IMG/VR virus record: IMGVR_UViG_3300032011_002753
Location: 1 to 40,849 of that record
Reading direction: 5' to 3' (one strand)
Source of the DNA: a virus
DNA: 40,849 nucleotides
Position 1 is the stretch's first letter. Every line of letters begins with the position of its first letter. A program made the position numbers and the translations under genes. Of this stretch, positions 1 to 40,849 are shown piece by piece. Below the pieces are notes generated by a model. That model ran no database searches. It was given only the letters and a program-made list of their open reading frames with translations, and was not told the origin of the DNA.

Positions 1-2132
1 CAAATGCAGCATCAACCGCTCAATCAAACGCTCAAAACTTTGCTAGTACGGCAGCAGGAAATGCTGCAACTTCGGCATCAAATGCTCAATCAACCGCAAA
101 TACTGCAAATAGTTTAGCAACTAACGCCAGTTCATCCGCGGGAACTGCACTTCAAAACGCAGCAACTGCTTTATCAACCGCTAACACTAACGCTGGTTTA
201 ATACCGAATACTTCTACCGGTCTTATTGATTTCTCACCAACTCCAAGTGGAGCTGGATTATATTTCGGTGCAAATAATATAGGATATTATGCATCAGGTA
301 ATTGGGATGCATTCCTATCATCTAGTGGAGCATTTTATTTAGGTGGAGAAGATGGGGCATTACAATGGAATGGTAGTAATTTAACAATCTCAGGAGATGG
401 TACATTCACTGGAACTCTATCTGGTGGTACTGTGGTTGGAGGTACAATGTTCGTGCCTAGTGCAACTAATCCAAAATTCCAAGTAGATGCAGATGGGATT
501 GTTACAGCTGATGAAGCAAAAATAGAAGGTGAAATAACTGCATCTGCTGGTTTAATAGGTAGTTGGAAAATTGATGATGTAAATGTGGGTGGTTCGTTAA
601 AAGATTCCGAAGGTAGAATGGTTTTAAACCCAACAGATAAAAAAATACAATTGTATAATTCTTCTTTGGAATTAAAAGCACAGATTAATTCCGATGATAG
701 TTTAACATCACCAGGTTTAGGAAATATTTACATTGCTAGTTATTACAATAACCAACCAGGTAGTACATTGAATAATCCAAGTGGTCCAACATCCTCAACT
801 ACTTCAACTTCACTTCAAAGTGGAACACCTACCTATACTACTAATGATGGTGAATTTACTGTTAGTGGTTCTAATGGTGGTGATTATCAGTTATCAGGTC
901 TTGATACAATACCAACATGGGGATATGGAAGTAGTGTGGCGATTGTAAGTGAAACTATATCATCAGGTACTGGTAATCCATCTGGTAATCTTACACCAAA
1001 CATGGGCCCTAGCACAATTTATCAATCTGGTGTTACTTATAAACAATCATATGATTACATTTATTTAGTTATAGAAAAAACTTCTGATAATTCAGAAGTT
1101 GCAGAAATATTTCTTGGATATGCATATGCTAGAAGTGGATATTCAATTAGTAATTATTATCAAGCAACTGGTACTGGTATATATGATTGGCAATACAACA
1201 GTGGTTATTCAGTTTCCGGTCATAGAGGTCTATATACAGTAAACACACCAATCACAACTACTGTAACTCTTGAAAATAATACCACTTATAGAGTAAGATA
1301 TAAAAGATTTATAAAAAATAGTTCAGGTAGAAAATCATATTTAAATGGTAGTAGTTATACACCAACAAATACTTATTATACTCATAATACTGGTGGGACT
1401 AATGCTATTTATTCAGGTCTTGATGAAACTTTTCAATTGAACCAACCATCAAACTTTGTTGAAATATCAGGTGGAGGAATTCAAGCAGTAACAAACTCAG
1501 ACCAGTTTGTAAAAATGTTTAGAGTATCACCTGGTACTTATTCATCTACTTTATTTCAAGTAAGAGGTGGTCAAACCATGTTAAGTAGTGATAGTGATAC
1601 AGAAACTAATTTATATTCTCATACTGGTAGGAATCTTTTAGTTGGTAGAAACACATTAGGATATAGTTGGTATGGTGGTGATTTTTATAACCCACTAGCT
1701 AATAATCACAATAGTAATATAATGAAGGGTATTGTTATGCAATCAGATACCAGTGAATCTCCTGGCTCATCTAGTTCACCCAAAAACCTTGCATACAATA
1801 TTGCACAAGGATATATGCATATATGGTTACAGCATAGTAGTAGTACGAATAGGTATTATGAATTACCAAATCAATTAGATGGTGGTACTTATAATCCTGC
1901 ATCAACAATTTATATACCAGTAGGATATCAATTGTGGTTGTTTAACGAATCAGATGGTGATAGTGTATTTGTAAGAGGGTTATTACATGGTGCTAGTAGT
2001 AGTAATAATTACCACACACTACAAGGTGGTGGTGCTTTACTATGTGTATATATGGGAAGTTCTAGTGCACAAGACCCTACCGAAAGCCACAAATGGATAG
2101 TTTACTCAGAATACGATAATACTTGGAGTTAA
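1..2132 (+). CDS. Tail fibre or tail-tip protein, 3' part (5' end outside window)
   Basis: The frame is open from base 3 to the TAA at 2130-2132 with no convincing internal start, so the gene begins upstream. The first ~65 codons are almost only Ala, Asn, Ser, Thr and Gln, as in a fibre shaft. A segment around 485-600 reads like the tail-tip pattern 'F-x-V-D-x-D-G ... I-x-G-x-I-x-A-x-x-G-x-I-G-x-W-x-I' common in phage host-specificity proteins. The rest is rich in Gly, Ser, Tyr and Asn and looks beta-structured, as expected for a receptor-binding or adhesin-like end. A tail-assembly-chaperone-like gene follows after one base, which supports a tail-fibre role. No enzymatic motif is seen. The exact T4 counterpart cannot be assigned. 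Confidence 0.75.
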   Translation, partial: NAASTAQSNAQNFASTAAGNAATSASNAQSTANTANSLATNASSSAGTALQNAATALSTANTNAGLIPNTSTGLIDFSPTPSGAGLYFGANNIGYYASGNWDAFLSSSGAFYLGGEDGALQWNGSNLTISGDGTFTGTLSGGTVVGGTMFVPSATNPKFQVDADGIVTADEAKIEGEITASAGLIGSWKIDDVNVGGSLKDSEGRMVLNPTDKKIQLYNSSLELKAQINSDDSLTSPGLGNIYIASYYNNQPGSTLNNPSGPTSSTTSTSLQSGTPTYTTNDGEFTVSGSNGGDYQLSGLDTIPTWGYGSSVAIVSETISSGTGNPSGNLTPNMGPSTIYQSGVTYKQSYDYIYLVIEKTSDNSEVAEIFLGYAYARSGYSISNYYQATGTGIYDWQYNSGYSVSGHRGLYTVNTPITTTVTLENNTTYRVRYKRFIKNSSGRKSYLNGSSYTPTNTYYTHNTGGTNAIYSGLDETFQLNQPSNFVEISGGGIQAVTNSDQFVKMFRVSPGTYSSTLFQVRGGQTMLSSDSDTETNLYSHTGRNLLVGRNTLGYSWYGGDFYNPLANNHNSNIMKGIVMQSDTSESPGSSSSPKNLAYNIAQGYMHIWLQHSSSTNRYYELPNQLDGGTYNPASTIYIPVGYQLWLFNESDGDSVFVRGLLHGASSSNNYHTLQGGGALLCVYMGSSSAQDPTESHKWIVYSEYDNTWS
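3..194 (+). repeat. Low-complexity Ala/Asn/Ser/Thr shaft repeat in the fibre gene
   Basis: Codons for Asn-Ala-Ala-Ser-Thr-Ala-like units recur (SNAQ, ANTAN, NAAT), giving an imperfect short repeat at the very start of the window. It is typical of trimeric fibre shafts and may explain an assembly break here. Confidence 0.55.
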
Positions 2133-2133
2133 T

Positions 2134-2601
2134 ATGAATATAGAATTTAATAAAGGATATGTATATGAAAGTGGTTCAACAGTAGAGTGGCCACTTCATT
2201 CACAAATAGTTGAACAAAGATTAAACCTAACCTCTTCAATTAATGAAGTCGGTGATGAATATTTAGTATCACATAGTTATTTTCCATTAGTTGAACTTTT
2301 ACCTACTTCACATTCTGAAGAACAAATACCAGACCCTTCAACAGATGTAGAAAAAAGTGGTTCAACTTATTATATAAACTATACACTTAGAGATAAAACT
2401 TCTGATGAACTTACTATACATTATAATCATGGTTGGCAAGATGTTAGAACCAAAAGAACACGACTGTTAGACCAGAGTGATTATATGGGAAATAGTGATT
2501 ACCCAATTACAGAAGAATGGAGAACATATAGACAGGCATTAAGAGATATTACAAATCAATCATCTCCATTTACTATTACATGGCCAACTAAACCAGAATA
2601 A
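2134..2601 (+). CDS. Tail assembly chaperone-like protein (Phage_tail_APC-type C terminus)
   Basis: This 155-residue protein has a C-terminal segment (about residues 110-153) of the form R-L-L-x-x-S-D-Y ... Y-P-I-T-E-E-W-R-x-Y-R-Q-A-L-R-D-I ... F-x-I-T-W-P-x-x-P. That is the signature of the short phage tail-assembly-chaperone family found next to fibre genes. The first ~100 residues contain none of this motif and are unassigned. The gene starts one base after the fibre stop, with GGAG five bases before the ATG (inside the fibre's last codons). By family knowledge it probably helps fold or assemble the upstream fibre, but it could also be a structural fibre-tip component. The motif match is clear; the role is inferred. 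Confidence 0.7.
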   Translation: MNIEFNKGYVYESGSTVEWPLHSQIVEQRLNLTSSINEVGDEYLVSHSYFPLVELLPTSHSEEQIPDPSTDVEKSGSTYYINYTLRDKTSDELTIHYNHGWQDVRTKRTRLLDQSDYMGNSDYPITEEWRTYRQALRDITNQSSPFTITWPTKPE

Positions 2602-2602
2602 A

Positions 2603-2830
2603 ATGACAGAATTAAAAGTAGAAGTTACAAATAATAATAACCAAACAGTAACTCACTTCATTACTAATGAATCAGAAATGTGGCAACCACAAATTCAAGA
2701 TGAAATAGATTCATATATGATGCAGTATGTAAACAAATTTAATGAGACTAATGAAAAACATAATATTTATTTAAAATCATTAAAAATTTATTATGGGAAT
2801 GACCTTATAAGAAATATCACTAAAAATTAA
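2603..2830 (+). CDS. Small hypothetical protein (75 aa)
   Basis: No family is recognised. The protein is polar and rich in Asn, Glu and Lys, with a predicted beta-like N terminus and a helical middle around residues 27-58. It starts one base after the preceding stop, has no visible Shine-Dalgarno, and is followed 4 bases later by the TTG start of a glycosyltransferase. The position suggests a small tail-fibre accessory or a cassette-edge gene. Reading frame and spacing support it as real. Confidence 0.55.
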   Translation: MTELKVEVTNNNNQTVTHFITNESEMWQPQIQDEIDSYMMQYVNKFNETNEKHNIYLKSLKIYYGNDLIRNITKN

Positions 2831-2834
2831 TACA

Positions 2835-3824
2835 TTGAAATTATTAGTAACAACTGGTTTTGGAAATATTATACAAGGTGGTGCAGATATTTGGGTAAAT
2901 CATTTTATCAATTTAATACTACCACAACTTTCCGATGATTATTTTATATTTGTAGATGGGAGGAGACCCGAAGGATTTGAAACGTCACTAACAAACTACC
3001 ACTTTCATTACGATGATTGGATTAAATCAGAAAAGTTATTAGAAGATTGTGAAGAAATTCACTTCTTACATGCAAACTATCACAAAAGAGAACACTTTTG
3101 GAAACATAAAGATAAGTGGGGTAATATATTTGTACATGCATATTTACCTGATATGTTAAAATATGGAGACTCAGTAAAACAATTCAATACTAATGTAAAT
3201 GAAGATGATTTCTATGAACTACTTCATTATTGTAAAAAAAGAATTTGGATAGGAAATAACGATTCTCAATTATTTAAAGATTATCCAACAAATACACACA
3301 CAGTAACTAACTTTTATGAATTCAAACAAGATAAACTAATAAATGTTAATAGTAAGAAAGTTGCATTTACATCACGAATTGAATCAAGAAAAAACGTACA
3401 TTATTTAGATGGTATTGAGGGATTGGTATTATCAAATCAATATGATTGGAAAAATATAACAGAAACAACAGATTATGATTTTTCAAAAATAAAATTTTAT
3501 CAATGGGATATAAACATTCATGAAAACTTTATGAATTTAGATTGGGGAATTGCACATTGTTGTCATACTAACGAACCTTTTGGATATAATATATTTCAAG
3601 CAGTAGATTGGGGTAAATTACCAATCATACATACTGATTGGGGTGATGTAGATTATCGATATAAAGCAAATGATAAACAAAGTTTTGGATATGCATATGG
3701 AAATATTCTAAGAGATACTCCAATGCAAAGAACAAAAGAATTTATGAAATTGAAAAAATATCTTAAAAAGTTCGATAATAAAGAAACTTGGACAAAAAAA
3801 ATTATCGTTTTCTTTAATTCGTAA
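2835..3824 (+). CDS. GT-B glycosyltransferase (GT4-like)
   Basis: This 329-residue protein has a GT-B layout. A Gly-rich N-terminal turn (G-F-G-N-I-I-Q-G-G-A, residues 8-17) is typical of GT4 enzymes. The second domain begins around residue 175 with a 'F-T-S-R-I-E-S-R-K-N' strand-loop, the position where GT4 proteins have G-R-x-x-x-x-K. A donor-site-like E-P-F-G-Y-N (247-252) is followed by A-V-D-W-G-K-L-P-I-I, the usual E-A-x-x-x-G-x-P-V-I region with Asp in place of Glu. It presumably transfers a sugar from a nucleotide sugar; substrates are unknown. The start is TTG at 2835, 4 bases after the previous stop, with no in-frame ATG near a conserved N terminus. The gene sits upstream of the promoter-like element at 3827, so it may be read from the fibre transcript. 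Confidence 0.7.
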   Translation: MKLLVTTGFGNIIQGGADIWVNHFINLILPQLSDDYFIFVDGRRPEGFETSLTNYHFHYDDWIKSEKLLEDCEEIHFLHANYHKREHFWKHKDKWGNIFVHAYLPDMLKYGDSVKQFNTNVNEDDFYELLHYCKKRIWIGNNDSQLFKDYPTNTHTVTNFYEFKQDKLINVNSKKVAFTSRIESRKNVHYLDGIEGLVLSNQYDWKNITETTDYDFSKIKFYQWDINIHENFMNLDWGIAHCCHTNEPFGYNIFQAVDWGKLPIIHTDWGDVDYRYKANDKQSFGYAYGNILRDTPMQRTKEFMKLKKYLKKFDNKETWTKKIIVFFNS

Positions 3825-3826
3825 TA

Positions 3827-3838
3827 TATATTTATATA
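3827..3838 (+). promoter_or_regulatory. Late-promoter-like element TATATTTATATA
   Basis: An exact copy of a 12-base word that recurs before other gene blocks here. It lies just after the glycosyltransferase stop and 13 bases before the ATG at 3852, so the leader would be very short. No -35-like TTG is seen at usual spacing. It is the only copy upstream of the long overlapping gene array to 18638. Confidence 0.55.
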
Positions 3839-3851
3839 CGAACATTGTTAC

Positions 3852-4634
3852 ATGGGTCTTATAAATTATAATTTGGTAAAAGATTTTTTTACCAACAATC
3901 AATCAAACAAACTTGATAAGGACGGTAAATCATATACCGAACTTACACCTGTTAAATATAGGTGGACACATGGTGCAACAGATAAATATCTTGGAGATGG
4001 TTTACTAGTGTATTCGATAATCCAATTTATGAAGTATAAAACATGCGTGTGTTTGGGAAGTGGTGGTGGATTTATTCCAAGAATTATTTCTCAGGCAAGA
4101 CTTGATTTACACGATGTAGATATATTTGATGGTTCTAAGGCTATGGAATATGGTGATTGTGGTACAACTATTTTAGTTGATGCCAACAATGGAGTAAATG
4201 GAAAACCAGATTGGATTGATAATGATTCATTCTTTAGAAAAAGTTTTCCATGTAGAATCATATTAGAAACTACTGAAACTGCATATTACAATTATTTTGT
4301 TAAAGAAGATATAAAGATAGATTATTTACATATCGATGCAGGACATTCATTTGAAGATGTTGAACGAGATTTCAATTTATACTCTAAAAGGTTAAACGAA
4401 GGGGGTATGATTGCAATACATGATACAGATAAATCATATGAAGTAAATCATATTATACCAAATGATATAGATGAAAAATATCATCAAACATATTCTTTTG
4501 GCCCTAACATGCTTATAAAAGAATTACAAAAAAATAAAGAATGGGAAGTTTTCAATTTCTTCAATCACAAACCAAAGGCGAACCATCCATCATCGACGGG
4601 TCTAACTTTTTTACAGAAGAGGAAGATAAGATAA
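3852..4634 (+). CDS. Class I SAM-dependent methyltransferase (Methyltransf_24-like)
   Basis: The 260-residue protein shows a Rossmann methyltransferase core. The glycine-rich motif I is C-V-C-L-G-S-G-G-G-F-I-P (65-76). The acidic strand 'I-D-Y-L-H-I-D-A-G-H-S-F-E-D-V' (156-170) and the later 'G-G-M-I-A-I-H-D-T-D' (184-193) match the pattern H-I-D-x-x-H-S-Y ... G-G-x-x-x-x-H-D of the Methyltransf_24 / cephalosporin-hydroxylase-like group, often found in surface-polysaccharide clusters. It probably methylates a sugar, but the substrate is unknown. The start ATG follows the promoter-like word at 3827 with no Shine-Dalgarno. The gene is complete. Confidence 0.72.
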   Translation: MGLINYNLVKDFFTNNQSNKLDKDGKSYTELTPVKYRWTHGATDKYLGDGLLVYSIIQFMKYKTCVCLGSGGGFIPRIISQARLDLHDVDIFDGSKAMEYGDCGTTILVDANNGVNGKPDWIDNDSFFRKSFPCRIILETTETAYYNYFVKEDIKIDYLHIDAGHSFEDVERDFNLYSKRLNEGGMIAIHDTDKSYEVNHIIPNDIDEKYHQTYSFGPNMLIKELQKNKEWEVFNFFNHKPKANHPSSTGLTFLQKRKIR

Positions 4635-4636
4635 AT

Positions 4637-5476
4637 TTGGTTACTGTTGTTGGTCATAACATTACGATGTTACCTCATATGCTAAATCACTACAAAGATA
4701 TAGTAGATGATGTATATGTAGTTGTTTACAGACAGCATGAAGATGATGGTATATTAGAAGAGATTGAGAAACTAGGAATAACTCCATATAAAATTGTTAC
4801 TGAACCAAAATTTAATTGGCAGAAAGTAACTGATTTATATAATGAAGTTAAAATGACCAAACCAGAAAGTTGGTGGGTAGTATCAGATGATGATGAGATT
4901 CATGTATATCCCAAACCTCTCAGAGAAATGATTGAAGAGTGTGAAGAAAATGGATGGGAGTTTATAACTGGTGGTTTTTTAGATAGAATTGGAGAAGATG
5001 GAACTTTTCCAAAAATAGATAATACAACTAATATATGGGAAAGTTTTCCATATAGTGGTTTTTTTAGGTATCCACTTAGTGGGGCCTGTCCCAATAAATG
5101 TTGTGTAATGAAGGGGAAAATTCATGTAACAAATGGCCAACATTATGCAATCGTAGATGGGAATCATGTGTGGGGTGAAGAGGGTGCAAAACATCCTCTT
5201 CGTTACCCACCTGGTAGAGGTGAAGGATTTATACAAGTTCATCACTTCAAATGGGATTCAACTGTTTTAGAACGATTAAAAGAAGTTTCAGAAACAGAAG
5301 AAGATTACACTTTTTGGAAAGAATACAAAAAGATGTATGAGGCAATCAGAGATACTGATTGGAAAATAAATATTGATGAACCAAAGTTTGGTTTGGTAAA
5401 ACAAGTACCATTCGAAAATGAACATTGGGATTATCAATATTGGAATAGATTAACAAAAGGAATAATTAAAGTTTAA
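4637..5476 (+). CDS. GT-A glycosyltransferase (GT2-like)
   Basis: The protein begins with a beta-alpha GT-A nucleotide-binding half: V-T-V-V-G-H-N-I-T-M-L-P-H-M-L-N-H-Y, then a D-D-V-Y-V-V strand and the metal-binding acidic motif S-D-D-D-E-I-H (83-89). That layout matches family-2-like enzymes that act from a 'MLPHML-HY' start. The start chosen is TTG at 4637, two bases after the methyltransferase stop. The frame stays open back to an ATG at 4541, but that 32-residue extension lies wholly inside the methyltransferase frame and looks like no glycosyltransferase N terminus. The previous glycosyltransferase (2835) also uses TTG. Donor and acceptor are unknown. Confidence 0.68.
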   Translation: MVTVVGHNITMLPHMLNHYKDIVDDVYVVVYRQHEDDGILEEIEKLGITPYKIVTEPKFNWQKVTDLYNEVKMTKPESWWVVSDDDEIHVYPKPLREMIEECEENGWEFITGGFLDRIGEDGTFPKIDNTTNIWESFPYSGFFRYPLSGACPNKCCVMKGKIHVTNGQHYAIVDGNHVWGEEGAKHPLRYPPGRGEGFIQVHHFKWDSTVLERLKEVSETEEDYTFWKEYKKMYEAIRDTDWKINIDEPKFGLVKQVPFENEHWDYQYWNRLTKGIIKV

Positions 5477-5480
5477 AATT

Positions 5481-5660
5481 ATGGCAAAGAACGAAACAGA
5501 AAAAGTACTTGAAGAAAGAAAAATTAAGGCGTTAGAAAAAATTGCTAACTCTTTAGATGCACTTACTCTATGGTTTGAAGAAATCGATAAAGATGAGTGG
5601 GGGCCAAGAATCGAGTGGTATCTTTCAATGTGGAAAGAGAAGTTTATAGATGAGGAGTAA
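5481..5660 (+). CDS. Small acidic/basic helical protein (59 aa)
   Basis: ATG at 5481 to TAA at 5658-5660. The product is highly charged, likely helical (residues 5-35), and ends with a Trp-rich part, E-W-G-P-R-I-E-W-Y-L-S-M-W-K. No family is recognised. It fills the gap between two glycosyltransferase genes, starts 4 bases after the preceding stop and overlaps the next gene by 11 bases, exactly as other genes of this array do. That spacing and the amphipathic composition argue for a real gene. Its function is unknown; an adaptor for a neighbouring enzyme is one possibility. Confidence 0.55.
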   Translation: MAKNETEKVLEERKIKALEKIANSLDALTLWFEEIDKDEWGPRIEWYLSMWKEKFIDEE

Positions 5661-7083
5661 ACTAGGTGTAATAGTACCATATAGAAATAGGTCAACACAT
5701 CTTGATAAGTTTTTAAAACAAACACCAAAAAAGTTAAAAGAACAAGAAATCGATTTTGAAATTATCGTTGTTGAACAAGCAGATGATAAACCATTTAATC
5801 GAGGAAAGTTACTTAACATTGGTGTAAAAGAAGCAAAAGAAAGAGGTTGTACCTATGTTGCTCTACATGATGTGGATATGATACCATTACGCGTTGATTA
5901 CTCATCAGTTGATAGACCAACTCACCTTGCAACACATTTTACATCATATCATGGAGAAAAAAGAATTATATTCGATGAATATTTCGGAGGTGTAACTCTT
6001 TTTCCTATCCTAGATTACTACAAAGTAAATGGATACTCAAATAATTATTGGGGATGGGGATATGAAGATGATGATTTGATGTATCGTTGTAGAGAAAACT
6101 ATATGGATTTTAACACCAAACAAATACCAATCAAAACAACTAATTCAGCTGGATTAGTTTTTAATGGAGTTGACTCTCATGTAAAAATTCCAAAACCATA
6201 TCAATTCGATAACTATACAATATTATTAACATTTGAACCTGATGCAATAGAATGTGATGATGAACGAGCAATAGATGAATATTCTATTTTATCAGTAGCT
6301 GGTTACGATATGGGGTTTTCATATAACTCATTTAAAAGATACAAATTTGAAACATTTACAACAAAGAAAGAATGTATAAGTTTAAAATCTGTAATCACAG
6401 AACCTAAGAGAACTACTCTAATGGTTGTGGTAGACCAGTATAATAAATTTTTAAAATTTTATCAAGATGGTGAGTTAATTGATGAAGCCGAATACGATGG
6501 AAGATTACTTCAGTATAATAAACAAAAATTTATACATCTTGGACAAACTCCTCAAGCAAATCACAATAATAGGAGACCATTTAAGGGTAGAATTGATTAT
6601 CTTGCTATTTGGAATCATTCTTTAGAAGAAGGACAAGTAGATTCAATTTATAAAAACCTACCTCTTGGTGTACTTGAAAACTTTGATGGATATACAACTT
6701 CACATTGTTTAGAAGCTGTTTATGATGCAAAGGCATCTACATATCACAAACTTATTGATTTAAGTGATAATAATAGACATGGAAAAATTCATCATTGTGA
6801 TAGAAAACCTATTTATCATGAAGAAGATTTTACTGAAATTGCAGTGCCATGGAGAAGAGAAGGTACATTTTTATTATTACCTCATGCAGATAATGGATTT
6901 TATGAAAACAAATGGATTTATACCGAAACTAGAAAAAATCAAGTTAGATTTTACAATAAAGTTTTAAAAGGAAAAACAAATTGGAGAAGAGATGGTATGG
7001 ATATGTTAAAATATAAATTAATGAGTAACACCGATATAGGAGGAGAAGATTATAGTGGAGTTATGTTATCTTGTGTATTATGA
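5650..7083 (+). CDS. GT7-type (beta-1,4-galactosyltransferase-like) glycosyltransferase with inserted LamG domain
   Basis: 477 residues. The N-terminal ~150 show all GT7 hallmarks in order: V-I-V-P-Y-R-N-R (8-14), F-N-R-G-K-L-L-N-I-G (49-58), the metal site H-D-V-D-M-I-P (73-79), Y-F-G-G-V (111-115), and N-G-Y-S-N-N-Y-W-G-W-G-Y-E-D-D-D (127-142). Residues ~165-385 form a LamG/concanavalin-like domain that ends in the typical L-S-D-N-N-R-H-G-K-I. After it the GT7 fold resumes: L-L-P-H (His 412, at the place of the second metal-binding His of animal enzymes) and R-R-D-G-M-D-M-L-K-Y (447-456), equal to the terminal D-G-L-N-S-L-T-Y element. The LamG is therefore an insertion, not an appendage. 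Likely role: metal-dependent transfer of a hexose to a glycan. A paralogue lies at 7487. Confidence 0.8.
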   Translation: MRSKLGVIVPYRNRSTHLDKFLKQTPKKLKEQEIDFEIIVVEQADDKPFNRGKLLNIGVKEAKERGCTYVALHDVDMIPLRVDYSSVDRPTHLATHFTSYHGEKRIIFDEYFGGVTLFPILDYYKVNGYSNNYWGWGYEDDDLMYRCRENYMDFNTKQIPIKTTNSAGLVFNGVDSHVKIPKPYQFDNYTILLTFEPDAIECDDERAIDEYSILSVAGYDMGFSYNSFKRYKFETFTTKKECISLKSVITEPKRTTLMVVVDQYNKFLKFYQDGELIDEAEYDGRLLQYNKQKFIHLGQTPQANHNNRRPFKGRIDYLAIWNHSLEEGQVDSIYKNLPLGVLENFDGYTTSHCLEAVYDAKASTYHKLIDLSDNNRHGKIHHCDRKPIYHEEDFTEIAVPWRREGTFLLLPHADNGFYENKWIYTETRKNQVRFYNKVLKGKTNWRRDGMDMLKYKLMSNTDIGGEDYSGVMLSCVL

Positions 7084-7490
7084 TGAGTATGTATAAAACA
7101 GGTGTAATTGCAGGTAACTTCGATGTTATACATCCAGGTTATATAAAAATGTTTAAAGAATGTAAATCATATTGTCAACAATTTATAATTCTTCTACATA
7201 CAGACCCATCAATTGAAAGGCCGGAAAAATTAAAACCAATTCTTACTAAAGAAGAAAGAACAGAAGTTCTAACTTCAATAAAGTATATAGATGGAATTGC
7301 ATATTATACTTATGAAAAGGAGTTGGTAGAACTATTAAAAAGATTATCACCAGATATCAGATTTTTAGGAGATGATTATCGAGGTAGAACCTACACTGGT
7401 TTTGAATTAGATATTCCAGTCCACTATCTAAACAGAGACCATGGGTGGAGTACAACCAAGTTTAAAAAACTAATTGCAGATACGATATGA
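7080..7490 (+). CDS. Cytidylyltransferase-like nucleotidyltransferase (TagD/RfaE type)
   Basis: A ~136-residue single-domain protein of the HxGH nucleotidyltransferase superfamily. It starts T-G-V-I-A-G-N-F-D-V-I-H-P-G-Y, where H-P-G-Y stands for the H-x-G-H signature with Tyr as the last residue. It closes with W-S-T-T-K-F-K-K, matching the S-T-T-x-I/L motif of TagD-like enzymes. Length equals that of glycerol-3-phosphate cytidylyltransferases. It probably makes a CDP-activated alcohol or sugar for the cassette. The change of the second His to Tyr is unusual and could lower or alter activity. ATG 7080 overlaps the previous stop (ATGA); in-frame ATGs at 7083 and 7089 are alternatives. Its end overlaps the next gene by 4 bases. 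Confidence 0.75.
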   Translation: MMSMYKTGVIAGNFDVIHPGYIKMFKECKSYCQQFIILLHTDPSIERPEKLKPILTKEERTEVLTSIKYIDGIAYYTYEKELVELLKRLSPDIRFLGDDYRGRTYTGFELDIPVHYLNRDHGWSTTKFKKLIADTI

Positions 7491-8953
7491 AACTAGGTGT
7501 ATGTGTACCATATAGAAACAGAGAAGCTCACTTAAAAGAGTTTATACCAACGATTGGAGAGTATTTAGAATCACAAGGTATTGAGTATGGAATTTACTTA
7601 GGACATCAATGTGATGAACATTTATTCAATAGAGGTGCTATGAAAAATGTTGCAGCAAAACACGCATTTGAAGATGGTTGTGATTATATTGTTTGGCATG
7701 ATATCGATATGATACCAGAAGAAGGATGTGATTATTCTTTTCCAAAAGAACATCCTATACATATTGCAACAAGTATATCTCAAATGGATTACAAATTAAA
7801 ATATCAAGAATACTTTGGTGGAGCAGTTTTATTTTCAAAAGAACAAGTAGAGGCAACAAATGGATACTCAAATGATTATTGGGATTGGGGTATGGAAGAT
7901 GATGATTTATTTTGGAGATGTGTTCTTGAAGGATATGCAAATGATTCTTATATGAAATATACTTCTGCAGAACAAAATTATTTTCACTTTAATGGAAAAA
8001 ATTCTTTCATAGATATTGAAACAACTCCTACTTTACGAAACTTAACATCCAAATCACATACAGTTTCAGTATTAGTTAGAGCAAATCAACAAGAAGAAAA
8101 AGTTCCTATTTGGTTAGTTGGTGATGAAGATAGAAGATTTTGTGAATATCCAATACTTCGTAGACCTGGTTACGATTGGGGATTAAGTTATAACAACTCA
8201 AGAGCATACACAGGTATATTGTGGAATCATAAAGTTGAAAATTATTATCAATGGATGAAACGATATGAAAACCAATGGAGTTGGGTAACACTATCAGTAG
8301 ATACAGTTAATAATAAAATACATTTTTACTTAAATGGTAAAGAATCAGATGCAAGACATGGCCATGGTACTCATTCACCACAATCATTTGAAGGTAAATT
8401 AAAAAGATATGGTTCTGCACCTTATTTTATTGGAACAACAACTTCTGCTAAAGAAAACGATGTAAATAAATTCTTCAAAGGTGATATTGCTAAAGTAATG
8501 ATGTGGGATAGAAAATTAGAAGAAAGTGAAATTCAAAATATATATAAAAGACCAATAAGAGATGGTTTAAAACTATTCTATGATTTTAATTCTGGTACTG
8601 CAAAAGATTTGAGTGGTAATGATAATCATGGAAGAATTGTTAATTGTCAAAAAAACAGAGGTGTAATAAAAATACCTTACACAATTATACCTCATAGAAC
8701 ACCTGGTAGATTAAAATGTTTACCTCATAAAGATGAAGGATTGACAAAAGATGAAAATGGAAATCAAATATGGGCAAAGGGTGAAACAACTGCAAGAAAC
8801 GAAAGAAGATATGTTTTACAAATGCAACAAGGTACATGGGATTATAAATCAGATGGTATTAAACAACTAGAATATGAATTACTAGAAGTTAAACATATTA
8901 ATGCAAAGTACAACGCAAAACTTATAAATGTTAAATTAGATGGCAGAAAATAA
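7487..8953 (+). CDS. GT7-type glycosyltransferase with inserted LamG domain (second paralogue)
   Basis: 488 residues with the same nested plan as the gene at 5650. GT7 part one: V-C-V-P-Y-R-N-R (5-12), F-N-R-G (47-50), H-D-I-D-M-I-P (71-77), Y-F-G-G-A (109-113), N-G-Y-S-N-D-Y-W-D-W-G-M-E-D-D-D (125-140). A LamG domain spans ~165-395, ending in L-F-Y-D-F-N-S-G-T-A-K-D-L-S-G-N-D-N-H-G. GT7 part two: C-L-P-H (His 414, putative metal ligand), a long basic stretch, and S-D-G-I-K-Q-L-E-Y-E-L-L-E-V (455-468), which closely follows the C-terminal end of vertebrate beta-1,4-galactosyltransferases. It overlaps the cytidylyltransferase by 4 bases (ATGA) and the radical SAM gene by 14. Sugar specificity is unknown. 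In its tryptophan-rich motif W-D-W-G replaces the more usual W-G-W-G. Confidence 0.82.
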   Translation: MKLGVCVPYRNREAHLKEFIPTIGEYLESQGIEYGIYLGHQCDEHLFNRGAMKNVAAKHAFEDGCDYIVWHDIDMIPEEGCDYSFPKEHPIHIATSISQMDYKLKYQEYFGGAVLFSKEQVEATNGYSNDYWDWGMEDDDLFWRCVLEGYANDSYMKYTSAEQNYFHFNGKNSFIDIETTPTLRNLTSKSHTVSVLVRANQQEEKVPIWLVGDEDRRFCEYPILRRPGYDWGLSYNNSRAYTGILWNHKVENYYQWMKRYENQWSWVTLSVDTVNNKIHFYLNGKESDARHGHGTHSPQSFEGKLKRYGSAPYFIGTTTSAKENDVNKFFKGDIAKVMMWDRKLEESEIQNIYKRPIRDGLKLFYDFNSGTAKDLSGNDNHGRIVNCQKNRGVIKIPYTIIPHRTPGRLKCLPHKDEGLTKDENGNQIWAKGETTARNERRYVLQMQQGTWDYKSDGIKQLEYELLEVKHINAKYNAKLINVKLDGRK

Positions 8954-10394
8954 CGAAACAAAATTAGAACAAGAAAAAGAGGTTAAAGGAACAATCGGTG
9001 GAGATAATCCTTTTTATCTTGGTGTACGAGATAAATTAAATTCAACTGGTTGTGGAATGTGTTTAGCAAAATGGACACAAGTTACACTTCATTTACAGTT
9101 AGGACATACTCATTCTTGTCACCACCCGAAAACACATCCTATTTCTACAAAAGAAATAAAAAGAAATCCATCTGCACTTCATAATACAAGGTATAAAAAA
9201 CTTCGTAGAAAAGAAATGTTAGAAGGTGAAAGACCTGAAGAATGTGATTACTGTTGGGGAGTAGAGGATAACTCTGATAGATTTTCAGATAGAACTTTTA
9301 AATCTGGTGAATCATGGAGTTGGCCATTTGCTGATGAAATTCAAGCTTTAGATTGGAGAGCAGATTACAATCCAAAATATGTTGAGGTTGCATTCTCAAA
9401 TGCTTGTAACTTTAAATGTTCGTATTGTGGCCCTGCGTTTTCAACACAACACATGCAAGAAATTGAAAAGTTTGGACCATATCCAACAACAGATAATTTT
9501 AATTCATTAGAGTGGGCAAGACAAGAAAACAAAATGCCAATTCCACAATCACAAGAAAATCCTTATGTAGAAGCTTTTTGGAAATGGTGGCCAGAATTAT
9601 ATAGAGATTTACATACCTTTAGAATTACTGGTGGTGAACCTTTAATGAGTAAAGATACATGGGAGGTATTAGATTATATTATTAACGAACCAAACCCAAA
9701 TAGAAACCTTAAACTAGCAATTAACTCAAATTTAGGTATACCTGATAAATTAGTTGATAGATTCATAGAAAAAATTCAGAGAATATGTGATGAGGATAGA
9801 GTTGATGAGTTTATTATCTTTACTTCAGTTGATGGGTGGGGAGAACAAGCAGAATATGCAAGAAATGGATTGGTATTTAATAAGTTTTGGGATAATGTAA
9901 ATAAACTTCTTACTAAATGTCCAAGAATTAATCTTACATTTATGGTTACTTATAATGCATTATCAGTACCAACCTATGATAAGTTAATAGATGGGGTTTA
10001 TGATTTAAAAAGAGAATATGGAACTTCAGATAGATATTGGAAATCAGCTGCATTCTTAGATACATCATATTTAAGATATCCTACACATCAAACAGTTCAA
10101 GTTTTACCAAAAGGATGGGAAAAGGCAGTTTATCAACAAGCAAAACAGGCAGATTTCTTGGGAGTACCTGTATTTGATTATAGTTACATTGGATATTCTG
10201 ATATTGAAATTCAAAAGATTAAAAGAACATATGATTGGATGAAGGCACCAGTCGATGAAAAGAGATTAAAAACTCAGAGAAGAAACTTTGGACATTATTT
10301 TAGAGCACACGATGAAAGAAGAGGAACAGATTTTTGTAAAACGTTTCCAGAGTTTGCAGATTTTTACCACGAATGTTTAGAAATTAAGTTATGA
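8940..10394 (+). CDS. Radical SAM protein with extra N-terminal Cys/His cluster
   Basis: 484 residues. The radical SAM cluster motif C-N-F-K-C-S-Y-C lies at 156-163, preceded by V-E-V-A-F-S-N-A. The SAM-contact G-G-E-P is at 231-234, followed by L-A-I-N-S-N. An upstream cysteine/histidine set (C38, C41, C60, H61, H62, C102, C105) may bind zinc or a second iron-sulphur cluster, as in 'twitch/SPASM-like' radical SAM proteins seen in marine phages. The start ATG overlaps the preceding GT7 gene by 14 bases, and its stop overlaps the LamG gene by ATGA, so the three genes are translationally linked. Likely role: radical modification (epimerisation, dehydration, methylation or cross-linking) of a sugar or peptide. 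Substrate is not predictable. The fold call is strong; the reaction is not. Confidence 0.78.
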   Translation: MAENNETKLEQEKEVKGTIGGDNPFYLGVRDKLNSTGCGMCLAKWTQVTLHLQLGHTHSCHHPKTHPISTKEIKRNPSALHNTRYKKLRRKEMLEGERPEECDYCWGVEDNSDRFSDRTFKSGESWSWPFADEIQALDWRADYNPKYVEVAFSNACNFKCSYCGPAFSTQHMQEIEKFGPYPTTDNFNSLEWARQENKMPIPQSQENPYVEAFWKWWPELYRDLHTFRITGGEPLMSKDTWEVLDYIINEPNPNRNLKLAINSNLGIPDKLVDRFIEKIQRICDEDRVDEFIIFTSVDGWGEQAEYARNGLVFNKFWDNVNKLLTKCPRINLTFMVTYNALSVPTYDKLIDGVYDLKREYGTSDRYWKSAAFLDTSYLRYPTHQTVQVLPKGWEKAVYQQAKQADFLGVPVFDYSYIGYSDIEIQKIKRTYDWMKAPVDEKRLKTQRRNFGHYFRAHDERRGTDFCKTFPEFADFYHECLEIKL

Positions 10395-11116
10395 TAGAAT
10401 TTAAAGGAGATAGTTGTTATTTCGTTGTACCAGAAAGTAAATACGGTCTTTCGGAAATAATACCAAAATATGTTACTGAAAACAACTTTACTTTTTGTAT
10501 AGGTTGTAAACCAGATTGGAAAAATATGAAAGAAGGAGAGAATTCTGCAGAAGGAGGACTCCTAATGAAAAATGGTCAACATATGGGATTATCTTGTTTT
10601 GTAAGTGGAGGAAAAAGATACTTTAGAGCAACTCTATGGGTGCAAGATAGAAAAGGATTCGTGAGTTGTGTAGAAAAACAATTACCAGTAACACATGAAG
10701 ATGAAGATAAAGAATACTTCATATCGTTCAGACATGATTTAAGAAAAAAGAAAATTGTTATTGGTAACTATAATCACTATGAAGAATTAGAATATCCTGC
10801 TGCATCACCAATCGATTATTCAAACTCTTGGTTGTGGGTTGGAGCAGCAAATGCATTTAATAGTTGTGCACCTGAACATAGACAATACTTTAGAGGTAGT
10901 ATTAGTTACGTTAGTGTACATGCTGAATACTTAAGTAACTTAGATATCAAAAAGATGTATGGAAATATTACATCCATATCAGAACTTAAAAAATTACAAA
11001 ACGATAAAACAGTATTATTTTCAGATTTAAAAATAAAAACACCATATAAAGTGTTTGATAATAGTGATAATGGAAATCACTTAATTGTATATGATGAAGC
11101 ATGGCTAGAGAGTTAA
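10391..11116 (+). CDS. Stand-alone LamG/concanavalin-like protein
   Basis: 241 residues, all beta-rich with the spacing of a LamG-like jelly roll: a first strand F-K-G-D-S-C-Y-F-V-V-P, a middle F-T-F-C-I-G-C-K-P, an R-G-S-I-S-Y-V-S-V-H strand near residue 170 (the usual F-x-G-x-I-x-x-x-x-x-Y position), and a C-terminal D-N-S-D-N-G-N-H. It resembles the domain inserted in the two GT7 enzymes but has no catalytic part. It is coupled to the radical SAM gene by ATGA. It probably binds a glycan or protein ligand, or serves as a partner for the upstream enzyme. No signal peptide is visible, so it acts in the cytoplasm or on the virion. Confidence 0.65.
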   Translation: MIEFKGDSCYFVVPESKYGLSEIIPKYVTENNFTFCIGCKPDWKNMKEGENSAEGGLLMKNGQHMGLSCFVSGGKRYFRATLWVQDRKGFVSCVEKQLPVTHEDEDKEYFISFRHDLRKKKIVIGNYNHYEELEYPAASPIDYSNSWLWVGAANAFNSCAPEHRQYFRGSISYVSVHAEYLSNLDIKKMYGNITSISELKKLQNDKTVLFSDLKIKTPYKVFDNSDNGNHLIVYDEAWLES

Positions 11117-12474
11117 ATGATATAAAGTTTTTGTTCGATTATAAAACTCCTGCTGGATTTTTATCATTCGGTTACAAGAAAAATCAATTACCAGAAGTAT
11201 TTGAGTTACTACAACGAGAATCTTTGGAACTACAACCCTGCTCAACCATACGAAGAAATCGTGATACTCAAGAAACTGTATGGGTAAATGGACAATATGT
11301 TCCACAACTTATGGACCCTCCATATAATGTTGAAGGAATTCTAACTGGTGATATACTTGATTGGGGACAATGGGAATCAAATAGTTTTTTCTTAATTCCA
11401 ATTGAATCGGTTTGGCATGAAAACCCATTTCTCAAATTTATAGAGGATACTACCTTTGAAATATCAGATATGTTTTCTAACAATCTAATGGAGTTGATAA
11501 AAAGACACGATAATGTTAGATTATTTTTTGTAGATTCAAGAGAAGGTGATTATTTAATAAGTCAAAATGTTTATTCTAAACTAACCAAGTGGTTAGATGA
11601 TAATAACATTCATGGTAATGGAAAAATTATTATTTCAACTTTAAATGAATTAGAAAAATACAATATACCAAAAGATGGTAGGTTCGTGTTTTTCAATAAT
11701 GAACATTATATTACTCTTGCAGGTTCTCATGTAACTTCATGTTTAAAAAATGATGGTGCAATACAAAGTGATAGAAAAAGAGATAACTACAATTACGATA
11801 TTAGACATAATTGGGAAGATAGAGATGTAAAAAAACATTTCAATATGATGAATAGAAATACCACTAGATTGCATAGACCATATTTTGTTGGTAGAATGAT
11901 TCAAGAAGGTATTATAGATAAAGGATTAGTATCATTGTTTCAATCAGATGATTTTGATAATCAAATATTCGAATCTGATGTTTATAAATCTGTACAACAA
12001 AATTACCCATTTTACATTGATGAAGATGATGCCGAAAGAGTTTCTGCATTTCACAACTATCTATCTGTTAATACACCATATATAGAATCATTGTTTACTA
12101 TTGTTGGTGAAACAAATGCAGATGATACTTCAATATTCATAACAGAAAAGACACTAAAACCAATTATGAATTTACATCCATTTTTTGTAGTAGGAAATCC
12201 AAACACATTAAAAAAATTACAAGAATTAGGATTTAAAACGTTCAGTTCTATTTGGGATGAATCATATGATTCTGAATTAAATTTAGAAAACAGAATTGAA
12301 ATGATTATATCAGAAGTAAAAAAACTTACTGATTTAACATTGGAACAGCTTGATGAAAAAATTCAGAAAATAAAAAATATATGTATATATAATAGGGAAC
12401 TGTTAGTAAAACTAAACTACAAAAATTTAAAGTACCAAAATTTAAAAGAATGTTTAAAAACAAAAGTTATATAA
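11101..12474 (+). CDS. Probable GT-B glycosyltransferase, fucosyltransferase-like C terminus (paralogue A)
   Basis: 457 residues. The most informative region is near residues 350-385: F-I-T-E-K-T-L-K-P-I-M-N-L-H-P-F-F-V-V-G, then L-x-x-L-G-F-K-T-F and D-E-S-Y-D. An E-K-x-x-x-P-x-x-x-x-x-P-F-x-x-x-G element of this kind is the nucleotide-sugar site in alpha-1,3-fucosyltransferase-like GT-B enzymes. The protein at 17105 shares the same element and a following helical tail (Y-N-R-E), so the two are paralogues. The N-terminal half is not recognised. The gene overlaps the LamG gene by 16 bases and the SDR gene by 25. The glycosyltransferase assignment rests on the C-terminal motif; donor and acceptor are unknown. 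Confidence 0.58.
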   Translation: MARELNDIKFLFDYKTPAGFLSFGYKKNQLPEVFELLQRESLELQPCSTIRRNRDTQETVWVNGQYVPQLMDPPYNVEGILTGDILDWGQWESNSFFLIPIESVWHENPFLKFIEDTTFEISDMFSNNLMELIKRHDNVRLFFVDSREGDYLISQNVYSKLTKWLDDNNIHGNGKIIISTLNELEKYNIPKDGRFVFFNNEHYITLAGSHVTSCLKNDGAIQSDRKRDNYNYDIRHNWEDRDVKKHFNMMNRNTTRLHRPYFVGRMIQEGIIDKGLVSLFQSDDFDNQIFESDVYKSVQQNYPFYIDEDDAERVSAFHNYLSVNTPYIESLFTIVGETNADDTSIFITEKTLKPIMNLHPFFVVGNPNTLKKLQELGFKTFSSIWDESYDSELNLENRIEMIISEVKKLTDLTLEQLDEKIQKIKNICIYNRELLVKLNYKNLKYQNLKECLKTKVI

Positions 12475-13457
12475 AAGTATTAATTACAGGTGGAGCTGGT
12501 TATTTAGGGTCTGTACTTACCGAATATCTTTACCAATATGGTAAACAATATCATTTTGGTGGAATTGAAAAACTTACAATATATGATAATCTGATGTACA
12601 ATCAAACATCAGTTATAAATCAAGTACATAGAAAGAATTTTGAATTTGTTCATGGAGATGTTAGAAATCATGAACAATTACTTCCTTATATAGAGGATGC
12701 CGATGTAATTATTCCACTTGCAGCAATCGTTGGATTTCCTGCATGTGAAAGAGATAAAGACCTTGCAACAGCAATAAACTTTACTCATGTAAAATTTATA
12801 TGTGATAATTTAAAAGAAGGTCAAAGAATAATTTATCCAAATACAAATAGTGGATATGGAATAGGAGAGAATGGTGAGTGTACTGAGGAGAGTCCACTTA
12901 ATCCCATTTCACACTATGGGGTAACCAAAGTAAATGCCGAGAAAGAGGTATTAAAAGCCGGTGGTATATCATTGAGATTAGCCACCGTCTTTGGTTCATC
13001 ACCAAGAATGAGAATGGATTTGTTAGTAAACGAGTTTGTTTACAAAGCATTAACTGATAAATACATAACAATATTTGAAAAGAATTTTGTTAGAAATTAT
13101 ATTCACATTAGAGATGTTGCACATGCATTTTACTTTAGTTTAACTAACTATGATAAAATGGGTGGAAATGCTTTTAATGTAGGATTATCAGATGCAAATT
13201 TATCAAAACAACAATTGGTAGAGAAGATAAAAGAATATGTACCAGATTTCGCAATCACATATTCAGATTATTATGAGGACCCAGATAAACGAGATTATAT
13301 CGTATCAAATAAAAAAATTGAAAATCTAGGTTGGCAACCAAGATACTCATTAGATGATGGTATTGAAGAATTAATTAAAACTTATACCATTCTAATTTCA
13401 GATTTAAGTTCAAAATATAGAAATGGATTCCCTTTAGGTTATGGCAATAGGACGTAG
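12450..13457 (+). CDS. NAD(P)-dependent sugar epimerase/dehydratase (extended SDR)
   Basis: 335 residues. The dinucleotide-binding loop G-G-A-G-Y-L-G is at 14-20, the acid strand D-N-L follows at 46-48, and the catalytic Y-G-V-T-K (Y-x-x-x-K) is at 156-160. R-N-Y-I-H-I-R-D-V-A matches the UDP/dTDP-sugar epimerase C-terminal motif. It most likely acts as a nucleotide-sugar 4-epimerase or 4,6-dehydratase-type enzyme; the substrate cannot be read from the sequence. It overlaps the preceding gene by 25 bases and the RmlC-like gene by 17. With its neighbours it forms a four-gene sugar-nucleotide block (12450-16567). Confidence 0.8.
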   Translation: MFKNKSYIKVLITGGAGYLGSVLTEYLYQYGKQYHFGGIEKLTIYDNLMYNQTSVINQVHRKNFEFVHGDVRNHEQLLPYIEDADVIIPLAAIVGFPACERDKDLATAINFTHVKFICDNLKEGQRIIYPNTNSGYGIGENGECTEESPLNPISHYGVTKVNAEKEVLKAGGISLRLATVFGSSPRMRMDLLVNEFVYKALTDKYITIFEKNFVRNYIHIRDVAHAFYFSLTNYDKMGGNAFNVGLSDANLSKQQLVEKIKEYVPDFAITYSDYYEDPDKRDYIVSNKKIENLGWQPRYSLDDGIEELIKTYTILISDLSSKYRNGFPLGYGNRT

Positions 13458-14046
13458 TGTATATTATAAAGAAAGAAGTTGGAATGATTTCCACATATAC
13501 TCATCAAAAGTTTTAACTGGTGGGGTTAAGATTGTACAACCATCTGTTTATCATGAACAAAGAGGTGAAATATCTACAACATATCATTCTGATTACTATG
13601 ATAGATTGATACCAGTTGAAGAAAGACAAGATGGAGTAAACTTTAAACACGATAGATATTCAAAATCAGAAGAGGGAGTACTTAGAGGGTTACACTATGA
13701 TGATAAAACATGGAAACTTGTATCATGTTTGACTGGTAAAATTTATTTAGTAGTTTTAGATGTAAGAGGTGGTAATACAACTAGAAATCCACAATATGGA
13801 AGTTGGGAAACCTATATACTTTCACCCTCAACACAATCACAAGTACTTATACCACCTGGATTTGCTAATGGACATTATGTAATGGAAAAAAATTCTATAT
13901 TCTATTACAAATTAGCTTACAAAGGTGAGTTTAACGATGTAGATAAACAACAAACAATAAAATGGAATAGTAAGAAGTTCAATATAGAATGGCCTTGTAC
14001 TAATCCGATAATTTCTAAAAGAGATGCAAATGGAAAAGATTCTTAA
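13441..14046 (+). CDS. RmlC-like dTDP-4-dehydro-sugar 3,5-epimerase family protein
   Basis: 201 residues with the RmlC cupin signature: E-x-R-G-E at 39-43, G-V-L-R-G-L-H-Y (79-86, catalytic-type His 85), C-L-T-G-K-I-Y-L-V-V-L-D-V-R (96-109), and the strand L-I-P-P-G-F-A-N-G-H (136-145), where family members usually have P-x-G-F-A-H-G. Length fits the family. It probably epimerises a 4-keto hexose nucleotide, possibly dTDP-linked. No rmlA, rmlB or rmlD relatives with certain substrates lie next to it, and the adjacent TagD-like gene hints at CDP-linked chemistry elsewhere in the cassette. The gene overlaps both neighbours. Confidence 0.75.
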   Translation: MAIGRSVYYKERSWNDFHIYSSKVLTGGVKIVQPSVYHEQRGEISTTYHSDYYDRLIPVEERQDGVNFKHDRYSKSEEGVLRGLHYDDKTWKLVSCLTGKIYLVVLDVRGGNTTRNPQYGSWETYILSPSTQSQVLIPPGFANGHYVMEKNSIFYYKLAYKGEFNDVDKQQTIKWNSKKFNIEWPCTNPIISKRDANGKDS

Positions 14047-14671
14047 TTTAGATTATCATGAAGATAGATGGACTGCTAGTAACTTATCAGTTCAAGAACT
14101 AATTGATTTCGAAGATGACATAATAACACATTGGTCAAATGGAGAAATCAGAGGACCAGTTCACTTATCAAATGGTAATGAAGAACAATTAATAAAAATA
14201 TTTAATAAAATAGCAGTTGAGGATTGGGTATTTTCAACTTGGAGGTCTCATTATCATGCACTATTACATGGTGTAGAACCTGAAGTATTAAAAAAAGATA
14301 TATTAGATGGAAAATCTATAACTATTGTAAACAAAGAATGTAAATTTTATTCATCAGCAATTGTAACTGGTACTTTACCAATAGCACTCGGAGTTGCTAG
14401 AGGATTAAAACAACAAGGAAGTAAAGATAAAGTTTGGGTTTTCTTAGGGGATATGGCATTTGAAAGTGGTATCTTCTATGAAGTTCACAAATATGCTAGA
14501 AACTATGATTTACCACTTCACTTTGTGGTGGAAGATAATGGTGTAAGTACAAATACCCCAACATTAGATACATGGGGTGGTATTCAAAGAGAAATACCAG
14601 AAGATGTAATCTATTATAAGTATGAATCAAAATATCCCCACTATGGGACAGGAAAATGGGTAGTATTTTAG
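14024..14671 (+). CDS. Thiamine-diphosphate enzyme, E1 alpha-like (pyrophosphate-binding half only)
   Basis: 215 residues, well short of the ~320-370 usual for E1 alpha subunits. It retains the essential parts: F-S-T-W-R-S-H-Y-H-A-L-L-H-G (70-83, the Y-R-x-H-x-H-A region), a Gly-rich S-A-I-V-T-G-T-L-P-I-A-L-G-V-A (111-125), and the ThDP/Mg motif G-D ... V-E-D-N-G (G142-D143 to N172-G173). It lacks the normal C-terminal regulatory and subunit-contact region. The pyrimidine-binding partner is encoded separately at 16567, with two SDR genes between. An in-frame Met at 14030 is an alternative start. The likely reaction is transfer or decarboxylation of a two-carbon or acyl unit onto a sugar, inferred from context only. 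Confidence 0.72.
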   Translation: MQMEKILNLDYHEDRWTASNLSVQELIDFEDDIITHWSNGEIRGPVHLSNGNEEQLIKIFNKIAVEDWVFSTWRSHYHALLHGVEPEVLKKDILDGKSITIVNKECKFYSSAIVTGTLPIALGVARGLKQQGSKDKVWVFLGDMAFESGIFYEVHKYARNYDLPLHFVVEDNGVSTNTPTLDTWGGIQREIPEDVIYYKYESKYPHYGTGKWVVF

Positions 14672-15591
14672 TAACAGGTTGTAGCGGATTAGTTGGAACT
14701 CACTTAGTTCACAAACTATTAGAAAAAGGACACAAGGTAGTTGGTGTAGATATTAAACATTCAACTGCATTACCAGAAATATCTGAAAATTTTACATTTG
14801 ATGATATGGATTTAAGAGATGCAGATGATGTAAACATATTGTTCAACGAATTTAAGTTTGATGGAGTTATAAATGCGTTTGGTATCAAAGGTTCTCCAAT
14901 CAGAGCAAAGGAATCACCCTTAGATTTTTTAGAACCATCGATTAAAGTAAACACAAACGTAATTGAAAACTCACATAAACATAATTGTTGGTTAGTATTT
15001 ATGAGTTCGGTTGGAGTTTATGAACCAGCAGAAGTATTTGTAGAAGATACTGTTTGGAAAACACTTCCATCACCAAATGATTGGTTTCCATCTTGGAGTA
15101 AAAGAATACCAGAGTTATATTTAGAAGCACACAAAGTACAACATGGATATGATAGATGGACAATTGTAAGACCTGCAAATATTTTTGGAGAATACGATAA
15201 CTTTGGTGAAGGTGCAACTGTAATCGGAGCAACTTGTAGAAAAGTGTACGATTCTGATGGAGAAATTGAGGCATGGGGAGATGGAACACCAACAAGAGAT
15301 TTTATATACGCTGGAGATGTTGCTGATGGGTGTATAAAGTGTTTAGAGAAAGAATTACACATTACTACTAACTTAGGTAGTGGTGAAGAGATATCAATCA
15401 AAAGAATGATTGAAACAGTTGCTAAAGTTAGTGACAAAAAAATAAAAATTAATTGGGATACTTCAAAACCCAATGGTGATATGAGAAGAAAGATGAGTAC
15501 TAAGGTACAAGAAGAATTTGGTCTATTACCAAAACTAGGATTTGAAGAAGGAATAAAAAATACATACAAATATTATGAAAAAAACAGATAA
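14656..15591 (+). CDS. Extended SDR nucleotide-sugar epimerase-like protein lacking the catalytic Tyr
   Basis: 311 residues. The NAD-binding motif G-C-S-G-L-V-G is at 8-14, and the acidic residue after strand two is V-D-I (31-33). A Ser element F-M-S-S-V-G-V-Y (115-122) and the downstream I-V-R-P-A-N-I-F-G are typical of GDP-fucose-synthase/epimerase relatives. The Y-x-x-x-K pair is not intact. The Lys sits in P-S-W-S-K (145-149), so Pro occupies the Tyr position. It is either an SDR with an altered catalytic mechanism or a non-catalytic partner. Overlaps: 16 bases with the upstream gene, 17 with the next SDR. The Tyr loss is read directly from the codons at 15088-15102. Confidence 0.72.
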   Translation: MGSILVTGCSGLVGTHLVHKLLEKGHKVVGVDIKHSTALPEISENFTFDDMDLRDADDVNILFNEFKFDGVINAFGIKGSPIRAKESPLDFLEPSIKVNTNVIENSHKHNCWLVFMSSVGVYEPAEVFVEDTVWKTLPSPNDWFPSWSKRIPELYLEAHKVQHGYDRWTIVRPANIFGEYDNFGEGATVIGATCRKVYDSDGEIEAWGDGTPTRDFIYAGDVADGCIKCLEKELHITTNLGSGEEISIKRMIETVAKVSDKKIKINWDTSKPNGDMRRKMSTKVQEEFGLLPKLGFEEGIKNTYKYYEKNR

Positions 15592-16567
15592 GATATTAGT
15601 TACTGGTGCAAGTGGGTTCATCGGCTCAAGATTAATCAAGATGTTATATGAAAGTGGTTATACTAACCTAAGGTCAACTAGTTGGTCGAGGGAGTTACGC
15701 AAAGATTTTGATGGTTACGAGAATGTTGAGCACACTAATGGAGATTTAAGAGATGCATCTTTTTGTGAGTTAATCTCAAAAGATGTGGATGTCGTTTTCC
15801 ATTGTGCCGCGAACACGTCCAATGCTTTGGATACTAAAGTGAACCCGCTTCTCCATGTAACTCCTAATGTAGAGATGAATACAAATCTTATGGAACAAAG
15901 TTGGAGAAACAAAGTTCGTAAGTTTATGTTTATATCATCAAATACTACTTATCCAGATGTGGGTGATGAATATTGTACAGAAGATATGGAAGTACAAACA
16001 CCTAACATATACCCAGTCTACAAGGCAGTAGGTTGGATGAAGAGATATGGGGAAACACTATGTGAGTTTTTCTCAAATCAAATACATGACCCTATGCAAT
16101 GTGTAATTATCAGACCATCTAACTCATTTGGACCGAATGATAAATACGATTTTGAGAAATGTCATGTAACACCTGCAAATATTAGAAAAGTTGCAGATAA
16201 CTTAAATCCAATCCCACTATGGGGAGATGGAACTGAGGTTCGAGATATCATTCATGTTGATGATATGGTAAATGGTTTCATGACAGTAGCAGAAAATGTA
16301 GATGAATACGATATTTACAACGTATGCTATGGAAAAGGATATACTGTGATGGAAGTGTTAGAACTTATCAAAGAAATAGAGGGGAACGACAATCCTATTG
16401 AGTTTGTAAACAACAAAGCCCCTATGATTCCAAAGAGATTATTATCAAATGAGAAACTACTCAAACTTGGATGGAAACCTAAGTACGATTTAGAAAGTGG
16501 ATTGAGAGATGCACTTAAATGGTATAAAGAAAACAAACACCAATTTGACCCTAATTCAAAACCATAA
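15575..16567 (+). CDS. NAD(P)-dependent sugar epimerase/reductase (extended SDR)
   Basis: 330 residues. G-A-S-G-F-I-G (11-17) binds NAD(P), F-I-S-S-N-T-T-Y (119-126) supplies the Ser, and Y-P-V-Y-K (146-150) is an intact Y-x-x-x-K. I-I-R-P-S-N-S-F-G-P-N-D, G-D-G-T-E-V-R-D-I-I-H-V-D-D and a C-terminal L-G-W-K-P-K-Y complete the family pattern, close to GDP-L-fucose synthase and UDP-sugar epimerases. Codons in the first ~90 residues (bases 15670-15860) include several GC-ending forms (TCG, CGC, GCG, CCG) rare elsewhere in the window, which suggests mosaic origin. It overlaps the E1 beta-like gene by one base (TAATG). Confidence 0.8.
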   Translation: MKKTDKILVTGASGFIGSRLIKMLYESGYTNLRSTSWSRELRKDFDGYENVEHTNGDLRDASFCELISKDVDVVFHCAANTSNALDTKVNPLLHVTPNVEMNTNLMEQSWRNKVRKFMFISSNTTYPDVGDEYCTEDMEVQTPNIYPVYKAVGWMKRYGETLCEFFSNQIHDPMQCVIIRPSNSFGPNDKYDFEKCHVTPANIRKVADNLNPIPLWGDGTEVRDIIHVDDMVNGFMTVAENVDEYDIYNVCYGKGYTVMEVLELIKEIEGNDNPIEFVNNKAPMIPKRLLSNEKLLKLGWKPKYDLESGLRDALKWYKENKHQFDPNSKP

Positions 16568-17112
16568 TGGCAAATCCAGAATTTACACCTTATTTAGATG
16601 CTTTAACAGAAGCTATGAAACTTACAATGGAAGATGATAAAACAATATTCATCGGACAACAAATAGTTTACTATGGTAACCCAATGAGTAAAACAATTGA
16701 AGGTTTACCAAAAGAAAGAATGATAGAAACACCAGTAATGGAAGAAACCCAAATGGGAATGACTATGGGATTGGCTATGACAGGTCATCAAGTTGTTACA
16801 TTTTATCCAAGATGGGATTTCTTAATTCTAGCATGTAATCAATTAATAAATCATTTAGATAAATTAGAGGCAATGTCTGATGGTGAATGGAGACCAAACG
16901 TAATTGTACGAGTTGGTAAAGGTTCTGATAAACCATTAGACCCTGGTCATCAACACAAGGCTGATTATACCGATGCATTTGAACAGATGGTTACAAATTG
17001 TACTATTCATAAATTAGATAAAGTAGAAAAGATTGTACCTGCATACGAACAAGCATTATCAGAAGGGGGAGTACATATTATAGTTGAATATCCAGAACTA
17101 TATTATGTTTAA
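16567..17112 (+). CDS. Thiamine-diphosphate enzyme, E1 beta-like (pyrimidine-binding half only)
   Basis: 181 residues, about half the usual E1 beta length: the transketolase-type pyrimidine-binding domain is present and the C-terminal Transketolase_C domain is absent. M-I-E-T-P-V-M-E-E (52-60) carries the conserved Glu that activates the cofactor aminopyrimidine. G-M-T-M-G-L-A-M-T-G (64-73), the D-F strand, N-Q-L-I-N-H and R-V-G-K-G follow in family order. With the E1 alpha-like protein at 14024 it could form a minimal alpha/beta ThDP enzyme. The start ATG shares a base with the preceding TAA. Its stop overlaps the next gene by 8 bases. Confidence 0.75.
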   Translation: MANPEFTPYLDALTEAMKLTMEDDKTIFIGQQIVYYGNPMSKTIEGLPKERMIETPVMEETQMGMTMGLAMTGHQVVTFYPRWDFLILACNQLINHLDKLEAMSDGEWRPNVIVRVGKGSDKPLDPGHQHKADYTDAFEQMVTNCTIHKLDKVEKIVPAYEQALSEGGVHIIVEYPELYYV

Positions 17113-18544
17113 ACTTGAAAGTGATAAACTAAATAGGGTTTTTGATTATTTTGGACCAAGTGGGATAATCCCTAATGGTTTAAATTACAATTTCTTAGAT
17201 TCCTATATCTTAAACGATTTCCAACAAGGAAAAAGTATAGAACACTTCATAAAAAAATACGAACAAGTTGCAACTTACGATTGTAACCACAATATTCCAG
17301 CTGACGTTTGTAATGATATTAGTGTTAAAGATTTTTCTTTACTTAATAGTAACGAACATACAACATTTTATCCCATAACTCCATTTGGTAGTGTATTATG
17401 TGGATTAGGTGAAGATTTTACCTTTCATGAGAATGCAACCTTCTTTGATTTCATATCTAAAACAGCAAAACAACAAATTATAGATAAAAACCTACACATC
17501 TTATTTGATTATAGTAGTGAGGGTGATATTAGAGAAGTGGTATTTGAAAGAATTCATGAGGGATTAAAAAAACACGATATTCCAGCAGATAGATTAGTAT
17601 TTGTTTGTTCTGCTGTAAACACACACGATATTTATTCTAATTGGTTACAAGAAAATCCACAAGAAGTAAAAATTAAAACTGCGGTTTATCCATGGGCTGT
17701 ATATGCAAAATCTAGGGAACTAAAACAAATCCTTGAATCTGGTAATTTTGAATTTAAAGGTGGAACTTCAACATATGCAAGTACTGATAGTATAGATTTT
17801 GATTCTAAGCGAACTCATAAGTTTTTATGTTTGAATAGAAGATTAAAACCTCATAGAATTATATTACTGGCATTACTTGAAAATCATGGATTGGTAAAAG
17901 ATAACTTAGTATCCTATGATATCAATATGTTATATTGTAATGATGCACAAATACCATTTCAAGTAGATTTACAACAACAACAATACACTTCAGATAAAGA
18001 ACAGATTAAAGATATATTGAAAGGATATCATACTTTAAGGAAAAGAAAGAAACAAGTAGTTGATAATGATGATATACATTCTGTATGGGGGTTTGGTTAT
18101 GAAAATGCAAGTGATTATCAGAACACTTATTTTAGTATTGTAAGTGAAACACTATTTTACGAGTTTGCAACATATATTAGTGAAAAAACATTTAAACCAT
18201 TTGCACATTGTCATCCATTTGTTATGGTATCGAAACAAGGTACTTTAAAATACTTAAAAGAAATAGGATTTAAAACATTTGGTGATTTTTGGGATGAAAG
18301 TTATGATGATGAAGAAGATAATGAAATCAGAATGAAAAAAATTGCTAAATTAGTTAAAGAGTTAGCAGAAAAAACCGATGAAGAATGGTTGGAGTTATAT
18401 AAAAAAATGAAACCTGTATTATTATATAACAGAGAGAAGTTACTTGAGTTTGGAAACAATACAGATGGGTTAGCAAAAAATTATTTAACAAAACTTAAAA
18501 AACTAGTACATGGGGATTATCAAGAAAATTATTCTTTACTTTAA
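17105..18544 (+). CDS. Probable GT-B glycosyltransferase, fucosyltransferase-like C terminus (paralogue B)
   Basis: 479 residues from the ATG at 17105, which overlaps the preceding stop by 8 bases. A TTG seven codons upstream is possible but less natural. The C-terminal third has Y-I-S-E-K-T-F-K-P-F-A-H-C-H-P-F-V-M-V, L-K-Y-L-K-E-I-G-F-K-T-F and F-W-D-E-S-Y-D, aligned without gaps to paralogue A at 11101, and a similar Y-N-R-E helix after it. An internal F-L-C-L-N-R-R-L-K-P-H-R (around residue 240) fits the linker-like 'N-R-x-x-x-x-H-R' seen in this kind of phage glycosyltransferase. It presumably adds a different sugar from its paralogue. The two bracket the sugar-nucleotide block. Confidence 0.58.
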   Translation: MFKLESDKLNRVFDYFGPSGIIPNGLNYNFLDSYILNDFQQGKSIEHFIKKYEQVATYDCNHNIPADVCNDISVKDFSLLNSNEHTTFYPITPFGSVLCGLGEDFTFHENATFFDFISKTAKQQIIDKNLHILFDYSSEGDIREVVFERIHEGLKKHDIPADRLVFVCSAVNTHDIYSNWLQENPQEVKIKTAVYPWAVYAKSRELKQILESGNFEFKGGTSTYASTDSIDFDSKRTHKFLCLNRRLKPHRIILLALLENHGLVKDNLVSYDINMLYCNDAQIPFQVDLQQQQYTSDKEQIKDILKGYHTLRKRKKQVVDNDDIHSVWGFGYENASDYQNTYFSIVSETLFYEFATYISEKTFKPFAHCHPFVMVSKQGTLKYLKEIGFKTFGDFWDESYDDEEDNEIRMKKIAKLVKELAEKTDEEWLELYKKMKPVLLYNREKLLEFGNNTDGLAKNYLTKLKKLVHGDYQENYSLL

Positions 18545-18638
18545 AAAAAGAAAAGAAGAGAAGGAACGAAAAGAATTGTATAAAAAGAAATTAGCGGAAC
18601 TTAGAAAACGAGACCCGTTCATTTATAAAAACAAATAG
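18510..18638 (+). CDS. Small basic protein (42 aa), last gene of the glycan array
   Basis: ATG at 18510 to TAG at 18636-18638. The N terminus is hydrophobic (M-G-I-I-K-K-I-I-L-Y-F), followed by a run of Lys, Arg and Glu in a likely helix and an R-D-P-F-I-Y-K end. It overlaps the previous gene by 35 bases and fills the space before the promoter-like element at 18664. Small proteins with a membrane-like start, a charged helix and a D-P-F-I-Y end are, as I recall, common in T4-like marine phages, but I cannot name a family. It may associate with the inner membrane. Confidence 0.5.
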   Translation: MGIIKKIILYFKKRKEEKERKELYKKKLAELRKRDPFIYKNK

Positions 18639-18663
18639 ATTTTAGTACCTTATTATAAAACTT

Positions 18664-18675
18664 TATATTTATATA
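18664..18675 (+). promoter_or_regulatory. Late-promoter-like element TATATTTATATA
   Basis: Exact copy of the 12-base word, 19 bases before the ATG at 18695. It lies in the 56-base gap between the glycan array and the 1048-residue gene, and is followed by A-A-G-G, a weak Shine-Dalgarno. No -35-like partner is evident. Confidence 0.65.
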
Positions 18676-18694
18676 CTGACAAGGTATATCCAGT

Positions 18695-21600
18695 ATGAAC
18701 GAACTTTCGCAATATTTAGTAGAACAAGTACTGTTAGAGGATGAGAATCCTATTAAAAAAACAGTAGTAGTATTTGTGGGTAGGTTTCAACCTATGCATA
18801 AAGGACATTATGGTACTTATCAACATCTTGTCAAAAAGTTCGGTAAGAATAATGTGTACATAGGTACATCTGATAAAGTACAATTACCTAAATCACCTTT
18901 TAACTTCAAAGAGAAGGTGAAAATTGCAACTTCAATGTTTGGAATCCCCAAATCCAAAATATTCAAAGTTAAAAATCCATACAAACCAACAGAAATCCTT
19001 AAAAAGTTTGATGAAAAAACAACTGCATTCATAACAGTAGTTGGAATGAAGGATAAGGATAGATTAAAACCAGATAGTGGTAAATACTTTCAATCATACA
19101 AAGGAGAACCATCTGTGGGATATCGAGATGGTGGGTACGTTTATGCTGCACCCCAAAGTGGTGGTGGTATAAGTGGAACTGAAACTCGTAATGGGTTATC
19201 AGTTGGTTCGGACGAACAAAAACAAAATTTCTTTAAGAAAAGAGCATATGGTAAGTTCAACGCCACAATATTCAAAATGATTACCGATAAACTTAACGAA
19301 GATTTAGAAGTTAAGAAGGAATGGATATATGATTCATTAACTGAAATATCATCAACAACTATTGGTGGAGGTGATGTGGATGATGGACCAAATATCGTTT
19401 ATCCATCTGCAGATTTATTCAAAAAGATGTCAATCGAAAGAGCTGCACAAATCGGATTTGATGTTGTAGGTGATATTCTTGGTGGAGAGGAATCAATTGA
19501 TAAAACAGATTACAGAGTATATGGAGATGGACCAGTAGGAGCAGTATCATTCTTTCCAGCTGGTATCATTGGTACTATGACCCCAAACAACCAAGTAGAT
19601 ATCTACTCAAGAGGTGCATATTCACAATGGTTTAAACATGCAACAAGAGCAGCATCACTTGTAGGATATGAATTAGTTAGAGGATTGGGTATAAATAAAG
19701 ATGATGCTCAAAAATCTGGTGATGATGCAAAAGGGGCTAAGGAGTTAGAGAAAGAATTCGAACAAAACCTACAAGAAAACATAGTACTACCTGTTAAAGT
19801 TGGTGATACCATTATGACTGGTAGATTTAAGAACAAAAAGACAGTTGTAAAAACTATTGGTAAGGATGAACATGGAATGCCAACTATCAATGGTAGAAAA
19901 GTAGTAACTTTTCGACTGATGAAAGAAGGATTTATTGCAGAAATCGCAGGAACAGAAATAGATTGCCCTAAGTGTAATCATTCATGGGAGTTAGAATCGG
20001 ATGATGATGAAAAATACCTTTGTCATAATTGTGGATATGATTCACAACAACAAGAATACGATTTTGATGCATTTGATTCGTGGCAAGAAAAAAATGGAAT
20101 GTTGGATGAGAGAGGTAAACTAAGACCATCTCAAAAACTTGCTAGAAAAAGAGCAATGGCTGGAAAGGCCAGACAGATTGCAAGAAAAAGAAAAAGAACA
20201 ATGATGAGAAGAAAATCATTTGATAAACTAAAAAAGATTGCATACAAACAAGCATATAGACAAGTTTATGATGAATTCCATCAAGATTTATTTCCAGGTA
20301 TCAAGAAATCAGATTTATCTATCAAACAATCGAAAGTAATTCATAAAAATGTAGTAAGAAAAAAAGGTAGAGTAATGAAACGTGCAAAATTCAAATTCTT
20401 ACCTGCATTAAGGGCCAAAGAAGCCGAAAAGTTTGGACAAAAGGAAGATTCAAATCCAAAGGCACATCCACAAGGTAGTAAGAAAATATCAGGTCGTACA
20501 ACTGTAATGGATATGTTGGATGTAATTTCTCATAAAGAATTTGGACCTGATTTTGAAAAACTATCAGTTTCTCAAAAGAAAAAAGTAATTAAGATTGCAA
20601 AAAAACATAAATTTGTAACTGAGAATAAAAAGATGATATCAGAAGGTGGTGCGTATGGACACATGTCTCACCCATTTGATACTGATATCAATTTAACCTT
20701 TGGACAACTTAAAGATATCGTAAATCGTGCACTCGAAGGTTCACTTGAATTCACTAGAGAGAAAACTGATGGTCAAGCATTGGCAATTTCATGGAGAGAT
20801 GGAAGATTAGTTGCAGCAAGAAACAAAGGACACCTAAAAAACAAAGGTGAGAACGCTTTAGATATCAAAGGTGTATCAGATAAGTTTCAAGGTAGGGGTG
20901 GATTGAGTGATGCATACAATTATGCGATGAAAGACCTTTCAACTGCAATCAAATCTCTTTCAGATAAACAAAGAGATAAGATTTTTAAACAAGGTGCATG
21001 TTTTATGAACCTTGAAGTAATATATCCAACATCAGTTAACGTAATTCCTTATGGACAAGCGTTACTTGTGTTCCATGGCACTATGGAATTCAATGAAGAA
21101 GGTGTTGCGATTGGAGAGAATGGTGAAGCAGCAAGAATATTAGCTGGTATGATTAAACAAGTCAACAAAGATGTACAAGATAATTACACAATTCAAGGAC
21201 CACCTATCGTAAAATTACCAAAATCACAAGATTTATCAAAAAAACGTAGTAAATACTCATCACAGATATCTAAATTACAAAAAGAGTTTGGATTAAAGGA
21301 TACAGATGGTGTTGCAAACTACCATCAAGCGTGGTGGGAACAATGGGTTGATAAGAATTCTCCATCAACACTCGATAACAAAACCAAAATGGGGTTAGTT
21401 AAGAGATGGGCGTTCTTTGATAAGAAGTTTAGATTAGATAAAAAGAACATTACTGATGAAAAAACATTAGAATGGGCTAAAAAGATAGATAAAGATGACC
21501 AAAAGAAGATTGGTAAGAAGAACTTAATGAAGTTCGAACAGATATTCTTAGGTTTAGGTGCTGAAGTATTAGAATTTACTTCATCTGCCCTTACTGTTAA

Positions 21601-21841
21601 TCCTGATAAGGCAGTTCGTGATATGAAAAAACGAATTGATAAAACAATCAAAGATGTTAAGAAATCAGCTGACCCTAAAAAGATAGAAAAACTAAAATTA
21701 GAGTTAGGTAGATTGAATTCTATTGGTGGGACTAAAAAAATAGTTCCAAATGAAGGTATAGTATTTCTATATAATGGTAAAACATTCAAACTTACAGGCA
21801 CATTTGCATCAGTAAACCAAATACTTGGTATTTTCTTCTAA
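18695..21841 (+). CDS. Giant fusion: HxGH nucleotidyltransferase + zinc ribbon + basic segment + KxDG ligase-like nucleotidyltransferase
   Basis: 1048 residues. (a) Residues 22-200 are an NMN-adenylyltransferase/cytidylyltransferase-like domain: G-R-F-Q-P-M-H-K-G-H (29-38) and I-S-G-T-E-T-R (159-165). (b) Residues ~215-420 are unassigned. (c) A zinc ribbon has Cys at 424, 427, 443 and 446. (d) Residues ~475-640 are very Lys/Arg-rich. (e) Residues ~650-1048 carry K-T-D-G (690-693), N-L-E-V-I-Y-P (772-778), E-G-I-V-F (1020-1024) and K-T-F-K-L (1029-1033), the order of motifs I, III, IV and V in DNA/RNA ligases and capping enzymes. The N terminus (Y-L-V-E at 7-10) and sites F-I-A-E (413-416) and I-S-E-G (648-651) resemble T4 prohead-protease sites. 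It may be a packaged, processed enzyme for NAD/nucleotide metabolism or nucleic-acid end joining. Activity is unproven. Confidence 0.75.
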   Translation: MNELSQYLVEQVLLEDENPIKKTVVVFVGRFQPMHKGHYGTYQHLVKKFGKNNVYIGTSDKVQLPKSPFNFKEKVKIATSMFGIPKSKIFKVKNPYKPTEILKKFDEKTTAFITVVGMKDKDRLKPDSGKYFQSYKGEPSVGYRDGGYVYAAPQSGGGISGTETRNGLSVGSDEQKQNFFKKRAYGKFNATIFKMITDKLNEDLEVKKEWIYDSLTEISSTTIGGGDVDDGPNIVYPSADLFKKMSIERAAQIGFDVVGDILGGEESIDKTDYRVYGDGPVGAVSFFPAGIIGTMTPNNQVDIYSRGAYSQWFKHATRAASLVGYELVRGLGINKDDAQKSGDDAKGAKELEKEFEQNLQENIVLPVKVGDTIMTGRFKNKKTVVKTIGKDEHGMPTINGRKVVTFRLMKEGFIAEIAGTEIDCPKCNHSWELESDDDEKYLCHNCGYDSQQQEYDFDAFDSWQEKNGMLDERGKLRPSQKLARKRAMAGKARQIARKRKRTMMRRKSFDKLKKIAYKQAYRQVYDEFHQDLFPGIKKSDLSIKQSKVIHKNVVRKKGRVMKRAKFKFLPALRAKEAEKFGQKEDSNPKAHPQGSKKISGRTTVMDMLDVISHKEFGPDFEKLSVSQKKKVIKIAKKHKFVTENKKMISEGGAYGHMSHPFDTDINLTFGQLKDIVNRALEGSLEFTREKTDGQALAISWRDGRLVAARNKGHLKNKGENALDIKGVSDKFQGRGGLSDAYNYAMKDLSTAIKSLSDKQRDKIFKQGACFMNLEVIYPTSVNVIPYGQALLVFHGTMEFNEEGVAIGENGEAARILAGMIKQVNKDVQDNYTIQGPPIVKLPKSQDLSKKRSKYSSQISKLQKEFGLKDTDGVANYHQAWWEQWVDKNSPSTLDNKTKMGLVKRWAFFDKKFRLDKKNITDEKTLEWAKKIDKDDQKKIGKKNLMKFEQIFLGLGAEVLEFTSSALTVNPDKAVRDMKKRIDKTIKDVKKSADPKKIEKLKLELGRLNSIGGTKKIVPNEGIVFLYNGKTFKLTGTFASVNQILGIFF

Positions 21842-21863
21842 ATTTTCGGTTTCTCTATTTTTA

Positions 21864-21875
21864 TATATTTATATA
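21864..21875 (+). promoter_or_regulatory. Late-promoter-like element TATATTTATATA
   Basis: Exact copy in the 59-base gap after the 1048-residue gene, 25 bases before the ATG at 21901. It begins the packaging block (21901-24832). Confidence 0.65.
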
Positions 21876-21900
21876 CAATAACATAACCTAATGTATAATA

Positions 21901-22563
21901 ATGGGTAAAGAATTTAAGAAAAAGTTTATGCACCCAACTCGTAGAAAGTTGGTGGATATGGTTCAGACAGGTAAGTATGATAAAAAAACTACTGTTGGAT
22001 ATACAAAAGCAAAAGAAACCCACAATGTAGGGGATAAGTGGGAAGATGAAACTCACAAATACGAAAAAAAGGAAGGATATACCATAAAAACTGGTAAGAA
22101 TAGTGAAACCTTCCAAGCAATAAGAAAATATTTATCAAAACTTAATACTTGTAACAATAAAGAGTGTCCAAATGTTGGAAACTACACTTCTAATCATCTA
22201 AAATCTATAAAACAGTTTGGTTACTGTATAGATTGTATGTCAAAACTAGAATTGGATTTAAAAGAACATGGATTACTTGAATCATTTGCTGCATATCATA
22301 TTTATACAAACAGAATTAAAGAGGGAAGGATGGTTATCGATAAAATTGAGGCCGATATCTCTGAATTAAAACAACAATATGATGAAATCGATGATAAAGG
22401 GAAAGTAGTTAACTCATATGTGTTACCTAGACCCGTTGAAGAGATGAAACAAGAGATGAGAGATTTTGTTGCAAAAAGTAAAAAAGAAATTGAAGAAATT
22501 GTAGAGGCCAGGGAAGAGCATTTTACAAAATTAAAGGAGAAAAACTATGAGCATTATATTTAG
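21901..22563 (+). CDS. Zn-finger-containing protein upstream of terminase (220 aa)
   Basis: No family is recognised with certainty. Residues ~80-115 have C-N-N-K-E-C-P ... Y-C-I-D-C, a four-Cys set that could bind zinc. The remainder is highly charged and helical, with a likely coiled coil from about residue 140 to the end. It is the first gene after a promoter-like element, two genes before the large terminase. In T4 the small terminase gp16 occupies the place immediately before gp17, so a terminase-accessory role is possible but not shown by sequence. No Shine-Dalgarno is seen. The 3' end overlaps the next gene by 17 bases. Confidence 0.6.
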   Translation: MGKEFKKKFMHPTRRKLVDMVQTGKYDKKTTVGYTKAKETHNVGDKWEDETHKYEKKEGYTIKTGKNSETFQAIRKYLSKLNTCNNKECPNVGNYTSNHLKSIKQFGYCIDCMSKLELDLKEHGLLESFAAYHIYTNRIKEGRMVIDKIEADISELKQQYDEIDDKGKVVNSYVLPRPVEEMKQEMRDFVAKSKKEIEEIVEAREEHFTKLKEKNYEHYI

Positions 22564-23236
22564 TTTATTAATTAAAAGATGGAGAGAGATATTAATCCTT
22601 CTTTTAGTTGGTATTATACTATTTTTGCGAGGGTGTGGTTCGGATTACGGTGATAAAGAAATTGTAGAAATAGATGGAGAGAAGTTTGAGTTGTTAGAAC
22701 AAAAAACTGATACTGTATTTGTTGAAAAAGAAGTCAAAGTAACGAAGTACGTTCCAAAGTACATCACAAAAGAAGTAATCAAAGAAGTGGAAATACCAGT
22801 TGATATTGATTCACTTGCTGTTATCAAAGATTATTATGCAAAGTATGTGGTTAAAGATACATTAAATCTTACATATGACTTTCCAGAGGTAGTTACCGAT
22901 TCATTAGGTAATAAACCAAGTGGAGATTTAGGATTTGGTATTTTAACTGATGTGATTTCACAAAACGCAATAGAATCAAGAGAGATTGATTGGTTCTTCA
23001 AGATTCCAACAGTATATAACACAACAATTGTAAAAGAGTTACCAAAAAATGAATTTTATATTGGATTAGGTACAGGTATAGACCAAACCAATGGTTTAAA
23101 TAATCTTAGTGGTAATATTTTATTGAAAAACAAGAAACAAAACATCTATGGTTTAAATCTTGGGTTATCAAATCAACTTGGTGAATATAAACCATTCATC
23201 GGTGGTTCTATATATTGGAAACTAGGAAAAAAATAA
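22547..23236 (+). CDS. Membrane-anchored protein with beta-rich C terminus (229 aa)
   Basis: A short cytoplasmic head (M-S-I-I-F-S-L-L-I-K-R-W-R-E) precedes one membrane segment (about residues 14-27, I-L-I-L-L-L-V-G-I-I-L-F-L) and then R-G-C-G-S. The Cys is at a lipobox-like place, but Arg at -2 makes lipoprotein processing doubtful. A Val/Lys/Glu-rich stalk (about 55-85) follows. The C-terminal ~60 residues have alternating Gly and aromatic positions, ending G-G-S-I-Y-W-K-L-G-K-K, like a small beta-barrel or periplasmic beta domain. It may be a spanin-like or envelope-contact protein. A DUF6808-like phage family comes to mind, unverified. It has a strong Shine-Dalgarno (AAAGGAG) and adjoins the terminase gene without a gap. 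Confidence 0.55.
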   Translation: MSIIFSLLIKRWREILILLLVGIILFLRGCGSDYGDKEIVEIDGEKFELLEQKTDTVFVEKEVKVTKYVPKYITKEVIKEVEIPVDIDSLAVIKDYYAKYVVKDTLNLTYDFPEVVTDSLGNKPSGDLGFGILTDVISQNAIESREIDWFFKIPTVYNTTIVKELPKNEFYIGLGTGIDQTNGLNNLSGNILLKNKKQNIYGLNLGLSNQLGEYKPFIGGSIYWKLGKK

Positions 23237-24832
23237 ATGAGTCAAAAAAAATCGCTAAAGGATATTATAAAACTTGAGTATCAGAAATGTGCTCAAGACC
23301 CCATACACTTCATGAAGAAGTATTGTATGATACAACATCCTGTCCGCGGTAAAATTCCTTTTCATTTATTTCCATTTCAAGAAAAAACACTTGATGGGTT
23401 TGCAGAAAACAGATATAATATTATTCTGAAATCAAGACAGACTGGTATATCAACTTTAACTGCAGGATTTGCATTATGGAAGATGTTATTTAATCAAGAT
23501 TTCAATGTATTAGTAATTGCAACCAAACAAGAAGTTGCTAAGAACCTTGTAACGAAGGTTCGTGTAATGAATGATTTCTTACCTAACTGGTTGAAACAAA
23601 CAACAGTAGAAGATAACAAATTATCTCTGAGATATTCAAATGGTTCTCAGATAAAGGCAACTTCATCAAGTGGAGATGCCGGTCGTTCTGAAGCATTATC
23701 ACTTTTGGTGTTTGATGAGGCAGCGTTTATTGATAACATTGAAGATATTTGGATATCTGCACAATCAACACTATCGACTGGTGGTAACGCGATTATTCTT
23801 TCTACTCCAAATGGTGTTGGAAACTTTTTTCACAAAACATGGGTAGAGGCAGAAGAAGAAGTTAATGGATTTAACCCAATCAGATTACATTGGAGTGTAC
23901 ATCCAGAAAGAAACCAAGAGTGGAGGGATAAACAAGAAATATTACTAGGACCAAAAGGAGCAGCACAAGAATGTGATTGTGATTTCGTTTCTTCTGGTGA
24001 TACTGTGATTGACCCTCAACTTTTAATGTTCTACAAAGAATCGTTTTGTCAAGAACCAGTTGAAAAGGGTGGATTTGACGGAAACTTATGGAAATGGGAA
24101 TATCCAAACTACAATAAAGGTTATATGGTAGTTGCCGATGTTGCTCGTGGTGATTCATCCGATTATTCTGCATGTCATGTTATTGATATTGAAGAGGCAT
24201 CTCAAGTAGCAGAATATAAAGGTAAATTAGATACAAAAGATTTTGGAAATTTCTTAGTTGGACTTGCTACCGATTATAATAATGCATTACTAGTGATTGA
24301 GAATGCAAATATTGGATGGGCAGTTATACAACAAGTAATTGATAGAGGATATCAAAACTTATTCTACATGAGTAAGGATTTAAAATATGTAGATGTAGAA
24401 AATCAAATGACAAATAGATATCGTGCCGAGGAAAGAGGTATGGTTGCAGGATTTAGTACTACATCTAAAACAAGACCACTTATTATATCAAAGTTAGACG
24501 ATTATTTCAGAGATAAATCTGTAACAGTTCGTTCTAGTAGATTAGTTGATGAATTATTCACTTTCATATGGAATGGGAATAGAGCAGAAGCAATGAGAGG
24601 ATATAATGATGATTTGGTTATGAGCTTTTCAATCGGATTATGGGTTAGAGATACCGCTTTGAGATTAAGACAAGAAGGTATTGATTTAACAAAAAAGGCC
24701 TTGGGTGGAATTGGAACAGCAACTCATGGTGCTGTTTATGGGGGTAGTTCTTTACCAGATGGTATGGAATCAAACCCGTGGAAACAGAAAATTGGTGATT
24801 CAGAAGAAGATTTGACATGGTTAATTGGTTAA
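23237..24832 (+). CDS. Terminase large subunit (T4 gp17-like)
   Basis: 531 residues, complete. The ATPase has a deviant Walker A, S-R-Q-T-G-I-S-T (66-73), a Walker B, L-L-V-F-D-E (156-161), and the coupling motif S-T-P-N-G (189-193). The RNase H-like nuclease starts at M-V-V-A-D-V-A-R-G-D (297-306, catalytic-type Asp 301), with I-E-N-A-N near 355 and a further Asp at the N-D-D-L region around residue 463. It cuts concatemeric DNA and pumps it into the prohead through the portal at 25320. It starts directly after the previous stop with AGGA upstream. In T4, gp18 and gp19 lie between gp17 and gp20; here only a 135-residue gene does. Confidence 0.93.
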   Translation: MSQKKSLKDIIKLEYQKCAQDPIHFMKKYCMIQHPVRGKIPFHLFPFQEKTLDGFAENRYNIILKSRQTGISTLTAGFALWKMLFNQDFNVLVIATKQEVAKNLVTKVRVMNDFLPNWLKQTTVEDNKLSLRYSNGSQIKATSSSGDAGRSEALSLLVFDEAAFIDNIEDIWISAQSTLSTGGNAIILSTPNGVGNFFHKTWVEAEEEVNGFNPIRLHWSVHPERNQEWRDKQEILLGPKGAAQECDCDFVSSGDTVIDPQLLMFYKESFCQEPVEKGGFDGNLWKWEYPNYNKGYMVVADVARGDSSDYSACHVIDIEEASQVAEYKGKLDTKDFGNFLVGLATDYNNALLVIENANIGWAVIQQVIDRGYQNLFYMSKDLKYVDVENQMTNRYRAEERGMVAGFSTTSKTRPLIISKLDDYFRDKSVTVRSSRLVDELFTFIWNGNRAEAMRGYNDDLVMSFSIGLWVRDTALRLRQEGIDLTKKALGGIGTATHGAVYGGSSLPDGMESNPWKQKIGDSEEDLTWLIG

Positions 24833-24845
24833 TATATAAAAAGAT

Positions 24846-24857
24846 TATATTTATAAA
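24846..24857 (+). promoter_or_regulatory. Late-promoter-like element (TATATTTATAAA, one mismatch)
   Basis: Eleven of 12 bases match the recurrent word. It lies in the 42-base gap after the terminase, 17 bases before the ATG at 24875, followed by a clear AAGGAG ribosome-binding site. Confidence 0.6.
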
Positions 24858-24874
24858 GTAAGGAGTATAATATT

Positions 24875-25282
24875 ATGGAAGATATAACAAAAGCACTTTA
24901 TTCAAATTTCGTAAATACAATCAGAGAAACCGCTGATGAAATCGAAGAGTATGATTGTGAGAATGAACAAGATGTAAAAGAGATTGTTGAGTTCTTAAAA
25001 GCATACAAACCAGAGGTCAACGAGGCTGAATATCAAGGTAGAAAAGTAAAATTGGGTAAACCAATGCAAGGTGATGTTAAGAAGTTTAAAGTTTACGTTA
25101 AAAACCCACAAGGTAACGTAGTAAAAGTAAACTTCGGTCATGGAGGTAGTTCTGCAAAAGGAAAAACTATGAAAATTAGAAAATCTAATCCTAATGCAAG
25201 AAAAAACTTTAGAGCAAGACACAATTGTGATAATCCAGGACCAAGACACAAAGCTAGATACTGGTCTTGTAGAAAGTGGTAA
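24875..25282 (+). CDS. Virion-type protein with basic Cys-containing C-terminal module (135 aa)
   Basis: The N-terminal ~48 residues are acidic and helical. A V-N-E-A site follows at about 48-51. The C-terminal ~85 residues are strongly basic: F-K-V-Y-V-K-N-P-Q-G-N-V-V-K-V-N-F-G, then R-A-R-H-N-C-D-N-P-G-P and A-R-Y-W-S-C-R-K-W. I recall this C-terminal module from many T4-like marine phages next to head genes, but know no proven function. The two Cys and several His could bind metal. Its position between terminase and portal supports a head or packaging role. The Ile/Val-x-Glu site before the basic module could be a prohead-protease cut releasing it, which is inference. Confidence 0.6.
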   Translation: MEDITKALYSNFVNTIRETADEIEEYDCENEQDVKEIVEFLKAYKPEVNEAEYQGRKVKLGKPMQGDVKKFKVYVKNPQGNVVKVNFGHGGSSAKGKTMKIRKSNPNARKNFRARHNCDNPGPRHKARYWSCRKW

Positions 25283-25319
25283 AAATAAAATAAAGGTTAT
25301 AATTTAAAATAGGAATAAA

Positions 25320-27071
25320 ATGGCAGATACTTCATTTTTTGGTAGGTTAACTCGACTGTTTTCAACACAGGCGATTGTTCGTGTCGATAAAGATGGTAAA
25401 AGAAAGGTAGTTGATACTGATGATAGACAACGAACAAACCTTTCTTCACTAAGAGACAGATATACCAAACTACAAAAGACACAATACGAAATGGCTGGCG
25501 GGGCTCAATCAATGGCCTACCAACAAGTTCGTAGAGAAATATTCAGAGATTATGATGCAATGGATAACGACCCAATAATGGCATCAGCTCTTGATATATT
25601 TGCAGATGAATCAACATTAAAGAATGAATTTGGAAATATATTAACTATTCGTTCCTCAAATGAGAACGTACAAGAAATACTTAACAACTTATTCTATGAT
25701 ATAATGAACGTAGAGTTCAATTTATGGCCATGGGTAAGAAATATGTGTAAGTATGGAGATTTTTTCTTAGGTTTAGAAATGGCTGAGGGTAAAGGTATCG
25801 TTAACGTAACACCTTACTCAGTATATAACACCGAAAGATTAGAAAGAACCGACCCTGAGAATCCTAATTACGTTAAATTCCATATAGAAGATGATATCAA
25901 TGGAAAAGTTGATTATGAGAATTGGGAAATTGCACACTTTAGATTATTAGCAGATACCAATTGGTTACCATATGGTAAATCAATGGTTGAAAATGCTAGA
26001 AGATTATGGAAACAATTATCTCTTATGGAAGATGCAATGTTGATTCACAGAATCATGAGAGCACCTGAGAAGAGAGTTTTCAAAATTGATATTGGTAACA
26101 TTCCACCAAACGAAGTTGATAACTATATGCAAAGAATTATCAACAAGATGAAGAAAGTTCCTTTCTTAGATAGAAACACAGGTGAGTACAACTTAAAGTA
26201 CAACATGCAAAACCTTACAGAAGATTTCTATCTACCAGTAAGGGGTGGAGATAGTGGAACTGCTATTGATAACTTAAGTGGTTTAGAGTATTCATCTATT
26301 GATGATATCGATTATCTTAAAAATAAATTGTTTGCAGCTCTTAAGATTCCAAAAGCATATTTGGGATATGATGAAAATGTTAATGGTAAAGCAACACTTG
26401 CTGCTGAAGATGTAAGATTTGCAAGAACAATTGAAAGAATACAAAGAATTGTTGTATCTGAATTAAGTAAGATTGCTATTGTTCATTTATATTCACAAGG
26501 TATCGAAGATTCAGAGATGACTAACTTCGAGTTGGCGTTAGTAAACCCATCTACAATTTACGAACAAGAAAAAGTAAATTTGTGGAGTGAGAAAATTAGA
26601 TTGGCAACAGATATCAAAGATTTAAATATGTTATCTAAGGATTGGGTATATGAAAATATATTCAAAATGTCTGACCAAGAGTTTGCTACACAAAAAACTA
26701 AAATTATAAATGATTTAAAAGATAGATTTAGACATCGTTCTATTGAAGATGAGGGTAATGACCCTGCTATGGAGGATGAACCAGAAGATGTAGAAGAATC
26801 ATTAGAAAAAATAAAACAAGAAATTAAAGATAAAGGTGGTAGACCTAGAGAAGGGGGAACTTACAAAAAGGATAAACATCCATATGGAAGAGACCCATTA
26901 GGTGATGACGACCGTACTAAAACCAACAAAAGACAAACCAGAGAGAGTAAGGTAAGAGTTTCTAATCAGAAAGCAAAGGAAATTGTAAATGGAGTTTCTT
27001 CAAAAAGAAAGTATTTAACTGAAAATGATATGTTAAATGAAGAAAATCTATTGGCTGATAGAGAAATTTAA
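25320..27071 (+). CDS. Portal vertex protein (T4 gp20-like)
   Basis: 583 residues, slightly longer than T4 gp20 (~524). The family pattern is clear: D-Y-D-A-M-D-N-D-P-I-M-A-S-A-L-D (early, about 75-90), G-D-F-F-L-G near 145, the wing/stem region P-P-N-E-V-D-N-Y-M-Q, and the conserved K-L-F-A-A-L-K-I-P-K-A-Y-L-G-Y-D, followed by an A-E-D-V-R-F-A-R-T-I-E-R-I-Q-R helix. The last ~80 residues are charged, poorly conserved and include L-N-E-E (a possible protease-type site). The dodecamer forms the DNA entry channel and binds the terminase. AGGA precedes the ATG. No promoter motif separates it from the 135-residue gene, so they are probably co-transcribed. Confidence 0.92.
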   Translation: MADTSFFGRLTRLFSTQAIVRVDKDGKRKVVDTDDRQRTNLSSLRDRYTKLQKTQYEMAGGAQSMAYQQVRREIFRDYDAMDNDPIMASALDIFADESTLKNEFGNILTIRSSNENVQEILNNLFYDIMNVEFNLWPWVRNMCKYGDFFLGLEMAEGKGIVNVTPYSVYNTERLERTDPENPNYVKFHIEDDINGKVDYENWEIAHFRLLADTNWLPYGKSMVENARRLWKQLSLMEDAMLIHRIMRAPEKRVFKIDIGNIPPNEVDNYMQRIINKMKKVPFLDRNTGEYNLKYNMQNLTEDFYLPVRGGDSGTAIDNLSGLEYSSIDDIDYLKNKLFAALKIPKAYLGYDENVNGKATLAAEDVRFARTIERIQRIVVSELSKIAIVHLYSQGIEDSEMTNFELALVNPSTIYEQEKVNLWSEKIRLATDIKDLNMLSKDWVYENIFKMSDQEFATQKTKIINDLKDRFRHRSIEDEGNDPAMEDEPEDVEESLEKIKQEIKDKGGRPREGGTYKKDKHPYGRDPLGDDDRTKTNKRQTRESKVRVSNQKAKEIVNGVSSKRKYLTENDMLNEENLLADREI

Positions 27072-27088
27072 GGTTAAATTAATATTTT

Positions 27089-27100
27089 TATATTTATATA
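27089..27100 (+). promoter_or_regulatory. Late-promoter-like element TATATTTATATA
   Basis: Exact copy in the 66-base gap after the portal gene, 37 bases before the ATG at 27138. An AGGA precedes that ATG. It heads the overlapping head-gene block 27138-33330. Confidence 0.65.
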
Positions 27101-27137
27101 AGAGTTTTAGTATGTATATCAAATTGTAGGACAAAAA

Positions 27138-28004
27138 ATGAAAAAAATAAAACATTCAAAATTTAAGAACACTGGTATTTTGTTTGAACTACTAGTTAGA
27201 CAAATCACATTAGAGATTCTAAACGGAGGTGATGAGAAAGCTAAAAACATAATTAAAGAGTTCTTTAAGCAAGGTACAGAAATTTCTAAAGAGAAAAAGT
27301 TGTACGATTTACTACTAAAAGAAAAGTACAATTCAGAATCAAGAGCAGAAAAGTTCATTGATGTAGTACTAGAAGCACACTCTAAAATAGATACTCAAAA
27401 AATTCTAAAAGAAAAATATAATCTTATTAAAAAGATACAAGAATCATTTAATATAGATGAATTCTTAAACTCACCTCTTACAAACTACAAAACTTATGCA
27501 TCAATATACAAAATTTTTGAAGCTAAACAAGTAGAGCAATTTGATATTAAAGATAATTTGAACGCAAGATTCACTTTAGTAGAACATATTATAAATGATT
27601 CTATCAAAAACAAACAAAAACTAGTTGAAGATAGAACAATTGAAATGTACAAAAAACAAGAGAAAGATATGAGAATGCTTTCTTATAGAATACTAATCGA
27701 ATCTTTCAATAAAAAATACACAAAACTAGATTCTTCACAGAAATCATTGTTAAAAGAATATATTAACAATATTAACAATACTAGTAAGTTTAAAGAATAT
27801 TTCAACTTAAGACTAAAAGAATTAGTTACTTCATTACACGAAGAATATACCAAAACTTCTGATAAAGTTACTAAAATTAAGTTAAAAGAAACTTTAAACC
27901 TTCTAAAAAGACAAAAAGTTAGAAAGAAAGTATCCGATTCACAAGTTTCAGCAATTATGATTGGATATGAATTAGTAAAGGAAATGAAGAATGTTAGAAA
28001 GTAA
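27138..28004 (+). CDS. Conserved helical head-region protein (288 aa), function unknown
   Basis: Almost entirely helical, rich in Lys, Glu, Leu and Ile, with no Cys-based or catalytic motif. The N terminus K-H-S-K-F-K-N-T-G-I-L-F-E-L-L-V-R-Q looks conserved, and I recall similar starts in marine T4-like phages right after the portal. A C-terminal basic helix (K-R-Q-K-V-R-K-K-V) could contact DNA or other head parts. In T4 the place between gp20 and gp21 holds the prohead core genes 67 and 68, so a core role is possible. It overlaps the next gene by 14 bases. Confidence 0.6.
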   Translation: MKKIKHSKFKNTGILFELLVRQITLEILNGGDEKAKNIIKEFFKQGTEISKEKKLYDLLLKEKYNSESRAEKFIDVVLEAHSKIDTQKILKEKYNLIKKIQESFNIDEFLNSPLTNYKTYASIYKIFEAKQVEQFDIKDNLNARFTLVEHIINDSIKNKQKLVEDRTIEMYKKQEKDMRMLSYRILIESFNKKYTKLDSSQKSLLKEYINNINNTSKFKEYFNLRLKELVTSLHEEYTKTSDKVTKIKLKETLNLLKRQKVRKKVSDSQVSAIMIGYELVKEMKNVRK

Positions 28005-28440
28005 GTATAAAGATTTTATTGCTGAACTTATAAAAGAAGTAGAAGAAGAGTTAGAAGAACAAACTACTACTGCTAATGTTGATGGGTATCAAACTCCTTA
28101 TGCTTTTTCTGGTAAGGGAAAGAAAGATAGGAGAAAAAAGATTGCCCAACAAATGGGATATAAGATTGTAGGTGAAGCAAAAATTAAAACACCAGTTAAT
28201 CGTTGGTTGGCATTGAAGAATGATGAAACTCGTTCTCCAAATCAAAAATTAGCTGTGGGTTTAAAAGAACTTAAATACCAATTGGCTGAAGTTGAAAAGT
28301 TCTTCAACTGGTATAATAAGATTAAAACGATGAATGAACTTGATAAAAATAATTATTGGAAGAGGACTCATCGTCATATTTATAATGTGAAGGAAAGATT
28401 AATTAATATAGCCAATAGTATAAAGGAGTTAGACCAATGA
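27991..28440 (+). CDS. Small head-region protein with CTS-like N terminus (149 aa)
   Basis: The N terminus is a short helix, K-Y-K-D-F-I-A-E-L-I-K-E-V-E-E-E. The F-I-A-E element is the same as in the capsid-targeting sequence of T4 internal proteins, which the prohead protease cuts after Glu; here Leu follows rather than Ala. Next come T-T-T-A-N-V-D-G-Y-Q-T-P-Y-A-F (25-39) and a Lys-rich segment, then helices to the end. I recall the 'G-Y-x-T-P-x-A-F' element from other phage head-region proteins. A role in the prohead core or as a packaged protein fits the position next to gp21. Overlaps: 14 bases upstream, 4 downstream (ATGA). Confidence 0.58.
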   Translation: MLESKYKDFIAELIKEVEEELEEQTTTANVDGYQTPYAFSGKGKKDRRKKIAQQMGYKIVGEAKIKTPVNRWLALKNDETRSPNQKLAVGLKELKYQLAEVEKFFNWYNKIKTMNELDKNNYWKRTHRHIYNVKERLINIANSIKELDQ

Positions 28441-28709
28441 AAATAACAAAAAGTAGATTAAAAGAAATTATCGCAGATGTACTTAGAGAAGAATCTGAAT
28501 ATCAGACTTTCTTTAAGAAGGCACTAGAAAAAAGCGGTAAATCAATTCCATCCATGTCTGATGAAGAAAAGAAAGCGTTCTTCAACAAGATTCAGAAAGC
28601 ATGGAAAGGTAAAGGAAAAAAGAATGAAGAATTAGCTTCATCTCAAATTGGTAAAGGTGATAACGCCAAACCATCTAAAGATGCATCTGATTCATCTAAG
28701 ATAAAGTAA
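28437..28709 (+). CDS. Small charged head-region protein (90 aa)
   Basis: An N-terminal helix S-R-L-K-E-I-I-A-D-V-L-R-E-E and a second, Lys-rich helical part are followed by a polar tail with S-S-Q-I-G-K-G-D-N-A-K-P. The tail's Ser-Lys-Ile-Gly-x-Gly-Asp-Asn pattern recurs in the scaffold gene (S-K-I-G-A-G-D-N-K, about residues 66-74 of the 33798 product). The two may share a short peptide, which would make this a small core component comparable with T4 gp67/gp68. It has an AAAGGAG ribosome-binding site inside the upstream gene and overlaps it by ATGA. Confidence 0.52.
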   Translation: MKITKSRLKEIIADVLREESEYQTFFKKALEKSGKSIPSMSDEEKKAFFNKIQKAWKGKGKKNEELASSQIGKGDNAKPSKDASDSSKIK

Positions 28710-28715
28710 AATAAT

Positions 28716-28904
28716 ATGACAAAGGAGAGATTGTTAGATATTATTAATGAGGAGGTTGATAACGTAAAATTTGGTATCAACCATTTTCTTATTAAAGAGG
28801 AAATCACTAACGAAGATGAAAAACAGATTCGTGAATTGATTAGACAAGAAGTATCTGCAATATTTTTTGATTTGTTTAAGAAAAGAAAAACTTGGGGAGC
28901 ATAA
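28716..28904 (+). CDS. Small helical protein (62 aa) before the prohead protease
   Basis: Starts 6 bases after the preceding stop and shares its last base with the protease ATG. It is acidic and helical: R-L-L-D-I-I-N-E-E near the start, ending F-F-D-L-F-K-K-R-K-T-W-G-A. The N-terminal helix with I-I-N-E resembles other N termini in this block. No family is recognised. The tight coupling supports it as a real head-core accessory gene. Confidence 0.5.
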   Translation: MTKERLLDIINEEVDNVKFGINHFLIKEEITNEDEKQIRELIRQEVSAIFFDLFKKRKTWGA

Positions 28905-29485
28905 TGGGACAATTACTAATAGAAACTAGATTATTTGAGGGAAGAGTTAACGAAGATTCCGAAGGAAGAACTATCGTTAAGGGTGTTCTACAACGTGCAG
29001 AGGCTCCAAATCAAAACGAAAGAGTATATCCAAAGTCAATTCTAATGAGAGAAGCAAAAAAATATGAAACTCTTATTAAAGAAAGAAGAGCGTTGGGTGA
29101 ATTAGACCATCCAGATTCTTCTGTAATAAACTTGAAGAATGTATCTCACAACGTTAGAGAAATTCATTGGGAAGGAAACGATTTAGTAGGTACAGTAGAA
29201 ATCCTACCAACTCCTTCTGGTAATATATTAAAAGAATTATTAAAAGCAAATATTCTTCTAGGAATATCTTCAAGAGGTATGGGTTCAGTAGAACCTATCG
29301 GTAAAGGAAGAGTACAAGTAGGAGAAGATTTTGAATTACTTGGGTGGGATTTTGTATCCAATCCATCTACACATGGTGCATTTATGACACCTGTTAACGA
29401 ATCTAAACAAGTTATATCTGAGGTTTGTAATGAATATTGTAAAGCTCAAGATTTAATGAGAGAAATAATTACGGAGTTAAATTAA
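28904..29485 (+). CDS. Prohead core protease (T4 gp21-like)
   Basis: 193 residues from ATG 28904, preceded by GGGGAG. A TTG at 28892 would add four residues and is not needed. Family features: N-terminal strand with E-T-R-L-F-E-G-R-V-N-E; N-Q-N-E-R-V-Y-P; the catalytic-type His in L-G-E-L-D-H-P (His 69); the nucleophile in L-G-I-S-S-R-G-M-G-S (Ser 122 or 123); and W-D-F-V-S-N-P-S (148-155). T4 gp21 cleaves scaffold, capsid and internal proteins after hydrophobic-x-Glu. The likely capsid site here is given under the capsid gene. The C-terminal V-N-E-S and I-S-E-V could be self-processing sites. It overlaps both neighbours by one base. Confidence 0.9.
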   Translation: MGQLLIETRLFEGRVNEDSEGRTIVKGVLQRAEAPNQNERVYPKSILMREAKKYETLIKERRALGELDHPDSSVINLKNVSHNVREIHWEGNDLVGTVEILPTPSGNILKELLKANILLGISSRGMGSVEPIGKGRVQVGEDFELLGWDFVSNPSTHGAFMTPVNESKQVISEVCNEYCKAQDLMREIITELN

Positions 29486-30678
29486 TGATACAACTAGGAC
29501 AAATAATAGGATTAAAACCAATTAACGAAGCAGAAGTATTTACTGCAACAAGTAAAGAAACTGGCACAACATCGGTATTTAAATCAAAAGCAGCAAGAGA
29601 CGCAGCTATTAAGGCTGGAACTCATGAAAAAAGAAAAGGTGATAAAGATGGTGCCGTACAAGAACCTGGTAAAAAAGATACTCCTAAAGTAAACATATTT
29701 AAAAAAGATAAAGAAGAACCTAAGAGAGATTCTGCCACCGATGCACAGATAGATGATGTTCAAAATAATATTGGTGATTTAGATGGTGATGAAATAAGAG
29801 ATTATGCAGAATCAGATATATTCCCATATCTTAAAGGAAAAGATTTGGAAATTGCAAAATCATTAGTAGGTGATATTGAAGATTCTGGCTCAGATTTTGT
29901 TAGAAGTGCGGATGTAAGAAAAGATTTAAAAGATTTATTTGATAAGAAAATGACTTTAGATTCTCCAAAAGAAGAACCTAAAAAAGATGATAGTAATGAT
30001 ATTTCACAACCTAACTCAGTAGAAGGAACTGGTCAAGCAGACCCTAAGGTTAACAAACAAGTTCGTAAGATAGCTGATAAAATGGGAATCTCATCAAAAA
30101 AATTAGGTAAAGAAGAATACGAAAAGAAAATGGCACAAGCTGCGGTTGAAGCCTTAACTGATTCTAACTTTCATACTGAGGCTAGATGGTTGGTTGCCGA
30201 TTTAGAAGGTAAACCAGAATTGAGAGAAAGACCAAACTATCCTAAGTTTGATGACCCTGATTATGAAAAGAAGATGGATGCAGTTAGAGAAAAATATGCA
30301 TCTCAATACGCTGATGATGTTGATGATGACGCAAGAAACTTAGGTATCGAGGCATCACAGGCTGCTGGATGGGGTGGTGCTACTGCGATGGAGTCCATAG
30401 TATTTGATTTAAAAATGAGTGGTTCACATAAATTGGCAAATAAAATATTAAAATCTTTCAAAGATGCACAACAAAAACAAGAAGGAAGAATCTCAATAGG
30501 AGATATGATGGAAGATGTAATCAATGAAGGACCATCTACTGAAGAAAAAAGAATTGCAATGTTGGCTGTTAGAAAACAAGCTAAATACAGAAGTGTAAGT
30601 TTAGAACAGGCAATACAAGACCAAATCAATGCTCTCGAAGATTTAAAAAGAGATGCAAAGAGAGGTAAAATAAAATAA
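29485..30678 (+). CDS. Head-region protein with two I-N-E sites (397 aa), unknown function
   Basis: Residues 1-15 end in K-P-I-N-E, followed by A, a strong match to a hydrophobic-x-Glu/Ala prohead-protease site. A second site, V-I-N-E-G, occurs near residue 347. Between them are a Lys/Asp/Glu-rich flexible part (about 40-180), a helical folded part (about 190-330) with the W-G-G-A-T-A-M-E-S loop, and a basic tail. No family is named. The N-terminal peptide may be a capsid-targeting sequence that is removed, as in T4 internal proteins. It lies directly downstream of the protease with TAATG coupling and ACGGAG upstream. Confidence 0.58.
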   Translation: MIQLGQIIGLKPINEAEVFTATSKETGTTSVFKSKAARDAAIKAGTHEKRKGDKDGAVQEPGKKDTPKVNIFKKDKEEPKRDSATDAQIDDVQNNIGDLDGDEIRDYAESDIFPYLKGKDLEIAKSLVGDIEDSGSDFVRSADVRKDLKDLFDKKMTLDSPKEEPKKDDSNDISQPNSVEGTGQADPKVNKQVRKIADKMGISSKKLGKEEYEKKMAQAAVEALTDSNFHTEARWLVADLEGKPELRERPNYPKFDDPDYEKKMDAVREKYASQYADDVDDDARNLGIEASQAAGWGGATAMESIVFDLKMSGSHKLANKILKSFKDAQQKQEGRISIGDMMEDVINEGPSTEEKRIAMLAVRKQAKYRSVSLEQAIQDQINALEDLKRDAKRGKIK

Positions 30679-30687
30679 GGAGAGAAC

Positions 30688-31446
30688 ATGAAACTAAGAG
30701 ATATACTTAAAGAATCCGAAGATAGAGGATTAACTAGTGAAGTTAAAAAACATTTCCTAGAAATCGTTTCTACATACAACAAATATCACGAATCAATGGA
30801 TAGAAAATCTGATATCATTGAAGTTGCTGAAACTTTAGGTGGTATCACAGAAGCTGCTAGAGAACTTGCTCTAAGAGAAGCTGATGATTGGTTTGATAAA
30901 CATACAGTAAAAAGAAACATGAGTGAACTAACTAAGTTAGGTTCTCAATTTGATAAAGTTGCCAAAGAGGCTAGAAACTTAGACCAAAGAATGCATGGTC
31001 TATATGAGGATATGGGTAATATCCTTTCAAGATACTACAAAATCGGTGAGATAACCGAAGATGAAATGAAACAACGTTTAGGTATGAATGAATCTAAATC
31101 AGATTGTGGATGTGGATGTGGTGGAACAACAGTAGGTGGATGTAACGAATCTTTAAACGAAGAACCAGTTGCAGTATCAATGAGAAATGATGATGGTTCT
31201 ATTACAACTACAATTAAAGAAGTTGCCGATTTAAACGAAGAAGAATCTAAACTATATGAGTTTGGATTAAAAGTTGAAAAGGCTTTAATGAACGAAAAAA
31301 ATTGTCCAACTGACCCTGGCAAATGGGCAGCATCAAAAGCTGCTGCTAAAAAGAAGTTTGATGTTTACCCTTCTGCATATGCTAATGGATGGGCAGCAAA
31401 AAACTACAAAGGAAAAGGTGGCGGTTGGAGAAAATGTAAAGGATAA
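30688..31446 (+). CDS. Head-region protein with Cys/Gly cluster and basic C-terminal module (252 aa)
   Basis: Residues 1-135 are helical: M-K-L-R-D-I-L-K-E-S at the start, A-E-T-L-G-G-I-T-E-A-A and D-D-W-F-D-K later. Residues 139-152 form a compact cluster D-C-G-C-G-C-G-G ... G-G-C, a possible metal site. N-E sites (M-N-E-S at 133-136, S-L-N-E-E at 155-159) flank it. The last ~45 residues, P-G-K-W-A-A-S-K-A-A-A-K-K-K-F-D-V-Y-P-S followed by A-Y-A-N-G-W-A-A, belong to a small basic module I recall from phage and large-virus proteins. A packaged or DNA-contacting role is plausible. It has an excellent AAGGAG site 6 bases before the ATG. Confidence 0.58.
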   Translation: MKLRDILKESEDRGLTSEVKKHFLEIVSTYNKYHESMDRKSDIIEVAETLGGITEAARELALREADDWFDKHTVKRNMSELTKLGSQFDKVAKEARNLDQRMHGLYEDMGNILSRYYKIGEITEDEMKQRLGMNESKSDCGCGCGGTTVGGCNESLNEEPVAVSMRNDDGSITTTIKEVADLNEEESKLYEFGLKVEKALMNEKNCPTDPGKWAASKAAAKKKFDVYPSAYANGWAAKNYKGKGGGWRKCKG

Positions 31447-31452
31447 CCAATC

Positions 31453-33330
31453 ATGCCAAAGTACAACTACAAAAAAGATGCACTTACCGATTATTTCAAA
31501 GGTAAACTATCCGCAAAAGAATTGGATAAGATTGCCAGAGATGATTTTAAGAGTGGTATTGCAACTAAAAAAGAATTATCTAACTTTTTATCAAACAAAT
31601 TTACTCAAGATGTAATGAGTGATACCTATGGTATTCCTGCAGGTACGTTAGTAAAACGAGTAAGAGGGTTAATGAAATTTGCTGAAGGTGTAAATGAAAT
31701 GGACCCACACTATCCAGTCGTATCAAAAGATGATGAAGAAGAAGTAACTGAATCTAAATTCGCTAAGAAACCTGAGGTAACTCCAAAACAATTGTTGAAA
31801 ATACAAAATGATGTTAGAAAGGTTAACAGAAAGATAAAAGTTTATATCAGTAAACATCCTGTCACTAAAGGTCAATTAGATATAGAATTAGGACATGGGC
31901 ATGATAATGATGATGAAATACATAAGATTTATGCTATATTGAAAAAACATACTGGTAGTTGGAGAACTGGTTCTATGTTTAACGAATCAGTAAATGAAGG
32001 TAAAGAACCAGAAGTGATTTCTCAACTTAGAGATATCGTAAAAAGAAAACAAAACAAAAAAATCAAAGACCCAAAGAGTGGTAAAATGATGAGAGTTGAT
32101 TTGATGTCAGCATCAGTAGTAACTCAGGTCTATGATAAAATTAACAAATCTAACAAAGATAAATTTGGTAAACTTTCTTTACCTAACATGGTAAATCTAG
32201 CATATAAAGTAGCGAAACCTAGAATGTCAGATTCAGTAAACGAAAGAATAAATCCAAAGTTTTACGATGCAAGAGTTCAATATATAGACCCTAAGAGTAA
32301 GAAAAAGTTTGTTGGTGATGTAGTTAGATATGATAATGGTGAATACAAAGTTAACTTAGGTAAAGATGGTAGATTTGAAAAATACATCTTAGCAAAAGAA
32401 AAAGATTTGAAAATTGTATCTAAATCCAAGAAAAGAACATACGAATCAGTAAACGAAGGTATTTCTGTATTTGATGAAAGACACTTTGGTAAAAAGGGTA
32501 TAATCATTATGATTGATGATAATGGTAAAAAAGTATCTGCAATCTTCAAAGATAAAAAGAACGCTGATAAGTTCAATAGAAACAAACCATCAGATATCAA
32601 AAAACTTTTAGATTTAGCAAAGAAAACTAAATACCCAAAAGCAATCGATGAATCAGTAAACGAAGCATATGTTGTATTGTACTCACCAAAAAAAGGAGTG
32701 AAACCAGTAACAACTGCAGCTTATAAAGATAAGAAAGATGCTGAAAAGTGGGCAAAGGATTTGGGTGGTATCACAATGATAGTTAAAAAGAAAGTTAGAT
32801 ATATTGATGAAACTAAGGCACAAATCAATAAAATTAAAAAACAGGCTGGTAAGAAAGAAATAAAGTTCTACGATATATTATCTAATATTGAAAAAAAGTT
32901 AGGTAAAAACAAATATAGAGCCTTTCTAGTTAAATCCTTAAAAGATTTTAAAATCAATGGAAATCACTATGATTATAGAAGTAACGCAGCTGCAGAAGAA
33001 AAACTTTTCCAAGTATCTGAAGTTAACACGAATGAAGATTTAAGAAATTGGTTCAAATCTAAATGGGTAAACATTGGTAAAAAAGATAAAAGTGGAAAAC
33101 ATCCACCATGTGGTACGAGTGGTAACAAAAAAGGATATGCCAAATGTGTACCTGCTAAAAAGGCAGCATCTATGAGTAAAAAAGAAAAAGAATCTGCAAC
33201 TCGTAGAAAAAGAGCAGCACAAAACAAATCCAATAGAGGTGGTAAATCATCAGCTGGACAAGGTAAAAAACCTATAAATGTTTCTACCCATACTGGTGGA
33301 AGAAAAAGTGGGACCGGAAAAGGTTCATAG
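31453..33330 (+). CDS. Bead-like multidomain virion protein with four S-V-N-E linkers (625 aa)
   Basis: S-V-N-E occurs at residues 179-182, 261-264, 332-335 and 401-404, with a further G-V-N-E at 79-82. The distances between the four are 82, 71 and 69 residues. The intervening stretches look like separate small domains: an H-G-H-D-N-D-D-E-I-H-K-I-Y helical unit at ~147-160, a beta-rich unit at 265-331, and another at 336-400. The tail (about 510-625) has W-F-K-S-K-W-V-N-I-G-K-K-D-K-S-G-K-H-P-P and then a Lys/Arg/Ser run, matching a module I recall as DUF5872. It is probably a polyprotein-like head component cut by the gp21-like protease. It starts 6 bases after the preceding stop with AAAGGA. 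Confidence 0.65.
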   Translation: MPKYNYKKDALTDYFKGKLSAKELDKIARDDFKSGIATKKELSNFLSNKFTQDVMSDTYGIPAGTLVKRVRGLMKFAEGVNEMDPHYPVVSKDDEEEVTESKFAKKPEVTPKQLLKIQNDVRKVNRKIKVYISKHPVTKGQLDIELGHGHDNDDEIHKIYAILKKHTGSWRTGSMFNESVNEGKEPEVISQLRDIVKRKQNKKIKDPKSGKMMRVDLMSASVVTQVYDKINKSNKDKFGKLSLPNMVNLAYKVAKPRMSDSVNERINPKFYDARVQYIDPKSKKKFVGDVVRYDNGEYKVNLGKDGRFEKYILAKEKDLKIVSKSKKRTYESVNEGISVFDERHFGKKGIIIMIDDNGKKVSAIFKDKKNADKFNRNKPSDIKKLLDLAKKTKYPKAIDESVNEAYVVLYSPKKGVKPVTTAAYKDKKDAEKWAKDLGGITMIVKKKVRYIDETKAQINKIKKQAGKKEIKFYDILSNIEKKLGKNKYRAFLVKSLKDFKINGNHYDYRSNAAAEEKLFQVSEVNTNEDLRNWFKSKWVNIGKKDKSGKHPPCGTSGNKKGYAKCVPAKKAASMSKKEKESATRRKRAAQNKSNRGGKSSAGQGKKPINVSTHTGGRKSGTGKGS

Positions 33331-33332
33331 TA

Positions 33333-33344
33333 TATATTTATATA
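33333..33344 (+). promoter_or_regulatory. Late-promoter-like element TATATTTATATA
   Basis: Exact copy two bases after the 625-residue gene's stop and 21 bases before the bS21 ATG at 33366. It would give bS21 its own transcript. Confidence 0.65.
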
Positions 33345-33365
33345 AGTTACATCAAATAAAGGAGA

Positions 33366-33635
33366 ATGACTAAAAAGAAATCAATTGTCTCTGTTCAAGT
33401 AAGAAAAGGAGATATTCAAAAGGCACTAAAAATATTTAAAAGAAGAGTAAGTGAGAGTGGACATTTATTCGAAGTAAGAAAAAGACAAGAATTTACGAAA
33501 CCAACTACAATTCGTAGAAAACAAAAACAACAAGCCATCAGAGAAAATCAAAGACAAGTAATATTGGATAAGATTGAAGATGGAAACACAACCCTAAGAT
33601 TACAAACTAAAAAAAGGAAAAAAGGTAAAAGATAG
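33366..33635 (+). CDS. rpsU: Phage-encoded ribosomal protein bS21
   Basis: 89 residues. Positions 8-60 follow bacterial bS21: V-S-V-Q-V-R-K-G-D-I-Q-K-A-L-K-I-F-K-R-R, then S-G-H-L-F-E-V-R-K-R, and the hallmark F-T-K-P-T-T-I-R-R-K (43-52). A ~30-residue Lys/Arg-rich tail extends beyond the usual ~70. bS21 binds the small subunit near the 3' end of 16S rRNA and the anti-Shine-Dalgarno. It has its own promoter-like element, and a terminator follows. GGAG is only one base before the ATG, an unusually tight spacing. Phage bS21 copies are known from marine and large phages. It may replace the host protein in ribosomes during late infection, which is inference. Confidence 0.85.
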   Translation: MTKKKSIVSVQVRKGDIQKALKIFKRRVSESGHLFEVRKRQEFTKPTTIRRKQKQQAIRENQRQVILDKIEDGNTTLRLQTKKRKKGKR

Positions 33636-33668
33636 CGTTTTTTACTCTATCATAATACTTATATACAT

Positions 33669-33696
33669 AACACACCATCTAGTAGTGTGTTTTTTT
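33669..33696 (+). terminator. Intrinsic terminator after bS21
   Basis: AACACAC (33669-33675) pairs with GTGTGTT (33685-33691) around a nine-base loop, followed by a T run to 33696. A weaker relative of the late-promoter word (AATACTTATATA, 33654-33665) lies just before it. The hairpin isolates the upstream block from the scaffold gene. Confidence 0.75.
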
Positions 33697-33698
33697 AG

Positions 33699-33728
33699 TT
33701 GGTTAATGAATACTCATCCTTATATGTA
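33699..33728 (+). promoter_or_regulatory. Candidate promoter for the scaffold-capsid unit
   Basis: The 100 bases between the terminator and the scaffold ATG hold no exact late-promoter word. TTGGTT (33699-33704) and TATATG (33721-33726) are 16 bases apart, and TATATGTA resembles the first eight bases of the late word. This is the best candidate in the gap, and weak. The rest of 33729-33797 shows only an AAAGG ribosome-binding site near 33787. Confidence 0.3.
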
Positions 33729-33797
33729 GTGACCAAACAACCGACCTAATATCATTGGAAATCCCTAATATTTTCAGACTAAAACGAAAGGCTAATT

Positions 33798-35003
33798 ATG
33801 GCAAATTCAAAACTATTGAAAGAAGCTATTGCTGATGCTAAAGCCGTTAGAGAAACTGCAATCGCCAATGCAAAAATCGCATTGGAAGAAGCATTTGCTC
33901 CTAAACTACAATCAATCTTATCTAAGAAACTTCAAGCAGAAATGAATGAAGAAGAAGAGGAAGATGATGTAGATGAGAGTGTAGATTCAAGTAAAATTGG
34001 AGCTGGTGATAACAAAGAACCTGAGTACGATGAGGCTCATACTGAGTTAGACCCAGAAACAACTAAACAATCTAGCGAAGTTGGTGCAGAGGATAGCAAC
34101 CTTGACAAAGTCGATGACCTTAAAGAAGGTGAAGAAGAAGATGAAGAATCAAAAGAAGAAGTAAAAGAAGCTGGAGAACCTGACGCTGATAAAGGCGGAG
34201 TTCCTGCGGATGTTACTAATGCTGATGATGCATCTATCTCTGAATCTGAAGAAGAGGAAGTTGATGAAACAGTTGAGGAAACTGAAATTTCTGAAGAAGA
34301 ACATTCTGAGGAAGAAGAAGTTGACGAAGAACTAGACCTTGAAGCTATCATTAGAGAGTTAGAATCTGATATGGAAGAAGAACTCGATGATGAAGAAGAA
34401 GGTGAAGTTGAAGATATCGCAACAGACGTAGTTGACGGACATGAGGAAGAACACCACGAAGGTGAAGAGCACGAAGAAGATGCTCCATCTGATATGGAAG
34501 AAGATTCTCACGAAGAAGATGAAGTTGAAGAAGATATCGACTTAGACGAAATTCTAAGAGAAATGGGATATGGTGAAGAAGAAGAAGTTGAAGAAGGTGA
34601 CCACGATGAAGTTGAAGCAAGTGAGGAGTTAGAAGAAACAAAATCTGAATTAAAAGAGGCTATTTCTACTATCAAATCTTTGAAGAAAACTATCAACGAG
34701 GTGAATCTTTTGAATGCTAAACTATTATTCGCAAACAAATTATTCCGTTCTTATAACTTGACTAACGAACAAAAGGTTAAAGTTGTAGAAACTCTTGACA
34801 GAACAAACTCTGTAAGAGAGGTGAAATTGGTGTTTAGTACACTTGCAGAATCATTGAAATTCAATGGAAACAGTAAGAAACAAAAGCTATCAGAAGGAAT
34901 CGCTTCTAAGGCTCAACCATCTACTGCTCCAAAGAAAGAAATTATCGAAGAGAGTACAAACGAAATGGCTAACAGATTTAAAAAGTTAGCAAACATTATT
35001 TAA
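33798..35003 (+). CDS. Prohead scaffold (T4 gp22-like), strongly acidic
   Basis: 401 residues. The N terminus is an Ala/Lys-rich helix (L-L-K-E-A-I-A-D-A-K-A-V-R-E-T-A-I) ending near M-N-E. Residues ~50-280 are dominated by Glu and Asp runs. The last ~120 residues form a coiled coil (E-E-L-E-E-T-K-S-E-L-K-E-A) plus a basic helical end containing N-E-M-A-N-R-F-K-K-L. Composition, size and place directly before the capsid gene match T4 gp22, the core protein degraded by gp21 during maturation. It has a weak ribosome-binding site (AAAGG) and starts a unit bracketed by two terminators. Homology is inferred mainly from synteny and composition. Confidence 0.75.
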   Translation: MANSKLLKEAIADAKAVRETAIANAKIALEEAFAPKLQSILSKKLQAEMNEEEEEDDVDESVDSSKIGAGDNKEPEYDEAHTELDPETTKQSSEVGAEDSNLDKVDDLKEGEEEDEESKEEVKEAGEPDADKGGVPADVTNADDASISESEEEEVDETVEETEISEEEHSEEEEVDEELDLEAIIRELESDMEEELDDEEEGEVEDIATDVVDGHEEEHHEGEEHEEDAPSDMEEDSHEEDEVEEDIDLDEILREMGYGEEEEVEEGDHDEVEASEELEETKSELKEAISTIKSLKKTINEVNLLNAKLLFANKLFRSYNLTNEQKVKVVETLDRTNSVREVKLVFSTLAESLKFNGNSKKQKLSEGIASKAQPSTAPKKEIIEESTNEMANRFKKLANII

Positions 35004-35030
35004 TTATTAATCATTTAAGGAGAGAAAAAA

Positions 35031-36641
35031 ATGGCAAATTTTGATTTATCCAAACTGACAGAAGGAAAGAACCCACAATCAGTAATGCTCGAGGAAACAA
35101 GAGGATTAAAGAGTAAATGGGAACAAACTGGACTTCTTGAAGGTTTGAAAGAAAGAGACCAACATCAGATGTCGGTTCTTTTAGAAAACCAAGCAAAACA
35201 ATTGCTTGATGAAGCTAACTCTACATCCGCTGGAACAGGAAACGAAGAGTGGAGTGGTGTAGCTTTACCATTGGTAAGACGTATCTTTGGTGAAATCAGT
35301 GCGAAGGAATTCGTTTCTGTACAACCGATGAACTTACCTTCAGGTCTAATCTTTTATTTAGACTTTAAATATAACAACGGTCAATTCGGTGGAAGTAACT
35401 ATTCAGGTTCTTCTATCTTTGGTGGTGACGGTTCGGACTTAGGTTCAACTAATGTAGCTAAAAACGGTCTTTATGGAGACGGTAGATTTGGTTACACACA
35501 ACCAGATGACAATAAATTCGTAGCAAAAGCAAACGTAACTGTATCGACTGCTTCTGTATATGATGATTTGAACTACGATGGTAGATATACTGCATCTGTT
35601 GCAGCTGGAGATATCTTCAAAGTAGAAATTGCAAAATCTGATATCGATTCATCAGCTGATGATGACGCAATCAGAAGTTTTACTTTAACAACTAACTCTG
35701 GTTCATTTATCGATGAAAACCTAGGTGCTTTCAACTACAAGAGTGGAGATAACTATTACTTCTTCTTCTCTGGTTCTGAAAAAGTACAAGATGTTGAAGT
35801 AAACTTTAGTAAAGTAAACTCTGCTGGTGATAGAGGTGATTTTGAAGATAGAGATGCTATCTTAAACACTTCTGGTTCTGCAGGAACTGCTTTAGATATT
35901 CCAGAAATCGACCTTGAGTTGAAATCTGAGGCTATCGTTGCTAAGACTAGAAAACTAAAAGCAGTATGGACTCCTGAGTTAGCTCAAGACCTTAATGCTT
36001 ACCACAGTATCGATGCTGAGGCTGAATTAACTTCTATGTTATCTGAGTACATCTCACTAGAGATTGACCTAGAAATCTTAGACTTGTTAAGAAGCAACGC
36101 ATTGACTTCTGAGTACTGGTCTGTAAATATCGGTGAAGAATGGAATGGTTCAGCTTGGAGTGCAGTATCAACAGGTGTTGCATACCAAAAGAACACATGG
36201 TTCCAGACTCTTGGTACTAAACTTAACAAAGTTTCTAACAAGATTCACCAATTAACACTAAGAGGTGGAGCTAACTTTATCGTTGCTTCTCCTGATGTAT
36301 GTACTATCCTAGAATCTATTCCAGCTTTCTCTGTGAACGCTGATAAAGATGCTGGACAGTTTGCAGCTGGTGTTTCAACTGTTGGTTCTTTGGCTAACAG
36401 ATACACAGTTTATAAGAATCCTTACCAAACTAATAACGAAATCCTTATGGGCTTCAAAGGTAGTAACTTCTTAGAGACTGGTGCTGTATATGCTCCATAT
36501 GTACCACTTATCATGACTCCATTAGTATATGACCCACAAAACTTCACTCCAAGAAGAGGTGTGATGACAAGATATGCTAAGAAGATGGTAAGACCTGAGT
36601 TCTATGGTAAAGTTTATATCAAAGATATACAAAACGTATAA
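35031..36641 (+). CDS. Major capsid protein (T4 gp23-like)
   Basis: 536 residues. The N-terminal ~61 residues are a helical delta-like propeptide ending Q-L-L-D-E-A; cleavage after Glu 61 (hydrophobic-x-Glu/Ala) corresponds to the T4 gp23 cut after Glu 65. Then come L-V-R-R-I-F (81-86) and V-S-V-Q-P-M-N-L-P-S-G, matching M-V-R-R ... V-Q-P-M-N-S-P-T-G in T4 gp23. The middle (about 130-280) is an acidic, Ser/Gly-rich insertion-like domain. The C-terminal half contains A-V-W-T-P-E-L-A-Q-D-L, the I-S-L-E-I-D-L-E-I-L-D helix and P-Y-V-P-L near the end. Strong AAGGAG site. A strong terminator follows 25 bases after the stop. It forms hexamers of the head shell. Confidence 0.93.
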   Translation: MANFDLSKLTEGKNPQSVMLEETRGLKSKWEQTGLLEGLKERDQHQMSVLLENQAKQLLDEANSTSAGTGNEEWSGVALPLVRRIFGEISAKEFVSVQPMNLPSGLIFYLDFKYNNGQFGGSNYSGSSIFGGDGSDLGSTNVAKNGLYGDGRFGYTQPDDNKFVAKANVTVSTASVYDDLNYDGRYTASVAAGDIFKVEIAKSDIDSSADDDAIRSFTLTTNSGSFIDENLGAFNYKSGDNYYFFFSGSEKVQDVEVNFSKVNSAGDRGDFEDRDAILNTSGSAGTALDIPEIDLELKSEAIVAKTRKLKAVWTPELAQDLNAYHSIDAEAELTSMLSEYISLEIDLEILDLLRSNALTSEYWSVNIGEEWNGSAWSAVSTGVAYQKNTWFQTLGTKLNKVSNKIHQLTLRGGANFIVASPDVCTILESIPAFSVNADKDAGQFAAGVSTVGSLANRYTVYKNPYQTNNEILMGFKGSNFLETGAVYAPYVPLIMTPLVYDPQNFTPRRGVMTRYAKKMVRPEFYGKVYIKDIQNV

Positions 36642-36666
36642 TCGATAATATAATACTTATTTTATT

Positions 36667-36695
36667 AAAGGGGGTGATTTTTCATCCCCTTTTTT
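36667..36695 (+). terminator. Strong intrinsic terminator after the capsid gene
   Basis: An 11-base stem, 36667-36677 with 36682-36692 (one G-T pair), a four-T loop, and a T run to 36695. The G/C core stands out in this AT-rich window. It ends the scaffold-capsid transcript. Confidence 0.88.
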
Positions 36696-36702
36696 ATTGT
36701 CT

Positions 36703-36714
36703 TATATTTATAGT
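36703..36714 (+). promoter_or_regulatory. Late-promoter-like element (TATATTTATAGT)
   Basis: Ten of 12 bases match the recurrent word. It lies just after the capsid terminator, 27 bases before the ATG at 36742, which has an AAAGGAG site. It starts the neck/tail-completion block. Confidence 0.55.
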
Positions 36715-36741
36715 TGGTAAAGTATATAAAGGAGATAACAT

Positions 36742-37893
36742 ATGAGTACACTAACATATTGGACTGGTTCGGCTGAAAACGATATATCTGGTTCAACACC
36801 CTTCGGTATTTATGATGGTGATTCTACCTTCCAATCAGATGGTCCAAAGGTGGCCAATTGGTGTGCAAGAAGGTTAGGATATCCAATCATTGATGTAGAA
36901 TTAGTAGATTTAAACTTCTACGCTTGTTTTGAGGAGGCTGTATCTGAATATGGTGCCCAAATCAATCAATTTAATATTAGAAACAACTTAGGTTCAACAT
37001 TAGGTAAACCAACTGGTTCGAACTTAACACATTCACAAGTTGCAGGTTCACCACTACCCCATACAATCAAATTATCTGAATCATATGGTACATATGCAAA
37101 CGTAGGTGGTAGAACTGATGTTAAAAAAGGATATGTAGAAACAAATCCTGGCACACAATCGTATGATTTACAAACCTTATGGGCAGATGTTAGTGAAAGT
37201 AACAAAAGATTAGATGTAACAAAGGTATTTTATGAAGGTACACCATCAATTAACAGATTCTTTGACCCTTACTCAGTAAGTGGACAAGGAACTCTTAACT
37301 TAGTTGATGAATTCGGATTTGGTTCATTCTCCCCAGCCGCACAATTTATGTTAATGCCAATTTTCGAAGATTTACAAAGATTTCAACACATTGAATTTAA
37401 CGACCAGATAAGAAAATCTGCATTTACATTCAATATTGTTAATAATAAATTACAAATATGGCCAAGACCAACTTCAACTTATAAACTTTGGTTTGAATAT
37501 ATTGTAAAAGATGAGTATGATAATAACTCTACTGTTATCACACCAGGTGTAGTTGCAGATTATTCAAATATTGGATATGATTTTATGACTTATTCACAAA
37601 TAAATGATGTGGGTAAACAATGGATTAGAAAATATTCATTAGCTTTGGCAAAAGAACTATTGGGAGCAATTAGAGAAAAATATTCTACTGTTCCAATACC
37701 AGGTTCTGAAGTAAGTTTGGATGGAGCAGCACTTAGAGCAGAGGCACAAACTGAAAAAGACCAATTAGTAGAACAATTAAGAGAAAACTTACAAGAAGTT
37801 TCTAACAAGGTTAGGTATGAAACTGAAGCTGAAAATGCTGAAAATCAACAAAAGTTGATGAACAAAGTACCAATTAACATTTATATAGGATAA
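36742..37893 (+). CDS. Neck / head-completion protein (T4 gp13-like)
   Basis: 383 residues. Residues 39-70, N-W-C-A-R-R-L-G-Y-P-I-I-D-V-E-L then V-D-L-N-F-Y-A-C-F-E-E-A-V-S-E-Y, align with the T4 gp13 N-terminal pattern (L-G-x-P-x-x-x-x-E-x-x-D ... C-x-x-x-A-x-x-x-Y). A later W-P-R-P-T-S-T-Y and F-E-Y-I strand fit neck proteins. The extra ~70 residues relative to T4 gp13 (309) include an N-terminal G/S-rich arm and a C-terminal coiled coil (about 335-375). With gp14 it seals the filled head and forms the collar for tail joining. The start is 27 bases after the promoter-like word, with a good AAAGGAG. Confidence 0.75.
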   Translation: MSTLTYWTGSAENDISGSTPFGIYDGDSTFQSDGPKVANWCARRLGYPIIDVELVDLNFYACFEEAVSEYGAQINQFNIRNNLGSTLGKPTGSNLTHSQVAGSPLPHTIKLSESYGTYANVGGRTDVKKGYVETNPGTQSYDLQTLWADVSESNKRLDVTKVFYEGTPSINRFFDPYSVSGQGTLNLVDEFGFGSFSPAAQFMLMPIFEDLQRFQHIEFNDQIRKSAFTFNIVNNKLQIWPRPTSTYKLWFEYIVKDEYDNNSTVITPGVVADYSNIGYDFMTYSQINDVGKQWIRKYSLALAKELLGAIREKYSTVPIPGSEVSLDGAALRAEAQTEKDQLVEQLRENLQEVSNKVRYETEAENAENQQKLMNKVPINIYIG

Positions 37894-37895
37894 TT

Positions 37896-38351
37896 ATGGC
37901 TAGGTTTACAGGTCCAAACGATATAACCCTCTTCAAACACTTTTCAGAGGAGTTAGTAGAAGATATAGTAACTACCACTATACAATTATTTAAACTTTCA
38001 ATAAACGAAAGTAAAACTAATTTATATGGTGAATCTCTAGGTAAGCAATATCTTCCAGGAGTATCGGTAAACGCGTTAATTGAAAGACAGGAATCTGAAG
38101 TAAACTATGAAGGATTTGGTTTTGATAAAAGTCAAAACGTTGAATACAAATTTAACAGACATACATTAGAAGAAAAATCATTATATCCTGAAATTGGTGA
38201 TGTTATATTCCATAACAATGGATATTTTGAAGTAGATAACGTAAGAGAAGATTTTATGTTGGCGGGTAGAACAGGTCAAAAGTTCTCAATTATTTGTTCA
38301 ACATTTATGATGAGACGTTCTCAACTTAATATAGAGGAAAGAGCAGTATAA
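37896..38351 (+). CDS. Neck protein (T4 gp14-like)
   Basis: 151 residues, shorter than T4 gp14 (256). Recognisable features: L-Y-G-E-S (43-47), a charged beta part including R-H-T-L-E-E, and the strongly conserved Y-P-E-I-G-D-V-I-F-H-N-N-G-Y-F-E-V-D-N-V (99-118), equal to the G-D-L-I-Y-F-P ... L-F-E-I segment of gp14. It probably joins gp13 in the neck. It starts two bases after the upstream stop, has AGGA upstream, and shares one base with the next gene's start. Synteny (13-14-15) supports the call more than similarity alone. Confidence 0.72.
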   Translation: MARFTGPNDITLFKHFSEELVEDIVTTTIQLFKLSINESKTNLYGESLGKQYLPGVSVNALIERQESEVNYEGFGFDKSQNVEYKFNRHTLEEKSLYPEIGDVIFHNNGYFEVDNVREDFMLAGRTGQKFSIICSTFMMRRSQLNIEERAV

Positions 38352-39493
38352 TGAAAGAACCATTTAAAGGAGCAGAAAAAAATAACAGAGCTAATGATGT
38401 TTCACTTCCTGAAAGTGAAAAATTTTCAGTTAGTTTATATGATGTTGATTTAGCAATCATGGAATACATGAGAGATGTTGTATTGCCCGAACTTGATGAG
38501 AATGGAACTAAAATTAAAGTACCAGTTCTATATGGTAATCCAGAAAGATGGAAATCTGCAAGAAAAGATGGTGTTTTAAGAGATGTTCGAGGAAGATTAC
38601 AGTTACCACTAGTAATGTATAAAAGAAACTCGATAGAAAGAGATGCTGCATCTAATTCAATTAACAGATATCTATCATATCCAACATATCAAAAATATAA
38701 TAAAGGTAATAAATACGATAAGTTTAGTTTAATGAATGGTGTAAAACCAAATACACAAAACTACAACATTACAGTACCTGATTATGTGAGTATTACATAT
38801 GAAGTAATGATTTGGACATCATTTACAGAACATATGAATAAAGTAGTAGAACAATTTCAATATGCAACTGATGATTATTGGGGAAATAAAGATAAATTTA
38901 AATTTAGAGTAAGAATCGATTCATTTGATAATCAACAAGAAGTAGGACAAGGTTCAGAACGTATTATTAGAACTACATTCAATATGGTTGCAAATGCTTA
39001 TCTATTACCAGAGAAATTTAACAAAAAACCTACGAATCAATTATCATTTGGACCAAAAAAGATTATTATTGGTATGGAAACTGATTTAACTGGTGGTGGA
39101 GGTAATGGTGTTGTTTCTGCTAAACCAGAACTTATTAATGAATATGCAGATATACTAAATTATTTATCATTAAGAGGTGCATCATCTGGTTCATATTTAG
39201 ATGATGATACATTTGTAGTTTCAAATATAGAAATTCCAAAAGTTCCACCATCATTGGTAGATTCTTTTGATGAAGATAGAAAATATAACATTTATATCAA
39301 TGGTGTTAACATTCCATCTGCAAAATGGACAAGTGAAGTAAGTGGAAGTAATTTATTAGTTAACTTTAACACAGGTTCTTTATCAGAAGGTGGTGTATAT
39401 CCAACTGATTTAGTTACAACCACAACAGAATTAGGTTATAACATTACTGGTAGTGATGAATTTGGTATAACCGGGAAGTTTATTGAATTATGA
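38351..39493 (+). CDS. Tail sheath stabiliser / tail completion protein (T4 gp15-like) with extra C-terminal beta module
   Basis: 380 residues against 272 in T4 gp15. The core (about 20-240) has V-P-V-L-Y-G-N-P-E-R-W, R-L-Q-L-P-L-V, V-S-I-T-Y-E-V-M-I-W-T-S and H-M-N-K-V-V-E-Q-F, similar to the gp15 segments 'V-P-I-T-Y ... I-Y-E-L-S-I-F-T-R-Y-x-x-x-x-x-x-x-V-E-Q'. gp15 caps the tail tube and sheath, so this is evidence for a contractile tail. The C-terminal ~70 residues are a separate beta module beginning Y-N-I-Y-I-N-G and ending G-I-T-G-K-F-I. It is shared with the next two small genes. Coupled by ATGA to the following gene. Confidence 0.75.
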   Translation: MKEPFKGAEKNNRANDVSLPESEKFSVSLYDVDLAIMEYMRDVVLPELDENGTKIKVPVLYGNPERWKSARKDGVLRDVRGRLQLPLVMYKRNSIERDAASNSINRYLSYPTYQKYNKGNKYDKFSLMNGVKPNTQNYNITVPDYVSITYEVMIWTSFTEHMNKVVEQFQYATDDYWGNKDKFKFRVRIDSFDNQQEVGQGSERIIRTTFNMVANAYLLPEKFNKKPTNQLSFGPKKIIIGMETDLTGGGGNGVVSAKPELINEYADILNYLSLRGASSGSYLDDDTFVVSNIEIPKVPPSLVDSFDEDRKYNIYINGVNIPSAKWTSEVSGSNLLVNFNTGSLSEGGVYPTDLVTTTTELGYNITGSDEFGITGKFIEL

Positions 39494-39819
39494 TTAAAGA
39501 TTTAAGAAATTTATTACAACAAGTTCACGAACCTGATTCGTTTTTATTATCTGAACACGATGGTGCTCACCCAACGTATCATATTTTTAAACTAGCTGAT
39601 GCAAGGTTTAAAGATTTAGATTTAAAATTAAGACCATTTAGACCAGAACACGCTAGATTTGATATATTTATAAATGGTCAATACATTTTAGAGAGTGATT
39701 ATGTATTTGACGTTGATAATAAAGATATATTAGTAAAATTTAAGAAGGCGAATTTCTCATACACACTTAGTTCTGATGATTCGATTTTTATAAAAGGAGA
39801 TATTCAGATAGATGGCTAA
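39490..39819 (+). CDS. Small protein with shared D-I-F-I-N-G beta module (109 aa)
   Basis: The N-terminal half is helical and polar. Residues ~52-109 carry the module F-D-I-F-I-N-G-Q-Y-I ... I-L-V-K-F ... F-I-K-G-D-I. The same order of strands is found at the end of the gp15-like protein and in the protein at 39812. No named family. It sits between a tail-completion gene and a fibre gene and starts by ATGA coupling, so a tail-end or fibre-attachment role is likely. Function unproven. Confidence 0.6.
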   Translation: MIKDLRNLLQQVHEPDSFLLSEHDGAHPTYHIFKLADARFKDLDLKLRPFRPEHARFDIFINGQYILESDYVFDVDNKDILVKFKKANFSYTLSSDDSIFIKGDIQIDG

Positions 39820-40195
39820 GATAATAAGTAAAACAAGAAAAAAACCAGATATTATCGTTATACCAAAAGGTATCTCTAAAACAGCATCATTAGTTAATGA
39901 AGTTTTTAACGATTTTATTATACATAAACATACACCAGATTCTATTTCAAATACTGATGGAATATTTACATTAGTACTAAATAATAAAAAATTCGTATAT
40001 CAAGAAATTAAAGTTGACAAAGACAAAGAGTATGTTGATATTTATTTACAAGGTACTTTTGTAGAATCATCAACTTATTCGATTGTAGATAATGGTACAA
40101 ATATAGTTATAACATTTAACCAAACTATAACCTTAGAACCTGATGAAATAACTGCATCAGATTTTATAGTTAGAGGAAAAATAGTGAGTAGATAA
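39812..40195 (+). CDS. Small protein with shared D-I-Y-L-Q-G beta module (127 aa)
   Basis: The N-terminal ~60 residues are basic then mixed. Residues ~72-127 carry the module V-D-I-Y-L-Q-G-T-F-V ... I-V-I-T-F ... F-I-V-R-G-K-I. It is a paralogue of the module in the two upstream genes. The start has AAGGAG nearby and overlaps the previous gene by eight bases. One base separates its stop from the fibre ATG. It may connect the fibre or baseplate to the neck/tail; this is inference. Confidence 0.6.
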   Translation: MAKIISKTRKKPDIIVIPKGISKTASLVNEVFNDFIIHKHTPDSISNTDGIFTLVLNNKKFVYQEIKVDKDKEYVDIYLQGTFVESSTYSIVDNGTNIVITFNQTITLEPDEITASDFIVRGKIVSR

Positions 40196-40196
40196 T

Positions 40197-40849
40197 ATGG
40201 CGACGTTAATTGCAAGTAAACAGATATCTGGAGTAGTAACCGCCTCGGTAATAAATGGTGAATTTTTAGTAAGTGGTTCATCTATATTAACTGGTTCGAT
40301 GTTTGTAACTGGTGCAATAAGTGCATCAGAAATTTCGGCATCTTCATTTACGGGCGATGGTTCTAACCTTTCTTTTGGTGGAACTAATATTCTTAGTGGT
40401 TCATCACAAATTACTATATCCCAAACAGGTGGATATACTGCTTTTAGTTCATCAATTGCTGCATCAGTATCTTCATCAACCTTACCCGAAGGAGTAGTTA
40501 GTGGTTCATCACAAATTGATTATGATGATATAGCTGATAAACCGGCATTTATTGGAGGTACAAACGTAACTGTAACCTCTGGTAGTGGTGGTATTACAAT
40601 TAACTCCACTGGTGGTGGAGGAGGTGGAGGTGGTTCAACCGATATTTCATACCTAAATCAATACACATCATCGACTGATACAAGATTAGGTATTATTGAA
40701 TCTACAACTTCATCTTTAGACCAAAGATTAGACCAAATAGAATCAAATACTGGTTCATATGGTTCAGGTGGGGATATAAGTTCACTAAATACATTTACAT
40801 CTTCAATACAAACCGAAGTAGATGGATTATCATCTGCAACATCATCTTA
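40197..40849 (+). CDS. Fibre-like structural protein, 5' part (runs off the window)
   Basis: ATG 40197; no stop before the window ends (217 complete codons visible). The sequence is dominated by Ser, Thr, Gly and Ile with repeated S-G-S-S-Q-I units, an eight-Gly hinge near 40610-40635, and a predicted coiled-coil part after it (L-D-Q-R-L-D-Q-I-E-S-N). Such architecture is usual for phage tail or neck fibres. No Shine-Dalgarno is visible. The first gene of the window is also fibre-like, so both edges of the fragment lie in repetitive genes. Whether the two are parts of one gene cannot be decided from this window. Confidence 0.65.
   Translation, partial: MATLIASKQISGVVTASVINGEFLVSGSSILTGSMFVTGAISASEISASSFTGDGSNLSFGGTNILSGSSQITISQTGGYTAFSSSIAASVSSSTLPEGVVSGSSQIDYDDIADKPAFIGGTNVTVTSGSGGITINSTGGGGGGGGSTDISYLNQYTSSTDTRLGIIESTTSSLDQRLDQIESNTGSYGSGGDISSLNTFTSSIQTEVDGLSSATSS

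Follow-up and report, generated by a model that had tools for sequence, protein, structure and literature searches.

The question raised by this locus is why one viral gene should carry the same tetrapeptide, SVNE, four times between small domain-like segments of different kinds. From the sequence alone it had been proposed that such identical linkers mark either a polyprotein cut into peptides or a cassette that acquires domains when recombination takes place at the linker. The window analysed here is a whole stretch of 40,849 nucleotides (IMG/VR virus record IMGVR_UViG_3300032011_002753, positions 1 to 40,849), and the segments between the joints are called beads. We think it likely that the array is a chain of cargo proteins, cut at its joints by a gp21-type protease and shuffled by recombination at the same joints, with cleavage, packaging, delivery and the route of recombination being inferred. 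The two proposals are not alternatives, and one stretch of 12-16 bp seems to fulfil both roles.

Array gene and head operon

The open reading frame at 31453-33330 (plus strand, ORF listing) encodes a protein of 625 aa with a pI of 9.9. SVNE starts at residues 179, 261, 332 and 401, in agreement with the intervals of 82, 71 and 69 residues given by the sequence-only reading, and the Glu residues that it named at the joints (182, 264, 335 and 404) are found in the translation. Only 0.010 copies of SVNE are expected from the composition. Since the protein is Lys-rich, some tetrapeptide was present in four copies in 501 of 20,000 shuffles (2.5%), and therefore the repeat alone is moderately surprising; chance as the source of the four copies was ruled out by the relatives described below, not by this statistic, and it is the comparative data, rather than the repeat count, that make the case for an array compelling. 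Bead-against-bead BLASTP within the protein gave weak short matches only (best E 0.002 over 16 residues), which agrees with the view that no segment is a copy of another, and duplication of beads inside the protein was rejected because of this dissimilarity. The basic module described at the C-terminal end is present (27 K+R against 5 D+E, pI 10.8). Joints that had escaped that reading are VNE at residues 80-82, IDE at about 453 and TNE at 528, so that about eight dissimilar beads are connected by xNE-type joints, four of them SVNE (Table 1). No Pfam match above cut-off was obtained for the protein. The SVNE linkers are alike also as DNA, being nearly identical (TCAGTAAACGAA three times and TCAGTAAATGAA once), and no further exact copies of the four-linker DNA occur elsewhere in the window.

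Table 1. Features of the window with their positions, strand and basis of assignment (a slash within a motif marks a bead border or candidate cut position, here and in the text).
Feature	Position	Strand	Basis
Core-type carrier gene (position of T4 gp67/68), no insert here, 149 aa	27991..28440	+	Homologue comparison
Prohead protease, S77/gp21 type	28892..29485	+	Pfam PF03420 2.9e-26; PHROG head maturation protease 8e-49
Second bead-bearing gene, PINE/AEVF..., VINE/GPSTEEK...	29485..30678	+	Last bead recurs elsewhere or alone
Head-operon protein, four [LM]NE sites, MKLRDILKE leader, C-terminal basic module	30688..31446	+	Motifs
Bead-array (cassette polyprotein) gene, cleavage inferred	31453..33330	+	ORF listing, architecture, pI
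Bead 1, residues 1-82, C-terminal GVNE	31453..31698	+	L001 DNA identity stops exactly at 31698
Bead 2, residues 83-182, C-terminal NESVNE	31699..31998	+	Missing in L001
Linker 1, SVNE, TCAGTAAATGAA	31987..31998	+	Sequence
Bead 3, residues 183-264, helical	31999..32244	+	L039/L040 and AF2
Linker 2, SVNE, TCAGTAAACGAA	32233..32244	+	Sequence
Bead 4, residues 265-335, predicted five-stranded SH3/KOW-like barrel	32245..32457	+	L013 island, structure model
Linker 3, SVNE, TCAGTAAACGAA	32446..32457	+	Sequence
Bead 5, residues 336-404, predicted beta hairpin and helix	32458..32664	+	L011 island
Linker 4, SVNE, TCAGTAAACGAA	32653..32664	+	Sequence
Bead 6, residues 405-453, C-terminal YIDE	32665..32811	+	Piecewise relatives
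Bead 7, residues 454-528, C-terminal NTNE	32812..33036	+	Relatives match 453-521 as separate unit
Bead 8, residues 529-625, strongly basic C-terminal module	33037..33327	+	PHROG 23735, 7e-16
Acidic protein at scaffold (gp22) position, pI 4.1	33798..35003	+	Position, composition and pI only
Major capsid protein gp23	35031..36641	+	Pfam Gp23 (PF07068) 1.9e-77

The window belongs to the genome of a T4-type phage, with terminase (assigned by position and homologues), portal, S77 protease, S21, a scaffold-like protein and gp23, and the array gene sits in the head operon as the third gene after the S77 protease and upstream of the scaffold and capsid genes. This protease is presumed to be the processing enzyme of the array; VNE is found near both of its termini (28946-28954 and 29393-29401). 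The candidate maturation site QLLDE/A of gp23, at 35205-35213, stands where the maturation cut is expected in capsid precursors of the group and is kept in relatives (QLVTE/A in one). No database match was found for the acidic protein at the scaffold position. Linkage to the head genes and protease is observed also outside the window: the S77 protease is encoded in 12 of 12 large records tested, and head genes lie on the same fragment in 43 of 55 multi-linker loci. In some large records a second bead locus is far from the protease. Judged by protease and capsid protein, the nearest cultured relatives are Microcystis phage Mel-JY01 and Flavobacterium phage immuto (about 49-64% protein identity).

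The products of the neighbouring genes starting at 29485 and 30688 are abundant in [LIVM]NE. The last bead of the former (GPSTEEKRIAML...) follows xNE joints in other genes and also forms a lone gene of 65-71 aa; in a 276-kb relative it is found also at a second locus, more than 100 kb from the protease. Basic C-terminal modules preceded by xNE are present in 30688-31446 (MNEKNCPTDPGKW...) and in 24875-25282 (VNEAEYQGRKV...), the latter kind being known also from Pelagibacter and Flavobacterium phages. A ribosomal protein S21 homologue (33366-33635, Pfam 4e-13) lies inside the head operon, and in Mel-JY01 such a homologue is likewise near the protease. The gene at the array locus of Mel-JY01 had been taken by eye for an ADP-ribosyltransferase, which was dropped because neither Pfam nor PHROGs gave support. 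Further upstream, 18695-21841 encodes a 1048-aa protein with a nucleotidyltransferase-like N-terminus, whose Mel-JY01 counterpart is about 400 residues shorter, seemingly without the middle part that holds a possible zinc-ribbon stretch; this may be another gene that accepts inserts.

Exchange of beads at a joint conserved as DNA

A search of viral contigs with the array gave 79 loci. When the related genomes were searched for variable domain number between SVNE linkers, the number was found to vary, and the pattern that would have refuted the proposal, namely domains conserved and linkers not, was not seen among the relatives. The relatives match the array piecewise: residues 180-264 only (L039 and L040, 91%), 331-404 only (91-94%), 398-455 (L061, L073 and L074 match only 398/400-455, i.e., bead 6), or 1-82, 257-333 and 400-625. 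The same beads occur in relatives in different orders, in different genes or as stand-alone genes. For example, bead 1 is located behind an SVNE linker in L005 and L022, bead 2 is inserted into the gp68-position gene of L017, bead 5, the most widely shared inner bead, lies inside a different gene in L056, and bead 8 is in many relatives a gene of its own of about 114 aa with the leader MKLQxIIDEIFEETTNE. Splitting of 60 array proteins at the joints yielded 333 fragments in 114 groups, 25 of which have at least three members; these counts are approximate because single-linkage clustering chained some unrelated fragments. By this approximate clustering, bead 5 was found at 23 loci, where it has 19 different neighbours on its left side and 16 on its right. 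Beads were aligned separately; a whole-protein MAFFT alignment with all homologues misplaced many fragments.

The borders of the shared pieces fall on the joints. At the protein level, a linker is no more than 5 residues away from the HSP end in both proteins in 29% of cases (chance, 1%). In comparison with L001 (81-88% identical), DNA identity breaks at 31698 (the end of VNE 82), 32228, 32451 and 32657, the last three corresponding to linkers 2, 3 and 4. L011 shares an island from linker 3 to linker 4 (32443-32664) at 96.4% identity within a backbone of 72.4%, and L013 shares one at 32230-32461 at 94.4% within a backbone of 72.5%. Overall, beads of 94-99.6% identity were found inside backbones of 72-89%. 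For isolated DNA islands with identities of 85% or more, a linker marks the end in both genomes in 32% (0.1% at random). In 82 island pairs the match spans from linker to linker, with identities up to 99.6%. Not all of the pairs in these counts are independent, since some come from related contigs.

Gain and loss of single beads was also observed. The cleanest case is the pair L068 and L077, which are about 98% identical and differ by one in-frame stretch of exactly 240 nt (80 codons) bounded by a 19-bp direct linker repeat, GAATCAGTAAACGAAGGTA. Two other pairs differ by one bead each, in frame (207 nt for L042/L161 and 261 nt for L125/L087), and the junctions of all these differences carry a linker repeat of 16-19 bp. 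The proposed gain of domains at the linker is therefore shown directly by breakpoints in linkers, by presence or absence of single beads and by near-identical beads in less similar genomes.

Conservation of the joint as DNA extends over the relatives. TCAGTAAACGAA encodes SVNE at 103 of the 146 sites (71%) in 59 distinct arrays, while codon use predicts 8%, and the consensus of the joint is GAATCAGTAAACGAAG. Random linker pairs have 84% of codons in common, compared with 28-78% for the same residues elsewhere. It could be argued that this reflects only recent shared ancestry and codon bias, the DNA homology having no role, since the phages are related and AT-rich, with TCA, GTA and GAA being their most frequent codons in any case. 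This explanation was already disfavoured and we give it hardly any weight, because aligned linkers retain a codon identity of about 0.82 also next to beads that are only 15-45% identical and have a codon identity of 0.57-0.65, and because the Asn codon AAC is used in 151 of 181 SVNE (83%) but in 358 of 649 other xNE sites (55%; Fisher p 7e-13).

In a blind 16-mer scan of viral contigs, ESVNE was read in the longest frame in 113 of 118 among the matches listed, and 91 lay in ORFs with at least two linkers. The joint has one direction relative to the genes. This single orientation, the maintenance of the joint as DNA and the precise gain or loss of single beads would suit a dedicated cassette system as well, in which the 12-16 bp joint would be the target of some unknown recombinase or endonuclease, and beads would be moved in an integron-like manner. 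However, the conserved DNA is the coding motif E-S-V-N-E-[G/A] with no conserved extension beyond it, degenerate joints (SINE, SLNE and INE) are used in some exchanges, no enzyme has been identified (without a systematic integrase search), and the ordinary homology-driven recombination of T4-type phages is enough. We therefore regard a dedicated system as very unlikely; homologous recombination between short repeats explains the exchange most simply, and no dedicated enzyme was found or is needed.

The array was absent from the isolates of the phage collection. In cultured phages only basic C-terminal modules and one relative of bead 3 were found, the latter in Melnitz as a separate hypothetical protein whose surrounding genes have no annotated head function. 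No relatives were found in bacterial and archaeal genomes.

Carrier gene, leaders and nature of the beads

Beads are inserted also into the core-type carrier gene. In the window, which has no insert there, the insertion site is after VGE at about 28176/28177, and a blastn breakpoint in several relatives, at window position 28173/28174, matches it. In 63 distinct carrier homologues, the extra residues that separate the same conserved halves number 67-737 in 23 and fewer than 15 in 24. Inserted homologues usually read ...xNE/beads...xNE/AKxKRPVNRW, and uninserted sites read VNE, VSE, VGE, VDE, VTE, INE, LNE, ISE, LAE or IVE. Since P3 is hydrophobic, P1 is Glu and P2 is free, this is the pattern of a cut-site and not of a fixed linker.

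The earlier comparison of the joints with the hydrophobic-x-Glu sites of T4-type prohead proteases was borne out: the pattern recurs at the bead borders, in LDE/A of the capsid protein and in [VIL]xE of the carrier, with V instead of L/I at P3 of the joints. T4 gp21 cuts after L/I-x-E (PMC9026906), a rule that QLLDE/A of the capsid protein fits. In the carrier gene of this group, V at P3 is common. The array architecture, the xNE sites and a virus-encoded S77 protease, as a viral polyprotein would need, are present, while processing of the chain into separate products is inferred. The polyprotein reading is strongly supported by its context, namely the S77 protease, QLLDE/A of the capsid and the [VIL]xE site of the carrier, while cleavage is undemonstrated. 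We know of no proteomics or cleavage assay for any relative.

Stand-alone beads begin with leaders that are about 9-25 residues long and terminate with xNE or xE (MKLQDIIDEIFEETTNE/, MIKLHNLLNE/ and similar). In many cases the C-terminal bead, too, is encoded on its own, behind a leader such as MRLQDIIDEIFEETTNE/. T4 internal proteins have core-targeting leaders of 10-19 residues, which are cut off, and the short leaders of stand-alone beads resemble these capsid-targeting sequences; a targeting function is inferred from the likeness. The leader M[KR]Lxx[IL][IL]xE recurs on stand-alone bead genes of L005, L022, L031 and others, and could serve to predict more packaged proteins genome-wide.

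In AF2 models, bead 3 is a confident helical domain (pLDDT 85) with residues 78-82 at its linker end below 50, and beads 4 and 5 are two separately folded parts with linkers of low confidence. A fold search gave no match for bead 3, and for bead 4 it gave small SH3/Tudor/KOW barrels at E above 0.01. The flexibility predicted for the linkers is compatible with the main rival to our explanation, an uncut multidomain core or scaffold protein, whose joints would be flexible, easily recombining linkers and which would act whole or be digested and lost as core filler. The array gene is indeed located among core and scaffold genes, and in T4 the core proteins gp22, gp67 and gp68 are cleaved into fragments, most of which are lost from the head. 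A role as core filler leaves unexplained why folded, specific, basic beads are shared at up to 99.6% identity and why stand-alone bead genes with leaders exist, and mere linkers would leave unexplained the free middle position of [VIL]-x-E at the carrier joint. Uncut, or cut and lost, core material is therefore argued against and considered unlikely, without being excluded. Even if the chain is cut, retention of the beads in the head is not assured, because most core fragments of T4 leave it.

A pI above 9 was found in 74% of 91 bead families and in 15% of other window proteins. Pfam matches of beads are few and mostly weak: among ten proteins scanned, DUF3008 and RNase_J_C passed the cut-off, and Zeta_toxin, LPD5 and others stayed below it. 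Relatives of bead 5 have sub-threshold similarity to LPD5/LPD7 (best E 0.008), both known as polyvalent-protein domains, which is a possible clue to function. One distant array of 823 aa (L205:2564-5035) starts with a P-loop domain resembling Zeta toxin (Pfam E 6e-4, which is below cut-off; PHROG 5268, 2e-42), continues with beads joined at VNE and finishes with a basic module (PHROG 27331). These two similarities, together with the shuffled multidomain architecture, could point to a polyvalent protein, i.e., an injected effector whose fused domains act against host defences. We regard this as improbable, since the window protein has no Pfam domain above cut-off, and its beads are small, have protease-type sites between them and occur also alone or within core-type genes.

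Proposed route of the cargo and comparison with known systems

According to the cargo-chain explanation, the gene would encode a chain of small, mostly basic phage-head cargo proteins, each bead ending with a putative cleavage motif ([VIL]-x-E, mostly SVNE) of the gp21-type prohead protease that the phage itself encodes. The chain may be incorporated into the prohead core and cleaved at the joints as the head matures; the freed beads would remain with the DNA and probably reach the next host cell like T4 internal proteins. Because the DNA of the joints (GAATCAGTAAACGAAG) is nearly identical, homologous recombination between joints could delete, add or swap whole beads, within and across genes and phages, with frame and cut site kept intact. 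Cleavage by the S77 protease, location in the head and delivery to the host are inferred from knowledge of the family, and the recombination route and bead activities are inferences as well. Trading of beads apparently changes the protein cargo released inside the phage head, the release itself being inferred. More tentatively, a cassette economy of virion cargo may exist across a large group of uncultured T4-type phages, in which beads are traded via a 16-bp joint, recombination keeps protease site and DNA homology uniform, any bead fits any array or core-type gene with frame, packaging and release kept, and the cargo consists of host-takeover or anti-defence proteins with rapid turnover; we hold this to be possible, short of an even chance.

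If the explanation is true, sequence alone marks where the cargo of phage heads begins and ends, and tens of small, mostly unknown families from uncultured phages turn into candidates for packaging whose borders are exactly defined. It would also provide a clean example of a protein cut-site coinciding with a DNA exchange point, show phages swapping single domains without breaking the chain, and represent an architecture for loading several proteins into one phage head.

In the literature searched, which covered few subscription journals, we found no earlier description of tandem arrays of exchangeable beads whose cut-site is the DNA exchange point. Integron gene cassettes are similar in their single orientation, short shared joint and gain or loss of single units, but the beads are in-frame domains, not genes, and no integrase or attC-like structure was identified. 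Ongoing shuffling of fragments between phages is also the subject of work on domain mosaicism of phage proteins (PMC10684548), whose examples include tail and receptor-binding proteins and in whose text a term search gave no protease, linker or internal virion protein. Polyvalent proteins, which Iyer et al. (2017) compared to viral polyproteins, are multidomain, mosaic and thought to be delivered with the genome; as far as the accessible portion of that article goes (PMC5512222), they differ in having embedded peptidase domains instead of a separate prohead protease, and other domain families, and a shared short joint is not described. In the giant phages phiKZ and SPN3US, the prohead protease (gp175 and gp245, respectively) cuts head and ejection proteins after x-x-E, and the likeness lies in several proteins being cut, with multiple cuts within one propeptide; the SPN3US motif is A-x-E, cuts chiefly remove propeptides, and shuffled bead arrays are not described in the part of the source available (PMC10052503).

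The T4 system (IPI, IPII, IPIII, Alt and gp22/gp67/gp68) is similar in the T4-type head operon, the S77 protease and the hydrophobic-x-Glu cut motif, and its internal head proteins have N-terminal leaders on stand-alone cargo genes, with cargo variable between phages. Unlike these separate genes with one leader each, the array holds its cargo as tandem beads in one chain or as inserts in core-type genes, its joints have V at P3 (L/I in T4) and mostly Asn at P2, and its cut-site is conserved as DNA and serves as the point of bead exchange. Each ingredient has a precedent in T4 internal proteins, prohead-protease processing, polyvalent proteins or domain mosaicism, and there is a substantial chance that the bead-array system deserves a name of its own.
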